Shown piece after piece: positions 1-64,000 of a stretch of 64,000 nt of DNA. The DNA comes from Pseudemcibacter aquimaris (GTDB lineage Bacteria; Pseudomonadota; Alphaproteobacteria; Sphingomonadales; Emcibacteraceae), in contig NZ_CP079800.1 of the NCBI RefSeq assembly GCF_028869115.1, forward strand, positions 2,517,501-2,581,500, read 5' to 3'. The notes below the pieces were generated by a model that saw only the letters and a list, made by a program, of their open reading frames with translations, was not told the origin of the DNA and searched no databases. Numbering within the stretch: the first letter of the stretch is position 1; each line of letters opens with the position of its first letter. Position numbers and translations under genes: made by a program.

Positions 1-228
1 TTAAATTGTCCTTAAGGTCACTTTGGACCCATAGATTATATGCAAGGACAAAGGGCAATAACCCTACCACAAATGCATAAAGTGATTCAACTTGGCAGAA
101 TCAAGCACGAATCCCGATACGAATCCTTTATTGATTCCAATAAGTTATGTTTATGGTTACATTTGCAACCGAAAATAGAGATATGTACGGATTTGTGAAG
201 TTTTTAACGACTCGCTTTTTTTATTGAT
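1..228. other. Gene-free left edge
   Basis: No convincing reading frame, RNA gene or repeat was found in this AT-rich stretch. It runs into the hairpin cluster that begins at 229. Together with that cluster it makes a gap of about 490 bases between the window edge and the 3' end of the CBS-domain gene. Confidence 0.6.
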
Positions 229-482
229 GGGGGCTCTGCCCCCGGCCTCGCGGCCTCCCCCTCGCGAAAACGTTCGCGCGGGCCAGTCGGCCCGTTCTCA
301 GACCTCAAAGGCTTGAGGTCTTCGGGGAGTATATTCTGTAATATCTGTTCCTGGCTCAAACCTAAACTACTTAGGGGGGGGAGCGCGCGAGCGCGGGGGG
401 AACTCAAGTAGCGAGGGCCACGAGCGGTAGTTCCCCCCATCAAACTAAAGAGTGTTCGCGAGAACGGGGGGCGAGCCCCCCC
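229..482. repeat. Cluster of GC-rich perfect hairpins
   Basis: At least seven short perfect inverted repeats are packed into about 250 bp. Arms are GGGGGC/GCCCCC (229-243), GGCC/GGCC (244-255), CGCGAA/TTCGCG (263-278), GGGCC/GGCCC (280-293), GACCTCAA/TTGAGGTC (301-320), GGGGGGAACT/AGTTCCCCCC (395-404 with 429-438), GTTC/GAAC (454-465) and GGGGGG/CCCCCC (466-481). Most loops are four bases. The base composition is far more GC-rich than the flanks. A 79-codon frame on the minus strand (204-443) reads through the element but resembles no protein I know. The arrangement looks like a dispersed palindromic element or a structured RNA. A simple terminator would need only one hairpin and a T-run. Confidence 0.65.
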
Positions 483-490
483 TATATATA

Positions 491-921
491 TTAAGTCGCG
501 ATATATGCTTTTAGTGCTTCGGCCTCGGCCTCTGTTTCTGAAATGCGTTCTTTAACCACATCACCGATCGAGATCATACCAACGATAGAACCACCATCAC
601 CCACCACCGGAAGATGGCAATGCGACGAGAGGTCATGACCTCCATCACTTCTTTTATGCTGTCATTTTCGGTACAGGTATAAACGCCAGTGGTCATGCAA
701 CTATCCACTTTACGTTCAAGCGCGATGGCACCGGAACGGGCCACGGAAATAACAATATCACGTTCGGAAATCACACCACACATCTTGCCGTCCGTATCGC
801 AGGCAAGCACCGCGCCGATTTTATTTTCCCGTAACACCCGCGCTGTTTCCAGCAGAGTATTTTCCGGCGACACTTTAACAACGTCGTTTCCTTTGCGTGA
901 TAGAATATTTTTTACATACAC
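491..921 (-). pseudogene. CBS-domain pair protein, frameshifted
   Basis: This is a small stand-alone CBS-pair (Bateman) protein of the kind that binds adenine nucleotides and regulates partners. Its target is unknown. The N-terminal part reads VKNILSRKG...DTLLETARVL-like CBS sequence and is open to the motif MTSRRI near 620. The frame then shifts to give nonsense. One frame over, the sequence continues as HLPVVGDGGSIVGMISIGD and ends at a TAA at 491-493. Restoring one missing base near 618 (expected RRIRHLPV) gives 143 residues, the usual family length. I prefer a GTG start at 921, which has GAGAGGGA eight bases upstream. A TTG at 990 and an ATG at 977 are longer alternatives. The lesion is either a real mutation or a sequencing error; codon usage looks intact on both sides. 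Confidence 0.8.
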
Positions 922-1197
922 TGGCAGGTCCCTCTCTTCTATGGTTATGATCCCGATATCGTCCACGAAAAACCCATGTACCGGGCTCAAGATTAATGAA
1001 CTGTTTTAATAAGAGTTACTTAAGCTTATCACAAAAGAAGGGGAAATGGGAGGGGGGAAATTTTCACGGACCGAACTCATTAACAAATAACATATTAGCT
1101 TCACCAAATAGTCATTTGCGTTTGATCACGATTACGCTTAGTATATGCGGCAAATAATAAAATCATAAAAAACAAAATATTAGTTGGCGAGGGTTCA

Positions 1198-1974
1198 ATG
1201 GGTTCAATGTATATTGGAAAGAGGAAAACGTCGTTACTCGCGACAATCATTTTTTATCTGGCGCTGCTAGGTGGTGCGGCCATTTTGGTCATGCTGTTTG
1301 GTGCGTTTATAGGATTATGGGAACCCATTGACGGGTTTATTTATTACCGCAGGTCATTTGAATATATCGGTTATGTTGTTGTTGGCCTTTCGGTAGCGAC
1401 ACTCGGGTATCTTTCGACCAAGAAACATTTAATTGGTAAGAAAAAAGCGGTCGTTGCCTTGCTGATCGGACTTGGCATTTTATACCCGACCATTAAATCC
1501 ACGGTCACGGAAAGCATCAGTTACCCGCCGATCCATGACATTACCACAGACACAGTGAACCCACCGGAATTTGTGGCGCTTACCGACCCAAGACCGGGTT
1601 CAAGAAATACGCTTAGTTATTTTAACAAACCGGAAAGACAGGAATGGTATCCGTCACGTCAGCTTGAATTTGCAGCATACGCGGACATTAAACCGATTAT
1701 GTCGAACCTTTCACCGGATGAAGCATACGCAAAAGCATTATCAGTTGGCCAAGCCATGGGATGGGAAATCATTGGTGCTGATCCAGTCGCCCACCGTTTC
1801 GAAGGCACCGCAGTAACGCCCGTGTTCAGATTTGTTGATGACACGGTTGTTGTGGTCACGGCACGTGATGGTGGCAGTCGCATTGACGTGCGCAGTGTTT
1901 CCCGCATTGGTGTCGGTGACATTGGCGTTAATGCCGCACGCATCAGGGAATTTATTACGCGGTTTAATGGGTAG
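1198..1974 (+). CDS. DUF1499 membrane protein
   Basis: The 258-residue product begins with three hydrophobic segments (about residues 12-40, 52-70 and 84-100). A soluble DUF1499 domain fills the C-terminal half. Recognisable family motifs are PPIHDITTDTVNPP near residue 111, MGWEIIGADP, and the closing GSRIDVRSVSRIGVGDIGVNA. DUF1499 has no established biochemical role. GGCGAGG lies just upstream of the ATG at 1198, while the ATG at 1207 is a possible alternative. The gene stands alone and is followed by two hairpins. The family call is firm; nothing further can be said about function. Confidence 0.85.
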   Translation: MGSMYIGKRKTSLLATIIFYLALLGGAAILVMLFGAFIGLWEPIDGFIYYRRSFEYIGYVVVGLSVATLGYLSTKKHLIGKKKAVVALLIGLGILYPTIKSTVTESISYPPIHDITTDTVNPPEFVALTDPRPGSRNTLSYFNKPERQEWYPSRQLEFAAYADIKPIMSNLSPDEAYAKALSVGQAMGWEIIGADPVAHRFEGTAVTPVFRFVDDTVVVVTARDGGSRIDVRSVSRIGVGDIGVNAARIREFITRFNG

Positions 1975-1982
1975 TTTTAGTC

Positions 1983-2003
1983 ATGCCCGGCTTGATCGGG
2001 CAT
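1983..2003. terminator. Hairpin after DUF1499 gene
   Basis: The arms ATGCCCG and CGGGCAT form a perfect 7-bp stem around a 7-base loop, nine bases after the stop codon. No strong T-run follows. It resembles the hairpin at 18186-18210, which has the same CCCG/CGGG core, so it may be a dispersed palindrome used as a terminator. Confidence 0.5.
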
Positions 2004-2042
2004 CCATCTTGAAACTTTAAAAATCTATCCACTTAGAAATGG

Positions 2043-2062
2043 ATTCCCGTTTTCACGGGAAT
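2043..2062. repeat. ATTCCCGT/ACGGGAAT palindrome
   Basis: A perfect 8-bp inverted repeat with a TTTC loop, 60 bases upstream of murL. Together with 1983-2003 it makes a double hairpin in a 150-bp intergenic gap. It could be a dispersed repeat or part of the terminator of the DUF1499 gene. Confidence 0.55.
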
Positions 2063-2123
2063 GACAAATATTTTCGCTTAAAATTATCTTGTTTTTGCCA
2101 CAAAAACAGGCGACAAGGGTTTT

Positions 2124-3452
2124 ATGGATACATTCATATTTAAATCAGCCACTTATGATGAAACAAGCCAGACCATTGCGCTTGGCTATGCGTATTTGGA
2201 CGGGCCGGAATTTAGTGAGAAAATTCATTTTCCGGGCGCGAAGGCGAGCCTTAATGATGAAGAGCGTCATGCGCTTGATCTTGCGATGCGGCAATTGCAC
2301 CTGGCGGCGGGGATCAGTTATTATAAGGCCTATTGCCCGCGCGACATTCGTGTTGAAAACCACCGCATGACCAAAGAAGAGGCCGATTTCTTTTTTAAAT
2401 TTTATCGTCACGGCCTTGGTGAATTTTCCGTAGAAAATAATATTGATCTTTCCGGTGTGATCCGTTTTCCGGTGACCAGTAATCATCATCTTGGGGCGTC
2501 TGATATTGAACTGCCGTCATCATCGGTGGTGCCCATTGGTGGTGGTAAAGACAGCGTTGTATCGTTAGAGGTGATAAAAGCCGCAGGTAAACCCCACCAC
2601 ATGATCGCGATTAACGCCGGCAGGCCGATCCTTGAGGTGATGGATGCGGCGGGCGGCGATGCCATTCATATTAAACGCACCCTTGATCCGGCGTTATTTG
2701 AACTTAATGAAAAAGGCGCCATGAACGGTCATGTGCCGATTACCGGCATTCTATCATTCGTGATGGCGTGCGGGGCGATCCTTTACGGATATGATAGTGT
2801 GGTGATGTCCAACGAAGGATCGGCAAGCGAAGGCAACATGGAATTCGCGGGGATTGAGGTCAATCACCAATATAGCAAATCATTAGAGTTCGAACTGGAT
2901 TTTGAAGAATATATCCGTCTGACGGCGCTGAAGAATTTTAAATATTTCTCGTTACTGCGCCCGCTCAATGAAACGGGGATTGCAGCACTGTTCAGTGGGC
3001 TTACTCATTATTTTGATACATTCAAAAGCTGTAACCGAAATTTCCATATTGATGAAGGTGAACGCAAATATGGCTGGTGTTGTGATTGCCCGAAATGCCG
3101 GTTTGTGTTTCTGGCGCTTTCGCCGTTTATTAAACGAGACAGGCTGATAGATATATTCGGCAAAAACATGCTGGTTGACATGACACAGGAAGATGGCTTT
3201 CGTGAGCTATGCGGTCTTAAAGGACATAAACCGTTTGAATGTGTCGGTGAGATTGAAGAATGCCAGATTATCATGCGCACGCTTACGACCACCGAATGGG
3301 CGGATGATGGACTTGTTAAGATGCTGGCGGGTGAGCTTGAAAATCCGACCATGAATGTGAGCGCATTAAAAGCATCTGCGCTTACCTTTAAATATGATCA
3401 TAATATTCCCGATGAATTCCTGGAGAGCTTAAATGAATTTATCGGATCTTGA
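2124..3452 (+). CDS. murL: UDP-MurNAc-L-Ala-L-Glu epimerase (MurL)
   Basis: MurL inverts the terminal L-glutamate of UDP-MurNAc-L-Ala-L-Glu in the cytoplasm, using ATP. It thereby supplies D-Glu for peptidoglycan without glutamate racemase, a pathway described in Xanthomonas. The 442-residue length fits the family. The PP-loop-like motif GGGKDS lies at residues 139-144, and four clustered cysteines (C319, C320, C322, C325 in GWCCDCPKC) probably bind metal. The strongest support is context: its 3' end overlaps the start of a MurD2-type ligase by 20 bases, so the two are surely translated together. AAGG lies about eight bases before the ATG. Recognition is from overall sequence character and the pairing with murD2, not from an alignment. 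Confidence 0.85.
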   Translation: MDTFIFKSATYDETSQTIALGYAYLDGPEFSEKIHFPGAKASLNDEERHALDLAMRQLHLAAGISYYKAYCPRDIRVENHRMTKEEADFFFKFYRHGLGEFSVENNIDLSGVIRFPVTSNHHLGASDIELPSSSVVPIGGGKDSVVSLEVIKAAGKPHHMIAINAGRPILEVMDAAGGDAIHIKRTLDPALFELNEKGAMNGHVPITGILSFVMACGAILYGYDSVVMSNEGSASEGNMEFAGIEVNHQYSKSLEFELDFEEYIRLTALKNFKYFSLLRPLNETGIAALFSGLTHYFDTFKSCNRNFHIDEGERKYGWCCDCPKCRFVFLALSPFIKRDRLIDIFGKNMLVDMTQEDGFRELCGLKGHKPFECVGEIEECQIIMRTLTTTEWADDGLVKMLAGELENPTMNVSALKASALTFKYDHNIPDEFLESLNEFIGS

Positions 3453-4701
3453 CGGTAAACGCATCGCCATTTGGGGGATGGGACGAGAGGGGCAAACCAC
3501 TCTTTCCTTTCTAAAAGAAAAATTCCCAAATCAAAAATTCGTCATCATCAACCGTGATGAAGTTGATGCGGATGAGGAATTCATTGCCGAGGGCAATATT
3601 GAAAATCGCTTGAACGATTTTGATGTGGTGATCAAATCACCGGGGATCAGTTATTATCATCCCGCTGTTGAATTGATGAAAGCGGCGGGTATTAAAGTTA
3701 CATCGGCGACCAACATTTGGTTCTCACTACCCAAGGACGGACAAGTCATTGCCATCACCGGCAGCAATGGCAAAAGCACCACATCAGCCCTCACCCATCA
3801 TATTTTAAAAACGCTGGGTAAAAATGCGGAACTGGGTGGGAATATCGGCACACCGTTATTATCATTACCCGCGGACGCGGACTATTATGTGGTCGAATTA
3901 TCCAGCTATCAGACATGTGATTTGACGGGGGTACCGGATATCGCGGTGCTTTTAAACCTGCATCCGGAACATATTCAATGGCACCGAAGTCACGAACAAT
4001 ATTATCATGATAAATGTAATCTGATCCGGCGCGGTGCGACGGTTAATATCGTTAATGCGCTTGAGCCGCGATTAGAGAACACAGAAAATAAAATCTTATT
4101 TAATGATAGAAACCGCATTCATTTTGAAAGCGGCATTATATATGACGGCGATATGCCCGTCGGCGGCACGGATAATTTCCCTCTTCTCGGGGATCATAAT
4201 TTGGAAAACCTGTGTGCATCCTTGACCATTTTACGGGAACTTGGACTTGTAATTACGGATTGCTTGAAAGCAAGTTATAGTTACGCAGGCCTTGCGCACC
4301 GATTGCAAATATTCGGTCCCGTGGGGGATCATATGTTTATCAATGACAGTATTTCCACTGATCCGGAAGCAACCATTGCCGCGCTTCATGCGCTTAAAGA
4401 GAAAGACGTAACCCTGATTGTTGGTGGTGAGGACCGCGAACAGGATTACACGGAGATGGCAAAGATTATTGAAGAAACAAATACCACCGCCATATGCGTA
4501 TATGAAACGGGGCCCAGAATTTTTGATTTGTTAAGTGATGGACATCATCAGGCATCATCCCTTGCTGACGCCGTATTATGCGCAAAAGACATAACAGCAA
4601 AGGGGGGATATATATTATTATCCCCCGCCTCGCCAAGTTATGATGCCTTTAATGATTTTGAAGAACGCGGCAATTTATTTATGGAGCTTGCCGCATCCTA
4701 A
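3433..4701 (+). CDS. murD2: UDP-MurNAc-L-Ala L-glutamate ligase (MurD2)
   Basis: This Mur ligase adds glutamate to UDP-MurNAc-L-alanine. Beside murL it is expected to use L-Glu rather than D-Glu, as described for Xanthomonas MurD2. The 422 residues show an N-terminal Rossmann-like domain (WGMGREG, residues 14-20; SPGIS, 69-73). The ATP-binding P-loop GSNGKST is at 110-116, followed by GNIGTPLL, the catalytic-centre segment VELSSYQ and NLHPEHIQWH. The C-terminal Mur domain contains ND-S-STDPEAT and VGGEDREQDY. It overlaps murL by 20 bases. Canonical murD would sit in a dcw cluster, which is absent here. The L-Glu specificity is inferred from the partner gene only. Confidence 0.85.
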   Translation: MNLSDLDGKRIAIWGMGREGQTTLSFLKEKFPNQKFVIINRDEVDADEEFIAEGNIENRLNDFDVVIKSPGISYYHPAVELMKAAGIKVTSATNIWFSLPKDGQVIAITGSNGKSTTSALTHHILKTLGKNAELGGNIGTPLLSLPADADYYVVELSSYQTCDLTGVPDIAVLLNLHPEHIQWHRSHEQYYHDKCNLIRRGATVNIVNALEPRLENTENKILFNDRNRIHFESGIIYDGDMPVGGTDNFPLLGDHNLENLCASLTILRELGLVITDCLKASYSYAGLAHRLQIFGPVGDHMFINDSISTDPEATIAALHALKEKDVTLIVGGEDREQDYTEMAKIIEETNTTAICVYETGPRIFDLLSDGHHQASSLADAVLCAKDITAKGGYILLSPASPSYDAFNDFEERGNLFMELAAS

Positions 4702-4705
4702 ATCA

Positions 4706-5170
4706 TTAGATGCTATCTTTTTCAGATAGTCTTGCTTTTGCCTCTGCAAGCATCTTTTCTCTTTTCACGCGCTTCATCGCGCGCTTTTGAAGTTTTGATA
4801 CATCATCATCTTTTAAAATGTAATCAAGGCTTAAAACAACGGTTGCTGTATCTTTTTTATAACTTTTCGGCAGATCCGGCAGATCAGCATCGCGAATTGC
4901 ATCATATGATGCTTGATCGAAATAAGTTTGTTCTGCTTTATTCAATTTTTCAACATCAAGCACGTCACCATCGTGGTTAACGGTTAGAACAAATTTATTG
5001 CTATCGATTTCAACAGATTTAATTGCTGTTTCTGGATATTCCATTTTTGCTTCGATGGCCTTGCTTGCTTCGCTGGCCCATTCGCTGATAGAGGATGGTG
5101 CCTCTGCTGCATTCAAAGAAGTTGTAAACATACCTAGTGCGGCTGCGGTAAAGAGAAGAGGTTTGATCAT
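4706..5170 (-). CDS. Periplasmic TonB-C-terminal-like protein
   Basis: A 154-residue protein with an N-terminal signal peptide, probably cleaved after LNA at about residue 21. The body resembles a stand-alone TonB C-terminal domain: WASEASKAIEAKMEYPETAI, then a two-strand motif (FVLTVNHDGDVLDVEKL), then an ATVVLSLDYIL strand. It lacks the membrane anchor and proline-rich spacer of real TonB, so it is unlikely to energise receptors on its own. The C-terminus is a lysine- and arginine-rich helix. It is convergent with murD2, with only four bases between the stop codons. Function unknown. Confidence 0.6.
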   Translation of the reverse strand: MIKPLLFTAAALGMFTTSLNAAEAPSSISEWASEASKAIEAKMEYPETAIKSVEIDSNKFVLTVNHDGDVLDVEKLNKAEQTYFDQASYDAIRDADLPDLPKSYKKDTATVVLSLDYILKDDDVSKLQKRAMKRVKREKMLAEAKARLSEKDSI

Positions 5171-5343
5171 TTCATGTTCCTAAGTTCTTATTCAATTTTA
5201 TCTTTGGCAATTGCCATTTTCCCTTCCCCGCCCTTACGTCACTCGTAAACGCAAATTCATTTAGCGTGAATATGTGATAAAAATAAAGCCAATAGCGATG
5301 AGCGGTATTTCTCATGCGACAAAGTGTAAAATCGCATCAAAAA

Positions 5344-6492
5344 TTATACGCGAGGCGTTACCACAAGCGGAATAAAGCGAAGCAAGAATAATAAATATGC
5401 CAGAACCCAGCAAACCCCGGACACACTTAATAATTCAATGTAAAACCCATCAAACATTAAGGGTGCAATAATCCGCGAAAGTGCCGCAATGTTAATCAGA
5501 ACAAAATAAAAACTGAAAATAAATTCATTATTCATTGGCCTGCCGGAATGGCCAATCATAGCACGGGTCATCACCCCTAATGTTAATGATCCAGCCGCAC
5601 CGATGCTAAAGGCATGATAGGATAGTGTCATGAACATATCATCTATGAATTTCGCGTAAGACATAAGGAAAAAACCAACGGCAATCCATAACACGCCAAT
5701 ATGCAAAATAATCATCAGCGGGTCTTTTATGGCAACCCAACCTTTCCAGCCAACAATCCTGATTAATATAGCAATACCGGCAATCAACGAAGAAACACCA
5801 ATCATCTTATCCGGTGCATCAAAAATAACACCGAGCATCGTAACAACAATTGAAATCATGCTGATGGGTAACAGTGCTTTATGGCTCCACTGCCCAACAT
5901 CGCCATATTTATTTTTAAGAAAGCTTGGCGCCACACGGCCACCAATAACATTCATCAACATCACCACAAAAAGAAGCGCTGCGACAAAGAAATTATTTTC
6001 ATCAAAATCTATAATTTCAAGTGCAGCCAAATGACTGCATAAATTAAATATTGCAAAGATAGACAGCATCACGGGCAAAAAATAATTACGTTTATTGCCG
6101 GTTTGAAAAATTGCTGGCGCAATTCCCATAATCGCAAGCGGTAATAACGCAACATCAAGCACCACTGGAACAAACACCGGAAGTTCGCCGCCATAAAACA
6201 CACTTACCCGCCCAAGAACCCAAAGTAGCGCGAGTAAAGCAAGCGGCAACCCTGCTGGCGAAGGTTTTCCTGTCCAGTTGGGCACTGCCGTAAAAAGGAA
6301 GCCAATGATGATCGGGGCAAACACACCAAAAATCATTTCATGTTGATGCCATGAGGGCGCAGAAAAATGACTAGGCAGATATCCTGCATTTCCACTGATT
6401 AATAACACCCAATAAGGCAGCAAAAATATCGCACCCAATGCACCAAGCGGAAAAAACACCCTGAAACCAGCAGAAAATAATATGGAAAACAT
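5344..6492 (-). CDS. nnrS: NnrS family membrane protein
   Basis: NnrS is a polytopic inner-membrane haem/copper protein associated with nitric-oxide stress and denitrification. The 382-residue product shows about 12 hydrophobic segments and the diagnostic motif WHQHEMIFGVF near residue 48, followed by FLFTAVPNWTG. Further histidines occur in SYHAFSIGA and MTRAMIGHSGRP. No other nitrogen-oxide gene lies in the window, so here it is probably a stand-alone NO-protection gene. An FNR/NNR-type palindrome lies about 57 bases upstream of the ATG, consistent with control by low oxygen or NO. Confidence 0.85.
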   Translation of the reverse strand: MFSILFSAGFRVFFPLGALGAIFLLPYWVLLISGNAGYLPSHFSAPSWHQHEMIFGVFAPIIIGFLFTAVPNWTGKPSPAGLPLALLALLWVLGRVSVFYGGELPVFVPVVLDVALLPLAIMGIAPAIFQTGNKRNYFLPVMLSIFAIFNLCSHLAALEIIDFDENNFFVAALLFVVMLMNVIGGRVAPSFLKNKYGDVGQWSHKALLPISMISIVVTMLGVIFDAPDKMIGVSSLIAGIAILIRIVGWKGWVAIKDPLMIILHIGVLWIAVGFFLMSYAKFIDDMFMTLSYHAFSIGAAGSLTLGVMTRAMIGHSGRPMNNEFIFSFYFVLINIAALSRIIAPLMFDGFYIELLSVSGVCWVLAYLLFLLRFIPLVVTPRV

Positions 6493-6548
6493 ACCCGTTC
6501 CTTTTTATTAGCAATGAATTCACGGTATCAGGAAAAACAATCTAAATC

Positions 6549-6562
6549 TTGATCAATGTCAA
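6549..6562 (-). promoter_or_regulatory. FNR/NNR-type box upstream of nnrS
   Basis: TTGATCAATGTCAA matches the CRP/FNR-family consensus TTGAT-N4-ATCAA with one mismatch. It is centred about 63 bases upstream of the nnrS start and lies in the short gap after the ATP-grasp gene. NnrS genes are commonly under NnrR or FNR control, so the position makes sense. The regulator is not in the window. Confidence 0.6.
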
Positions 6563-6572
6563 AAACCTAACG

Positions 6573-8309
6573 TTATTGTTTACTGATTTGACCAACGAAC
6601 GGTTCTATCCATTTTGCCGTATCTTCCGACACCGTATCATCCAAAATACATTCATCAAAATAATCAAGAGGTAAACCGAAATGGTCAATTTCCTGTTCTG
6701 TCATTTTCACAGTTATACCTTCACAGGTTTTATTCAACATCAACGCCAAACATCGTTCATAAATCGTCGCATTATTTAACGCCAACTCCCCGCCTTTAAA
6801 AATAGTGGAATTCGCACTGACAAAGCCAGTTTTATGTTGAATTTCACCAACGACATATTGATCCTGATTGCTGATGATCAATTTCGATTTAATCCTGCAA
6901 TCCAATTCTTCGCCAAAATGATTTATGAATATATTTTCAATCATAAAGTTTTCAACACTCGGGAAAGCGTTAACCTCGATAATCGCACCATTTTCCCGCC
7001 AGGATTTTGAAATATCCGTCGTCACATAATCAATACCCACATTGTCCAATCTGAATAATTTCGGAAGATCCAGCATCAATTCCCTAACATCCGGATGAGC
7101 ATCATCATCATCAAGCAGTCTGTAAGTCCCGCCGGACGCCGTATTCGATGTTCTTCTTAAAAAAACCTTTTGGCCATCTTTAAGGACTGTATTTTCGTCC
7201 ATATTATTGTTAGCCAGTTCGCTTATAACGCTGTCATCAATAACCAAATCAATATAGCTAAGCCCTTTTGCCCGTTCTTTTTTCCTAAATTTATTTTCGG
7301 TTTGCATCAATCCAGAAATGGTATCTTTTCCATTTCCGATCACAAAGGCCGGGATCATTTCATAAACCGTATTTAAATTTCCCTGCGATAAAGTGATGCG
7401 GTATACATCCCCTTCAATAAATTTTTCGACCAAAGTCGTTCTTGCATCATACTTATTGGCATTTAGGAATGCTTTTTTTGCCTGTTCCAAATTGCAAATA
7501 TTGACGGATACTCCGCGACCCTGCCCTTCGGATAGCGGTTTTATAACCACGGGGAACCCAATATTTTTTACTGCTTCCAAGCATTGTTCCATGGTTTTAA
7601 CCACAATTTGATCAGCAACAGGAATGCCAAGTTTTTTTAAATATTCATGGGTATATTTCTTATTTTTCTGCAGGTAATAACCATACAAACTATCAAATTC
7701 ATTTGATGCAAAATTGTAAACAATACCCTTAGTTCCCTGACCTAAGATAAAATGAAATTTTGTATATCCCGCATGATAAGTTGGAATTTTATGTTTCTTT
7801 GAAAACTCCAGAAAATCAGAAATAATATTTGGCTTCATTGATGCAACCAACGCATTTAACTTATTTTCAAAAATATTCTTATGCGCAAATAATGAACGAT
7901 TATTGGTGGCCGTTAAAAAAGATGTAATCTGAAATGATAAATCAATAGAATTTAGTGTTTCATCAGCATAATAAAATGCCGTAACAATTCTATGCCTACC
8001 ATCAGTCAGCTTAGACACATCTATATATGTTTTATTCTTTATGTTTAGATTTATAAAACAATCTAAAAAAAACTGAAATGCATCAATTGCGGCAGAACCA
8101 GGAACCTTTTCCCAACCATCATGGTTTTCTATTCCTTTAAAAAAAGTTTCAGGAATTATTTTTTTCAAATCCGCGAGTTTTTTTGATGATACGGTCCCGT
8201 CGCCACCAATCAAACGATCTTCAAAGTCAACAACGATTGCTTTAAATGGCACAACAATATTTGGGCCATGAAAAATACGCGTTTCGATAGGCGCGTTTGA
8301 ATTATTCAT
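6573..8309 (-). CDS. CphA-like ATP-grasp ligase without Mur domain
   Basis: A 578-residue ATP-grasp enzyme whose first about 470 residues follow the plan of cyanophycin synthetase. The N-terminal domain begins with the family-like ETRIFHGPNIV. The ATP-grasp core (roughly 210-470) contains GFPVVIKPLSEGQGRGVSVNI, VEKFIEGDVYRI, PAFVIGNGKDTISGLM, the R-R-T-S-N-TASGGT loop and IIEVNAFPS. The C-terminal Mur-ligase half of CphA is missing and replaced by about 100 residues I do not recognise, so true cyanophycin synthesis is unlikely. It probably forms an amide or peptide bond between small amino-acid substrates. It starts just after the SDR gene (16 bases away, same strand). The low-GC N-terminal third is notable. 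The substrate cannot be told from sequence. Confidence 0.7.
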   Translation of the reverse strand: MNNSNAPIETRIFHGPNIVVPFKAIVVDFEDRLIGGDGTVSSKKLADLKKIIPETFFKGIENHDGWEKVPGSAAIDAFQFFLDCFINLNIKNKTYIDVSKLTDGRHRIVTAFYYADETLNSIDLSFQITSFLTATNNRSLFAHKNIFENKLNALVASMKPNIISDFLEFSKKHKIPTYHAGYTKFHFILGQGTKGIVYNFASNEFDSLYGYYLQKNKKYTHEYLKKLGIPVADQIVVKTMEQCLEAVKNIGFPVVIKPLSEGQGRGVSVNICNLEQAKKAFLNANKYDARTTLVEKFIEGDVYRITLSQGNLNTVYEMIPAFVIGNGKDTISGLMQTENKFRKKERAKGLSYIDLVIDDSVISELANNNMDENTVLKDGQKVFLRRTSNTASGGTYRLLDDDDAHPDVRELMLDLPKLFRLDNVGIDYVTTDISKSWRENGAIIEVNAFPSVENFMIENIFINHFGEELDCRIKSKLIISNQDQYVVGEIQHKTGFVSANSTIFKGGELALNNATIYERCLALMLNKTCEGITVKMTEQEIDHFGLPLDYFDECILDDTVSEDTAKWIEPFVGQISKQ

Positions 8310-8324
8310 TAAATTATATCTCTA

Positions 8325-8996
8325 TTACCAAGGAAGGATTTCGCCGTTTGAATGCCAGAATGAACCGCTATTTTCGATATCAAGCTTTTCAATCAGGCCT
8401 TTTAAACGTCCCGCGGAAACATCGGGGGTTATTTCCCCGCGCCCGCTTGTCATTCCCGTCATCACATACCCGGGATGGAACAAACCAACAGCAATGCCAA
8501 GTGGCTTAAGATCATGACATAATGACATGCCGGCTGCATTCACCGCTGCTTTTGACATACGGTATCCGTAACGTCCACCGCTTGTGTTATCAGCAATTGA
8601 CCCCATGCGGCTGGTGATGATGGCAATTTTACTGCCATCAGATAACCTATTCCGTAATGCTTCCGTCACGCGTAACACCCCAAGCGAATTCACACGAAAC
8701 TGTTTTTCCATGGTATCAAAATCAAGATTTCCGAAAACATCTTCGCTTAAGATGCCTGCATTATTCACTAAAATATCAATGCTGGTTCCTGATAATTCTT
8801 GCCCAAGTTTTTCACATCCTTCTGCCGTGCTGACATCAATTCCGTCAACAACACGTGTTGCAATCTGATCCAGTTCATCTGAACTGTTTCTGCATATACC
8901 AATAATATTATATCCATCATTATGGAAATGCTGCGCAATAGAGAGGCCGATTCCCCTATTCGCGCCGGTAATTACAACAGTTTTATTTGATGACAT
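8325..8996 (-). CDS. Short-chain dehydrogenase/reductase
   Basis: A classical SDR of 223 residues. It shows the NAD(P)-binding motif TGANRGIG near the N-terminus, the NNAG motif, a serine in IITSRMGS and the catalytic YGYRMSK pair of Tyr and Lys. The C-terminus is short, as in CsgA-type SDRs. I chose the ATG at 8996 because GGGGA lies at a good distance; earlier in-frame ATGs at 9011 and 9020 exist. It lies directly upstream of the ATP-grasp gene on the same strand, so the two may be co-transcribed. Substrate unknown. Confidence 0.8.
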   Translation of the reverse strand: MSSNKTVVITGANRGIGLSIAQHFHNDGYNIIGICRNSSDELDQIATRVVDGIDVSTAEGCEKLGQELSGTSIDILVNNAGILSEDVFGNLDFDTMEKQFRVNSLGVLRVTEALRNRLSDGSKIAIITSRMGSIADNTSGGRYGYRMSKAAVNAAGMSLCHDLKPLGIAVGLFHPGYVMTGMTSGRGEITPDVSAGRLKGLIEKLDIENSGSFWHSNGEILPW

Positions 8997-9086
8997 TTTT
9001 CTAGTCCCCATATTTTTCAATTATTTGCTATATCGTTAATCCATTTTCTGGAATAATTAAACTCTAAAAAACCAAGAGCATTTTTA

Positions 9087-10811
9087 ATGAAAAAAACACT
9101 AAGCCAATTTTTGCCAATATTAAATTGGGGCAAGGAATATTCAAAGGAAATTTTTGTTGCAGATGCCATTGCCGCATTAATCGTCACGGTCATGCTTATT
9201 CCGCAATCGCTTGCTTATGCTTTGCTGGCCGGATTACCAGCTGAGGTCGGATTATACGCAAGCATCGCACCGCTTATTTTATACACGATTTTTGGCACAA
9301 GCAGGACCCTGTCCGTGGGGCCGGTCGCGATTATTTCATTAATGACGGCCACGGCAATTGGTGCCATCGCTGAACCGGGAACCATCGGATATCTGGAAAC
9401 GGCCATTGCCCTTTCATTGTTAAGCGGCATATTCCTTACTCTAATGGGATTATTTCGGCTTGGCTTTATCGCCAATTTCTTAAGCCATCCTGTAATGGCT
9501 GGCTTTATCACAGCATCCGGCCTTTTGATCGCGTTAAGCCAGTTAAAACATATCCTGGGCATATCCATTTCCGGTCATAATTTGACGGAACAATTGGCGT
9601 CTCTTTTTTCCAACATTGGCATGACACAATACCCCGCATTATTAATCGGTGCGGGCAGTATAATATTTCTTCTATTCATAAGAAATTCACTTGAAAATTT
9701 GCTTAAAAAAATCGGCTTAAGTGATTATGTGGCAAGCTTACTTGTAAAAGCCGGACCTGTTTTTGCAGTCATGATCACCATTATTCTGACGGCGTCGTTA
9801 TCGCTTGATCAAAAAAATCTTGATATTGTCGGCATGGTGCCGCAAGGGCTTCCTTCGTTACAATTGCCGGAACTTAATATGGATATTGTGATCAAGCTTG
9901 GTTCAGCCGCCCTTCTCATCAGTCTGGTTGGTTTTGTCGAATCCATATCCGTGGCACAAACGCTCGCCGCCAAAAGAAGACAGCATATCAATCCCAATCA
10001 GGAACTGATTGCATTGGGCATGAGTAACATTGGATCATCCGCGGTTGGTGGCTATCCCGTAACCGGCGGCTTTGCCAGATCAGTGGTCAATTTTGATGCG
10101 GGTGCCGTGACTCCCGCTGCCGGCGGCATGACCGCTATTGGTATCGCGCTTGCCACATTGTTTCTAACCCCATTTTTATACTATCTGCCCAAGGCAACAT
10201 TGGCGGCCACCATTATTATTGCAGTCATGGGACTTGTTAAAATTCAGCCGATGATTGACACATGGCGATATAGTAAATCCGATTTTTTCGCGATGGCCGT
10301 CACAATATTGCTAACATTATTTTTAAGCGTCGAAGCAGGTATCATTACCGGCGTTGCATCATCATTTATTTTATTCATGTATAAAACCACAAAGCCCCAT
10401 TACGCCGTCGTTGGCCGCGTTGACGGGACAGAGCATTTCAGAAACATCAAAAGACATAATGTCATCACCGACCCAAGGATCATTTCCATTCGTATTGATG
10501 AAAGCCTTTATTTTTCAAACATTCGCTATCTTGAAAATGAAATTAATAAACTTGTCGCCGCCCAGCCGGAATGTGAACATATTATACTGATGTGTTCTGC
10601 GGTAAATTCAATTGATAGCAGCGCACTAGAAAGCCTTGAATCCATCAATCACAGATTAATAGACGCCAATGTCAAACTTCATATGAGCGAGGTAAAAGGC
10701 CCAGTCACCGATAAACTTTCAAAAACAACATTCATGGATGACCTATCCGGCCAAATATTCTTAAGCCAATATGAAGCTTTTAATGCGCTAAGCAATAATT
10801 CACCTACTTAA
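9087..10811 (+). CDS. SulP family anion transporter with STAS domain
   Basis: This inner-membrane SulP (SLC26-like) permease probably takes up sulfate, bicarbonate or another anion. The 574 residues have an N-terminal membrane domain of many hydrophobic helices with the family motif VTVMLIPQSLAYALLAGLP near residue 35. Also present are FGTSRTLSVGPVAIISLM and NIGSSAVGGYPVTGGFARS. A cytoplasmic STAS domain follows from about 440, including IILMCSAVNSIDSSALESLE. The substrate cannot be assigned. The gene is convergent with the LysR gene and overlaps it by eight bases. It is divergent from the SDR. Confidence 0.9.
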   Translation: MKKTLSQFLPILNWGKEYSKEIFVADAIAALIVTVMLIPQSLAYALLAGLPAEVGLYASIAPLILYTIFGTSRTLSVGPVAIISLMTATAIGAIAEPGTIGYLETAIALSLLSGIFLTLMGLFRLGFIANFLSHPVMAGFITASGLLIALSQLKHILGISISGHNLTEQLASLFSNIGMTQYPALLIGAGSIIFLLFIRNSLENLLKKIGLSDYVASLLVKAGPVFAVMITIILTASLSLDQKNLDIVGMVPQGLPSLQLPELNMDIVIKLGSAALLISLVGFVESISVAQTLAAKRRQHINPNQELIALGMSNIGSSAVGGYPVTGGFARSVVNFDAGAVTPAAGGMTAIGIALATLFLTPFLYYLPKATLAATIIIAVMGLVKIQPMIDTWRYSKSDFFAMAVTILLTLFLSVEAGIITGVASSFILFMYKTTKPHYAVVGRVDGTEHFRNIKRHNVITDPRIISIRIDESLYFSNIRYLENEINKLVAAQPECEHIILMCSAVNSIDSSALESLESINHRLIDANVKLHMSEVKGPVTDKLSKTTFMDDLSGQIFLSQYEAFNALSNNSPT

Positions 10812-11682
10812 ACCCGCGCTTAACAAATTCTAAAAACCGTTCTGCGGCGGGGGATAGTTTTCGCTCGGATAGGAATAATGCTTTGATTTGATATTTTATA
10901 GGCGGGTTGAACCCTTTATATTTCACATTTTCCGGGCGGTTGGAACGGGCGGTGACATCATCAACGATGGCAATACCGCTTCCCAAAGCCACCATATTGC
11001 GGGCGACGAAATAGGTCTGCGCAATCAGGCTTGATTGAAAACTAAGGCCGTCTTTATCCATTCTATTTTCAAGCAAATCACTTAACGGGCCGCTGTCTTC
11101 GATACTGACGTAATCATGGCTTTGTAATTCGGGTAATTTTAATCTGTCCGGATAATCATCAAATTCACCGCTGCCGTAAATGCAAACCAACTCCCCTTCG
11201 CCAATGACCACTTCTTTAACGCCGTCAATTTTTGGCGGGTTTAATGCAAAGCCAATTTCCTTGTCATAATCAAATAAGGTTTTCATCATGCTGGAAAAAT
11301 GTTCTGTTTGGTAAATGAACTGTGCGCTTTTATGTTTTGCGCGGAAATCCTGAATAAGACGCGGTAATATTTCAATACTGAGCGCCGCCACGGAGACAAT
11401 CCTGATTTTGCCGTCTTCGGGGTTTTTTAAATTTTCTGCTGTTTGTTTAAGACGAGCGATCCGTTTATAGATCCCCTCGGTTTCTTTATATAAAATGTTG
11501 GCTTCTGATGTGGCGACAAGCCGCCCACGCACCCGGCGAAACAATAAAAACCCAAGGCCGTCTTCGGCGTGTTTTAAAATTTTGCTGGCCGTTGGCTGCG
11601 CGATGCCCAGCACTTTGGCGGCTTCGGAAATCGAACCCATTTCATATACTGCATTGAATATTTCAATTTGTCTTAAATTCAT
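10804..11682 (-). CDS. LysR regulator of the D-Glu locus (DgcR-like)
   Basis: A 292-residue LysR-type regulator with an N-terminal winged helix-turn-helix (MNLRQIEIFNAVYEMGSISEAAKVLGIAQPTASKILK) and a substrate-binding C-terminal domain. It is divergent from dgcN, and the 106-base gap holds two palindromes starting 12 bases from its start codon. By position it is the likely inducer-responsive regulator of dgcN-dgcA, as reported for DgcR in other bacteria. D-Glu as inducer is inference from the neighbours. Confidence 0.8.
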   Translation of the reverse strand: MNLRQIEIFNAVYEMGSISEAAKVLGIAQPTASKILKHAEDGLGFLLFRRVRGRLVATSEANILYKETEGIYKRIARLKQTAENLKNPEDGKIRIVSVAALSIEILPRLIQDFRAKHKSAQFIYQTEHFSSMMKTLFDYDKEIGFALNPPKIDGVKEVVIGEGELVCIYGSGEFDDYPDRLKLPELQSHDYVSIEDSGPLSDLLENRMDKDGLSFQSSLIAQTYFVARNMVALGSGIAIVDDVTARSNRPENVKYKGFNPPIKYQIKALFLSERKLSPAAERFLEFVKRGFK

Positions 11683-11693
11683 ATGACTATTCT

Positions 11694-11724
11694 ATAGCTT
11701 TAAGCTATATATTCAATAGCTATT
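11694..11724. promoter_or_regulatory. Probable LysR operator pair
   Basis: Two perfect palindromes share an ATAGCT core. ATAGCTT-T-AAGCTAT is at 11694-11708 and AATAGCTATT is at 11715-11724. They lie between the LysR start (11682) and dgcN (11789). Paired sites of related sequence in a divergent gap are the usual arrangement for LysR proteins. Confidence 0.65.
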
Positions 11725-11788
11725 TTCATATGACTTTTATCTTGGTACGGCATATAAGTTACCCAATATATTTTTTGGAGATAGAATT

Positions 11789-12826
11789 ATGTCACAAACC
11801 GAACGTGTAAAACGCGCCAATCAAAAAGAAATGATCAAAACACCATACCACCTGTTTCTTGGGTGTGGTGATAATGAGCTTTCCATTAAAACATCACGCG
11901 GCATTGCAGAATTTAATCCTGATGTCTGCATCGGTGAAATCGCCGGTGGCGACAGCCCGTTAACCGTTGGACTTGATAAATTATCCATTAAAGAAGCAGC
12001 AAGCAAAGGCGCAAAGACATTCGTCATCGGTCTTGCTAACGCTGGCGGTTATGTGGAACCGGAATGGGAACCATATATCATAGAGGCCATCGAAAACGGT
12101 ATGGATATCGCAAGCGGCCTTCACCGTAAACTTGAAGAATTCCCAGCCATTCTTGAGGCCGCCGAAAAACACGGCGTGGAACTACATAACGTACGTCATG
12201 GTTATACTGATCTTAAAACTGGAACGGGTGAAAAACGTACTGGTAAACGTTTGCTTGCGGTTGGTTCTGATTGTTCCGTTGGTAAAATGTACACCACCGT
12301 TGCCATCACCAACGAAATGAAAAAACAAGGCTTTGACGTTGAATTTAAAGCAACCGGACAAACAGGTGTTCTTGTTGCCGGAAGCGGTATTTGTATCGAC
12401 GCAGTTGTTGCCGATTTCATCGCTGGCGGGATCGAGGAATTATCCCCATCAAACGATGAAAACCATTGGGACATTATCGAAGGACAAGGATCACTTTATA
12501 ATCCTGCCTTTGCGGGTGTGAGCCTTGGTCTTTTACACGGTTCACAAGCAGATGTGATTGTATTCTGCCACGAAGCAGGCCGTCCGCATATTAAAGGGTT
12601 ACCGCATATGCCAATGCCTGATATGACGGATTGCATTGAATTAAACCTTAAACATGCGCGTCTGACCAATCCGAACGCGACACTGGGTGGCATTTCACTA
12701 AACTGCAGAAACTTAAGCGCCGAGGAAGGCGAAAAACAACGCGCAGAGCTTGCTGAAAAATACGGTGTTCCATGTTTTGACCCAATGATCACTGGTGTTT
12801 CTGAATTTGTGGAGACGCTTAAATAA
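11789..12826 (+). CDS. dgcN: D-glutamate N-acetyltransferase (DgcN, DUF1611)
   Basis: DgcN acetylates D-glutamate to N-acetyl-D-glutamate, the first step of a D-Glu degradation route known from marine bacteria. The 345-residue DUF1611 protein has a P-loop-like motif GSDCSVGK at residues 159-166. The family-typical stretches FKATGQTGVLVAGSG and IIEGQGSLYNPAFAGVSLGLLHGSQ are also present. Its TAA stop overlaps the ATG of the dgcA gene by one base, so the two are translationally coupled. The pair, plus the divergent LysR gene, is the basis of the assignment. DUF1611 alone would be less specific. Confidence 0.85.
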   Translation: MSQTERVKRANQKEMIKTPYHLFLGCGDNELSIKTSRGIAEFNPDVCIGEIAGGDSPLTVGLDKLSIKEAASKGAKTFVIGLANAGGYVEPEWEPYIIEAIENGMDIASGLHRKLEEFPAILEAAEKHGVELHNVRHGYTDLKTGTGEKRTGKRLLAVGSDCSVGKMYTTVAITNEMKKQGFDVEFKATGQTGVLVAGSGICIDAVVADFIAGGIEELSPSNDENHWDIIEGQGSLYNPAFAGVSLGLLHGSQADVIVFCHEAGRPHIKGLPHMPMPDMTDCIELNLKHARLTNPNATLGGISLNCRNLSAEEGEKQRAELAEKYGVPCFDPMITGVSEFVETLK

Positions 12827-13815
12827 TGAGAAAATTTGACTATAGAGCAGAAAAATTCGATCTTCATACGCCATTCGTCATTTCCCGCGGTTCACGCGTT
12901 GATACAACCGTAATCATCGTCGAAATCGAAGAAGACGGGTTTAAAGGATGGGGCGAGAGCTGCCCCACCCCGCATTACGGTGAAAGCGTCGAAAGCGTCA
13001 TGGCACAGATCGATGAAATTGCCCTTAAGATGAAAGCAGGATTAACGCGCGCGGAACTTCAGGATGCACTACCCGCGGGCGCCGCCCGTAATGCCATCGA
13101 TTGCGCCATGTGGGACTTAGAAGCCAAGCAATCAGGCAAAACCATCGCTGAATTGATGGGACATGATTGGCCGGACGCGCTTCTGTCCGTTGAAACCATC
13201 AGCATCGGCGAAGCAGACAAAATGGGTAAAAAGGCAAAAACGCTTGAAAATTTCCCAACCATCAAAGTGAAAATGAACGCAGATGATATTGAAAACCGTA
13301 TCAAGGCCGTTCATGAAAACGCGCCGAATGCAAAATTGATCGTTGATGCCAACGAAAGCTGGAATGCGGATATCGTAAGACGCGTCGCATCCACATTAAA
13401 GGACAATGGCGTTGTGATGCTAGAGCAGCCTGTCCCACCAGCAGAAGACGAAACTTTACGCGGCATCAATGCGCCATTGCCACTTGGTGGTGATGAAAGC
13501 TGTCATGTTGCCGCGGATTTGGAACGCCTTCATGGTATTTATGATGTGGTGAATATTAAACTTGATAAAACGGGAGGCCTTACCGAAGCTAAGAAATTAT
13601 TGGATCAAGCAAAAGAGATGGGCTTTGACATCATGGTTGGCTGCATGGTCGGCACATCGCTTTCCATGGCGGCGGGCATGTTCATTGCGACAGAAGCAAG
13701 CTACGTTGACCTGGATGCGCCAACAATGCTGGCAACAGACCGTGATCATGCCTTAACCATTAAAGACGGTAAAATGAGCGCATTAAACCCCGCGCTTTAC
13801 GGTGGTGCGGATTAA
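12826..13815 (+). CDS. dgcA: N-acetyl-D-glutamate racemase (DgcA)
   Basis: An enolase-superfamily enzyme of the dipeptide-epimerase type. Beside dgcN it should convert N-acetyl-D-Glu to N-acetyl-L-Glu. The 329 residues carry the full catalytic set: K147 and K149 (KVKM), metal ligands D174 (VDANESW), E200 (LEQPV) and D223 (GGDES), and the opposite lysine K245 (NIKLDKTGG). The start codon overlaps the dgcN stop. Its 3' end overlaps the convergent permease gene by 33 bases. Taken alone, the sequence would be called L-Ala-D/L-Glu epimerase, which acts on peptidoglycan dipeptides. The dgcN neighbour favours DgcA. Confidence 0.8.
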   Translation: MRKFDYRAEKFDLHTPFVISRGSRVDTTVIIVEIEEDGFKGWGESCPTPHYGESVESVMAQIDEIALKMKAGLTRAELQDALPAGAARNAIDCAMWDLEAKQSGKTIAELMGHDWPDALLSVETISIGEADKMGKKAKTLENFPTIKVKMNADDIENRIKAVHENAPNAKLIVDANESWNADIVRRVASTLKDNGVVMLEQPVPPAEDETLRGINAPLPLGGDESCHVAADLERLHGIYDVVNIKLDKTGGLTEAKKLLDQAKEMGFDIMVGCMVGTSLSMAAGMFIATEASYVDLDAPTMLATDRDHALTIKDGKMSALNPALYGGAD

Positions 13816-15102
13816 TAAACACGCCAAGGCACCAATAGACAATCCGATCCATGGATCATAAAACGTAAGAAGCAAAGCGGTCAGCATCATGATCGCTTTT
13901 TCTTTATGGGTTTTAACAAGCCCAATGGAAAGCTTACCACACGCAATCCCGGTAAGTAGTAATGTCAACATAAGCGCAACCGGCATAAATGGTTTTAAAA
14001 ATGTCACAACAGGCAACCAGATAAAACCAATTGGAATTGCATAATAGTAAAATGCCGCTATGCCCCCGATCAGGCCTTCTAATTTTTCTTTGCCCTCTTT
14101 CCACCTTTCAGTAACAATGACCTGGGCACCGGCCCAAAGTACGCCTTGTGTCGGAAAAAACGGCACGATTACAGCCATTAAAAAGTTGCGAATTGAAACG
14201 GCAAAATGGGAACGGTTAAAATTGACATCAACTGGATCATCCGACCTTTCCTGTTGGCCCGCGTCTATGATCGCCTTTCCGGTTAAAAGATCACCGAACA
14301 AAATCACATAAGCCATCAACACAATCGGCATGGCGGCAATATAATAATCAAGCGGCGGCCAACCAATCGCAAAGGGCGATACTTTTTCAAAAAGACTTGC
14401 AAACGGCGGATTTAACACGCCGGATATGATATCAAATTCCAGCTCGCCCGCGACATAACCGGAAATACCCACAACGGCGAAAACCGGTAACAATCCAAGC
14501 GATGCAATCAATTTTATGATGTTATTTTCCTGTTTCCATTTTTGAAAAGCGGGTAGATAAAAAATCACAAGGCATAAAACAATCGCCCCGATAAATGAGA
14601 TCGGCATCACATCAAATTTTGACACATCATCATAAAATATACGTTTTAATGCCGATAATGCCGCCCCCATAATTATCCCCGCCTTTAAAGCAGCCGGGAT
14701 CATACCAATTAGCTTTTTACCAAAACCGGTAATCCCCATGAAAAAGGTCAGCACCGCAAATTCAATCGATAACGCCGTCATCATTTGAAAGCGTTCAGTT
14801 GGGCTGTCATAACCACCAAGCACAAGGGCAAGCACAAGCGGCAACGCCGCCGTAATCCAACCCGCGGCATAGGCTTCACCAAAAATCAAAATATGCGATG
14901 TGACCAGCATCATATGGAGCATGGCCATGGTGACGGCCTCTTCAAAAGTAAGGCCGAATGATCCGGTGAGTAACGGCACAAGCGCAAGTCCCGTTGACAG
15001 GGACACGACAAATCCCTGCAGCAGCAACCCCCATTCAATTCTATAGTGGATTAAAGGCAGGTAAGCCCTAAAAACACCCCATTTAAATCCATTATTTTTC
15101 AT
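13783..15102 (-). CDS. Polytopic permease of unknown substrate
   Basis: An integral membrane protein of about 439 residues with roughly 12 hydrophobic segments. The early LQGFVVSLSTGLALVPLLTGSFGLTFEEAV and the internal helix-breaking repeats suggest the UraA/SulP-type fold, but no STAS domain follows. Convergent placement against dgcA, with overlapping 3' ends, suggests a link to D-glutamate or a related acid, which is unproven. I placed the start at 15102 (MKNNGFKW) with a weak GGG upstream. An ATG at 15114 and a GTG at 15180 are possible longer starts. Confidence 0.6.
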   Translation of the reverse strand: MKNNGFKWGVFRAYLPLIHYRIEWGLLLQGFVVSLSTGLALVPLLTGSFGLTFEEAVTMAMLHMMLVTSHILIFGEAYAAGWITAALPLVLALVLGGYDSPTERFQMMTALSIEFAVLTFFMGITGFGKKLIGMIPAALKAGIIMGAALSALKRIFYDDVSKFDVMPISFIGAIVLCLVIFYLPAFQKWKQENNIIKLIASLGLLPVFAVVGISGYVAGELEFDIISGVLNPPFASLFEKVSPFAIGWPPLDYYIAAMPIVLMAYVILFGDLLTGKAIIDAGQQERSDDPVDVNFNRSHFAVSIRNFLMAVIVPFFPTQGVLWAGAQVIVTERWKEGKEKLEGLIGGIAAFYYYAIPIGFIWLPVVTFLKPFMPVALMLTLLLTGIACGKLSIGLVKTHKEKAIMMLTALLLTFYDPWIGLSIGALACLLIRTTVKRGV

Positions 15103-15269
15103 AAGCCCATTCATAAAGCAGATTTTTACAGATGCAAAGAAAAAGGCTATCCCTTTACCATCATATTTTCTTAATCGCACGTAAGCGTATTTTGGTCATC
15201 ATTGTGAAAAACACGTAAATGATATACAATCATAAACAAATTTAAAGCTTGCAGAAGCCATTATAAATT

Positions 15270-15728
15270 ATGCCATTTACAATAAACGACGATAAAACGA
15301 TCAATCATCCTGCTATTAAAGATTTTCTAGCAGATTGTAACAAAGCGACCAATGGCGATTTATTGTCGGTTCAATATGTTCAAACGTATGATTTAATCAA
15401 ATATTCAAAATGGCTCATTATTTCTGAATATGACGATGAAAAAAACGATTTTAAATTTCGGTATAGCGGCAGCAAGGTTTGTTCATTTTATGGAATGGAA
15501 ATAACCGGAAAATATATTTCTGAAACCGCGTCAGAGGATAACATTGAGCCACTAATAAATATATATAAAGACATCATAAAAACACGTAATACGGTTTATC
15601 TTTCCGGCACGCTTAAACCGCGCGGCAAGGCATTTATTGACTGGCATATGGTCAGTCAGCCTTTAATCAGAAACGATCAAATCAACGAAGTAATTGGCTT
15701 TGTAATTTTCGATGATAACAGCACATAG
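15270..15728 (+). CDS. PAS_5-like sensor protein, copy 1
   Basis: A 152-residue soluble protein, first of three tandem paralogues. The core DLIKYSKWLIISEY...FKFRYSGSKVCSFYGMEITGKYISE follows the PAS_5 pattern common in alphaproteobacteria, where FRYRLxGT and FGRDLTGR are the usual landmarks. The C-terminal strand region is FIDWHMVSQPLIRNDQINEVIGFVIF. There is no output domain, so any signalling must act through a partner. The start MPFTINDDKTINHPAI is mirrored by copy 2. Function unknown. Confidence 0.65.
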   Translation: MPFTINDDKTINHPAIKDFLADCNKATNGDLLSVQYVQTYDLIKYSKWLIISEYDDEKNDFKFRYSGSKVCSFYGMEITGKYISETASEDNIEPLINIYKDIIKTRNTVYLSGTLKPRGKAFIDWHMVSQPLIRNDQINEVIGFVIFDDNST

Positions 15729-15829
15729 TTTCATTGAAATAAATTAAATATATGCAATAAGACTTTGTTGTTAAAGGGGTTTATTTGATATATAAGACAA
15801 GAATTAAATATCATTTAAATCAAAGAATT

Positions 15830-16291
15830 ATGCCATTGATTATAAACAACGATAAAACGATCAATCACCCCGCAATTATCAAATTCAAGCAGGCTTGCGA
15901 CAATGCGGCCGCAGGTAATCCGTTGACCATTAATATGGTGCAATCACGCGATCTATTTAAATATTCAAAATCTTTAATGATCGCAGAATTTGATAAAGAG
16001 CAGAATGATTTCAAATTTCGTTTTTGTGGCAGCAATATTGCTTCAAATTATGAAATGGATATCACGGGAAAATATATTTCAGAAACAACCGACCCATCCA
16101 CAATAAAAGAGTTCATCAAAATCTATAAAAGCATCATTGATGATCAAAAAACCGTCTATTTCACAGGCACTCTTCAAACACGCGGCAAAGATTTTTTGGA
16201 TTGGCACCAAATAAGTCAGCCTTTGATGCGGAACGGAAGAATTAACGAAGTCATCAGTTACGTCATCGTCGAAGGTCGTGTGAATGACTAA
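15830..16291 (+). CDS. PAS_5-like sensor protein, copy 2
   Basis: Second paralogue, 153 residues from the ATG at 15830 (MPLIINNDKTINHPAI). This start aligns with the start of copy 1. A TTG at 15785 would add 15 residues with no counterpart in the other copies. Shared blocks with copy 1 include LFKYSKSLMIAEFD, FKFRFCGSNI, MDITGKYISET and DWHQISQPLMRNGRINEVI. The divergence is clear but the order of motifs is unchanged, which indicates an old duplication. Confidence 0.65.
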   Translation: MPLIINNDKTINHPAIIKFKQACDNAAAGNPLTINMVQSRDLFKYSKSLMIAEFDKEQNDFKFRFCGSNIASNYEMDITGKYISETTDPSTIKEFIKIYKSIIDDQKTVYFTGTLQTRGKDFLDWHQISQPLMRNGRINEVISYVIVEGRVND

Positions 16292-16315
16292 AAGTAATTA
16301 AGGGAGGGAAAAGCA

Positions 16316-16798
16316 ATGAAATTCAAAATCAATGATGATGATGCCGTTAACGATCCTTATCTTAAAAAATTCATGAACATCTATGAAAATATTGCGGCCA
16401 AAGATCATTTTAATATCAGCCATATACAATCCACAGAATTATTTAAATATTCAAAAGATATGATCATCGTAAAACCGGTGAATAAAGGTGAGGATTTTAT
16501 CTGCACTTTTTGCGGCACTCACATCGGAAATATTTATGGAATGGACATTACAGGCAAACACATTACAGAAACCAACCCCGAACAGCCGTCCAAATTAATC
16601 ATCGATCTATTAAATGAAACACTCAATAAAAATGATTTCATTTATTTAAGCACATGCATAAGCCGTGAAGGATTCCGTGAAATAGAATGGCATCAGGTCA
16701 TGATACCATTCTGGCGCACCGATGAAATACGCGAAGTCCTTTGTTTAATTTCAACGGAAATCACCAAAGATTATAGCCCGTTGCTGAAGGCACTATAA
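16316..16798 (+). CDS. PAS_5-like sensor protein, copy 3
   Basis: Third and most diverged paralogue, 160 residues. It retains ELFKYSKDMIIV, FICTFCGTHIGNIYGMDITGKHITET and IEWHQVMIPFWRTDEIREVL. It begins 24 bases after copy 2 behind a strong GGGAGGG ribosome site, so it is likely co-transcribed with copy 2. It has a longer C-terminal tail than copies 1 and 2. No partner kinase or cyclase sits next to the array. Confidence 0.65.
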   Translation: MKFKINDDDAVNDPYLKKFMNIYENIAAKDHFNISHIQSTELFKYSKDMIIVKPVNKGEDFICTFCGTHIGNIYGMDITGKHITETNPEQPSKLIIDLLNETLNKNDFIYLSTCISREGFREIEWHQVMIPFWRTDEIREVLCLISTEITKDYSPLLKAL

Positions 16799-16804
16799 TT
16801 TTTT

Positions 16805-17326
16805 TTAATTCGCGTCGCAGCGGCAGCTTCCATCTGTGCATTTTATGGTACCAACCTTACAGGAATTATTCCGTGCAATCATATCAACACAGGCAGATGC
16901 ACCAGTGCAAGCCATACGCGCGCCAATTTTCCTGATGATCGCCATACCGGTATCATGTGCCATCGCGGGTGATGCTTTATCGAGCGGTTTGGTCACTGTA
17001 ACAGGGCGATGTTGTCTCTTACCCGTGGCCATGCCGGATCCTTTTTCACGCGTTGACGCCGCAGCCGTATTTTTTAAATCCTGCATCGGTTTACGAACAC
17101 GTGTACCTTGCGCCTGTTTTGGCTCACACGCATTGGCGCATAAAACCACAATTCCCTGTAGCTCGTCACCAGAACTATAACTTTCAAGTGCTCGTTGTAA
17201 TTTCGGTGACATCACCGCAGGCCCCGTATCAAGTTCGAGCGATGGTGGATCAATTTGTTGTGCGAAAGAAATGTTGAAAATTGATACCCCAAACAGAACG
17301 CTTATTAGTAAAGATAGTCTTTTCAT
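16805..17326 (-). CDS. Secreted cysteine-rich hypothetical protein
   Basis: A 173-residue protein with a clear signal peptide (cleavage near FAQ at about residue 22). The mature part has a low-complexity basic middle. Eight cysteines fall in three groups: CANAC, CTGASAC, and the tail CKVGTIKCTDGSCRCDAN. The even number and periplasmic destination suggest disulfides. I recognise no family. It is convergent with PAS copy 3, with six bases between stops. Confidence 0.55.
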   Translation of the reverse strand: MKRLSLLISVLFGVSIFNISFAQQIDPPSLELDTGPAVMSPKLQRALESYSSGDELQGIVVLCANACEPKQAQGTRVRKPMQDLKNTAAASTREKGSGMATGKRQHRPVTVTKPLDKASPAMAHDTGMAIIRKIGARMACTGASACVDMIARNNSCKVGTIKCTDGSCRCDAN

Positions 17327-17448
17327 GGCTCACCTCATTTATCTGATGCACCATAACTATATCATAATTATGTCATTTTTTCGATCATACTTGTGATATG
17401 GATTTGGTTATGAAATAGTGAAGCCATAATTTAATGGGAACAATCAAA

Positions 17449-18174
17449 ATGAAAAAAATCATTCTTTTAATGTCGTCACTTATTATGACGAGCACTGCAT
17501 ATGCAAAAGATATCAAGGTACTTGCCTTTTCACAAGTGGAACCGGGGATTTATCACCACCTTTCAAACCTAAATGGCATTGCGCTGATTGAAAGGCTTGG
17601 CAAAAAACAAGGCTGGAAAGTAGACGTGACCCACGATAGCGGCAGTTTTAATGATAAGCGCCTCTCGCAATATGATGTTGTTGCCTTTATCAATTCAACG
17701 GGTGACATATTGAATGATGAACAACAAGCATCCTTTGAAAGATATATCAGAAACGGCGGCGGGTATGTTGGCACCCATTCCGCGGCAGACACAGAACATG
17801 GATGGGAATGGTACGGAAAACTGGTCGGCGGTTTTTTCAGAAGCCATCCTGATACCGATCAGGTCGGCGAAACAAGCCTTGAAAATAAAAATCATCCGGC
17901 ACTTAAACACGTGCAAGAAACCGTTCCTGTTCTTGAAGAATGGTATGATTACACATCAAACGTGCGCGGCAAACCGGGTTACACCGTTCTGATGACTGTC
18001 GATGAAAATACATATGAAGGCGGCGTTACCGGTGACGATCACCCAATCACATGGGTCAATGAATTTGATGGCGGCAGAGCCTTTTACACTGGCTTTGGCC
18101 ACTATTTCCAAAAAGATCATCCGTTCTTATCAGAACTTCTAATCGGCGGCGTCGAATGGGCCGCTGGTGAGTAA
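17449..18174 (+). CDS. ThuA-like domain protein, exported
   Basis: A 241-residue ThuA-family (class I glutamine-amidotransferase-like fold) protein, often found in sugar-degradation loci. A signal peptide (IILLMSSLIMTSTAYA) precedes the domain. Motifs include VLAFSQVEPGIYHH, DVVAFINSTGDILNDEQ, GGGYVGTHSAADTEHGWEWYGKLVGG and GRAFYTGFGHY. I chose the ATG at 17449, which has GGGA upstream and starts the signal peptide; an ATG at 17434 is five codons longer. A perfect hairpin follows the stop. Its exact reaction is unknown. Confidence 0.8.
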   Translation: MKKIILLMSSLIMTSTAYAKDIKVLAFSQVEPGIYHHLSNLNGIALIERLGKKQGWKVDVTHDSGSFNDKRLSQYDVVAFINSTGDILNDEQQASFERYIRNGGGYVGTHSAADTEHGWEWYGKLVGGFFRSHPDTDQVGETSLENKNHPALKHVQETVPVLEEWYDYTSNVRGKPGYTVLMTVDENTYEGGVTGDDHPITWVNEFDGGRAFYTGFGHYFQKDHPFLSELLIGGVEWAAGE

Positions 18175-18185
18175 AAAACTTATGT

Positions 18186-18210
18186 CATTGCCCGACTTGG
18201 TCGGGCAATG
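18186..18210. terminator. Perfect hairpin after ThuA gene
   Basis: Arms CATTGCCCGA and TCGGGCAATG form a 10-bp perfect stem with a 5-base loop, 12 bases after the stop codon. No long T-run follows. The core matches the hairpin at 1983-2003. It lies between the ThuA gene and the convergent lipoprotein gene, and so may serve both. Confidence 0.6.
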
Positions 18211-18222
18211 TATTTCAATGAT

Positions 18223-18414
18223 TTATTGATTTTCCAGGTCTTCTAATTCTTCTGCGCGCTTCATTGCTTCTTCGCGTGCTTCTTCTGTTGCTTCGTTTAC
18301 TTCTTTCGCTGCATCATTTATCGCAGAAGACATTGAGCTTTCTTCTTTGCTTTCACCACATGCTGAAAGTATGGCGATCATTGCTGTCATAAGTATAAAT
18401 TTTAATTTATCCAT
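18223..18414 (-). CDS. Small lipoprotein
   Basis: A 63-residue protein with a lipoprotein signal peptide ending in the lipobox LSAC (Cys at residue 19), so lipid-anchored in the envelope. The mature part is a highly charged, Glu- and Lys-rich helix (INDAAKEVNEATEEAREEAMKRAEELEDLE) that could form a coiled coil. No family is recognised. It is convergent with the ThuA gene. Confidence 0.65.
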   Translation of the reverse strand: MDKLKFILMTAMIAILSACGESKEESSMSSAINDAAKEVNEATEEAREEAMKRAEELEDLENQ

Positions 18415-18527
18415 TATTTCCTCGTTTTTTGTAATCCATTAATCGGTATAAAAACCTTATGCGACAATGATATTTTATTCAATCTTTACTTATGTCGTAA
18501 TAAACAAATTACTGAATATAAGGACGA

Positions 18528-18574
18528 GCGCCCCAAGAATGTAGAACTTTAAGCTCTACATTCTTATCAGGCGC
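18528..18574. terminator. Long two-tier inverted repeat
   Basis: The inner arms AAGAATGTAGA (18535-18545) and TCTACATTCTT (18555-18565) are perfectly complementary and nearly extend to the centre. An outer pair, GCGCC (18528-18532) with GGCGC (18570-18574), encloses them. The structure follows the 3' end of the MFS gene, so a bidirectional terminator is the simplest role. Confidence 0.5.
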
Positions 18575-18596
18575 AACTATGACGTTGTACGAGTAA

Positions 18597-19823
18597 TTAT
18601 TCGGCTGCGGCCTCTGCTTTACCTTCAAGTTTTTCATTCTTGAATGTTGCCATAAAGAAGATGGCAATCACAAGGGCGAAAACGCATGGTGTCATCCAGA
18701 TACTGGTCCAGTCACGCACGCCGTCTGTTGTAAAGGCATCAACCACGCGGCCCGCTGTTGCGGTACCGATGGCAAGCCCCACACCATATGTTAATAGTGC
18801 AATAAAGCTTTGTGCACTTGAACGAATTTCCGGTGCGGCTTTATTGTCCACATAAATCTGTCCGGTAACAAAGAAGAAATCATAACAAACACCGTGCAGG
18901 ATAATTCCAAGGTAAACAAGCGCCGCAAGGCTATCCATATCGCCTGTGGCAAACAAGCCATAACGAACCACCCATGCAAGCATGCCCACAAGAAGCATCC
19001 ATTTAACACCAAGACGTCTGAAGAAAAATGGCATAATCACGAGGAATACCGCTTCACTCATTTGTCCCATCGTCATTTTCGCGGCGACGCCTTCCATGCC
19101 GATTTCATTTAAATAGAGGTTCGCAAATGAATAATAAAACGCAAGCGGAATGGAAATCAGCAACGATGAAATGGCAAAAATCGCAAATGATTTATCCTTC
19201 ATCAATGCAAAGCTTTCAAGACCAAGAACATCACCGATGGTGACCTTTTTACCCTTACTTTTTGGTGGGGTATTTGGCAATGTAAAGCTAAACAGACCAA
19301 GGATCACAGAACCCGCAGCCGCCATTTTCATTGGCACTGATGTGGCCTCAACATTTTCGACCTGCGTTCCCAAAACGAACGTAATTCCAAGCCCGGCTAC
19401 GATCCAGCCGATGGTACCCCATACACGAATACGTGGGAACTGGGCATCCGGTTCATCAAGTTGATAGAATGACACACTGTTCGCAAGCGCCAGTGTCGGC
19501 ATATAACAGGCATTATAAATAAGAAGCCCCAAAATAATGTTATTGGTTCCTTCCATCCCCGAAACATAATAAAGAACCGCCGCACCCATCAAATGCAGGA
19601 TCGCCATAACTTTTTCCGCAGGGAAGAACCGGTCCGCCACAAGCCCGACAAAAAGCGGCGCAATGATCGCCCCAATATTATTGGTCAAATATGCAGTGCC
19701 GATTTCCGTGCCGGAAAATCCGATATTTGCCAGATAACTGCCAAGTGTTACAAACCAAGCCCCCCATATGCCGATTTGCAAAAACATCATAATACTAAGC
19801 TGACTGTAAACTTTGCGGTTCAT
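18597..19823 (-). CDS. NupG-type MFS sugar or nucleoside symporter
   Basis: A 408-residue permease of the nucleoside:H+ symporter (NupG) branch of the MFS. Landmarks are SIMMFLQIGIWGAWFVTLGSYL at the N-terminus, VGLVADRFFPAEKVM between helices 2 and 3, and RIRVWGTIGWIVAG. The start at 19823 has GGGAGG upstream; the longer frame from 19859 lacks this. In this setting, divergent from a TIM-barrel epimerase and a GMC oxidoreductase across a LacI-type operator, it more likely imports a sugar or glycoside than a nucleoside. That is inference. Confidence 0.75.
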   Translation of the reverse strand: MNRKVYSQLSIMMFLQIGIWGAWFVTLGSYLANIGFSGTEIGTAYLTNNIGAIIAPLFVGLVADRFFPAEKVMAILHLMGAAVLYYVSGMEGTNNIILGLLIYNACYMPTLALANSVSFYQLDEPDAQFPRIRVWGTIGWIVAGLGITFVLGTQVENVEATSVPMKMAAAGSVILGLFSFTLPNTPPKSKGKKVTIGDVLGLESFALMKDKSFAIFAISSLLISIPLAFYYSFANLYLNEIGMEGVAAKMTMGQMSEAVFLVIMPFFFRRLGVKWMLLVGMLAWVVRYGLFATGDMDSLAALVYLGIILHGVCYDFFFVTGQIYVDNKAAPEIRSSAQSFIALLTYGVGLAIGTATAGRVVDAFTTDGVRDWTSIWMTPCVFALVIAIFFMATFKNEKLEGKAEAAAE

Positions 19824-19890
19824 TTTTGCCTCCCTGTCTCTTATACTGCGAAAAACCATAACCGATCTTCACTGCGATGACCAGTAGAAA

Positions 19891-19904
19891 TGTAAACGGT
19901 TACA
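19891..19904. promoter_or_regulatory. LacI-family operator
   Basis: TGTAAACGGTTACA is a near-palindrome of the LacI/GalR operator class (TGTAA-N4-TTACA). It sits in the gap between the divergent MFS gene (start 19823) and the TIM-barrel gene (start 19933) and could control both. No LacI regulator lies in the window. Confidence 0.7.
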
Positions 19905-19932
19905 AAAAGTAAAGTAATAAAGGGAATTAGCA

Positions 19933-20850
19933 ATGAAATTGGGTCTCCAGAGCGCCATTCTTGACGGCATGTCTTTCGAAGAAGTGGTCGATTTTGCCGC
20001 CGAGCATAACTTTAAATCCATTGAATTTATGTGCTGGCCAGTTGGAAAAGCAGAACGTAAATACGCTGGTGTCACCCATATTGATGTCTCAGATTTCACC
20101 AAAGAAAAAGCCGATTACATTAACGAATATTGCGCGGATAAAGGGGTTGAGATCAGCGCGCTTGGATACTACCCAAATGCCTTATGTCCAGACGAAGAAG
20201 AAGCACAAATCTATATTGATCACATCATGAAAGTTATTGATGCCGCCGCAATCCTTGGGCTTGATACAGTTTGTACATTCATTGGCAATAATTGGCACAA
20301 AAATGTTGATGACAACTGGCCAAGACTTATCCAGGTTTGGACACCGATCCTTGAACACGCCAAATCGAAAAACATCAAAATCGGCATTGAAAACTGCGCT
20401 ATGTTCTTCACCGATGATGAATGGCCGGCGGGGAAAAATATTGCCTATAGCCCGAAAATATGGCGCAGGTTATTTGCCGAATTTGACGGGTATGAGCTTG
20501 GATTAAATTATGATCCATCCCACCTTGTCTGGATGCAGATGGATTATGAAAAACCATGGGGCGAATTTCGCGACCGCATGTATCACGCCCACGCAAAAGA
20601 TGTGACCGTTCATCAGGAAAAGTTAGACGAGGTCGGCACAATGGCGAACCCGCTTGAATATCACACCCCGCGCATTCCAGGGCGTGGTGATATTGATTGG
20701 AAAAAATACATTTCCACCATGAAAATGGCCGGTTTTGATGGTGCCATATGTATCGAGGTCGAAGACGCCGATTATGAAGACAGCCTTGCATCAAGGAAAC
20801 AGTCGCTTATTGACAGCGCGAACCATTTAAGACCATTCATAGAAGGATAA
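19933..20850 (+). CDS. Sugar phosphate isomerase/epimerase (TIM barrel)
   Basis: A 305-residue xylose-isomerase-like TIM-barrel protein. Probable metal ligands lie in the segments IGIENC, NYDPSHLVW, YHAHAKDV and ICIEVED, the usual Glu/Asp/His/Glu positions. The start has AAGGGAAT upstream. The GMC oxidoreductase gene starts two bases after its stop, so they form an operon. In known oxidative glycoside pathways such proteins act as epimerases or lyases on 3-keto sugars. That role is possible here but not shown. Confidence 0.8.
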   Translation: MKLGLQSAILDGMSFEEVVDFAAEHNFKSIEFMCWPVGKAERKYAGVTHIDVSDFTKEKADYINEYCADKGVEISALGYYPNALCPDEEEAQIYIDHIMKVIDAAAILGLDTVCTFIGNNWHKNVDDNWPRLIQVWTPILEHAKSKNIKIGIENCAMFFTDDEWPAGKNIAYSPKIWRRLFAEFDGYELGLNYDPSHLVWMQMDYEKPWGEFRDRMYHAHAKDVTVHQEKLDEVGTMANPLEYHTPRIPGRGDIDWKKYISTMKMAGFDGAICIEVEDADYEDSLASRKQSLIDSANHLRPFIEG

Positions 20851-20852
20851 CC

Positions 20853-22541
20853 ATGGACGAAGAATTTGATGCAATTGTTGTGGGTTCCGGCATATCCGGC
20901 GGATGGGCCGCTAAAGAATTCTGTGAAAAGGGATTAAAAACACTTGTAATCGAGCGGGGCCGCCATGTTGAACGGGGTGATTATCCGACCGAAGGGAAAG
21001 GCCCTTGGGAAATGCCCAATCATGGCCGCACATCCCGCGAAGAACTGGCGAAAGATTACCAGGTCCACCGTCAAACAGGCATCAACGAATGGAACAAACA
21101 TTTCTTCGTAAAAGACAGCGAAAAACCATATTCACAAGAGAATGGAAAACCGTTTTCATGGATCCGCGGTCATCAATTGGGCGGTAAATCGCTAACCTGG
21201 GGGCGGGTAGCACTGCGATTAAGTGATCTGGATTTCGAAGCCAATAAAAAAGATGGCTTCGGCACCGATTGGCCGATCAGATATAATGATCTCGCGTCAT
21301 GGTATGATTACGTGGAAACATTTGCTGGCATCAGCGGATCAAAAGAAAACATCCCACATTTGCCGGATGGTGTGTTTCAGCCACCGATGGAAATGAATTG
21401 TATTGAAAATTATGTGAAAGAAAAGGTTGAAGCCACCTACCCTGACAGGAAGATTATACCGAGCCGCACGGCAAACCTAACAGAACCCACGGAAGAACAA
21501 ATGGAACTTGGGCGTGCTAAATGTCAAAACCGTGCTGAATGTATTCGCGGCTGTTCATTTGGGGCTTATTTTTCCAGTCAGTCAGCCACCTTACCGGCGG
21601 CGGAACGCACTGGAAACCTGAATATTATCACTGATGCCATTGCCCACAGCATTGAATATGATGCAGAAACAGGCAAGGCGACAGGCGTGCGTATTATTGA
21701 TGCCAAAACGAATGAACACCGTGTTTATACCGCAAAGGTCATATTCCTTTGTGCATCGGCGCTTGGATCCACGCAAATTATGTTAAATTCCATTTCTGAA
21801 CGGTTCCCGAACGGCATTGCTAACGATAGCGGTGTGCTTGGTCATTATCTGATGGATCATATTTTCTTTGCTGGTGCCCGCGGCCGTTACGCCGGATTTC
21901 AGGATAAATATTATAAAGGTCGTCGTCCTAACGCCATTTACGTGCCACGTTTTAGAAATGTTGGGAACGACAGTTCAGATTTCCTTCGTGGTTACGGGTA
22001 TGAGGGATGGTCATCCCGCGTCTGGGATAATGGTGCGGAAACGGGGGGATATGGCCCCGAATTTAAAGAAAGCCTAAAAGGCCCGGGCGAATGGGAATTT
22101 GAAATTATGGGCTTTGGTGAAATGCTGCCACGATTTGAAAACCATGTCAGATTACATGAAAACAAAACCGACAAATGGGGTATACCGCAACTGCATATGG
22201 TTTGTGAACATTCTGACAATGAACATGCCATGTTGCAGGATATAATGGATTCAGCTGTTGATATGTTAAATACCGCGGGTCTTAAAAATGTAACCGGATA
22301 TGTAAAACCAAAAGCACCGGGGCTTTGCATCCATGAAATGGGCACCGCCCGTATGGGCCGTGACCCGAATGACAGTATCCTTAACGGATTTAATCAGGCA
22401 CACTCGGTTAAAAATCTATTTGTCACTGACGGCGCCGCTATGACGTCAAGCGGCTGTCAAAACCCGTCGCTGACTTATATGGCCATGACAGCACGGGCGG
22501 TTGATTTCGCGGTTAAGGAATTAAAGGCAGGCCGGATATAA
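20853..22541 (+). CDS. GMC family oxidoreductase
   Basis: A 562-residue flavoprotein of the glucose-methanol-choline family. The FAD-binding GSGISGG motif is at residues 12-18. Also visible are RGHQLGGKSLTWGRVALR, a cysteine group (CQNRAECIRGCSFGAYFSSQ), the catalytic histidine segment CIHEMGTARMG, and the terminal SGCQNPSLTYMAMTARAVDF with the Asn that replaces the second His in many members. It has no signal peptide. With the TIM-barrel gene it suggests oxidation of a sugar hydroxyl followed by rearrangement. The electron acceptor and substrate are unknown. Confidence 0.85.
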   Translation: MDEEFDAIVVGSGISGGWAAKEFCEKGLKTLVIERGRHVERGDYPTEGKGPWEMPNHGRTSREELAKDYQVHRQTGINEWNKHFFVKDSEKPYSQENGKPFSWIRGHQLGGKSLTWGRVALRLSDLDFEANKKDGFGTDWPIRYNDLASWYDYVETFAGISGSKENIPHLPDGVFQPPMEMNCIENYVKEKVEATYPDRKIIPSRTANLTEPTEEQMELGRAKCQNRAECIRGCSFGAYFSSQSATLPAAERTGNLNIITDAIAHSIEYDAETGKATGVRIIDAKTNEHRVYTAKVIFLCASALGSTQIMLNSISERFPNGIANDSGVLGHYLMDHIFFAGARGRYAGFQDKYYKGRRPNAIYVPRFRNVGNDSSDFLRGYGYEGWSSRVWDNGAETGGYGPEFKESLKGPGEWEFEIMGFGEMLPRFENHVRLHENKTDKWGIPQLHMVCEHSDNEHAMLQDIMDSAVDMLNTAGLKNVTGYVKPKAPGLCIHEMGTARMGRDPNDSILNGFNQAHSVKNLFVTDGAAMTSSGCQNPSLTYMAMTARAVDFAVKELKAGRI

Positions 22542-22547
22542 TCAGCT

Positions 22548-24992
22548 CTAAATAATACGCACACGTCTTGCTGGGATGGAAATTGAAACTTTTGTTCCTT
22601 TACCCACTTCACTTTCAATAAGACAGCTACCGCCGTGCAATTCCACAAGCTCTTTCACAATCGGCAATCCTAAACCGGTACCTTCTTCGTTAAGGTCGTG
22701 TGATCCATGTGCCTGTTCAAACGGGTTTAAAACATGCTCGAGTCTGTCTTTCGGGATACCAATACCAGTATCCTCAATTTCAATGGTGATACTTCCGTTT
22801 CGCTCATTAATTACTCTACAGAATATATCACCTCCGCTATTCGTAAATTTCACAGCATTGGATAATAAATTAATCATCACCCGGCGAAATGCGATTTCAT
22901 CGCCGAATAATTTTAATTCTCCGTTTTTATTCTCGCATTCAAAGTGAACCGGAATGTTTTTAAGTTCCGCCATTTTATCAATCATCTTAATGGCGCCTTT
23001 AATTTCAGAAACAAGCGAAAATTCAACTTCATTAAGTTTCCATTTCCCAGCTTCGATCTTGGACAGATCAAGAATATCATTAATCACAATGGATAAATGT
23101 TCACCGCTATTTTTAATATCGGTTAAATATTCCTGATGTTTTTCCGAAATGATTTTACCGCCAATGCCACTCATCATAGCTTCGGAAAAACCGATGATCG
23201 CGTTTAATGGTGTTCTTAATTCATGGGACATATTGGCAAGGAATGTTGATTTTGCCTGATTTGCTTTTTCCGCATCTTTTAATGCTTTTTCAGCTACTCT
23301 TTGTGAATGTCTCAATTGACTTTCAATTTCAATTCTACGCTCGACTTCGCGGCGCAGGCTGTAATTCCAAATCAACACTAAAAATATGACGACCGCTGCA
23401 CCAAAAGCAATTCTGAAGATCAGTTGAAAATCAATCGTGTCTTCTGATTTCAAGCCGATCCAGGTTCTTGAAATTTCTGCGCGTTCCTCTGGGGTTATCG
23501 CGCGTAATGCCTTTTGCATTGCGCTAGCAAGAAGCGGCAGATCTTTTCTAATCGCCATAGCATTTTCGCCGCGATATGGCGTGTCCCCAACCACAGCAAG
23601 GTTCGAATATCCTTCGCTGGCGATGGAATATGTTGCCATTGGCATACTACCGACATAAGCATCGGCTTCACCAGTCGCGACAAGCCCCATTGCACCCGCG
23701 ACCGTATCAGCGGTCACAATATTGATGCGTGGGTAATCCCGTTCAATAAAACTTTTCACGGCGAAATTATTCACTTGTGCGACTGTTCTGCCAACAAGCG
23801 CATCAAGATTACCGTAAACCTCTTCGCCTTCACGTGCGAAAATCATATGCACAACACTGACATAAGGATCGGTGAATTCAAGCGTCTCTCTACGTTCATC
23901 AGTTTCTGTAATAAGCGTAAGAATATCAGCTTCTTTCGTATTGATATCTTCAAGGGCTTCTGTCCAGTTCCGGCTTCCTGTATGGCGAAATTCAACATTT
24001 AGCTTTTCTGCAATTTTATCCAAATAAGCGCCGGTGACCCCGCTGATATTTCCTTCTTCATCAAGAAACTCAAGAGGGTTTTGCGTCGGATCAACCCCGA
24101 CATTAATAATCCTATTATCCGCAAGCCATTCTGCCTCTGCTGATGTAAGGCCAATACCGGTTGACGCGTTAAGTTGTGTTGTTTGCCATTTATTAGATAG
24201 CATCACAATTTCTTCATCGGTAACCGCCGCCATTCCCTTTTCAAGGATATCGCGCAAAATCGGCCAATCATCCCGAACGGCAAGACGGATAAAATCTGAA
24301 TTTTCAGTTTCTGGGAAAAATTTATCACCAATAACCTCAATCCCCGGAAGCATGCTTGTACGGATTGTATAAAGCGAAACTGGCAATATATCCGCATGCA
24401 CATCGATTGTGCCCGCCGCCAATGCTTTTAATGCAAGCGGTGTAGTATCAAAACTAACAAGGTTTAATTCAGGATAATCTGATCGATATATCGTATCCGG
24501 AAATGCCCCAGATACCACACCCACACGTTTTCCGTATAGATCATCAATTCCCGTAATTTCACCTGCCCCTTCGCGGCCAAAATAAACCATCGGCAAATCA
24601 AGGTAGGGTCTTGTGAACAGCAAATATTCTTCGCGGTCTGGCGTCTGAATAATGCTTTGCCCCATGTCGATTTCTTTATTTTCAAGCGCTTTTAAAAGAT
24701 CAGACCAAACAAGCCCATTTACATATTCAATGTTGATACCAACTTTACTCGCTACCAAATTAAGATAATCAATGGAATATCCGTAAGCTTCACCATCACG
24801 CATAAAATCAAGTGGTGCCCAGCCCATTTCATTAGTCGATGTAATAACGGGATGATCGGCGATGAATGCCTTTTCTTCTTCGGTAAGTTCAACAGGAACT
24901 GTATCCACAGGCGATTGGCTTTGCGCATACACATGTGTCACAAACATAAACAACGCTAAAACAGCATAAATATATCTATTTATTGCCTGCAT
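22548..24992 (-). CDS. Sensor histidine kinase with two SBP_bac_3 domains (A)
   Basis: An 814-residue membrane sensor. A signal peptide is followed by two tandem periplasmic solute-binding domains of the SBP_bac_3 type (about 35-270 and 285-500). They share the repeated ITGIDDLYGKRVGVV/YGNLDALVGRTVAQV pattern. One membrane helix (about 525-545) leads to a HisKA domain with phospho-acceptor H590 (MSHELRTPLNAIIGF). An HATPase_c domain follows, with NLLSNAVKFT, DTGIGIP and GTGLGLPIV. This is the BvgS/EvgS sensor plan without receiver or HPt domains. No response regulator gene is adjacent. It ends seven bases from the GMC stop, in convergent orientation. The ligand is unknown. Confidence 0.85.
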   Translation of the reverse strand: MQAINRYIYAVLALFMFVTHVYAQSQSPVDTVPVELTEEEKAFIADHPVITSTNEMGWAPLDFMRDGEAYGYSIDYLNLVASKVGINIEYVNGLVWSDLLKALENKEIDMGQSIIQTPDREEYLLFTRPYLDLPMVYFGREGAGEITGIDDLYGKRVGVVSGAFPDTIYRSDYPELNLVSFDTTPLALKALAAGTIDVHADILPVSLYTIRTSMLPGIEVIGDKFFPETENSDFIRLAVRDDWPILRDILEKGMAAVTDEEIVMLSNKWQTTQLNASTGIGLTSAEAEWLADNRIINVGVDPTQNPLEFLDEEGNISGVTGAYLDKIAEKLNVEFRHTGSRNWTEALEDINTKEADILTLITETDERRETLEFTDPYVSVVHMIFAREGEEVYGNLDALVGRTVAQVNNFAVKSFIERDYPRINIVTADTVAGAMGLVATGEADAYVGSMPMATYSIASEGYSNLAVVGDTPYRGENAMAIRKDLPLLASAMQKALRAITPEERAEISRTWIGLKSEDTIDFQLIFRIAFGAAVVIFLVLIWNYSLRREVERRIEIESQLRHSQRVAEKALKDAEKANQAKSTFLANMSHELRTPLNAIIGFSEAMMSGIGGKIISEKHQEYLTDIKNSGEHLSIVINDILDLSKIEAGKWKLNEVEFSLVSEIKGAIKMIDKMAELKNIPVHFECENKNGELKLFGDEIAFRRVMINLLSNAVKFTNSGGDIFCRVINERNGSITIEIEDTGIGIPKDRLEHVLNPFEQAHGSHDLNEEGTGLGLPIVKELVELHGGSCLIESEVGKGTKVSISIPARRVRII

Positions 24993-25118
24993 CTATAGAC
25001 TAAATCCTGTACTTCCCATAATCTGTACTAACCATATAAGGTAATTTTAATACAAATTAGTTAACAACTCACATAATATGACGGTTTTATTACATAATTT
25101 AATGGTTTTGCGCAAAAA

Positions 25119-25718
25119 ATGAGGATCATTACAATTTCTGGCGCAAGTGGATCAGGCAAATCAACACTTGCAGAATATATCCTGAACATCATGACAGGCA
25201 GCAAACTCCTGAGCGTGGATCGCTATTATTTAAGCAAAAATGAACAAGTGGAAAAATTTGGCTCTTTCAATTTCGATGACCCAAATGCCATAGAACATGA
25301 ATTGCTTCATGACCACCTTGATCAATTAAAATTGGCGGGTGAAACGAATGTTCCCATTTATGATTTCACCATCAGTGAACGTGCGGGATATGAACCATTT
25401 AAAGTGGGTAAAACCCTGATTATGGATGGTTTATTTGCCGGAACACTTTTATCAGAACGAAGCGATTTTAATATTTTCGTTGATGCCAATCTTGATACTG
25501 CCCTTGATAGACGTATTGAACGTGACATGCGGGAACGGGGCCGTACAAGGGAAAGCGTTATTGAACAATATGAACGTGATGTCCGTCCTGCCTATTTCAA
25601 ACATATCGAACCATTAAAGGCCAATGCGGATCTGGTGATTGAAAATAATGGCGACATCCAAGAAATGTTGGACGCGATTAATACCCAAGACGCTTTCCGC
25701 GAACATTCACATAAATAA
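25119..25718 (+). CDS. Uridine-kinase-like P-loop kinase
   Basis: A 199-residue P-loop kinase of the uridine kinase/phosphoribulokinase type. Walker A GASGSGKST is at residues 8-16. The segments VDRYYLSKNE, FNFDDPNAIEHELL and IMDGLFAG are typical of the family, and a lid region RRIERDMRERGRT follows. It may phosphorylate uridine or another small metabolite. Its last 41 bases overlap the convergent APC permease gene. The family is well supported; the substrate is not. Confidence 0.8.
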   Translation: MRIITISGASGSGKSTLAEYILNIMTGSKLLSVDRYYLSKNEQVEKFGSFNFDDPNAIEHELLHDHLDQLKLAGETNVPIYDFTISERAGYEPFKVGKTLIMDGLFAGTLLSERSDFNIFVDANLDTALDRRIERDMRERGRTRESVIEQYERDVRPAYFKHIEPLKANADLVIENNGDIQEMLDAINTQDAFREHSHK

Positions 25719-26973
25719 CCACTAATGTTACGTACCCGATGATCAACACCCATCCGGTTCTATCGATATCGGAAAATGAGAGCGCGAACTGGCATAACAG
25801 TATCACAAGCCCCGCCACACTAATCGATTTAAGTTTGCCTTCAGAAAGTTTCCAATATGCCCCATGGAACACATCGGGCAGACGTGCGGAAAGAAGAAAC
25901 GCCGCCACCAGCGGTACCATGTCATAAATGAACACCAACCCTGACCCGAGCATAATAATATACCGAAGGTCCCACCCCGCCATGATCGGTGCAGCACCAA
26001 TTAACAATAAAAGCGTCAGCAAAATATGCGGCGTGTTAAAGCGTTTGTTCACAACCGCGATCCCTTTGGGAAGCCATCCGTCCTCACACGCAATAAGGAC
26101 AGATTTCGTTGCCCATGAAAAGGTTGAATTAATACTGGTCGCAAGGGCGAATAATCCTGCCCCGACAATAAACGCCGTATAAAGCGCGGGCGGTAATATT
26201 TCCTGCGCCACGTCAGAAAGGGTCGCACCTGCCGTTTGTTCAACCGGCAAAATCCCGACAGCCACAATGGACACAAGCGCAAAGAATATCGCCGCGATGA
26301 CCGTGGCGGCAACAATCGCCCTTGGCAAATCCCGTTCCGGTTTATTCATTTCACCGCCCAGTTCCGATACAAATTGCGCCCCACCTGTCGCAAATGACAT
26401 CACCACACATGCAAGCGCAAAACCATACCAACCATCCGGGAATAATTTTTCCTGGGATGTGAAATTGGAATAGTCGACCTCTAATATCCCGAAGAATATC
26501 AAACTGGATAAACCAATCAGCAAGAAAATAATCATTATTTTCTGCACCGCAGCGGCCTGTTTTATGCCTACCAAATTCACAAAATAAAATAATGTTAATA
26601 TCCCAAGCGCCACATAGGTTTCATTAAGCCCTGGCAATAACGCAAGCGCATATTTCGCAAAACCCAACGCGAAAAGCGCGATTAAAATATGGGTAATCAG
26701 TAATATCGCCAGATAAAAGAAACCGACCCGCGGCCCAAGCACCCGTTTACAATAAACATATAACCCACCCGTCGCGGGCATGGCCGATCCCATAAACACC
26801 ACAGGCAACTGTTTTATAATCGATAGAATAGAAGAAAGAATGAACGCAAACGGTACGGCGTAAGCGGTAAATTGAATACCAATACCGATTAAAACCATAA
26901 TACCGGACCCAATCACCTGCCCGAGTGCAATGGCAAACACATCCCAAAAGCCAAGTGATTTTTTAAGCTTCAT
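25678..26973 (-). CDS. APC family amino acid permease
   Basis: A 431-residue amino acid-polyamine-organocation permease with about 12 hydrophobic segments. The N-terminal GFWDVFAIALGQVIGSGIMVLIG is the family signature, and the central FATGGAQFVSELGGEMNKPERDLPRAI is typical. It lies 25 bases downstream of the PLP enzyme gene on the same strand, so it probably imports the substrate of that enzyme. Sulfur amino acids are a reasonable guess. The 3' end overlaps the uridine-kinase-like gene. Confidence 0.85.
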   Translation of the reverse strand: MKLKKSLGFWDVFAIALGQVIGSGIMVLIGIGIQFTAYAVPFAFILSSILSIIKQLPVVFMGSAMPATGGLYVYCKRVLGPRVGFFYLAILLITHILIALFALGFAKYALALLPGLNETYVALGILTLFYFVNLVGIKQAAAVQKIMIIFLLIGLSSLIFFGILEVDYSNFTSQEKLFPDGWYGFALACVVMSFATGGAQFVSELGGEMNKPERDLPRAIVAATVIAAIFFALVSIVAVGILPVEQTAGATLSDVAQEILPPALYTAFIVGAGLFALATSINSTFSWATKSVLIACEDGWLPKGIAVVNKRFNTPHILLTLLLLIGAAPIMAGWDLRYIIMLGSGLVFIYDMVPLVAAFLLSARLPDVFHGAYWKLSEGKLKSISVAGLVILLCQFALSFSDIDRTGWVLIIGYVTLVVIYVNVRGKRLGY

Positions 26974-26998
26974 TCTATTACCCCTTAAATCCTAGCCA

Positions 26999-28198
26999 TT
27001 AAATTCCAGAAAGCGCCTTATCAAAATCAGCGATTAAATCATCGATATCCTCTAACCCCGCTGAAATACGGATCATCCCTTGGGTAATGCCCATTTCAAG
27101 ACGTTCTTCTTCCGGAATATCAAGGAACGCCATTAACGCCGGAATTTGTGTTGTGGTTCTTACCCCACCAAGGCTCGCTGAAAAACAGCTAAGCTCGAGT
27201 GTATCAAGAACCTTAAGCGCGTTATTGGCATTGCCCACATCAAAGGCAAGCATAGCGCCAAATTTCGGCATTTGTTTCCTGGCAATATCATGCTGAGGAT
27301 GGCTTTCAAGGCCCGGGTACCAAACCCCGGATACTTTATCGTGCCCTTCGAAATATTCTGCCATCTTGGCCGCATTTTCGCATTGCCTTTCCACACGCAC
27401 GCTTAATGTTTGTATGCCGCGTTGCAACATCCATGCGTTAAAGGGCGACAAGGGTGAACCCAGCTTCACCATGGTGTTCCAGCGAATTTGTTCAAGAAAA
27501 TCATCCGGCAAAATTTCCGATTTCATGGCGATTGATCCACCGATCACATCGCTATGGCCACCGATGAATTTTGTGCAGCTTTCCACCACAATATCCACAC
27601 CCCATTCAAGCGGGCGCATCACATACGGACTGGCGAATGTATTATCACAAACGACCACAATGCCCTGATCATGGGCCAGTTTCACAAGCGGCGGCATTTC
27701 TGCCACTTTCATGGACGGATTCGCGATCGTTTCAAAATAAATCACTTTGGTGTTTGGGCGGATCGCATCACGAACTGCATCAATATTTGACGTATCCACA
27801 AATGTTGTTTCGATATTATAATCGGTCAAACGGTGATCCAGCATTTCATGGGTTGAACTATAGGTCGTCCAGTCACACACAATATGATCACCGCTTTTGA
27901 GTAATCCCAAAAGCGTTACTGAAATCGCCGCCATCCCCGACGCGGTCGCAAGGCAGGCATCAGCCCCTTCGATCATCATCATTTGTTCTTCGAATGCATA
28001 TTCGCTTGGATTGCCGCAACGGCCATAAATATTGACCTCTTTACGGGCGCCATCGACAATGCGTTGGAAAATTTCCGCATCATATTCAAAACTGGATGCC
28101 ATCACAATTGGCGGGTTTACAGCCTTTGTTGCCTCATCCGGTGGGCAATATACGGCACGGCTGTTAAAGTTTAATTTTCGTCTATTATTGTTATCCAT
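26999..28198 (-). CDS. PLP-dependent gamma-family sulfur enzyme
   Basis: A 399-residue Cys/Met-metabolism PLP enzyme (cystathionine gamma-synthase/lyase, methionine gamma-lyase class). Motifs include YGRCGNPSEYAFEEQM, the cofactor-binding ATASGMAAIS, and ESCTKFIGGHSDVIGG with the Schiff-base lysine. The position matching the Cys of methionine gamma-lyases (YGCT) reads YSST here, which argues mildly against that activity. The start at 28198 has AAAGGGT upstream; the frame is open 16 codons further. It forms an operon with the APC permease. The exact reaction remains open. Confidence 0.8.
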   Translation of the reverse strand: MDNNNRRKLNFNSRAVYCPPDEATKAVNPPIVMASSFEYDAEIFQRIVDGARKEVNIYGRCGNPSEYAFEEQMMMIEGADACLATASGMAAISVTLLGLLKSGDHIVCDWTTYSSTHEMLDHRLTDYNIETTFVDTSNIDAVRDAIRPNTKVIYFETIANPSMKVAEMPPLVKLAHDQGIVVVCDNTFASPYVMRPLEWGVDIVVESCTKFIGGHSDVIGGSIAMKSEILPDDFLEQIRWNTMVKLGSPLSPFNAWMLQRGIQTLSVRVERQCENAAKMAEYFEGHDKVSGVWYPGLESHPQHDIARKQMPKFGAMLAFDVGNANNALKVLDTLELSCFSASLGGVRTTTQIPALMAFLDIPEEERLEMGITQGMIRISAGLEDIDDLIADFDKALSGI

Positions 28199-28325
28199 GG
28201 TGACCCTTTTTCTATTTCGATAATAGAAGGGCATAAACTTTTTCAAATGTCATTAAAAAAAACATTTTACCTATTGATAAAGATCATATTTAATACGCGC
28301 ATATAACTAAAGGGGCGAATTATAA

Positions 28326-29768
28326 ATGAACAATAAAACCAATAGACGATCTTTCATTAAAAAAACGGCTGGTGCGGCACTGGGCTTTACCATTGTACCA
28401 AGACACGTACTGGGTCAGGGCATGACAGCACCAAGTGATCAGTTAAACGTTGCCGTCATCGGCGGCGGCGGTAAGGGATATACCGATGCACTGAACGCAT
28501 GGAATAATGGCGCATCACGCATTTCTGCGATTTGCGACGTTGATTTCAATATGGCCGAACGCGCATTTGAAAAATTCCCGAATGCAAAAAAATATAAAGA
28601 CTGGCGTAAAGTTCTTGATGAAATGCAAGACATTGACGCGCTAACGATTTCAACACCGGATCATACCCATGCGGTGATTGCAAACGCGGCAATGAAGCTT
28701 GGAAAACATGTTTATGTGCAAAAGCCATTAACACATAGCATTCATGAAGCGCGCGTTCTAACAGAATCTGCTGAAAAACATAAAATCGTTACCCAAATGG
28801 GTAATCAGGGTGCATCCGGACCGGGCGTTAAGAAAATGATCGAATGGTTCGATGCCGGTATTATCGGAACCGTTGACGAGGTCCACGTCTGGACCAACCG
28901 TCCTGTTTGGCCACAAGGCATTAAATCACCAACAGAATTTCCAAAAATGATGGATGGCCTTGATTGGGATAGCTTCATTGGCCCAGCCAGCATGGTTGAT
29001 TATCATCCGCTTTATCACCCATTTAAATGGCGCGGCTGGTGGAATTTCGGCACAGGCGCACTTGGTGACATGGCGTGTCACTTGATTGATCCGCCATTCC
29101 GTGTGCTTGGTCTTGGTTACCCGACAGAGGTCGAAAGCAGCGTCGGCGCCCTATATTCACAGGACTGGGTTCCGGATTATTTACCGGAAAGCTGCCCACC
29201 GTCATCACGTACGCAGCTTAAATTCCCGGCATCTGATAAAAACCCGTCTGACGTTAAAATGTCATGGACTGACGGTGGTCTGCGCCCATTCCGTCCTGAC
29301 CTGATTCCTGCGGATCATGATATCGGTGACCGCGGCAGCAGCAATGGTGTGATTATGATCGGGACAAAAGGCATCATGACTTGTGGTACCTATGCGGAAA
29401 ATCCGAAAATTTACCTTAATGACGGTACGATGATGGAATTTGACACCGATGCGCTTGAAGAAGCACCGAATGCACTTCCAGAAAATGGCCACGCCGCCGC
29501 ATGGGTTGATGCCTGTAAAGCCGGACACGGCAGTGCAGAACATAAGGCGCTCACATCATCATTTGATTTTGCCGGACCGTTAACGGAATCCATCCTTATG
29601 GGGAACCTTGCCATTCGCAGCTTTAATGTGCGTGAAAAGAACGGCAACAGGTTTAATTACCCAGGGCGTAAGAAACTGTTATGGGATGGCCCGAACATGA
29701 AGATCACCAACTTCGACCCCGCCAACCAATTTGTAAAACGCGAATACCGCGAAGGTTGGAGCTTGTAA
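28326..29768 (+). CDS. Tat-exported Gfo/Idh/MocA oxidoreductase
   Basis: A 480-residue NAD(P)-binding oxidoreductase with a twin-arginine signal (NRRSFIKKTAGAALGFTIVP), so it is exported folded, with its cofactor. The Rossmann motif AVIGGGGKG follows, then DHTHAVIANAAMKLGKHVYVQKPL, where QKP replaces the usual EKP. Family members act on sugars or glycosides, and periplasmic members occur in oxidative glycoside degradation. That fits the ThuA/TIM/GMC genes at 17-22 kb, though they are not contiguous. A strong terminator follows. Confidence 0.85.
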   Translation: MNNKTNRRSFIKKTAGAALGFTIVPRHVLGQGMTAPSDQLNVAVIGGGGKGYTDALNAWNNGASRISAICDVDFNMAERAFEKFPNAKKYKDWRKVLDEMQDIDALTISTPDHTHAVIANAAMKLGKHVYVQKPLTHSIHEARVLTESAEKHKIVTQMGNQGASGPGVKKMIEWFDAGIIGTVDEVHVWTNRPVWPQGIKSPTEFPKMMDGLDWDSFIGPASMVDYHPLYHPFKWRGWWNFGTGALGDMACHLIDPPFRVLGLGYPTEVESSVGALYSQDWVPDYLPESCPPSSRTQLKFPASDKNPSDVKMSWTDGGLRPFRPDLIPADHDIGDRGSSNGVIMIGTKGIMTCGTYAENPKIYLNDGTMMEFDTDALEEAPNALPENGHAAAWVDACKAGHGSAEHKALTSSFDFAGPLTESILMGNLAIRSFNVREKNGNRFNYPGRKKLLWDGPNMKITNFDPANQFVKREYREGWSL

Positions 29769-29777
29769 GATAAAATG

Positions 29778-29804
29778 AAAAAGCCCCGTTAATCGGGGCT
29801 TTTT
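29778..29804. terminator. Bidirectional intrinsic terminator
   Basis: A GCCCCG/CGGGGC stem with loop TTAAT is flanked by an A-run on the left and a T-run on the right, so it can stop transcription from both sides. It lies between the Gfo/Idh/MocA gene and the convergent fadA gene and abuts the fadA stop codon. Confidence 0.9.
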
Positions 29805-33142
<3,338 letters not shown>

Positions 33143-33258
33143 GGTGCATCTCTCCTTCTTTGCTGATTTTTCATTTGTTATCAAATACTCTATACCTTTA
33201 ATGTAATGGCATCAATATGGCCTTCAATAGTTTTATTGATATTTTTATATGTTTGTGA

Positions 33259-35289
<2,031 letters not shown>

Positions 35290-35290
35290 G

Positions 35291-37693
35291 CTACATTATA
35301 TTTCGCGGTATTGTAATGGTCGCCTTGGTACCAACACCAACTTCGCTGGATAATTCAAATGTACCACCATGAAGTTCGGTTAATTGTTGCACAATCGGAA
35401 GCCCTAAACCCGTGCCACCTTCGTTTGATATGCGGACATCTTTATCTTGTTCAAACGGCCTTAATACTCTTTCAAGCTTGTCTTCTGGAATACCAATACC
35501 AGTATCAACGACCTCTATCAAAATTACATTACCGTTGGATGACGTAATTTTTAATTTAACACGCCCGCCACTATCCGTAAATTTCACAGCATTGGATAGT
35601 AAATTAATCATCACGCGTTTCATGGCATGTTTTTCTGCATCAATGATACACTCATCTTCGCTGATTAGGGATAATTCAACACCCTTTTCTTCTGCCATAG
35701 GTTTTATAATATTAACTGTACTTTTGGCACTATCGATCAGGTCAAACTTTTCTTTTTCTAATTTCCATTTGCCGGCTTCGATTTTAGAAAGATCAAGCAC
35801 ATCATTAATGATTGTCGCCAAATGTTCGCCACTAAATTTAATATCTTTTAAATATTCTTTATGCTTTGGAACTGCAACCTCACCATAAATACCGGATGAA
35901 ATGGCTTCTGAAAAACCAATTATTGCATTTAAAGGCGTCCTGATCTCATGACTCATGTTCGCTAAAAACTGTGATTTTGCCGCATTGGCTTCTTCTGCTT
36001 TGGCTTGCATTTCCCATGCGGTTTCACGGGCAAAAATAAGTTCTCTTTCAATAATTTCTCTTCTGTTGATTTCTCTTCTCAAGCTTATTGCCCAAATAAG
36101 AACAATAACCAAAACAAACATCCCAGCGCCGACAATTTGCCAGACAAATGTATAATCCACACCTTCATTTACTGTGGTTGAAAGCCATTTCCTTGATATT
36201 TCAATTTCATCCGCTGTCGAAATCGCACTCATGGCTTTGTAAAGTGCACTATATAACAATGGCTTATCTTTTATGACACCCATTGAAAACGTGATATCAT
36301 ACTGCGTCTGGCCAACAACACGAATATTATCAAAACCTTCTGTCGTAATATAATAAGATGCAATTGGCAGAACGCCAACATGAGCATCAGCCACTCCATT
36401 CTCAACTAAATCAAGTGCCTCAACGGTGGTTGCTACATCAATGATTTCAATACCAGGATAATCTCTAAGGATATAATTACTAATGGCGGAATTTTGAATT
36501 TGCGCCACTTTTTTGCCAATCAACCCTTCCATAGCCCCAATCATTTCTTCACCATCTTTAGCAAAAATGGCATAAAATCCGGTTAAGTAACCATCTGTAA
36601 AATCAAAATATTGCCGTCTTTCCACATTTTCAATCATGAAAGACATCATGTCGGCATCACCCGCAACGGCCATATCATAACCTTGACCCCAGGTTTCATT
36701 TCCAACCCACTCAAATTCAACATTAAGCATGCGTGATAAAATATTTAGATAATCACCTGTCATCCCGGTGATTTGACCGTCTTCCGAGATAAATTCAATT
36801 GGCCGTGAAATTGGTGATGCTGCAACGCGTACAACCGGATTTTCATGTAACCAATTTAATTCTTCATCAGTCAGTTCGTGTCCAGCCGCAGCAAGATAAT
36901 CCGTATTCCATTTTCTTGTAAGGGCACGATATTCTTCATCACTTACAGCCAACATACCTTTATCCAAGATATTGCGCAGCATATCATTTGTTTTGTGCGT
37001 CCCCATCCTGATCTGGTTCATTATGAGCAGTTCTGGAAAATATTGTTTATCCAGAATACTGATACCTTTAACGTTATTTTGTTGAAGGATATAATTTACA
37101 ACTGGCGCCCGCCCAAGAAATACATCGAACTCTCCTCTAGCTAAAGCCATAACAGAGGTATAGGATGATTCAGTACTTACAAAATTATAATCAGGGAATC
37201 TTTCCCTTATATAGCGTGACTGTGCTGTATCCTCAACGAGGCCAATTCTCAGATTGGAGATATCCGTTTCACTGCTATTCAGATTACTTTCATCGCGGCC
37301 AAAGTATACCACAGGCATTTCAAAGTAAGTTTCTGTAAAAATTAAATGCTCTGCTCTCTCTTCAGTACGAACCAAACTATGAATTATATCGATTTCGTCG
37401 TTATAAGATTTATCCAGAAGTTCCGTCCAAGTGTAGCCACTGATAAATTCAGTTTTCAACCCAACTTTACTTGCAACTAGATTAACGTATTCCACTGAAA
37501 AACCATACGGCATCCCGGTAACTGTAAAATCAAAGGGCGCCCAATCTGATTGACTGGTCACAGTTACGGTTGGATTATTTCTAATCCATTCTAATTCTTC
37601 TTCAGTAAGTTGGGCTTGCGCATGTGAATAACTTAATGTGCAATAAATGAAAATCAGTAAACTTAAAAGATATCTAAATACATTTAACTTCAT
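35291..37693 (-). CDS. Sensor histidine kinase with two SBP_bac_3 domains (B)
   Basis: An 800-residue paralogue of the sensor at 22548-24992 with the same layout. A signal peptide precedes two periplasmic SBP_bac_3 domains (about 30-265 and 280-495). One membrane helix (about 516-537), a short coiled linker, HisKA with phospho-acceptor H582 and HATPase_c follow. Linker and kinase motifs match closely (SQFLANMSHEIRTPLNAIIGFSEA; NLLSNAVKFTDSGG; DTGIGIPEDKLE). Again there is no receiver domain and no adjacent response regulator. The stop lies one base from that of fadH in convergent orientation. Confidence 0.85.
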   Translation of the reverse strand: MKLNVFRYLLSLLIFIYCTLSYSHAQAQLTEEELEWIRNNPTVTVTSQSDWAPFDFTVTGMPYGFSVEYVNLVASKVGLKTEFISGYTWTELLDKSYNDEIDIIHSLVRTEERAEHLIFTETYFEMPVVYFGRDESNLNSSETDISNLRIGLVEDTAQSRYIRERFPDYNFVSTESSYTSVMALARGEFDVFLGRAPVVNYILQQNNVKGISILDKQYFPELLIMNQIRMGTHKTNDMLRNILDKGMLAVSDEEYRALTRKWNTDYLAAAGHELTDEELNWLHENPVVRVAASPISRPIEFISEDGQITGMTGDYLNILSRMLNVEFEWVGNETWGQGYDMAVAGDADMMSFMIENVERRQYFDFTDGYLTGFYAIFAKDGEEMIGAMEGLIGKKVAQIQNSAISNYILRDYPGIEIIDVATTVEALDLVENGVADAHVGVLPIASYYITTEGFDNIRVVGQTQYDITFSMGVIKDKPLLYSALYKAMSAISTADEIEISRKWLSTTVNEGVDYTFVWQIVGAGMFVLVIVLIWAISLRREINRREIIERELIFARETAWEMQAKAEEANAAKSQFLANMSHEIRTPLNAIIGFSEAISSGIYGEVAVPKHKEYLKDIKFSGEHLATIINDVLDLSKIEAGKWKLEKEKFDLIDSAKSTVNIIKPMAEEKGVELSLISEDECIIDAEKHAMKRVMINLLSNAVKFTDSGGRVKLKITSSNGNVILIEVVDTGIGIPEDKLERVLRPFEQDKDVRISNEGGTGLGLPIVQQLTELHGGTFELSSEVGVGTKATITIPRNIM

Positions 37694-37773
37694 TGATGAA
37701 TATACGTACCTACAAAAATCTACCCCATAGTTTTTATATCAATCGAACCTTAATTAACCATTAATACGAGTAA

Positions 37774-39771
37774 TTAAAAATCTGCAACACGTAAACCGAT
37801 CTTAAATCGTCTACCCGGCGACGGTAATCCAAGTTGGGGGAGAACGACTTCATTGGTAAGATTATCAACCGCCGCATAAAGTTGCCAATTGCCGAATTCA
37901 CTGACCATTACAGGCATAGATACCCTTAAATTTATTTCGGTTGATGGATCAAGTTTAGTTACAATACCGTCTTCATTTTCATCATAGGCTTTACCAGTAT
38001 GATTAAGTTCCGCGCGGACATTTGCTTCATTTTCAAATGTATAATTGGCAGCCAGTAACATTTGGCTATCTGGCCGTTGATAAAGCGTTGGTCTTAAACT
38101 ATTTTCATCTAGGTCCGCTTTTAATTCCTGCCAGAATAGGTCGGCTTCTAATGTTAAAGTATCCGAAATCATCCAGTCGGCGGAAAACTCTACACCATAC
38201 CCGAATGATCCATCCAGATTATATCGCTGCCTTAATGTTTTGCCGTCCACTTCGACATTGCGTCTGGAAAGCGTGTCATTAATGCGCGAAAACCACGGGG
38301 TAAAATTAACAACCACCGGTGCTTCTTCCGCTTGCCATGCAATGGTTAAATCACCAACAAGTGCTGTTTCCGGCTTTAGATCAGGATTAACCAAAAACAT
38401 GCCAAGGGCCGCGCTATATAATTCGCGCATTGACGGGAACCGTGTACGCTGTCCGATGGTGGATGTGACCGTGACTTTATCAGATGTTTTCCATTCAATA
38501 GCAGCACTTCCCGCCCATTTTGAAATGGCGGGTTGTTCTGGTCTGCCGCCGGTTAATGGGGTTGATGACCTGTCATATGCAGATGAAAATGATGCTTTTA
38601 CCGTTTCCCCTAACGGCACATCCATTTCAGCACCGATGCTCATGACACGTTGGCGGAATTTCTCATTATTCCCTGAAACATCATTGATTAGATCAACTTC
38701 GACCTGATCATGGGTACTTTCCTGCGTTGATGCAACAAGGCGTGTTGTGACATCTGTCCAATCATGGCTTAAAACAATTCTTCCACCATATGTTCTGTCA
38801 CTATCATCTTGCCTATTTTCAGTGAGTGAATAACTAACATCATCATATGAAACAATGGATTGTCCAAACTGCTGGTTCCAGACGTTAATTCTTAAATCAC
38901 TATGTTCGCTAAAATTAAATTCACTGGCCATACTGACTTGTGTCATATTCCAATCTGGATAACGCCAATATCTTGGGTTTCCATCTTCAGGCTCAACATG
39001 TGCAGCGGCGGCAATCCCCTTATTCGCGCTAATATCAAGCAGGGTAAATCGAACCATGCCCCATTCCTGATTAACGCCTGCAGACATAAAAATGCTATCG
39101 CTATTTAAATCCGTATTGGTTCTGCCATTTTCAGGGTTTGGGTCAAACGGTATAACGTCATGATCCGCAACCGTTATCGCATCACGTTCGATGTGATTTG
39201 CACCAAACTGTAAAAATAATCCATTTTCAAGTGGGGCATACACGGCCCCTTCCACCAAAACTGCATTATGACTACCCCATTCCGCGCGGGCGTTATAATC
39301 ATATTTATCCGCAAAATGAACCGTTGATAAATCCACAACCCCGAGCACAGCCCCAGCACCATATTCAATAGGTGCAGCACTTTTAATCACACGGGCATTC
39401 CTAATCACACCCGCTGGGAACAAGCTTAAATCCGCACGTCCGTCCCACGGTACACTAATGGGTGCGCCATCTATGAAAATCTGTGATTGTCTTTCTTCTG
39501 ATCCACGAAGTCTCAAGACCGCTTCACCGCGGGAATTGGTTCTGATCCCCACCCCGAGCTCAGCATTAAAAATATCAATCAGTGTTGATGGGAATTTTCC
39601 ATTGATTTTATCGTAGGAAATATCCATTTCCGGTTGAAGTGATCGGCGTTCGGTTTTCGGTGCGGTTACAACGATATTGTCAATTGCACCATATTCAACA
39701 GCAGCCGCGAAAACATTCCCCGACAAACAGGACGATGATAAAAGAAAAGCTGTAATCAGGTTCGTTCGCAT
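37774..39771 (-). CDS. TonB-dependent outer membrane receptor
   Basis: A 665-residue outer membrane receptor. A signal peptide ends near VFAAA. A probable TonB box follows (IDNIVVTAPK), then a plug domain with RLRGSEERQSQIFIDGAPI and GAGAVLGVVDLS. The beta-barrel has many aromatic-alternating strands and ends in a terminal phenylalanine (FKIGLRVADF), as expected for BAM assembly. It is shorter than most TBDRs but appears complete. The ligand is unknown, and no adjacent transport gene gives a hint. Confidence 0.85.
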   Translation of the reverse strand: MRTNLITAFLLSSSCLSGNVFAAAVEYGAIDNIVVTAPKTERRSLQPEMDISYDKINGKFPSTLIDIFNAELGVGIRTNSRGEAVLRLRGSEERQSQIFIDGAPISVPWDGRADLSLFPAGVIRNARVIKSAAPIEYGAGAVLGVVDLSTVHFADKYDYNARAEWGSHNAVLVEGAVYAPLENGLFLQFGANHIERDAITVADHDVIPFDPNPENGRTNTDLNSDSIFMSAGVNQEWGMVRFTLLDISANKGIAAAAHVEPEDGNPRYWRYPDWNMTQVSMASEFNFSEHSDLRINVWNQQFGQSIVSYDDVSYSLTENRQDDSDRTYGGRIVLSHDWTDVTTRLVASTQESTHDQVEVDLINDVSGNNEKFRQRVMSIGAEMDVPLGETVKASFSSAYDRSSTPLTGGRPEQPAISKWAGSAAIEWKTSDKVTVTSTIGQRTRFPSMRELYSAALGMFLVNPDLKPETALVGDLTIAWQAEEAPVVVNFTPWFSRINDTLSRRNVEVDGKTLRQRYNLDGSFGYGVEFSADWMISDTLTLEADLFWQELKADLDENSLRPTLYQRPDSQMLLAANYTFENEANVRAELNHTGKAYDENEDGIVTKLDPSTEINLRVSMPVMVSEFGNWQLYAAVDNLTNEVVLPQLGLPSPGRRFKIGLRVADF

Positions 39772-39862
39772 CTATACAGTTTTCCCTATAATCCTTGCTG
39801 TTTCAATAGTACTGCGACGTTGTTTAAGAACAGATTACCCCTTTGTCAATCTTTTGCTATGC

Positions 39863-41293
39863 TCACGACATAAGGCCGCCCATCAAACAATATTTAATTT
39901 CGACGTAATCATCGATGCCGTATTTTGATCCTTCACGGCCAACACCGGATTCTTTTACACCACCAAATGGTGCCAGTTCCGTTGAAATAATACCTTCGTT
40001 AACACCGACAATGCCATATTCAAGTGCTTCTGTCACACGCCACACACGACCAAGGTCACGGCTATAGAAATAACAGGCAAGTCCATATGGCGTATCGTTG
40101 GCCATTTCGATGACTTCATTTTCATCTTTAAATTTAATGATCGCGGAAACAGGGCCAAAGATTTCAGAATTGGCAATTTCCATATCCATTTTGACGTTGG
40201 TTAACAATGTTGGTGTATAGAAATTATCACCGGCGTCATGCCTTTCACCGCCAAGAATCAAATCCGCGCCTTCTGATGTTGCGGAATTTACAAGTCCTTC
40301 AACCTTATCCACTGCGGCGCTATTAATCACCGGGCCAACATGAACATCATCATGGGCGCCATTTCCAACATTTAATGCTTCAATCGCCGCTTTGAATTTT
40401 TCGACAAATTCATCATGAATATCTTCGTGAATGAAGAAACGGTTTGCACAAACACATGTTTGGCCGGCGTTTCTATATTTTGAAACCATCGCACCTGCAA
40501 CGGCCGCATCAATATCCGCATCATCAAACACGATAAACGGTGCATTACCACCAAGTTCCATGCTAACTTTTTTCACGGTGCTTGCGGATTGCTGCATCAG
40601 GATTTTACCAACTGCCGTTGACCCAGTGAATGTAATCTTGCGAATGGTTGGGTGCGTTGTAAAAACATTACCAATATCCGCCGGTTTTGTTGTTGTGACC
40701 GTTTTCATCACACCTTCCGGCACACCCGCTTGAAACGCTAGTTCCTCAAGCGCAAGGGCCGATAATGGTGTTGCTTCCGCCGGTTTCACCAGTGCCGTAC
40801 AACCCGCGGCAAGCGCAGGCCCAACTTTACGAGTAATCATCGCAAGTGGGAAATTCCACGGTGTAATCGCGGCAATAACGCCGATTGGTTGCTTCAGCGC
40901 AATAATGCGTTTATCGGAAGCATGAGTTGGGATTACGTCACCGTAAATACGTTTTCCTTCTTCAGCGAACCATTCAATGAATGATGCGGCGTAAGCCACT
41001 TCGCCGCGTGCCTCGAATAACGGTTTACCGCATTCCGCCGTGATCAATTGCGCTAACGCTTCCGTATTTTCTAGGATCAACTCATACCATTTTCGTAGAA
41101 TGGCGGCGCGTTCTTTTGCTGTTTTTGCTGCCCAAGTTTTAAACGCAATGTTAGCGGCTTCTACGGCGGCTTCTGTTTCCGCAACTGAATAATCCTTAAC
41201 CACCGCGATCTGTTCACCAGTGGCCGGATTATTCACGGCCAGACCGTTTTCAAAACCAATATAATTTTTCACTAAATCTAAATCGTACGACAT
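39863..41293 (-). CDS. gabD: NAD(P)-dependent succinate-semialdehyde dehydrogenase
   Basis: A 476-residue aldehyde dehydrogenase of the GabD type that oxidises succinate semialdehyde or a close relative. It shows the cofactor loop FTGSTAVGK, the catalytic Glu in MELGGNAPFIVFDDAD and the catalytic Cys in NAGQTCVCANR, followed by the GabD-like ending FGGVKESGVGREGSKYGIDDYVEIKY. The adjacent cysteine (CVC) is characteristic of the subfamily. A TGTGATCACA palindrome lies 22 bases upstream of the start. No gabT is nearby, so the physiological substrate is inferred only from the family. Confidence 0.82.
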   Translation of the reverse strand: MSYDLDLVKNYIGFENGLAVNNPATGEQIAVVKDYSVAETEAAVEAANIAFKTWAAKTAKERAAILRKWYELILENTEALAQLITAECGKPLFEARGEVAYAASFIEWFAEEGKRIYGDVIPTHASDKRIIALKQPIGVIAAITPWNFPLAMITRKVGPALAAGCTALVKPAEATPLSALALEELAFQAGVPEGVMKTVTTTKPADIGNVFTTHPTIRKITFTGSTAVGKILMQQSASTVKKVSMELGGNAPFIVFDDADIDAAVAGAMVSKYRNAGQTCVCANRFFIHEDIHDEFVEKFKAAIEALNVGNGAHDDVHVGPVINSAAVDKVEGLVNSATSEGADLILGGERHDAGDNFYTPTLLTNVKMDMEIANSEIFGPVSAIIKFKDENEVIEMANDTPYGLACYFYSRDLGRVWRVTEALEYGIVGVNEGIISTELAPFGGVKESGVGREGSKYGIDDYVEIKYCLMGGLMS

Positions 41294-41314
41294 TGTTTTC
41301 TCATTTTAAAAAAT

Positions 41315-41324
41315 TGTGATCACA
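41315..41324 (-). promoter_or_regulatory. TGTGATCACA palindrome upstream of gabD
   Basis: A perfect 10-bp palindrome 22 bases before the gabD start. The identical sequence occurs at 46860-46869, 21 bases before another start codon, and a 9/10 match (33254-33263) precedes fadH. Shared regulation is possible but rests on few sites. Confidence 0.35.
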
Positions 41325-41392
41325 TTTTTATATCTGAGTCTCTTAAAGAGGAACAGACTTATCTACTTACTATATAAAAATAAAATCTGGCG

Positions 41393-43570
41393 TTAAGATT
41401 TCAAGGCTCTGGCTTTATGAATTTTCTTATAACTTTCAATAAGTTTTAGATGCTTATCAAGCCCTTCCAAATTCATACTTGTTTTATTGAGGCCATAGAA
41501 TTTTACCTCACCCGTGATGGAACCCACGACATTTTTCATCACATCATCACCGAACATACGCGACATATTGGTCAGATAATCCGCCATATCAAGCGTATCA
41601 TCCTGCTCAATATCAAGCGCAGCATTCACCGCCTGATAAAACAGAACCCGTTCTTTTGTGTTGTCATTGTAATTTAGAAAATCAAAAATGATTTCCTTGG
41701 CATCTTCGTAATTTCCAAGGGCCAGATGAATTAATATTTTAAGCTCACCTATATCAAGTCTGCTCCAGACCGATGTATCATCAAACAAGATGCCAATTAA
41801 ATCTGAAATCAGCGTGTAATGATCCAGCTCGCTTTCTTCTAACCTTTCAAGAAGATCTTCAAGGTCGTCATAATCAAGTGAATGAATATTTAGAATATCT
41901 TCACGGAATAAAAGCGCTTTATTGCTATTATCCCAGATCAGATCATCGGCCGGATACACTTCAGAATAACCGGGTACAAGAATACGGCACGCACAGCCAC
42001 CAAAATCATTATATGTCGCCACATAAACTTCTTTGCCGATGCTTTCCATAATGCCCATTAAAGTTTCGCATTCCTGCTCATTGGTGCCGGAAAAATCCCA
42101 TTCCACAAATTCATATTCGTTTTTCGCGCTGAAAAATTTCCATGACACAACCCCCGTTGAGTCAATGAAGTGTTCAACGAAATTATTAGGTTCGCTTACC
42201 GCTAAACTATTAAATGTGGGTGGTGGAACGTCATTTAACCCTTCGAAACTTCTGCCTTGCAATAATTCGGTTAGGCTTCTTTCTAATGCGACTTCGAAAC
42301 TCGGGTGACCGCCGAATGACGCAAACACACCGCCCGTTTTCGGGTTCATTAAAGTCACACACATCACCGGATATTTCCCACCAAGTGACGCATCCTTTAC
42401 CAGTACCGGAAATCCTTTATCCTCAAGCTCATCAATACCCGCCTGAATATGTGGATATTTATCTAGAACGCTTTTCGGCACATCAGGAAGCACAATTTCA
42501 TTTTCAATGATGTCACGCTTTACGGCGCGTTCAAATATTTCAGATAAACATTGCACCATGGCTTCATGTTCATTATTACCCGCGCTCATGCCGTTGCTGA
42601 CGAACAGATTTTCGATCAGGTTCGATGGAAAATAAACCGTTTTAGCATCGGATGCCCGATTAAACGGCAATGCGCAAATGCCACGGTCACTTCTGCCGGA
42701 ATTGGTATCAATCAGGTTGGATGCTTTTAATTCATCATCGGGGTCAAATATCCCAAGGGTATAATCATCCAATATCCCATCCGGCAATGCATCATTCGGC
42801 CCGGCTTTAAACCATTTTTCATTTGGATAATGAACAAATTCACTGTTCGCGATTTCTTCACCGAAATAATAATCGTTATAGAAAAAATTACAGCTTAACC
42901 GTTCGATATATTCCCCAAGTGCGGAACATAATGCGCTTTCCTTGCTTGCGCCCTTACCGTTCGTATAGCAGACGGGTGACGCCGCATCACGAATATGAAG
43001 TGACCAAACATTTGGGACAATATTACGCCATGATGACACCTCGATCTTGATACCAAGGTCGGATAGAATGCCGCTCATATTTTTAATGGTTTGCTCAAGC
43101 GGTAAATCTTTACCCAAGATCATGGTTTCGCCATCGATCATATCATCCATGCTAAGGATCGATGTGTCATCCTCGATGCTTTCGACGGTTTCGATGTTGA
43201 AATCCGGCCCTTCCTGCACCACTTTTTTCACGGTGCAGCGATCAATGGATCTTAAAATCCCTTCGCGGTCGCGGTCCGATATTGTATCCGGAAGCTCAAC
43301 ACCAATTTGGAAAGTTTGTTTATATCTGTTTTCAGGGTCGATAATGTTGTTTTGGGAAATTCTGATGCCGTCTGTTGGTATTTTACGGGCAAGGCAATAA
43401 ACCTTTACAAAATATGCAGCACATAACGCGGATGAGGCCAAGAAATAATCAAACGGACTTGGGGCCGTGCCATCGCCTTTATACCTAATGGGCTGATCCG
43501 TGATGACGGTAAAATCATCAAATTTCGCCTCAAGTCGCAAGTTATCCAAAAAATTTACGGTGATTTCCAT
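41393..43570 (-). CDS. OsmC-YcaO fusion protein
   Basis: A 725-residue fusion. Residues 1-130 are an OsmC/Ohr-type domain with cysteines at C50 (SSALCAAYF) and C112 (DRCTVKKVV), where the peroxidatic and resolving residues of the family lie. The middle (about 150-540) is a YcaO domain with ATP-site segments including SALCSALGEYIERLS and CLSEIFERAVKRD. The C-terminal 180 residues are helical and TPR-like, as in E. coli YcaO. YcaO proteins use ATP to activate amide backbones and E. coli YcaO has been linked to RimO. It sits just downstream of ahpC and ahpF on the same strand, suggesting a role in peroxide defence. Confidence 0.85.
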   Translation of the reverse strand: MEITVNFLDNLRLEAKFDDFTVITDQPIRYKGDGTAPSPFDYFLASSALCAAYFVKVYCLARKIPTDGIRISQNNIIDPENRYKQTFQIGVELPDTISDRDREGILRSIDRCTVKKVVQEGPDFNIETVESIEDDTSILSMDDMIDGETMILGKDLPLEQTIKNMSGILSDLGIKIEVSSWRNIVPNVWSLHIRDAASPVCYTNGKGASKESALCSALGEYIERLSCNFFYNDYYFGEEIANSEFVHYPNEKWFKAGPNDALPDGILDDYTLGIFDPDDELKASNLIDTNSGRSDRGICALPFNRASDAKTVYFPSNLIENLFVSNGMSAGNNEHEAMVQCLSEIFERAVKRDIIENEIVLPDVPKSVLDKYPHIQAGIDELEDKGFPVLVKDASLGGKYPVMCVTLMNPKTGGVFASFGGHPSFEVALERSLTELLQGRSFEGLNDVPPPTFNSLAVSEPNNFVEHFIDSTGVVSWKFFSAKNEYEFVEWDFSGTNEQECETLMGIMESIGKEVYVATYNDFGGCACRILVPGYSEVYPADDLIWDNSNKALLFREDILNIHSLDYDDLEDLLERLEESELDHYTLISDLIGILFDDTSVWSRLDIGELKILIHLALGNYEDAKEIIFDFLNYNDNTKERVLFYQAVNAALDIEQDDTLDMADYLTNMSRMFGDDVMKNVVGSITGEVKFYGLNKTSMNLEGLDKHLKLIESYKKIHKARALKS

Positions 43571-43633
43571 AATTTACTTTCCTGAAATCCGGGTGCAGCA
43601 ACTGGCCGCACCCTATTTTTTCAGCAAGATAAA

Positions 43634-45190
43634 TTAAAATTCACGAATTAGATAGTCAAAAGCGGAAAGTGATGCTTTTGATCCCTCGCCCATGGCGATG
43701 ACGATCTGTTTATAAGGAACTGTGGTTACATCACCGCAGGCAAAAATGCCTTCTTCGCTGGTTTCGCCGCGTTCATTAATCAGGATTTCACCGTATTCGG
43801 ATTGATCCACCAAACCTTTTACAAATTCACTGTTCGGTAACAATCCGATTTGCACGAAAACGCCGTTTAAATCTTTGGTCAATACGTCACCACTTTCACG
43901 GTCCTGATACTGGATTGCCTCAACACCTGATCCATTTGCCAGAATTTCCTGTGCAGCGACATTTTTATAGATGGTGATGTTATCACGGGATTCTGCCTGC
44001 TCGATTAACACCTGATCGGCCTTAAGTTCCGGTAAAAATTCAAATACGGAAACCGAATTTACGATACCGGATAGATCAATTGCCGCCTCAATACCGGAAT
44101 TACCACCGCCGATTACGGCAACATCCTTACCTTTATAAAAGGGGCCATCACAATGCGGACAGTAGGCCACACCATTACCGATGTTTTCTTTTTCACCCGG
44201 GATGCCAAGCTCACGCCATTTTGCACCGGTTGCGATAATCACGGTTTTGGTTTCAATCACCTCACCCGATGAAAGGTGGACTTTTTTAATTTTACCCGGT
44301 TCAATTCGGTCAACACGTAAATGTTCCTTACGGGTGATGGTATAATCATCCATGTGCGCCATTAAGGCACCCGTTAATTCCGGGCCAGTTGTTTTTGATA
44401 CGGAAATCAGGTTTTCAATACCCATAGTATCTTTCACCTGTCCGCCAAAACGGTCAGCGATAATGGTAATGGCAAGTCCCTTACGTGCACCATATATGGC
44501 CGCGGATACACCCGCCGGACCACCGCCAATGATGGTCATATCCTGTAGCGGTAATTTTTCATCATCAGAAACGTTTATGGCTTCCGGGTTTCTTTGTAAA
44601 AGTTTATCCATAAGCACCGCAGGATCAATTTTACCGTTTGCGAAAACCTCACCATTTAAATAAACGCTTGGGACCCCTTGAATATTATTTTCTTCGATCA
44701 ATTCCGGGAACACACCGCCATCAATGGTTTCTGTGGAAATCTTATCATTAATAAGCGCGAATTTATTTAACGTCTGCACCACATCCGGACAGTTATGGCA
44801 GCTTAGGCTGACGTAAACTTGAAAATTCAGCTCTTCATTGATATTTGAAATGATTTTCAAAATACTATCGTCCAGCTTCATATCTGTGCCCGATGAATGA
44901 AGGATTGCAAGCACCAGTGAATTAAATTCATGGCCGCCCGGTAATCCGGAAAACCTAATGCCGGTGTCTTTACCGTCTGCCTCAATTAAAAAGCAAATTG
45001 GTGAACGTAATCTGCCGCCCGTGTCACGCTCTTCGAATTTGATATTTTCTGATACTGATGAAAGCTTCGTTAGAAAATCATGAAGTTCAGCGCGTTTTTC
45101 ATGTTCACCTGTTTCAAGCACAAGTGTAATCTGATTTTGCATGTTGGCGGTATATTGCTTTAAAGAATTCAAAATTTCATTTGTTAACAT
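43634..45190 (-). CDS. ahpF: Alkyl hydroperoxide reductase subunit F
   Basis: The 518-residue flavoprotein disulfide reductase that recycles AhpC using NAD(P)H. An N-terminal double-thioredoxin-fold domain carries the CHNC motif (CHNCPDVVQ). The FAD- and NAD-binding domains follow ([32 protein letters not shown]), with the active CPHC pair in [10 protein letters not shown] and the C-terminal [20 protein letters not shown]. Length and domain order match the family. It lies between ahpC and the OsmC-YcaO gene, with a hairpin in the gap to ahpC. Confidence 0.93.
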
Positions 45191-45228
45191 AATCTATTCC
45201 TCAGTACTTAAATATCAATTGGGGGGAT

Positions 45229-45251
45229 CGGTGGCAGGCGAGCCGCCACCG
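45229..45251 (-). promoter_or_regulatory. Hairpin between ahpC and ahpF
   Basis: Arms CGGTGGC and GCCACCG enclose an inner GGC/GCC pair in the 78-base gap between ahpC and ahpF. There is no T-run, so full termination is unlikely. Such intercistronic stems can protect or attenuate mRNA and would fit higher ahpC than ahpF output. That effect is inferred. Confidence 0.5.
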
Positions 45252-45268
45252 TTTATTATTTTTAAAGT

Positions 45269-45832
45269 TTAAATCTTGCCGACAAGATCAAGGCTTGGTG
45301 TTAATGTTTCTTCACCTTGTTCCCATGCCGCCGGGCAAACTTCGCCGTCATTTTCCGCGACATATTGTGCGGCTTTTACTTTACGCACCATGTCTTTTGC
45401 GGAACGGCCAATACCCAGATCGTGAATTTCAGCAACCTTTACAATGCCGTCCGGGTTCGCAAGAAATGTACCGCGAAGGGCAAGTGCCTCTTCTTCGATC
45501 ATCACGTCAAAGCCACGTGTAATTCTGCCTGTCGGGTCACCGATCATTGGGAAGTTAATTTTACCAATTGCCGGGCTTGAATCGTGCCATGCTTTATGGC
45601 TGAAATGCGTATCTGTTGAAACGGAATAAACCTCAACACCTAGTGCTTTAAGCTCTTCATAATGATCGGCCATGTCCTCTAACTCAGTTGGGCATACGAA
45701 TGTAAAGTCGGCTGGGTAAAAAAGGAAAATTGACCATTTCCCTTTTACATCATCAGATGTAATTGTTTTAAATTCGCCGTTGTGGAATGCTTCCGCTTTA
45801 AATTCCGGAATTGATTTGTTGATCATAGACAT
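45269..45832 (-). CDS. ahpC: Alkyl hydroperoxide reductase subunit C (peroxiredoxin)
   Basis: A typical 2-Cys peroxiredoxin, 187 residues, reducing H2O2 and organic peroxides. The peroxidatic cysteine is C47 in [12 protein letters not shown], and the resolving cysteine is C166 in [11 protein letters not shown]. It is the first gene of a three-gene run with ahpF and the OsmC-YcaO fusion. It is divergent from oxyR. Start choice is between two close ATGs (M1 and M3), which does not affect the domain. Confidence 0.95.
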
Positions 45833-45924
45833 AATTTCTTTCTCCTTAATTCATTTAAAAAATTCCGCTGAATGTCTCTCAGCTTCAAAAAGAGAATAAA
45901 ACCAACCTCAATTTAAGTAAAATA

Positions 45925-45946
45925 TATTGATTTTATCATTTCAATA
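45925..45946. promoter_or_regulatory. Candidate OxyR site
   Basis: TATTGA and TCAATA form a perfect 6-bp inverted repeat with a 10-base spacer, in the gap between ahpC and oxyR and close to the oxyR start. The spacing suits a LysR-type T-N11-A site. It does not obviously match the long E. coli OxyR consensus. Confidence 0.4.
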
Positions 45947-45962
45947 AGTAATATTTATGATT

Positions 45963-46823
45963 ATGAATTTACGTGATTTAAAATATTTAATCGCTGTTGC
46001 AGAACATCTGCATTTCGGCAAAGCCGCCGAAAGCTGCCATGTCAGCCAACCTGCATTAAGCATGCAGTTAAGCAAGTTAGAAGATTTTCTCGGCGTTAAA
46101 CTGATCGAACGCACCAATAAAAAAGTGCTGATCACCGATGTGGGTGAAAAAATTGTTGAACGCGCGAAAGACGCCATTCGCGCCAGCGAAGAAATCATTG
46201 AAATCGCAGATACTTTTAAAAGCCCGTTTGTCGGTGATTTTAAACTGGGCGCCTTCCCGACCCTTGCCCCTTATTATTTCAGTCAGATTGTACCGATTAT
46301 ATCGAAAGCTTTTCCGGACATCAGGCTTTTACTGATCGAAGAAAAAACTGAAATTCTGGTCGATAAAATATTAAATGGTGAAATTGATGCTGCTTTCCTC
46401 GCAACACCAGAAGGGGATGGCATGCTGACATCAGCGCCACTATTTAATGATGAATTTATTTATGGCACACCCATGAATGATAATGCTGTAAAATCCATCA
46501 CCCGTGATGAATTATTATCTGAAAAATTACTGCTTCTTGAAGAAGGACATTGCCTGCGCAATCAGGCCCTTGATTATTGCAGTATCCCGACCGAAAACGC
46601 GGGCCATGATTTTCAAGCAACCAGCATGGAAACATTAAAACAAATGGTATCAGCAGGGGTCGGATCCACACTCATCCCACAAATCGCCCGTAAAAAAGAC
46701 GATCATATTCATTACGTTCCCATCACACCAAATCCGCCGTACCGAACCATATCGTTAAACTGGCGAAAATCTTCACCCAAGTACCCGCTATATGAAAAAA
46801 TGGTTGAGCTGTTAAAACAATAA
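45963..46823 (+). CDS. oxyR: Peroxide-sensing regulator OxyR
   Basis: A 286-residue LysR-type regulator starting MNLRDLKYLIAVAEHLHFGKAAE, as in known OxyR proteins; an ATG two codons earlier (45957) is possible. The redox pair is present as C197 and C206 in EEGHCLRNQALDYCSI, the same spacing as C199/C208 of E. coli, so peroxide sensing by disulfide formation is expected. It is divergent from ahpC, its classical target. Confidence 0.92.
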   Translation: MNLRDLKYLIAVAEHLHFGKAAESCHVSQPALSMQLSKLEDFLGVKLIERTNKKVLITDVGEKIVERAKDAIRASEEIIEIADTFKSPFVGDFKLGAFPTLAPYYFSQIVPIISKAFPDIRLLLIEEKTEILVDKILNGEIDAAFLATPEGDGMLTSAPLFNDEFIYGTPMNDNAVKSITRDELLSEKLLLLEEGHCLRNQALDYCSIPTENAGHDFQATSMETLKQMVSAGVGSTLIPQIARKKDDHIHYVPITPNPPYRTISLNWRKSSPKYPLYEKMVELLKQ

Positions 46824-46859
46824 AATTCTGGTGCATTTAAACTTCCTGCCCTAAAGTGA

Positions 46860-46869
46860 TGTGATCACA
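46860..46869 (+). promoter_or_regulatory. TGTGATCACA palindrome upstream of FAD gene
   Basis: Identical to the palindrome before gabD and at almost the same distance (21 bases) from the start codon of the Tat-exported FAD oxidoreductase. A shared regulator is possible. Confidence 0.35.
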
Positions 46870-46889
46870 AAATATAAGTGGAAATATCC

Positions 46890-48266
46890 ATGTCCAAAAT
46901 TACCAGAAGAAATTTTGTCAATGGCACCTTAATGGCGGCCGGGGCATCGCTTTTGCCCTTTAAGGGAACAGGACAAGAAGTTCTGGCAAAAATGAACCCG
47001 GATTTTTACCCGCCATCAATGACCGGACTACGCGGCAGTCAGCCGGGATCAAATGATGCTGCCCATGCGCTAAGCTGGGCTGGCCAGGATGATTGGGGTA
47101 AGAAGGAAAACCTGAACGAAGAATATGATCTCGTGGTTGTTGGTGGCGGCATCAGCGGCCTTGCGGCCGGATATTTTTTCCAAAAGGAATATGGCAATGA
47201 TAAAAAGATACTGATCCTTGATAATCATGATGATTTTGGGGGACACGCCCGACGCAATGAACACCACATCGACGGCAATCTTCGCATTGGTCAGGGTGGT
47301 TCTGAATCGCTTGAGGATACAGCAAGCTATAGCGGCGCCCTGCTTGAAATGTTGAATGACATTGGCATCGATCTTAATCAATTTACCGAAAGATATGATT
47401 TCGGCTTTTTCAAACGACACGGCCTTAGTGCAAAAATGTTTTTTAATGAAAAGACCTTTGGCAAAAACACGCTTGTTGATCACCCGCTATGTGATTATCC
47501 CGGCTTTATCGAAGGCATGGTCAGACCAACTATTTCGGTCGAGGATGCCGTTGCACAAACCCCACTCAGCGAAAGTGGGAAAGAACAGCTTCTTAAGGTG
47601 ATTAAGGCAAGCCAGGATGATCTGGGCGTTCCAAAAAGCCAGATGAAAGAATTCGCCAAATCCAATTTATATTTTGATTTCTTAAAAAATACACTTGGTG
47701 TGGATGATGAACATGTGCTGCAAATCGCAAGACATACTTCCGTTGATTATACCGAAGGCGGGCTTGATGCATTAAGCCTTTATGATGCGCTCGCAAGTGG
47801 GCCACTTGGTGATGACCCGAATGTGGCATGGAAAGATGCACTTGGTAATGGTGCATATCAGCATTACATCAATAAAGATAAGGGCACATACGGCACCGAC
47901 GATCCATTCATTCAACATTTCCCAGATGGCAATGCAACCATCGCCAGATTAATAGTTAAAAAATTAATCCCCCACGTGGGACCCGGTGACAACGTAGAGG
48001 ACGCAATCTTATCCAAATATAATTACGCCGCCCTCGATCTGCCGGATAATATCGCGCGAATTCGCCTGAACAGTACTGTCGTGAATGTAAAACATGATGG
48101 CCCCGTTAACACCGCCATAAGCGCATTTGTGAATTATATCAATGATGGCAAATCATATGTGGTAAAGGCCAAAAATGTTGTGATGGCATGCTATAATATG
48201 ATGATCCCGTTTATTGTTCCTGATTTGCCGGAAGATCAATTTACGGCGTTAAGAAGCCTAACCTAG
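46890..48266 (+). pseudogene. Tat-exported FAD oxidoreductase, 3' truncated
   Basis: An NAD(P)/FAD-binding oxidoreductase with a twin-arginine signal (TRRNFVNGTLMAAGASLLP) and the dinucleotide motif VVVGGGISGLAAGYFF, followed by DNHDDFGGHARRNEHH. The ATG at 46890 starts the signal peptide; a GTG at 46878 is weaker. From memory, relatives run to about 600 residues or more. This one stops at 458, a few codons after MACYNMMIPFIVPDLPEDQ. The stop comes exactly where a tail-to-tail ABC transporter gene is also cut. The FAD domain cannot be completed, so the product is probably inactive. Confidence 0.75.
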
Positions 48267-49413
48267 CGTGGCCATCGTTTGGCTGCCATGTTCCGACAAG
48301 TATTTTGCAAAGGGTAGTTTTGCCAGCCGATGATGGCCCGATAATGCCAAGTACACTACCTTGATCCAACGTAAAATTTACTCGGTTCAATGCCGGCACC
48401 TGATGCCCCTTGGGAAAATAGGTTACATCTTCACAAACCAATTTCCCATTGGGTTTTGGTAAATTAGATTGTGTTTTCTTTTGATCGGATATTTCAAGCA
48501 ATGTTCGGATACGTCCATAAGAACTTCGTGCATTCACGAAACCGCGCCACGATGAAATGGCTTGTTCCAATGGGCCAAGCGCACGAGCAAGCAATATCGA
48601 TCCCGCGATCATACCCCCAGGCGTTAGCTGGTTCCCAAGTACAAGATACGCGCCAAGCCCTAAAACACCAGCCTGCGCAGCCATTCTTAAGAAACGGCTC
48701 ATACCAAATAAAGTACTGCTTCTGTCTGATGCGATTTGCCTTTTGGCTAGTATTTTATGATTACTTTGCTGCCAACCTTCACTAAAAGGATTAAACATGC
48801 CCATGGCTTGCAATACATCAGCATTTCGAACCGCAAGATCAGCAAGATGTTGATTTTTAATATGTTCTTCTGATGCTTCTGATAATGGTTTTCTTGTTGC
48901 CACTTCATTTAACCAAGTAATGGTGATAAGCATGGCACCGAATACCACAGCCAAAATACCAAGCCATAAATGTAAAACAGATACCGCAGCAAGAAAAATT
49001 GGTACCCACAACAGATCCGTTAATGTTCTTAATGGGCCTGTGATAAATTGTCTGATGGAACCTAAATCTCTTAATGATTGTGCACTAGCAGGCATGCCAC
49101 TTAATGCACCCTGCATGCTTGCCTTTAATAATTTTGGGGATAATGATTTATCAAGCCAATTACCGATCCGGTTTAAAAGACGTTTTCTGACGCTTTCCAT
49201 TATGCCGGATACAAGCAATGCAATAATCACGATGAACGTAAGAAAAAGTAATGTTTCCTTACTACCGGAATTTAGAACCCGGTCAAATATCTGGATCATA
49301 TAAAGTGGAGTTGCCAGAAGAAGTATATTAGCCACAAAGCCAAAGCCGATCAGGGCAATTAACCCTGATCTACCTTGCTTAATTAAATCATTTAATGATG
49401 ATCTGTTTTTCAT
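48241..49413 (-). pseudogene. Type I secretion ABC transporter, 3' truncated (PrtD-like)
   Basis: The N-terminal 390 residues of a PrtD/HlyB-class exporter. The membrane domain begins with the family-typical ATPLYMIQIFDRVLNSGSKETLL and LWVPIFLAAV. Walker A is present (GPSSAGKTT, 359-367), and the recognisable sequence ends soon after, at GTWQPNDGHARL. The Q-loop, the LSGGQ signature, Walker B and the H-loop are absent; intact relatives have about 560-580 residues. AAGGAG precedes the start. It follows the adhesin gene by 47 bases on the same strand, so it was its probable exporter. The expected membrane-fusion gene downstream is missing. Confidence 0.85.
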
Positions 49414-49460
49414 GATAACTCCTTACCTATACAAATAACTAGACAAAAGATTGATAGGAA

Positions 49461-52400
49461 TTAACCAACACCAAAATCATTACCATCAAAGACCACAGTG
49501 AATTCTTCATCATCAGTATCCTGATCACCATCCATTGCCGTCACGGTAACATCAATTTCATAATCCGGAATTTCATCTTGTGTTAGCAGGACGAAATCTT
49601 TTACACGGATGGTATCATTATCCTTATCATCAGGACCATTATTTGATTCAGGATCATCCATTTCGAACCAAACAACCATGAAATCAAAGAATTGGAGATT
49701 ATCGGCAAAGCCGTCATTATTGGCATCGACGCCATCTCCACCAAGAACATCATCCGGAGTAACCTGTAAAACTACTCCGCCATGCTTGTTAACTCCAGCG
49801 AGCTCATCCGCCAGAACTTCGCCATAGTCCACCATGCCATCACCAGCACTTAAAACGCCATCGTTATTAGTATCGTTATAAGCAACCCAATGGACGGTCG
49901 CATCATTATTGTTACCAATACCATCAACCGTAAATCTGAACCCTACGGATTCTTCCGGCATTGGAATTGCAATAAATCCGCCAAATTCTTCAAAGTTTGA
50001 ATCCTGCTCGGCACGGTTACCAAATCCAACCTGATTAGCATTTAGGTCATCATCCGTACTTGAATAACCACCCGCTGCCGCATCGCCTGGATTTATAACA
50101 TCACCGTCATTGATTGGATCAATGGTTGTGAAGTTTTCGACAAATACGCCATCAAAAGTTACCAATATTGGCTGGTTGGCGTCACCACCTTCATTTGCAT
50201 ACACAAATTCCTCTGGTGATCCAGGATTCACAAACGCAAGATTTGTTTCAAATGGGACAATTGGTGGGGTCTGCACTGTTACCTGCCATTCCGTACCACC
50301 GTTGATTATGTCAAACGTAATTGTCGTCGCATCTTCCGAATTAATATCACCCGGCATATTGGATAAAATCAACTGATCTGTTCCAAGTCCACTAACTACA
50401 ACCAATCCATCTGGAAGGTCAGGGTGCGTTAAATCAACCGCTGAAAATACCACTGGCGTAGTACCATGTTCTTCATCGTTACCATAATCAACGGTGATCG
50501 CGCCTGTATCCGTAGGTGACATACTATAAATTTCTACAAGGCCGTCATCTATGTTGGTAATTTCAACACCATCATCAAGGATCGTGATTTTTTCACCAAG
50601 GTCAATGCTGCTTGAACCATAATCGCCATCACCATCTGTAACAGTCGCTGTGACATAAAGAACATCAGAATCAAGTGTGATCGCTTCATTATCATCATTT
50701 GGATTTGGATGCACGACTGAGCGTTTTTGATCAAAATCCACTTCGGCTGTCACATCATCAATTGAAATGATAAATGCAACGGCACCGGCTTGGCCGCCGA
50801 CACGCCCTTCCACTGTACCTGTATTGGTTTTATAAAGCAGGATATCTGCATCGGTTAATGTGTCATTAAGACCGCTATCCACGCCTTCTGAATCAATGGT
50901 AAGGCTAAATGTTTTTGCCGCACTTCCACCATCAGAACCGTAAGTTATCGTACCAAAGTAACCAGCGAAATTATCACTTCCATTATTTGGAAGCGTACTT
51001 TCATCAACTTCAATTGCGGCATCATCTTCTTGAAGGGCAATTGATGGCCCATCATCTTCAAAATTAATCAGCTCGCCAAGATCAATGGTATCTGAAACAT
51101 AATCTCCATCACCATCAGTTAACATAACCATCAATTCTACGAGGCCAGAATTCATTACCTCTGGAGAGGCATTTTCATCAGGATCATTCGGATCATCATG
51201 CTTAAGTGCACGGCTTTGAGTAACGGTAATATCGCCAGTATCAGCATCAACAGCAATACGGAAAACTTCATCACTATTTCCATCGGATGTACGTCCCACG
51301 ACATCACCGCTTTCAAATGACAAAACAACTGCTGTATCAGATACTGTATCCGTTAATCCAGATGCACCAGCATTCAGTATAAGAGAAAATACCGTTGGAT
51401 CCGTGGCCGCTTCACCATCATTTCCGTGCGTTAATGTGGTATAGAATGAGCTGCCGTTTACTGTGACATCTGCTAGCAAGCCACCAACATCACCATCATC
51501 ACCATCATTATCGGTTTCATCAAGCACGATTGGTGCAGCGTTATCGTTAAGTTCAGCTGTCGGACCATCATCTTTAAACGTTAGGTTGCCACCAAGATCA
51601 ACTTCGGCACTATCCGTATCACCATCGCCATCTTCAATTTCAGCCACAAGATTGATGACATTGTCACCTAGACTTAAGCTTTCATCGTGATCAGTAACAG
51701 GGTCAGGTCCGGGGTTATCCGTATGTACAATCGCACGTGACTGATCAAGTTCGAGCATTCCACCAACAATCGAAACTGTAAAGACTAGCTCGCCTCCACC
51801 TGCTTGGCCACCTGCGATTGTCCATCCCTCGATACTTCCGGCATTGTTATAAAGAATAACTTCATTACCGGTCAACGTATCATAAAGGCCACTATTGGCG
51901 TTTTCTATTTCAAGACTATAAGTCGTACTACCCGGACCATCGGAACCGTAAGAAGTATCAAAATAATCGGCAACAGCATTTGTATCAGTATCATCCGTAT
52001 CAAAATCACTGTCATCAACCATTAAATCAGGCTCTGATCCAGTTGCTTCTACAGAGGGACCATCGTCCTCAAAGCCTACCATGGACCCTATGTCGGCGGT
52101 ATCCATGTCATAGTCACCATCCCCATCGGTCACGGTCAGCACCGCATCAATCTCTCCACTGTCCAGCATCAACAGACTGTCATGGTCATTACCATCGTCA
52201 CCATGATCAACAGCACGGTGCTGGGTCAAGGTGACATCGCCTGTGTCCGCATCAATCGATAACGTAAACACAAGTAGATTGCCATTCTCTGTCCGGCCTT
52301 CAATGACACCGTTATTATCCGTGAGCATGACATTCTCACCGCTCGCGGTATCATCAACACCGGAATCACCATCGCCGCCACTGTTCAGTGCCAAAGAATA

Positions 52401-55400
52401 AACCGCATAGTCACTATCGGCCATGCCGTCTGATCCATAGACAGAACTATCCACAAACAGCAGATTACCAGCGATGGTCGCAGAACCAAGATTGCCACCG
52501 ACCACATCGGTCTCACCCGGAGCATTATCAACACCATCGGTTTCATCAACAACAACATAACCACCCGCAAGCGAAAGATCAGATGTTGGGCCATCGTCCT
52601 CAAAGCCTACCATGGAGCCAATGTCGGCGGTATCCATGTCATAGTCACCATCCCCATCGGTCACGGTCAGCACCGCATCAATCTCTCCACTGTCCAGCAT
52701 CAACAGGCTGTCATGGTCATTACCATCATCACCATGATCAACAGCACGGTGCTGGGTCAAGGTGACATCGCCTGTGTCCGCATCAATCGATAACGTAAAC
52801 ACAAGTAGATTGCCATTCTCTGTCCGGCCTTCAATGACACCGTTATTATCCGTGAGCATGACATTCTCACCGCTCGCGGTATCATCAACACCGGAATCAC
52901 CATCGCCGCCACTGTTCAGTGCCAAAGAATAAACCGCATAGTCACTATCGGCCATGCCGTCTGATCCATAGACAGAACTATCCACAAACAGCAGATTACC
53001 AGCGATGGTCGCAGAACCAAGATTGCCACCGACCACATCGGTCTCACCCGGAGCATTATCAACACCATCGGTTTCATCAACAACAACATAACCACCCGCA
53101 AGCGAAAGATCAGATGTTGGGCCATCGTCCTCAAAGCCTACCATGGAGCCAATGTCGGCGGTATCCATGTCATAGTCACCATCCCCATCGGTCACGGTCA
53201 GCACCGCATCAATCTCTCCACTGTCCAGCATCAACAGGCTGTCATGGTCATTACCATCATCACCATGATCAACAGCACGGTGCTGGGTCAAGGTGACATC
53301 GCCTGTGTCCGCATCAATCGATAACGTAAACACAAGTAGATTGCCATTCTCTGTCCGGCCTTCAATGACACCGTTATTATCCGTGAGCATGACATTCTCA
53401 CCGCTCGCGGTATCATCAACACCGGAATCACCATCGCCGCCACTGTTCAGTGCCAAAGAATAAACCGCATAGTCACTATCGGCCATGCCGTCTGATCCAT
53501 AGACAGAACTATCCACAAACAGCAGATTACCAGCGATGGTCGCAGAACCAAGATTGCCACCGACCACATCGGTCTCACCCGGAGCATTATCAACACCATC
53601 GGTTTCATCAACAACAACATAACCACCCGCAAGCGAAAGATCAGATGTTGGGCCATCGTCCTCAAAGCCTACCATGGAGCCAATGTCGGCGGTATCCATG
53701 TCATAGTCACCATCCCCATCGGTCACGGTCAGCACCGCATCAATCTCTCCACTGTCCAGCATCAACAGGCTGTCATGGTCATTACCATCATCACCATGAT
53801 CAACAGCACGGTGCTGGGTCAAGGTGACATCGCCTGTGTCCGCATCAATCGATAACGTAAACACAAGTAGATTGCCATTCTCTGTCCGGCCTTCAATGAC
53901 ACCGTTATTATCCGTGAGCATGACATTCTCACCGCTCGCGGTATCATCAACACCGGAATCACCATCGCCGCCACTGTTCAGTGCCAAAGAATAAACCGCA
54001 TAGTCACTATCGGCCATGCCGTCTGATCCATAGACAGAACTATCCACAAACAGCAGATTACCAGCGATGGTCGCAGAACCAAGATTGCCACCGACCACAT
54101 CGGTCTCACCCGGAGCATTATCAACACCATCGGTTTCATCAACAACAACATAACCACCCGCAAGCGAAAGATCAGATGTTGGGCCATCGTCCTCAAAGCC
54201 TACCATGGAGCCAATGTCGGCGGTATCCATGTCATAGTCACCATCCCCATCGGTCACGGTCAGCACCGCATCAATCTCTCCACTGTCCAGCATCAACAGG
54301 CTGTCATGGTCATTACCATCATCACCATGATCAACAGCACGGTGCTGGGTCAAGGTGACATCGCCTGTGTCCGCATCAATCGATAACGTAAACACAAGTA
54401 GATTGCCATTCTCTGTCCGGCCTTCAATGACACCGTTATTATCCGTGAGCATGACATTCTCACCGCTCGCGGTATCATCAACACCGGAATCACCATCGCC
54501 GCCACTGTTCAGTGCCAAAGAATAAACCGCATAGTCACTATCGGCCATGCCGTCTGATCCATAGACAGAACTATCCACAAACAGCAGATTACCAGCGATG
54601 GTCGCAGAACCAAGATTGCCACCGACCACATCGGTCTCACCCGGAGCATTATCAACACCATCGGTTTCATCAACAACAACATAACCACCCGCAAGCGAAA
54701 GATCAGATGTCGGACCATCGTCTTTAAATGTTAGATTTCCACCCAAATCAAATGTTGCATCATCTGTATCCCCATCGGCATCTTCGATCGAAGCATTAAG
54801 GTTAATTATATTATCACCAAGGGATAAACTTTCATCATGATCAATCACAGGATCAGGGCCTGGATTATTTGAATGAATAATCGCGCGCTCTTGATTTAAA
54901 ACCAATGCACCTCCAACGATTGACAAACTGAATACCAGTTCACCGCCACCACCAGCGCCGCCTGGTAAAGTCCAGCCTTCAACAACGCCATTGTTGTTAT
55001 AAAGAATTACTTCATTGCCAGTGGCGGTATCGTATAATCCTGAATTCGCATTTTCTATTTCAAGGCTATATGTGATTGAGCCAGGACCATCTGCACCAAA
55101 TTCAATATCAAAATAATCCGAAAGCATATTGGCATCGGTATCATCAATGTCCAAATCACTTTCATCGACCATTAGATCAGGTTCTGAACCATTTACATCT
55201 ATTGTCGGAATATCATCTTCTATATTAATTGTAATGGTTGAGGATGCTGTCAGATTAGTTGGATCTGTAACAGTATAATTAAACAGTTCATGGACGCCAT
55301 CAGTTGCCGTGCCTTCTGTATTATGATCAGTACTATTTGTTGTCAGGGTATATTTGTAATTCCCGTACATATCAATTTCAAGAACACCAAAATCACCATT

Positions 55401-56165
55401 AATGGTCGTGGTTGTGCCGTCCTGCGGTACATTCACCACATTACCATCAAATTCGACACTGGTGACAGATACGGAACTATCGGGATCACTGAAAGAAAGT
55501 GTTCCGGAAACGGTTTCTTCGCCTGAATCTGGATCGGATCCTGTTGTATCTGCCGGCGCCACATCATTGGTATCATCATCACCCGTTACATCAGTATCAA
55601 GTGCAGCTTCATCGACAGTTCTCTCTTCCGGATTAGCAACAGGCGGCATCGGAAGTGTACCAACAAGTTTCAATGAACCTTCACGTGGGCTGTTTGGCGC
55701 ACCAACACTGGTCAGACGAATGCCAAAATATTGTTCAGCAATATCTTCATAGGAAAGAGATTCTGTTTCGCTATCTAATATAAAAGTAACCGATTGAAGG
55801 TCATCAGAAGACATGCCGGGTGTGCCAAGCTCAATACCTGCATCAAACGGTGCTTCCTCAACACCATGCATATTGGCACCATTCCCAAGATCGACTACAC
55901 CGTCGGTTTCAAATTGATAATCCGTAACAACCCCATCTGGATCATCGACATAACCATCATTGGTGTCATTTACATATGTGACAGACAAGTCGTTTAAACT
56001 GTCATTTGCTAAATCAAAAAAGAACCCCCTTAAATCACCAATCTTTGGACCATCCAAAATAGTGATTGTGAATTCCAATTCCATATCACCATCACCATCA
56101 TAGTCCACTTCATAATAGTCTATTTGTATTGTGATTCCTGCGCCTGATACATATGTGGTCGCCAT
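49461..56165 (-). CDS. Giant Asp-rich VCBS/T1SS-143 repeat adhesin
   Basis: A 2234-residue, very acidic protein, probably a surface adhesin or biofilm matrix protein exported by a type I system, as there is no N-terminal signal peptide. The N-terminal about 180 residues are unique, followed by a VCBS-like domain (EETVSGTLSFSDPDSSVSV...GNYKYTL). The rest is T1SS-143/DUF5801-type repeats, each ending near DGDGDYD-containing calcium-type turns and DDGP. Five nearly identical 177-residue units span about residues 483-1367; diverged units flank them. The C-terminal 450 residues are non-repetitive. No GGxGxD nonapeptide array is seen. GGAGAA precedes the ATG. Its presumed exporter gene downstream is truncated. 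Confidence 0.85.
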   Translation of the reverse strand: MATTYVSGAGITIQIDYYEVDYDGDGDMELEFTITILDGPKIGDLRGFFFDLANDSLNDLSVTYVNDTNDGYVDDPDGVVTDYQFETDGVVDLGNGANMHGVEEAPFDAGIELGTPGMSSDDLQSVTFILDSETESLSYEDIAEQYFGIRLTSVGAPNSPREGSLKLVGTLPMPPVANPEERTVDEAALDTDVTGDDDTNDVAPADTTGSDPDSGEETVSGTLSFSDPDSSVSVTSVEFDGNVVNVPQDGTTTTINGDFGVLEIDMYGNYKYTLTTNSTDHNTEGTATDGVHELFNYTVTDPTNLTASSTITINIEDDIPTIDVNGSEPDLMVDESDLDIDDTDANMLSDYFDIEFGADGPGSITYSLEIENANSGLYDTATGNEVILYNNNGVVEGWTLPGGAGGGGELVFSLSIVGGALVLNQERAIIHSNNPGPDPVIDHDESLSLGDNIINLNASIEDADGDTDDATFDLGGNLTFKDDGPTSDLSLAGGYVVVDETDGVDNAPGETDVVGGNLGSATIAGNLLFVDSSVYGSDGMADSDYAVYSLALNSGGDGDSGVDDTASGENVMLTDNNGVIEGRTENGNLLVFTLSIDADTGDVTLTQHRAVDHGDDGNDHDSLLMLDSGEIDAVLTVTDGDGDYDMDTADIGSMVGFEDDGPTSDLSLAGGYVVVDETDGVDNAPGETDVVGGNLGSATIAGNLLFVDSSVYGSDGMADSDYAVYSLALNSGGDGDSGVDDTASGENVMLTDNNGVIEGRTENGNLLVFTLSIDADTGDVTLTQHRAVDHGDDGNDHDSLLMLDSGEIDAVLTVTDGDGDYDMDTADIGSMVGFEDDGPTSDLSLAGGYVVVDETDGVDNAPGETDVVGGNLGSATIAGNLLFVDSSVYGSDGMADSDYAVYSLALNSGGDGDSGVDDTASGENVMLTDNNGVIEGRTENGNLLVFTLSIDADTGDVTLTQHRAVDHGDDGNDHDSLLMLDSGEIDAVLTVTDGDGDYDMDTADIGSMVGFEDDGPTSDLSLAGGYVVVDETDGVDNAPGETDVVGGNLGSATIAGNLLFVDSSVYGSDGMADSDYAVYSLALNSGGDGDSGVDDTASGENVMLTDNNGVIEGRTENGNLLVFTLSIDADTGDVTLTQHRAVDHGDDGNDHDSLLMLDSGEIDAVLTVTDGDGDYDMDTADIGSMVGFEDDGPTSDLSLAGGYVVVDETDGVDNAPGETDVVGGNLGSATIAGNLLFVDSSVYGSDGMADSDYAVYSLALNSGGDGDSGVDDTASGENVMLTDNNGVIEGRTENGNLLVFTLSIDADTGDVTLTQHRAVDHGDDGNDHDSLLMLDSGEIDAVLTVTDGDGDYDMDTADIGSMVGFEDDGPSVEATGSEPDLMVDDSDFDTDDTDTNAVADYFDTSYGSDGPGSTTYSLEIENANSGLYDTLTGNEVILYNNAGSIEGWTIAGGQAGGGELVFTVSIVGGMLELDQSRAIVHTDNPGPDPVTDHDESLSLGDNVINLVAEIEDGDGDTDSAEVDLGGNLTFKDDGPTAELNDNAAPIVLDETDNDGDDGDVGGLLADVTVNGSSFYTTLTHGNDGEAATDPTVFSLILNAGASGLTDTVSDTAVVLSFESGDVVGRTSDGNSDEVFRIAVDADTGDITVTQSRALKHDDPNDPDENASPEVMNSGLVELMVMLTDGDGDYVSDTIDLGELINFEDDGPSIALQEDDAAIEVDESTLPNNGSDNFAGYFGTITYGSDGGSAAKTFSLTIDSEGVDSGLNDTLTDADILLYKTNTGTVEGRVGGQAGAVAFIISIDDVTAEVDFDQKRSVVHPNPNDDNEAITLDSDVLYVTATVTDGDGDYGSSSIDLGEKITILDDGVEITNIDDGLVEIYSMSPTDTGAITVDYGNDEEHGTTPVVFSAVDLTHPDLPDGLVVVSGLGTDQLILSNMPGDINSEDATTITFDIINGGTEWQVTVQTPPIVPFETNLAFVNPGSPEEFVYANEGGDANQPILVTFDGVFVENFTTIDPINDGDVINPGDAAAGGYSSTDDDLNANQVGFGNRAEQDSNFEEFGGFIAIPMPEESVGFRFTVDGIGNNNDATVHWVAYNDTNNDGVLSAGDGMVDYGEVLADELAGVNKHGGVVLQVTPDDVLGGDGVDANNDGFADNLQFFDFMVVWFEMDDPESNNGPDDKDNDTIRVKDFVLLTQDEIPDYEIDVTVTAMDGDQDTDDEEFTVVFDGNDFGVG
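52064..54718 (-). repeat. Five tandem 531-bp coding repeats
   Basis: Five copies of a 531-bp unit (177 codons) lie head to tail in the adhesin gene. The internal copies appear identical over hundreds of bases. The lowest-coordinate copy differs at a few sites near its edge (for example ATGGACCCT versus ATGGAGCCA near 52080). The first copy is bounded by GTCGGACCATCGTCTTTAA instead of the GTTGGGCCATCGTCCTCAA of the others. Such identity points to recent amplification or gene conversion, and the copy number may vary. Confidence 0.95.
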
Positions 56166-56497
56166 AACATTCTCCTGCCAAACTTTATTTTTATCGAATA
56201 ATTTACTTCTTTAAAAAATACTTAGGTACGAACCCACACCCCAATTCAGGATGTCAGAACTCAAGAAAACAAACGGAGAGTATAAAAAAGGCAGTATGCC
56301 CGGATAATGATAATATCCCGCATACACCCCGATCAAATGGAGATGCTCTCAAATCCTCCAATTTAATACATCAAAAAAACGATGCCAGTTGCCCAAAGGA
56401 ATTTTATATTTTCACCTTTATTATAAAAGAATTAGGTGATGTATTGTGAAGCTTGACATTGCACATAATATATGTCAAACAAATATATATTATACAA
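56166..56497. other. Upstream region of the adhesin gene
   Basis: A 332-base gene-free gap between the adhesin start and the divergent LysR gene. It is AT-rich, especially in the last 60 bases. Promoters for both genes must lie here, but I see no clear -35/-10 pair beyond AT-rich tracts. Confidence 0.5.
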
Positions 56498-56518
56498 ATT
56501 ATAAATAGCATTTATAAT
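56498..56518. promoter_or_regulatory. Palindrome overlapping the LysR start
   Basis: ATTATAAAT and ATTTATAAT form a perfect 9-bp inverted repeat with an AGC spacer. The right arm overlaps the ATG of the LysR gene at 56517. This is a plausible autoregulatory site that could also affect the divergent adhesin gene. Confidence 0.55.
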
Positions 56519-57482
56519 GAAAGCAATTGACCTCAACCTATTAAAAGTTTTCGAAGCCCTTTATGAAGAGGGAAATGCAACCCGTGCCGCCATGCAATTA
56601 GGGGTAAGTCAAGCAGCAGTCAGCGCATCACTCGCAAGGTTACGCCAGACTTATAACGATGTCTTATTTACGCGGATTCCTGGTGGCCTGGAACCCACTG
56701 AACGTGCAAATGAAATCAGGCCGCTAATAAGAAACGCCCTAAATTCAGTAAAACAGAGCCTTTCATATGTTGATGAAGGTTCACAGGATCGCAGTATAAA
56801 CATTGGGCTATCCGACGATATCGAAATTGCATTTGGTAAAGATATTATTGCAAGTATTAAAGAATTATTTCCCAACGCAAGGCCGGTATTTAAACAAGCG
56901 CATAACCCGGTTCTTGCCGATATGCTTAAAAACCGGGAAATTGACATCGCGATCGGTTCAGGTGGACTTTCTGACAGAAGTATTCGCGCACAATCAATTG
57001 GCCAAACCGGCTATTTAACACTTAGCAACTTTCCCCCTGATAACGGCCGTACTTTTACCCTAGATGAATTCCTGGAACATGAACACTTACTTATCACATT
57101 CACTGAACAAGGTAGTAGCGATGCCATTGGTTTAATTGATGAAGTTCTTTCACAAAGCAATCTTCGGCGAAAGATTGCTGCTACGACCACACATTTTTCG
57201 GTTGCTAAATACCTGTTGCTAGGAACAAAAATAATTACAACGATACCGTCACATGCAGCTGTAATCTTATCAAGAACAGAACGCCTTTTTATGTCTCGTT
57301 GCCCATTGGACTTAAAACCATACACCATCCGTATTGGCATGCTTTCCACCAATTATAAAGACCAATTTCTTGCACGCATTATTGAAAATGTTGAGGAAGC
57401 TATGCGTAGTCAAAATAATGTGCTGCTTGCACCTTATTCACAGCGTCTTAACAGAACACAACACTCTTTCGATCTTGAATAA
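56517..57482 (+). CDS. LysR-type regulator beside adhesin gene
   Basis: A 321-residue LysR protein with helix-turn-helix MKAIDLNLLKVFEALYEEGNATRAAMQLGVSQAAVSASLARLR, of the NodD/LeuO-like subgroup (DLNLL start). The substrate-binding domain follows, with IRNALNSVKQSL in the linker. Divergence from the giant adhesin gene suggests that it controls that gene. A perfect palindrome lies over its own start codon. Confidence 0.8.
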   Translation: MKAIDLNLLKVFEALYEEGNATRAAMQLGVSQAAVSASLARLRQTYNDVLFTRIPGGLEPTERANEIRPLIRNALNSVKQSLSYVDEGSQDRSINIGLSDDIEIAFGKDIIASIKELFPNARPVFKQAHNPVLADMLKNREIDIAIGSGGLSDRSIRAQSIGQTGYLTLSNFPPDNGRTFTLDEFLEHEHLLITFTEQGSSDAIGLIDEVLSQSNLRRKIAATTTHFSVAKYLLLGTKIITTIPSHAAVILSRTERLFMSRCPLDLKPYTIRIGMLSTNYKDQFLARIIENVEEAMRSQNNVLLAPYSQRLNRTQHSFDLE

Positions 57483-57556
57483 TATTATTGAATTCACTGG
57501 AAGAAGAACACAACTCTACAGCAAAGGATGGAAGTAAAAAAACATATTTTAGAAAG

Positions 57557-57631
57557 TGGTGCCCGGGGGCGGATTTGAACCACCGACACGCGGATTTTCA
57601 ATCCGCTGCTCTACCCCTGAGCTACCCGGGC
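57557..57631 (-). tRNA. tRNA-Phe (GAA)
   Basis: A 75-base cloverleaf on the minus strand. The acceptor stem is GCCCGGG/CCCGGGC, the D-arm GCTC/GAGC and the anticodon stem GCGGA/TCCGC with loop TTGAAAA (anticodon GAA). The T-arm is GGTGG TTCAAAT CCGCC, and an encoded CCA end lies at 57557-57559. It lies upstream of nothing obviously mobile; no integrase or att duplication was seen. Confidence 0.97.
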
Positions 57632-57732
57632 ATCGTGTGTAGACTCATATGAGGTGGGAGGGTTATAGGAAATTAGAACGTGGCTGTAAAGCACTCTTTC
57701 AAAAAAAATTAATATTGATAATAAACGACTTA

Positions 57733-57918
57733 TCAATAGTCCATTTCATCGTCATTTTCCTGACCAAGCGATGTTTGCTCACCGGGAATTACATAGCTCT
57801 CGTTAAACCAGCGGCCGAGATCAATTTCGCTACATCTTTTGCTGCAGAAAGGTCTGTATTTTTCTTTTGTGCCTTCATTACAAATCGGGCATTTTAAAAT
57901 TTGATTTGCCGCTTTCAT
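57733..57918 (-). CDS. yacG: DNA gyrase inhibitor YacG
   Basis: A 61-residue zinc protein that binds GyrB and inhibits gyrase in E. coli. The four zinc ligands are C10, C13, C25 and C29 (CPIC...FCSKRC), followed by the conserved SEIDLGRWFNE and an acidic tail. Its ATG overlaps the stop of the RNase E/G gene by four bases, the usual coupling in alphaproteobacteria. Confidence 0.93.
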   Translation of the reverse strand: MKAANQILKCPICNEGTKEKYRPFCSKRCSEIDLGRWFNESYVIPGEQTSLGQENDDEMDY

Positions 57919-59303
57919 AATTGTTCCATTGTTAATGTTGACCCAGTTTTCTTAAGAAAATCATCAAAAAGCTCGCTATGGTCTTCTAACCATTTTTTTT
58001 GCGGCTTTGAGACCTTAATTAAAACAGGCAGTCCCGGTTTATTTTTTGCGTCCCCCTCAGCCATGCGGATCAGGTCAAGGCATGACGCTTCCACGCTTTT
58101 GGTGATTTCCGTTTTTTCAAGCAATAGCCTATCAAGCGGAATGTGTTTTGATTTTCTGGTGAGTTCCAAAAGCCCGAATGATGAAATATTTCCGCGCTGG
58201 ATCGGCATCGGGTCATCAAACATCAATTCATCGATAAAATGAAGCAGGCTTTTCACATTCCCTTTATCGGTCATGTCGATAAAATCAATAACGATAAGGC
58301 CACCAATACCACGCAAGCGAATTTGTCTGAAAATTTCACGGGCCGCTTCACGGTTGATGGCGAATACGGCTTTACCCGCGTCCTTGGAAACATTTGCACT
58401 GCCCATATTAACGTCAATGGCGGTAAGCGCTTCTGTCCCTTCAATCGTGATCCATGCGCCGCTATTTAATGAAATATGTGGGGAAGTCACAAGTTCGATA
58501 TCATCGCTGATTTCATAATAATCAAAAAGCGGTGTATTTTCCGTATAGCTTTCAATTTTATCCGATAAATCTGGCGCAAATATTTTTGACCAATTTTTTG
58601 CGGTTTTTAACGCGCCCACTTGATCAATAATAATGCTGTCGATATCAGCAGCGGAAAAATCACGTAATATTTGTTCAATTGGTTCCGGCCCTTGGGTCAG
58701 TAAGGACGGGCATTTCCGGTCTTTAATATTCTTGGTGACATGACGCCAATGGGAAATCATTTCTGTGGCAATTTGCTTTAATTCATCATCATCCACATTT
58801 TCCGCGTCCGTGCGGAATGTCATGCCCATATCATCCGGAATAATATCTTCACCAAATGATTTTAGGGTCGCGCGGCGGTCCGGGTCTTTAATTCGGCTAG
58901 ATACAAAGGCACCAAGACGAAATGGATGTAAAACCAATGATGTGCTGATTAATTCCGCCTTTGCGGTTAGCTTGCATAATTTTCCCTTTGGCGCATCGGC
59001 GGTTACCTGAACAATGATGCGCTGCCCTTCATGAAGAAGGGTAGTTAAATCCTTTGGTTTTTTACCCGGTGTTTTTGGTAAGTTTTTAAGCGGTAAGAAC
59101 CCCTCGCGCCCCTCACCCAAATCAACGAATGCAGCCTGCATTTCCGGCGATAATTTTGTAATTCGGCCAAGGTATATGGCCCCAACATAGGACGGGTTAT
59201 GGTCGCGGAACAAACGAATATCGGTCACCGTGCCATATTGCATAATCGCCATACGGGTTTCGCCAATACCGCGGTTGATCAATATATGCTTTCCGGTTTC
59301 CAT
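57915..59303 (-). CDS. rng: Ribonuclease E/G family protein
   Basis: A 462-residue RNase G-like endoribonuclease. It begins with the S1-type region (VGAIYLGRITKLSPEMQAAFVDLGEGREGFLPL). The DNase I-like catalytic part has metal-binding aspartates in TAIDVNMGS and IVIDFIDM. The zinc-link motif CPxCxG after LELTRKS, found in RNase E and many RNase G proteins, is not seen; the sequence there reads HIPLDRLLLEKTEIT. It therefore may not form the usual zinc-linked dimer. It is one base downstream of maf and overlaps yacG. Confidence 0.88.
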   Translation of the reverse strand: METGKHILINRGIGETRMAIMQYGTVTDIRLFRDHNPSYVGAIYLGRITKLSPEMQAAFVDLGEGREGFLPLKNLPKTPGKKPKDLTTLLHEGQRIIVQVTADAPKGKLCKLTAKAELISTSLVLHPFRLGAFVSSRIKDPDRRATLKSFGEDIIPDDMGMTFRTDAENVDDDELKQIATEMISHWRHVTKNIKDRKCPSLLTQGPEPIEQILRDFSAADIDSIIIDQVGALKTAKNWSKIFAPDLSDKIESYTENTPLFDYYEISDDIELVTSPHISLNSGAWITIEGTEALTAIDVNMGSANVSKDAGKAVFAINREAAREIFRQIRLRGIGGLIVIDFIDMTDKGNVKSLLHFIDELMFDDPMPIQRGNISSFGLLELTRKSKHIPLDRLLLEKTEITKSVEASCLDLIRMAEGDAKNKPGLPVLIKVSKPQKKWLEDHSELFDDFLKKTGSTLTMEQL

Positions 59304-59304
59304 A

Positions 59305-59898
59305 TTAAAACTTACATCCCTTGCCTTTTAACATGTTCGCGACCTCAAATAACGGTAAGCCAACAACATTGCTGTATGACCCGTTTATGGATTTAACGAA
59401 TTGCGCGGCGATCCCTTGAATGGCGTATGCGCCCGCTTTACCGACCCATTCATCATGATCAAGATAGGCGTCAATTTCATCCGGACTTAAGTTCTTAAAT
59501 TTCACCGATGTTTTAATTGTTTTGTGGCTGCTGCCGTTTGGGGTGATCAGTGATACCCCCGTATATACGGTATGGCTGCGTCCGCTTAATATCGATAAAA
59601 ACTGTTTTGCCTGTTCCTTATCTGCTGCCTTACCCAGTATACGTCTGCCGCAGGCAACAACCGTATCAGACGCGAGAACAAAGCGATCAGAATGATCCGC
59701 CGCGATATGTTCAGCTTTTGACTGTGCAAGTCTGCCCGCAAGGGCGCGTGGCAATTCACCTTTAAGCGGTGTTTCATCAATATCCGCAGGCATTACCTGA
59801 TCAGGCGTAATGCCAATCTGACCCAGCAGATCAAGTCTACGCGGTGAAGCAGAAGCAAGGATTAATGTTGGATTTTTGACATGTTCATTGGATGACAT
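59305..59898 (-). CDS. maf: Maf nucleotide pyrophosphatase
   Basis: A 197-residue Maf-family house-cleaning enzyme that hydrolyses non-canonical or pyrimidine nucleoside triphosphates. It has the SASPRRLDLL motif near the N-terminus, the catalytic ASDTVV segment, RSHTVYTGV and the C-terminal YAIQGIAAQFVKSINGSYSNVVGLPLFE. It lies between infA and the RNase G-like gene in the conserved order. Confidence 0.93.
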   Translation of the reverse strand: MSSNEHVKNPTLILASASPRRLDLLGQIGITPDQVMPADIDETPLKGELPRALAGRLAQSKAEHIAADHSDRFVLASDTVVACGRRILGKAADKEQAKQFLSILSGRSHTVYTGVSLITPNGSSHKTIKTSVKFKNLSPDEIDAYLDHDEWVGKAGAYAIQGIAAQFVKSINGSYSNVVGLPLFEVANMLKGKGCKF

Positions 59899-59912
59899 GT
59901 GACGAGGCGCGC

Positions 59913-60131
59913 TTATTTAAAGCGGTATGTGATCCGACCTTTGGTCAAATCATATGGTGTCATTTCCACAAGAACATCATCACCAGCCAGAACACGAATG
60001 CGGTTTTTGCGCATTTTTCCTGCTGTATGGCCAAGAACCTCGTGCCCATTTTCAAGGGTTACGCGGAACATTGCGTTTGGTAATAGTTCTGTGACAGTGC
60101 CACGAATTTCTAATAATTCTTCTTTAGCCAT
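59913..60131 (-). CDS. infA: Translation initiation factor IF-1
   Basis: A 72-residue single OB-fold protein of standard IF-1 length, with [47 protein letters not shown] and the closing [11 protein letters not shown]. It is essential for translation initiation at the 30S subunit. It precedes maf by 14 bases; the 89-base gap upstream could contain its own promoter. Confidence 0.97.
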
Positions 60132-60220
60132 AATGGCTCCCTGGTTAATATGATTAACTAACTAGCGGAAAAATAACGGATAGCTCATAAATTTCAAGAA
60201 AAAACTTTATTTATGCACCT

Positions 60221-60655
60221 TCAAGAACAAAGTCTCTGTTCGATTTTTCCTTTTAACTCTTCTGCGACCTCCCTAAAGGCGGTCATGATATTTTCCCGGC
60301 TGCCCTTTACGCCCGACGGGTCTTCTGTATTCCAAAGCTCGATTTTAGTATCATTGCCACGGGTGAGTTCAGACATGGTTTCTTTTGCTTCTTCGCTTAA
60401 GCAAATAATAAGATCGATTGAGGTATCATGAAGGTCTTCGAAATGTTTTGGCTTATGCGCGGATAAATCAAGCCCCGTTTCTTCCATCACAGAAATGGCA
60501 AAAGGGTTTACCTTCAGCAGGTCCTTACAAATACCAATACTATCAATGAAAATCCGGTCGCCACATAATGATTTTGCAATACATTCGGCCATTGGTGAAC
60601 GCACCGAATTATAATTACACACAAAAAGAACACTATCTGGCATATGATTATCCAT
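60221..60655 (-). CDS. Low-molecular-weight phosphatase family protein
   Basis: A 144-residue protein tyrosine phosphatase/arsenate-reductase-like fold. The C(X)5R loop is C13-R19 in FVCNYNSVRSPMAE, and the downstream Asp lies in NTEDPSG. The start at 60655 has AAGGTAG upstream and lies six bases after the UPF0262 stop; nine codons further upstream are also open. In alphaproteobacteria this gene regularly sits between UPF0262 and infA. The physiological substrate is unknown. Confidence 0.85.
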   Translation of the reverse strand: MDNHMPDSVLFVCNYNSVRSPMAECIAKSLCGDRIFIDSIGICKDLLKVNPFAISVMEETGLDLSAHKPKHFEDLHDTSIDLIICLSEEAKETMSELTRGNDTKIELWNTEDPSGVKGSRENIMTAFREVAEELKGKIEQRLCS

Positions 60656-60660
60656 GAACG

Positions 60661-61152
60661 CTACCTTATTTGTAAAACGCAAATAAGGGTGAACAAACGG
60701 CGGGCCGTTTCAAAATCAATATCGATTTTATCGGCAAAGCGTTCCTGCATAATCCGTGACCCTTCGTTATGAAGGGTACGTCTGCCCATATCAATGGCTT
60801 CTAATTGCTGCGGTGTTGCAGATTTCACCGCATCATAATAACTATCGCAAACAATGAAATATTCTTTGATAATCCGGCGCAGCGGCGATAACGGCAAAAC
60901 AAGCGTTTTCAGATAATCTTTCGCCTCCGTTTTTAAATCGATGGCAAGACGGTTATCCTCAATGCGCATATTGACATGATACGGTCCCTGATATTCATCG
61001 GGCAGTGCGCCATGTGGGGCAAAATGATTGGTCTCAAGCAAATCAAAAATGGCGACTTTTTTTTCATGTTCAATTTCAGCCGAACGTCGAATGATTGATT
61101 TTTCATCAAGTTCGATATGACAGATTCTGTTGGGGCCGCTATTTTCGATCAT
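60661..61152 (-). CDS. UPF0262 family protein
   Basis: A 163-residue UPF0262 protein, a conserved alphaproteobacterial family of unknown function. Typical stretches are ICHIELDEKSIIRRSAEIEHEKKVAIFDLLE, PYHVNMRIEDNRL, LSPLRRIIKEYFIVCDSYYDAV and GRRTLHNEGSRIMQERF. I chose the ATG at 61152; a TTG at 61173 directly after hisD is possible. It is co-linear with hisD. Confidence 0.88.
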   Translation of the reverse strand: MIENSGPNRICHIELDEKSIIRRSAEIEHEKKVAIFDLLETNHFAPHGALPDEYQGPYHVNMRIEDNRLAIDLKTEAKDYLKTLVLPLSPLRRIIKEYFIVCDSYYDAVKSATPQQLEAIDMGRRTLHNEGSRIMQERFADKIDIDFETARRLFTLICVLQIR

Positions 61153-61173
61153 GTCATTATTCTTTTTTAGCAA

Positions 61174-62463
61174 TCATTTTAAACGAATTCCTATGGAATG
61201 TTTATGAGCGTCGAGCCCCTCTTCATCGGCAAGAGACATGGCAGGCGGCCCAATAACCGCCAGATTATCCGCATCACATTCAATAAGTGTATTTCGTTTC
61301 ATGAAATCAAGCACGCTTAAGCCAGATGAAAATCTCGCGCTTCCTGATGTTGGCAAAACATGATTTGGCCCGGCGATATAATCACCGATGGCCTCGGGTG
61401 TATAACGGCCAATGAATATGGAACCGGCATTTCTGATTTTCACGGTAAACCCACGCGCGTCTTCCACCGCCACTTCAAGATGTTCCGGGGCGATTTGGTC
61501 AATAAGTGCCGGTGCATCATCAAGGTTATCCACAATAATAACACATCCGTGGTTTTCCCAACTGGTACGGGCGATTTCAGCACGAGGTAACGTTTTAAGG
61601 TGACCATCCACCGCTGCAATTACGTCTTTTGCATAATCCGCATCATCAGTGATTAATATACTTTGGGCGACCTCGTCATGTTCGGCCTGCGAAAGCAAAT
61701 CCATGGCAATCCATTTCGGATCATTTTGATTATCCGCCACCACAAGAATTTCTGAAGGACCCGCGATCATATCAATACCAACGGTTCCGAATACTTCCTT
61801 TTTCGCGGCGGCAACATAGGCATTACCCGGCCCCGCAATCACATCAACCGCATTAATCGTTTCGGTTCCGTAAGCAAGTGCACCAACCGCCTGCGCCCCA
61901 CCAATTTTATAAATTTCAGTGATACCTGAAACTTGCGCCGCGGCCAGCACCAGCGGATTTAATTCACCGTTCGGGCATGGCACAACCATGATAATGCGTT
62001 CAACGCCGGCGGCTTTTGCCGGAATAGCATTCATTAAAACGGATGATGGGTATGCCGCTTTACCGCCCGGCACATAAATACCGGCGGCACCAACAGCATT
62101 CCAACGAACGCCAAGACGTACGCCCTGCTCATCGGTCATGTCATCATCTTCGGGGATATGGCGAATGTGAAAATCACTAATGCGTTTTGCCGCGATTTTA
62201 AGGGCGTCCATGGTTTCCACGGATACCTGCTCAAGCGCCGCGTTTATTTCCGCGTCACTGACACGCATTGTGTCTTCGTTTAATTCAAGGTTATCAAATT
62301 TCGACGTATAATCAAAAAGGGCCTTATTCCCGTTTTCACGAACGTCTTTAAGAATTTCTTTAACGACACCAGATACGTCATTTTCCGTGTTACGGTTCGC
62401 TTTTAATAATTCTGAAAAAGCATCCGAAAACCCGGCATCTTTTGTGTTTAACTGATTAACCAT
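61174..62463 (-). CDS. hisD: Histidinol dehydrogenase
   Basis: A 429-residue zinc enzyme that oxidises histidinol to histidine in two NAD-dependent steps. It shows [25 protein letters not shown], the [19 protein letters not shown] loop, the catalytic EH pair in IAPEHLEV and [20 protein letters not shown]. The ATG at 62463 overlaps the hisG stop region by eight bases and has AGAGGGG upstream; the longer frame begins inside hisG. Confidence 0.95.
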
Positions 62464-63115
62464 CGAGCGCCCCTCTAACACGATCGATGATGTCGCTGAT
62501 TTCTTCGCTGCGGGTTTTAAACGCTGTACGGTTCACAATAAAACGTGACGTGATATCAATGATTTTTTCAATTTCAACAAGGCCGTTTGCCTTCATGGTC
62601 GCGCCCGTGCTGACCAGGTCAACAATACGGCGACAAAGACCAAGGCTTGGCGCAAGTTCCATAGCACCATTAAGCTTGATACATTCCGCCTGTACCCCAC
62701 GCTGTGCGAAATATTGTGCGGTTAAGTTCGGATACTTGGTCGCAACACGAACGTGGCTCCATTGGCTTGGGTCATCTGTTTCGCTTAATTCTTTAAGCTC
62801 AGCGACGGATAATCGACAATGCCCGATATCAAGGTCAAGCGGCGCATAAATTTCCGGATAATCAAATTCAAGAAGCACATCATTACCGGCAACGCCGATT
62901 TGCGCAGCACCAAAGGCAACAAAGGTCGCCACATCGAAACTTCTGACACGAATAATTTTTAGATGATCATGATTGGTATCAAAGGTAAGTTTACGTGATT
63001 TCGGATTATCAAAATCCGCTTCCGGCTCGATCCCCGCAGCGCGGATGATCGGCATAACTTCTTCGAGAATGCGCCCCTTTGGCAAGGCCATAATCATAGG
63101 TTCAATATCTGACAC
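62456..63115 (-). CDS. hisG: ATP phosphoribosyltransferase, short form (HisG)
   Basis: The first enzyme of histidine synthesis, joining ATP and PRPP. At about 219 residues it is the short form lacking the C-terminal regulatory domain, so it should need HisZ, which is not in the window. Motifs are [11 protein letters not shown], the Rossmann-like [17 protein letters not shown] and [15 protein letters not shown] for PRPP binding. I chose a GTG start at 63115 with AGGAATAA upstream; a TTG at 63136 is longer. It is translationally coupled to hisD. Confidence 0.93.
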
Positions 63116-63140
63116 CGTCTTATTCCTGATTACCAATTAT

Positions 63141-63161
63141 AAAAAATAGCGTAATCGCTAT
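63141..63161 (-). terminator. Intrinsic terminator after VOC gene
   Basis: On the minus strand ATAGCG-ATTA-CGCTAT forms a 6-bp stem followed by a run of T. It lies between the VOC gene and hisG and separates the DUF2948-VOC transcript from hisGD. Its short stem makes partial read-through possible. Confidence 0.65.
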
Positions 63162-63229
63162 AGATTCTGGCTTCTTTTACAGAAAATCAAGACTGATGGC
63201 TAGAGCAAATCTAAAGAAAACCAAATGGT

Positions 63230-63649
63230 TTAGACAAAATCTTCTTTAACCCCACTATAGCTTTTAAATTCAAGCGGGTTTCCCGATGGATCAATGATGA
63301 ACATCGTATGTTGCTGTTCGCGCTTGCCGGCATATCTGACCGTCGGTTTAATCACGAATGGATAATCATGTTTTTCCAGTGACGCCTGCACCTTTTCATA
63401 ATCATCAATTGATAAAACAACCCCGAAATGCGGGATCGGAACCTTAACCCCATCCACAAGACCACAATAATCAAGTTCCGGGATATTATCGGAAAGATGT
63501 GCGGTTACCTGATGGCCGAAAAAATTATAATCAAGCCAGGTTTCATTTGAACGCCCCTCCTCACAACCAAGGATATCGCCATAAAAATGACGTGTTGTAT
63601 CATGATCTTTCATTTTGAAAGAATAATGAAATGGTGGAATGTTACTCAT
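63230..63649 (-). CDS. VOC (glyoxalase/dioxygenase-fold) protein
   Basis: A 139-residue vicinal-oxygen-chelate protein. Metal-ligand positions are suggested by FHYSFKMKD at the N-terminus, IPHFGVVL in the middle and the terminal IDPSGNPLEFKSY. Such proteins may be isomerases, dioxygenases or antibiotic-modifying enzymes; this one is of the small predicted-dioxygenase/lactoylglutathione-lyase-like type. Its start overlaps the DUF2948 stop by eight bases. Confidence 0.8.
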   Translation of the reverse strand: MSNIPPFHYSFKMKDHDTTRHFYGDILGCEEGRSNETWLDYNFFGHQVTAHLSDNIPELDYCGLVDGVKVPIPHFGVVLSIDDYEKVQASLEKHDYPFVIKPTVRYAGKREQQHTMFIIDPSGNPLEFKSYSGVKEDFV

Positions 63650-64000
63650 TTAATCCCTCTAAAATTCCATGCTTTGGATGGCATTTCGCCTTATAGGGCT
63701 CCCCAATATCCTGCATGCTTGCTTCAATTAATTCTGTTTCAAGTCTGATCACCGCGTCCGCAGCAAAAATCAGATCAATGGCGATGTTGCCATTTTCCAA
63801 TTCACCCGCCTCAATCGCGAGCAATTCTAACACGTGGGATTTATCACCTTGTGGAATGTTTTGCGCGCTGACCTTAAGCACATTTTCAAAATGACAACCC
63901 GTGCGGATACGGTGACAATTATGCTTTTGATCCTTGCTGCCGATGCCGTGTTCTTCCCACTGGTATCTATTGATCATTAGGGCAAAAAGACGTTCGCGCG
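63642..64000 (-). CDS. DUF2948 family protein, partial at window edge
   Basis: The reading frame continues past the internal ATG at 63977 to the window edge (codons read ERLFALMINRYQWEE), so the 5' end lies outside the window. The visible 119 residues match DUF2948, including RTGCHFENVLKV, VLELLAIEAG and AADAVIRLETELIEASMQDIGEP. The family is alphaproteobacterial, of unknown function, and typically sits between murA and hisD; murA would be expected just beyond the edge. Confidence 0.82.
   Translation of the reverse strand, partial: RERLFALMINRYQWEEHGIGSKDQKHNCHRIRTGCHFENVLKVSAQNIPQGDKSHVLELLAIEAGELENGNIAIDLIFAADAVIRLETELIEASMQDIGEPYKAKCHPKHGILEGLNE

Follow-up and report, generated by a model that had tools for sequence, protein, structure and literature searches.

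A probable deletion scar joins the stumps of a flavoenzyme gene and a T1SS transporter gene in Pseudemcibacter aquimaris

How do two genes on opposite strands, each shorter than its relatives, come to end at the same point of a bacterial chromosome? In the window analysed here, a 64,000-nucleotide stretch of Pseudemcibacter aquimaris corresponding to bases 2517501-2581500 of a single-contig 3.37-Mb genome, a flavoenzyme frame (FAD; 46890-48266, +) and an ABC transporter frame (48241-49413, -) converge and have 26 bases in common. A first-pass annotation had attributed this arrangement to one deletion that took both 3' ends together with the DNA between them. Full-length orthologues and two homologies that meet within 8 bases agree with that proposal, and we consider the locus to be, very probably, the scar of one recent deletion.

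Two stumps and their meeting point

On the plus strand, 46890..48263 holds ~458 of the ~630 codons, all from the 5' part, of a gene for a Tat-signal flavoenzyme in the spermidine dehydrogenase (SpdH)-like family. Read from its ATG, the ORF encodes 458 aa and lacks the 3' ~173 codons present in the orthologues of four congeners, which share 75, 69, 63 and 62% identity with it and measure 629-633 aa from ATG. The stump matches these orthologues up to its last codons, where they run on as ALRSLN-KVPLQ, ALKKLT-KVPLQ or ALRSQS-KVPLQ and the window reads ALRSLT-stop. The closing in-frame TAG (48264..48266, +) stands where the orthologues encode Lys (AAA/AAG) and is a chance stop, produced by antisense ABC sequence read in the FAD frame. 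Across its whole length, the full-length orthologue in G001 matches the SpdH structures 7d9f-7d9j (E 2e-119 for 7d9f), with residues 4-632 aligned to SpdH 3-619; the window copy differs in retaining just the N-terminal 458 residues of this homology and in lacking the C-terminal ~173; the first-pass annotation has it ending mid-fold. Because ~27% of its length is missing, the flavoenzyme stump is very likely inactive.

On the minus strand, the facing ORF encodes 390 aa, with the 5' ~70% of a PrtD-type T1SS ABC gene at 48259..49413, namely the transmembrane region and the start of the ATPase past Walker A. The stump matches TIGR01842 at E 2e-117 over profile positions 2-377 of 544 and PF00005 over positions 1-42 of 137, in keeping with the earlier reading that the protein stops just past Walker A (GPSSAGKT, residue 359). 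Its relatives (about 570-680 aa, the nearest 44% identical) align with it up to GHARL(G), at stump residues ~382-386 of 390. A motif check of the stump detected neither the LSGGQ signature nor Walker B, both of which are found in a 586-aa relative (G045), and the combination of transmembrane region and full nucleotide-binding domain that makes a complete ABC transporter is lacking. Since the signature and Walker B are missing, the stump is predicted to be unable to work as a transporter.

The two homologies fade from opposite sides of a very short interval, the FAD limit lying at 48260 (Leu) or 48263 (Thr) and the ABC limit at 48259 (Leu) or 48256 (Gly), in agreement to within one codon with the range of 48254-48262 first proposed. 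Protein and codon alignments from both sides thus place the junction at 48256..48263 (GCCTAACC), where the limits overlap by 2-8 bases, as joining through a handful of shared bases would produce. The octamer is a candidate microhomology, its overlap judged from protein alignments rather than from ancestral DNA. Beyond the junction, the 3' tail of the ABC frame (48241..48258, -), comprising its last residues and stop, is antisense FAD sequence without homology to PrtD relatives. Alternative frames of the same DNA contain 25-47 stops, whilst each open frame carries a homology of 370-450 residues, which argues against the open frames having arisen by chance.

The missing parts and a single-deletion model

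Searches of the rest of the genome recovered neither a free FAD 3' end (three matches proved to be full-length paralogues at ~40% identity), nor a matching ABC 3' half, nor a HlyD gene matching the ABC stump. The genome holds two TIGR01843 matches above cut-off, both in other operons (2.263 and 2.674 Mb). The only headless T1SS ABC fragment, at 2.26 Mb, was considered as the missing half and rejected, as it starts at TIGR01842 position 270 and overlaps the stump; it is a separate gene with congeneric orthologues 83-87% identical, and it belongs to a separate broken operon described below. Both truncations therefore fall at one junction with the missing parts nowhere else in the genome, the pattern that defines a deletion-made pair. 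An inversion or translocation was rejected on the same grounds, neither lost 3' part having turned up as a free piece elsewhere in the genome.

Relatives indicate what the lost interval probably contained, each of them sharing one side of the junction. No HlyD-type membrane fusion gene adjoins the ABC stump, whereas in 8/8 PrtD-type relatives examined such a gene lies 3' of the ABC gene on the same strand, mostly directly adjoining; together with the lack of a matching HlyD in the genome, this agrees with the original suggestion that a membrane-fusion gene was lost. On the other side, the gene that immediately follows the FAD gene in G001, G008 and G012 belongs to the enolase superfamily; no such gene lies there in G002, FAD neighbourhoods being variable among congeners. 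A search of the own genome, run without a positive control in the same run, found no enolase-family gene. From these comparisons, an enolase-superfamily gene was probably among the losses too, an item absent from the first-pass annotation.

We propose that the ancestor carried an SpdH-like flavoenzyme gene on the plus strand, probably followed by the enolase-superfamily gene, and facing these on the minus strand an operon of adhesin, PrtD-type ABC and HlyD genes. One deletion, which probably arose through illegitimate recombination between very short stretches of shared sequence, would have removed the flavoenzyme 3' end, the enolase gene, the HlyD gene and the ABC 3' end, so that each stump finishes in a short run of junk codons read from antisense sequence. 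The loss would amount to at least ~3.7 kb (~0.5 kb of FAD, ~1.3 kb of enolase, ~1.35 kb of HlyD and ~0.6 kb of ABC sequence). The event looks recent because both stumps have kept their open frames and the divergence of the FAD stump is not raised. Compared with G001, the FAD stump diverges by 0.20/0.15/0.60 at codon positions 1/2/3, and its distance from the other congeners does not clearly exceed that among those congeners themselves; this third-position-heavy divergence, without excess amino-acid change, points to constraint until recently.

The locus resembles bacterial pseudogene pairs made by a single internal deletion through illegitimate, short-homology recombination: both genes are cut at one common point, little sequence is shared there, and the genome has no copy of the lost 3' ends. 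It differs in nothing essential, the ancestral state here being reconstructed from separate relatives. Deletion-made pseudogenes are ordinary gene decay; searches of the literature turned up no directly relevant report of a similar case.

Alternative histories of the locus

A multi-step rearrangement, in which the T1SS/adhesin segment arrived beside the flavoenzyme gene already cut, or was placed here by an inversion or insertion that broke both genes, with the other pieces lost later, is unlikely in our estimation. It would account for the fact that the FAD gene and the adhesin-T1SS genes are not neighbours in any congener seen, that congeners lack a T1SS related to the stump except for a 31% relative in G008, and that the segment lies beside tRNA-Phe (57557-57631), where the neighbourhood varies among congeners. 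It needs more events than one deletion, however, and a plain inversion should have joined the FAD 3' end to the ABC 3' end, neither of which is in the genome. Arrival as a mobile island at the tRNA gene was rejected because the tRNA-Phe 3' end is not repeated elsewhere in the window, an absence that also counts against the multi-step history.

An assembly or library chimera, in which distant pieces were joined artificially and the organism carries both genes whole, appears very improbable. Joining at a short shared sequence is also known from chimeric molecules, but the genome is one contig with an estimated completeness of 100%, and because the missing halves are nowhere in it, the artefact must also have removed sequence. 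In addition, an array of 5 x 531 bp with four identical units was resolved, which together with the single contig suggests that long reads were used. We therefore favour a real deletion, on the combined grounds of the single contig, its completeness, the resolved array, the absent halves and an independent parallel break elsewhere in the genome.

That both proteins are naturally short and their overlapping ends original can be dismissed, despite two open frames and the purifying-type divergence of the FAD stump, as 4/4 FAD orthologues and the PrtD-type relatives are full-length at 629-633 and 570-680 aa, respectively, and motifs that ATP hydrolysis depends on are missing from the ABC stump. 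Among 398 genomes of the order, no comparably short ABC relative with the same neighbours was found; the top-scoring ABC matches lay in open frames of ~560-730 aa, and the few shorter frames listed cover the query only partly.

A giant DUF5801 protein without its own exporter

Upstream of the ABC stump, in the same direction and across a 47-bp gap, lies an intact gene (49461..56165, -) for a 2234-aa giant protein, presumed to be surface-located or secreted, with nine DUF5801 stretches (PF19116 x9, E 2e-275) in a single open frame. With the PrtD-type T1SS operon (TIGR01842 ABC with TIGR01843 HlyD) the locus shares the TIGR01842 match and a giant repetitive protein encoded immediately upstream in the same direction; it differs in being a remnant, its nucleotide-binding domain cut after Walker A and its HlyD partner absent. 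The giant protein is presumed to be the substrate of the lost exporter.

The first-pass annotation had it that the adhesin was left without its exporter. This holds for the operon's own components, the giant protein now being without its cognate ABC and HlyD. It does not extend to all export machinery in the genome, as a distant complete T1SS persists at 2.673-2.679 Mb (L068), comprising RTX protein, HlyD, ABC (~22% identical to the stump) and TolC. A TolC-type channel is encoded at 1.644 Mb (TIGR01844 above cut-off), and a further TIGR01844 match, below cut-off, falls at 2.677 Mb inside the intact T1SS. Given that this system and a second TolC remain, we infer rather than observe the loss of secretion; judged from gene content, complete loss of DUF5801 protein export is likely. 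Annotation pipelines would call a flavoenzyme, a T1SS transporter and an adhesin here, of which the first two are probably nonfunctional and the third is perhaps not exported.

Within the DUF5801 gene, the 531-bp units form a tandem array of five (52050-54704), four of them identical in DNA and the fifth differing by 11 bases, a pattern that suggests recent expansion or gene conversion. The units were counted by script, Tandem Repeats Finder having remained silent because its longest period was 500.

A second broken T1SS operon

The genome contains a second broken T1SS operon at C1:2261352-2264279 (L067 9352-12279), in which the C-terminal ~190 residues of an RTX protein (-) are joined head to head with the last ~290 codons of a T1SS ABC gene (+). 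The HlyD gene that follows the ABC part is interrupted by a nonsense TAA where congeners have GAA or CAA/CAG. Six congeners (G004, G006, G008, G009, G010 and G011) have the gene order ABC1 (566-586 aa), ABC2 (733-782 aa) and HlyD, with ABC1 in two frames in G006, the same conserved genes downstream and, on contigs that extend far enough, a giant divergent protein upstream. The own ABC2 starts at LSPLQN, which, set against the congener order, means that this genome has lost ABC1, most of the RTX gene and the 5' ~60% of ABC2. A deletion thus took the 5' ends of the RTX and ABC genes. Five other congeners (G001, G002, G005, G007 and G012), some of them with incomplete genomes, give no ABC2 match or a far weaker one, and the ABC1-ABC2-HlyD operon may have been lost repeatedly in the genus. 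The congeneric operons (L106-L111), with two consecutive ABC genes before one HlyD, possibly encode a heterodimeric exporter.

Taken with this second operon, the window provides a recent example of adhesin export being lost in parallel in one lineage, the only part of the findings slightly beyond routine gene decay. Of the three T1SS operons, two have been disrupted in separate events, by deletions and a nonsense change, and the frames beside the breaks are intact; on this basis the lineage might be amid a selected, recent loss of giant surface proteins, a reading we consider possible but doubtful. If true, it would suggest a shift away from attached life.

Surroundings of the locus

The regions beside tRNA-Phe and the FAD gene differ between congeners, and the ancestral gene order could not be reconstructed from them. 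The tRNA-Phe gene adjoins a conserved rng/maf/hisD/hisG cluster on one side, its other side differing among congeners. Elsewhere in the window, a 725-aa protein with an OsmC domain fused to YcaO and YcaO_C (41393-43570) is encoded beside ahpF/ahpC-like genes, and three consecutive similar small ORFs (152, 168 and 160 aa) at 15270-16798 are apparently tandem paralogues.
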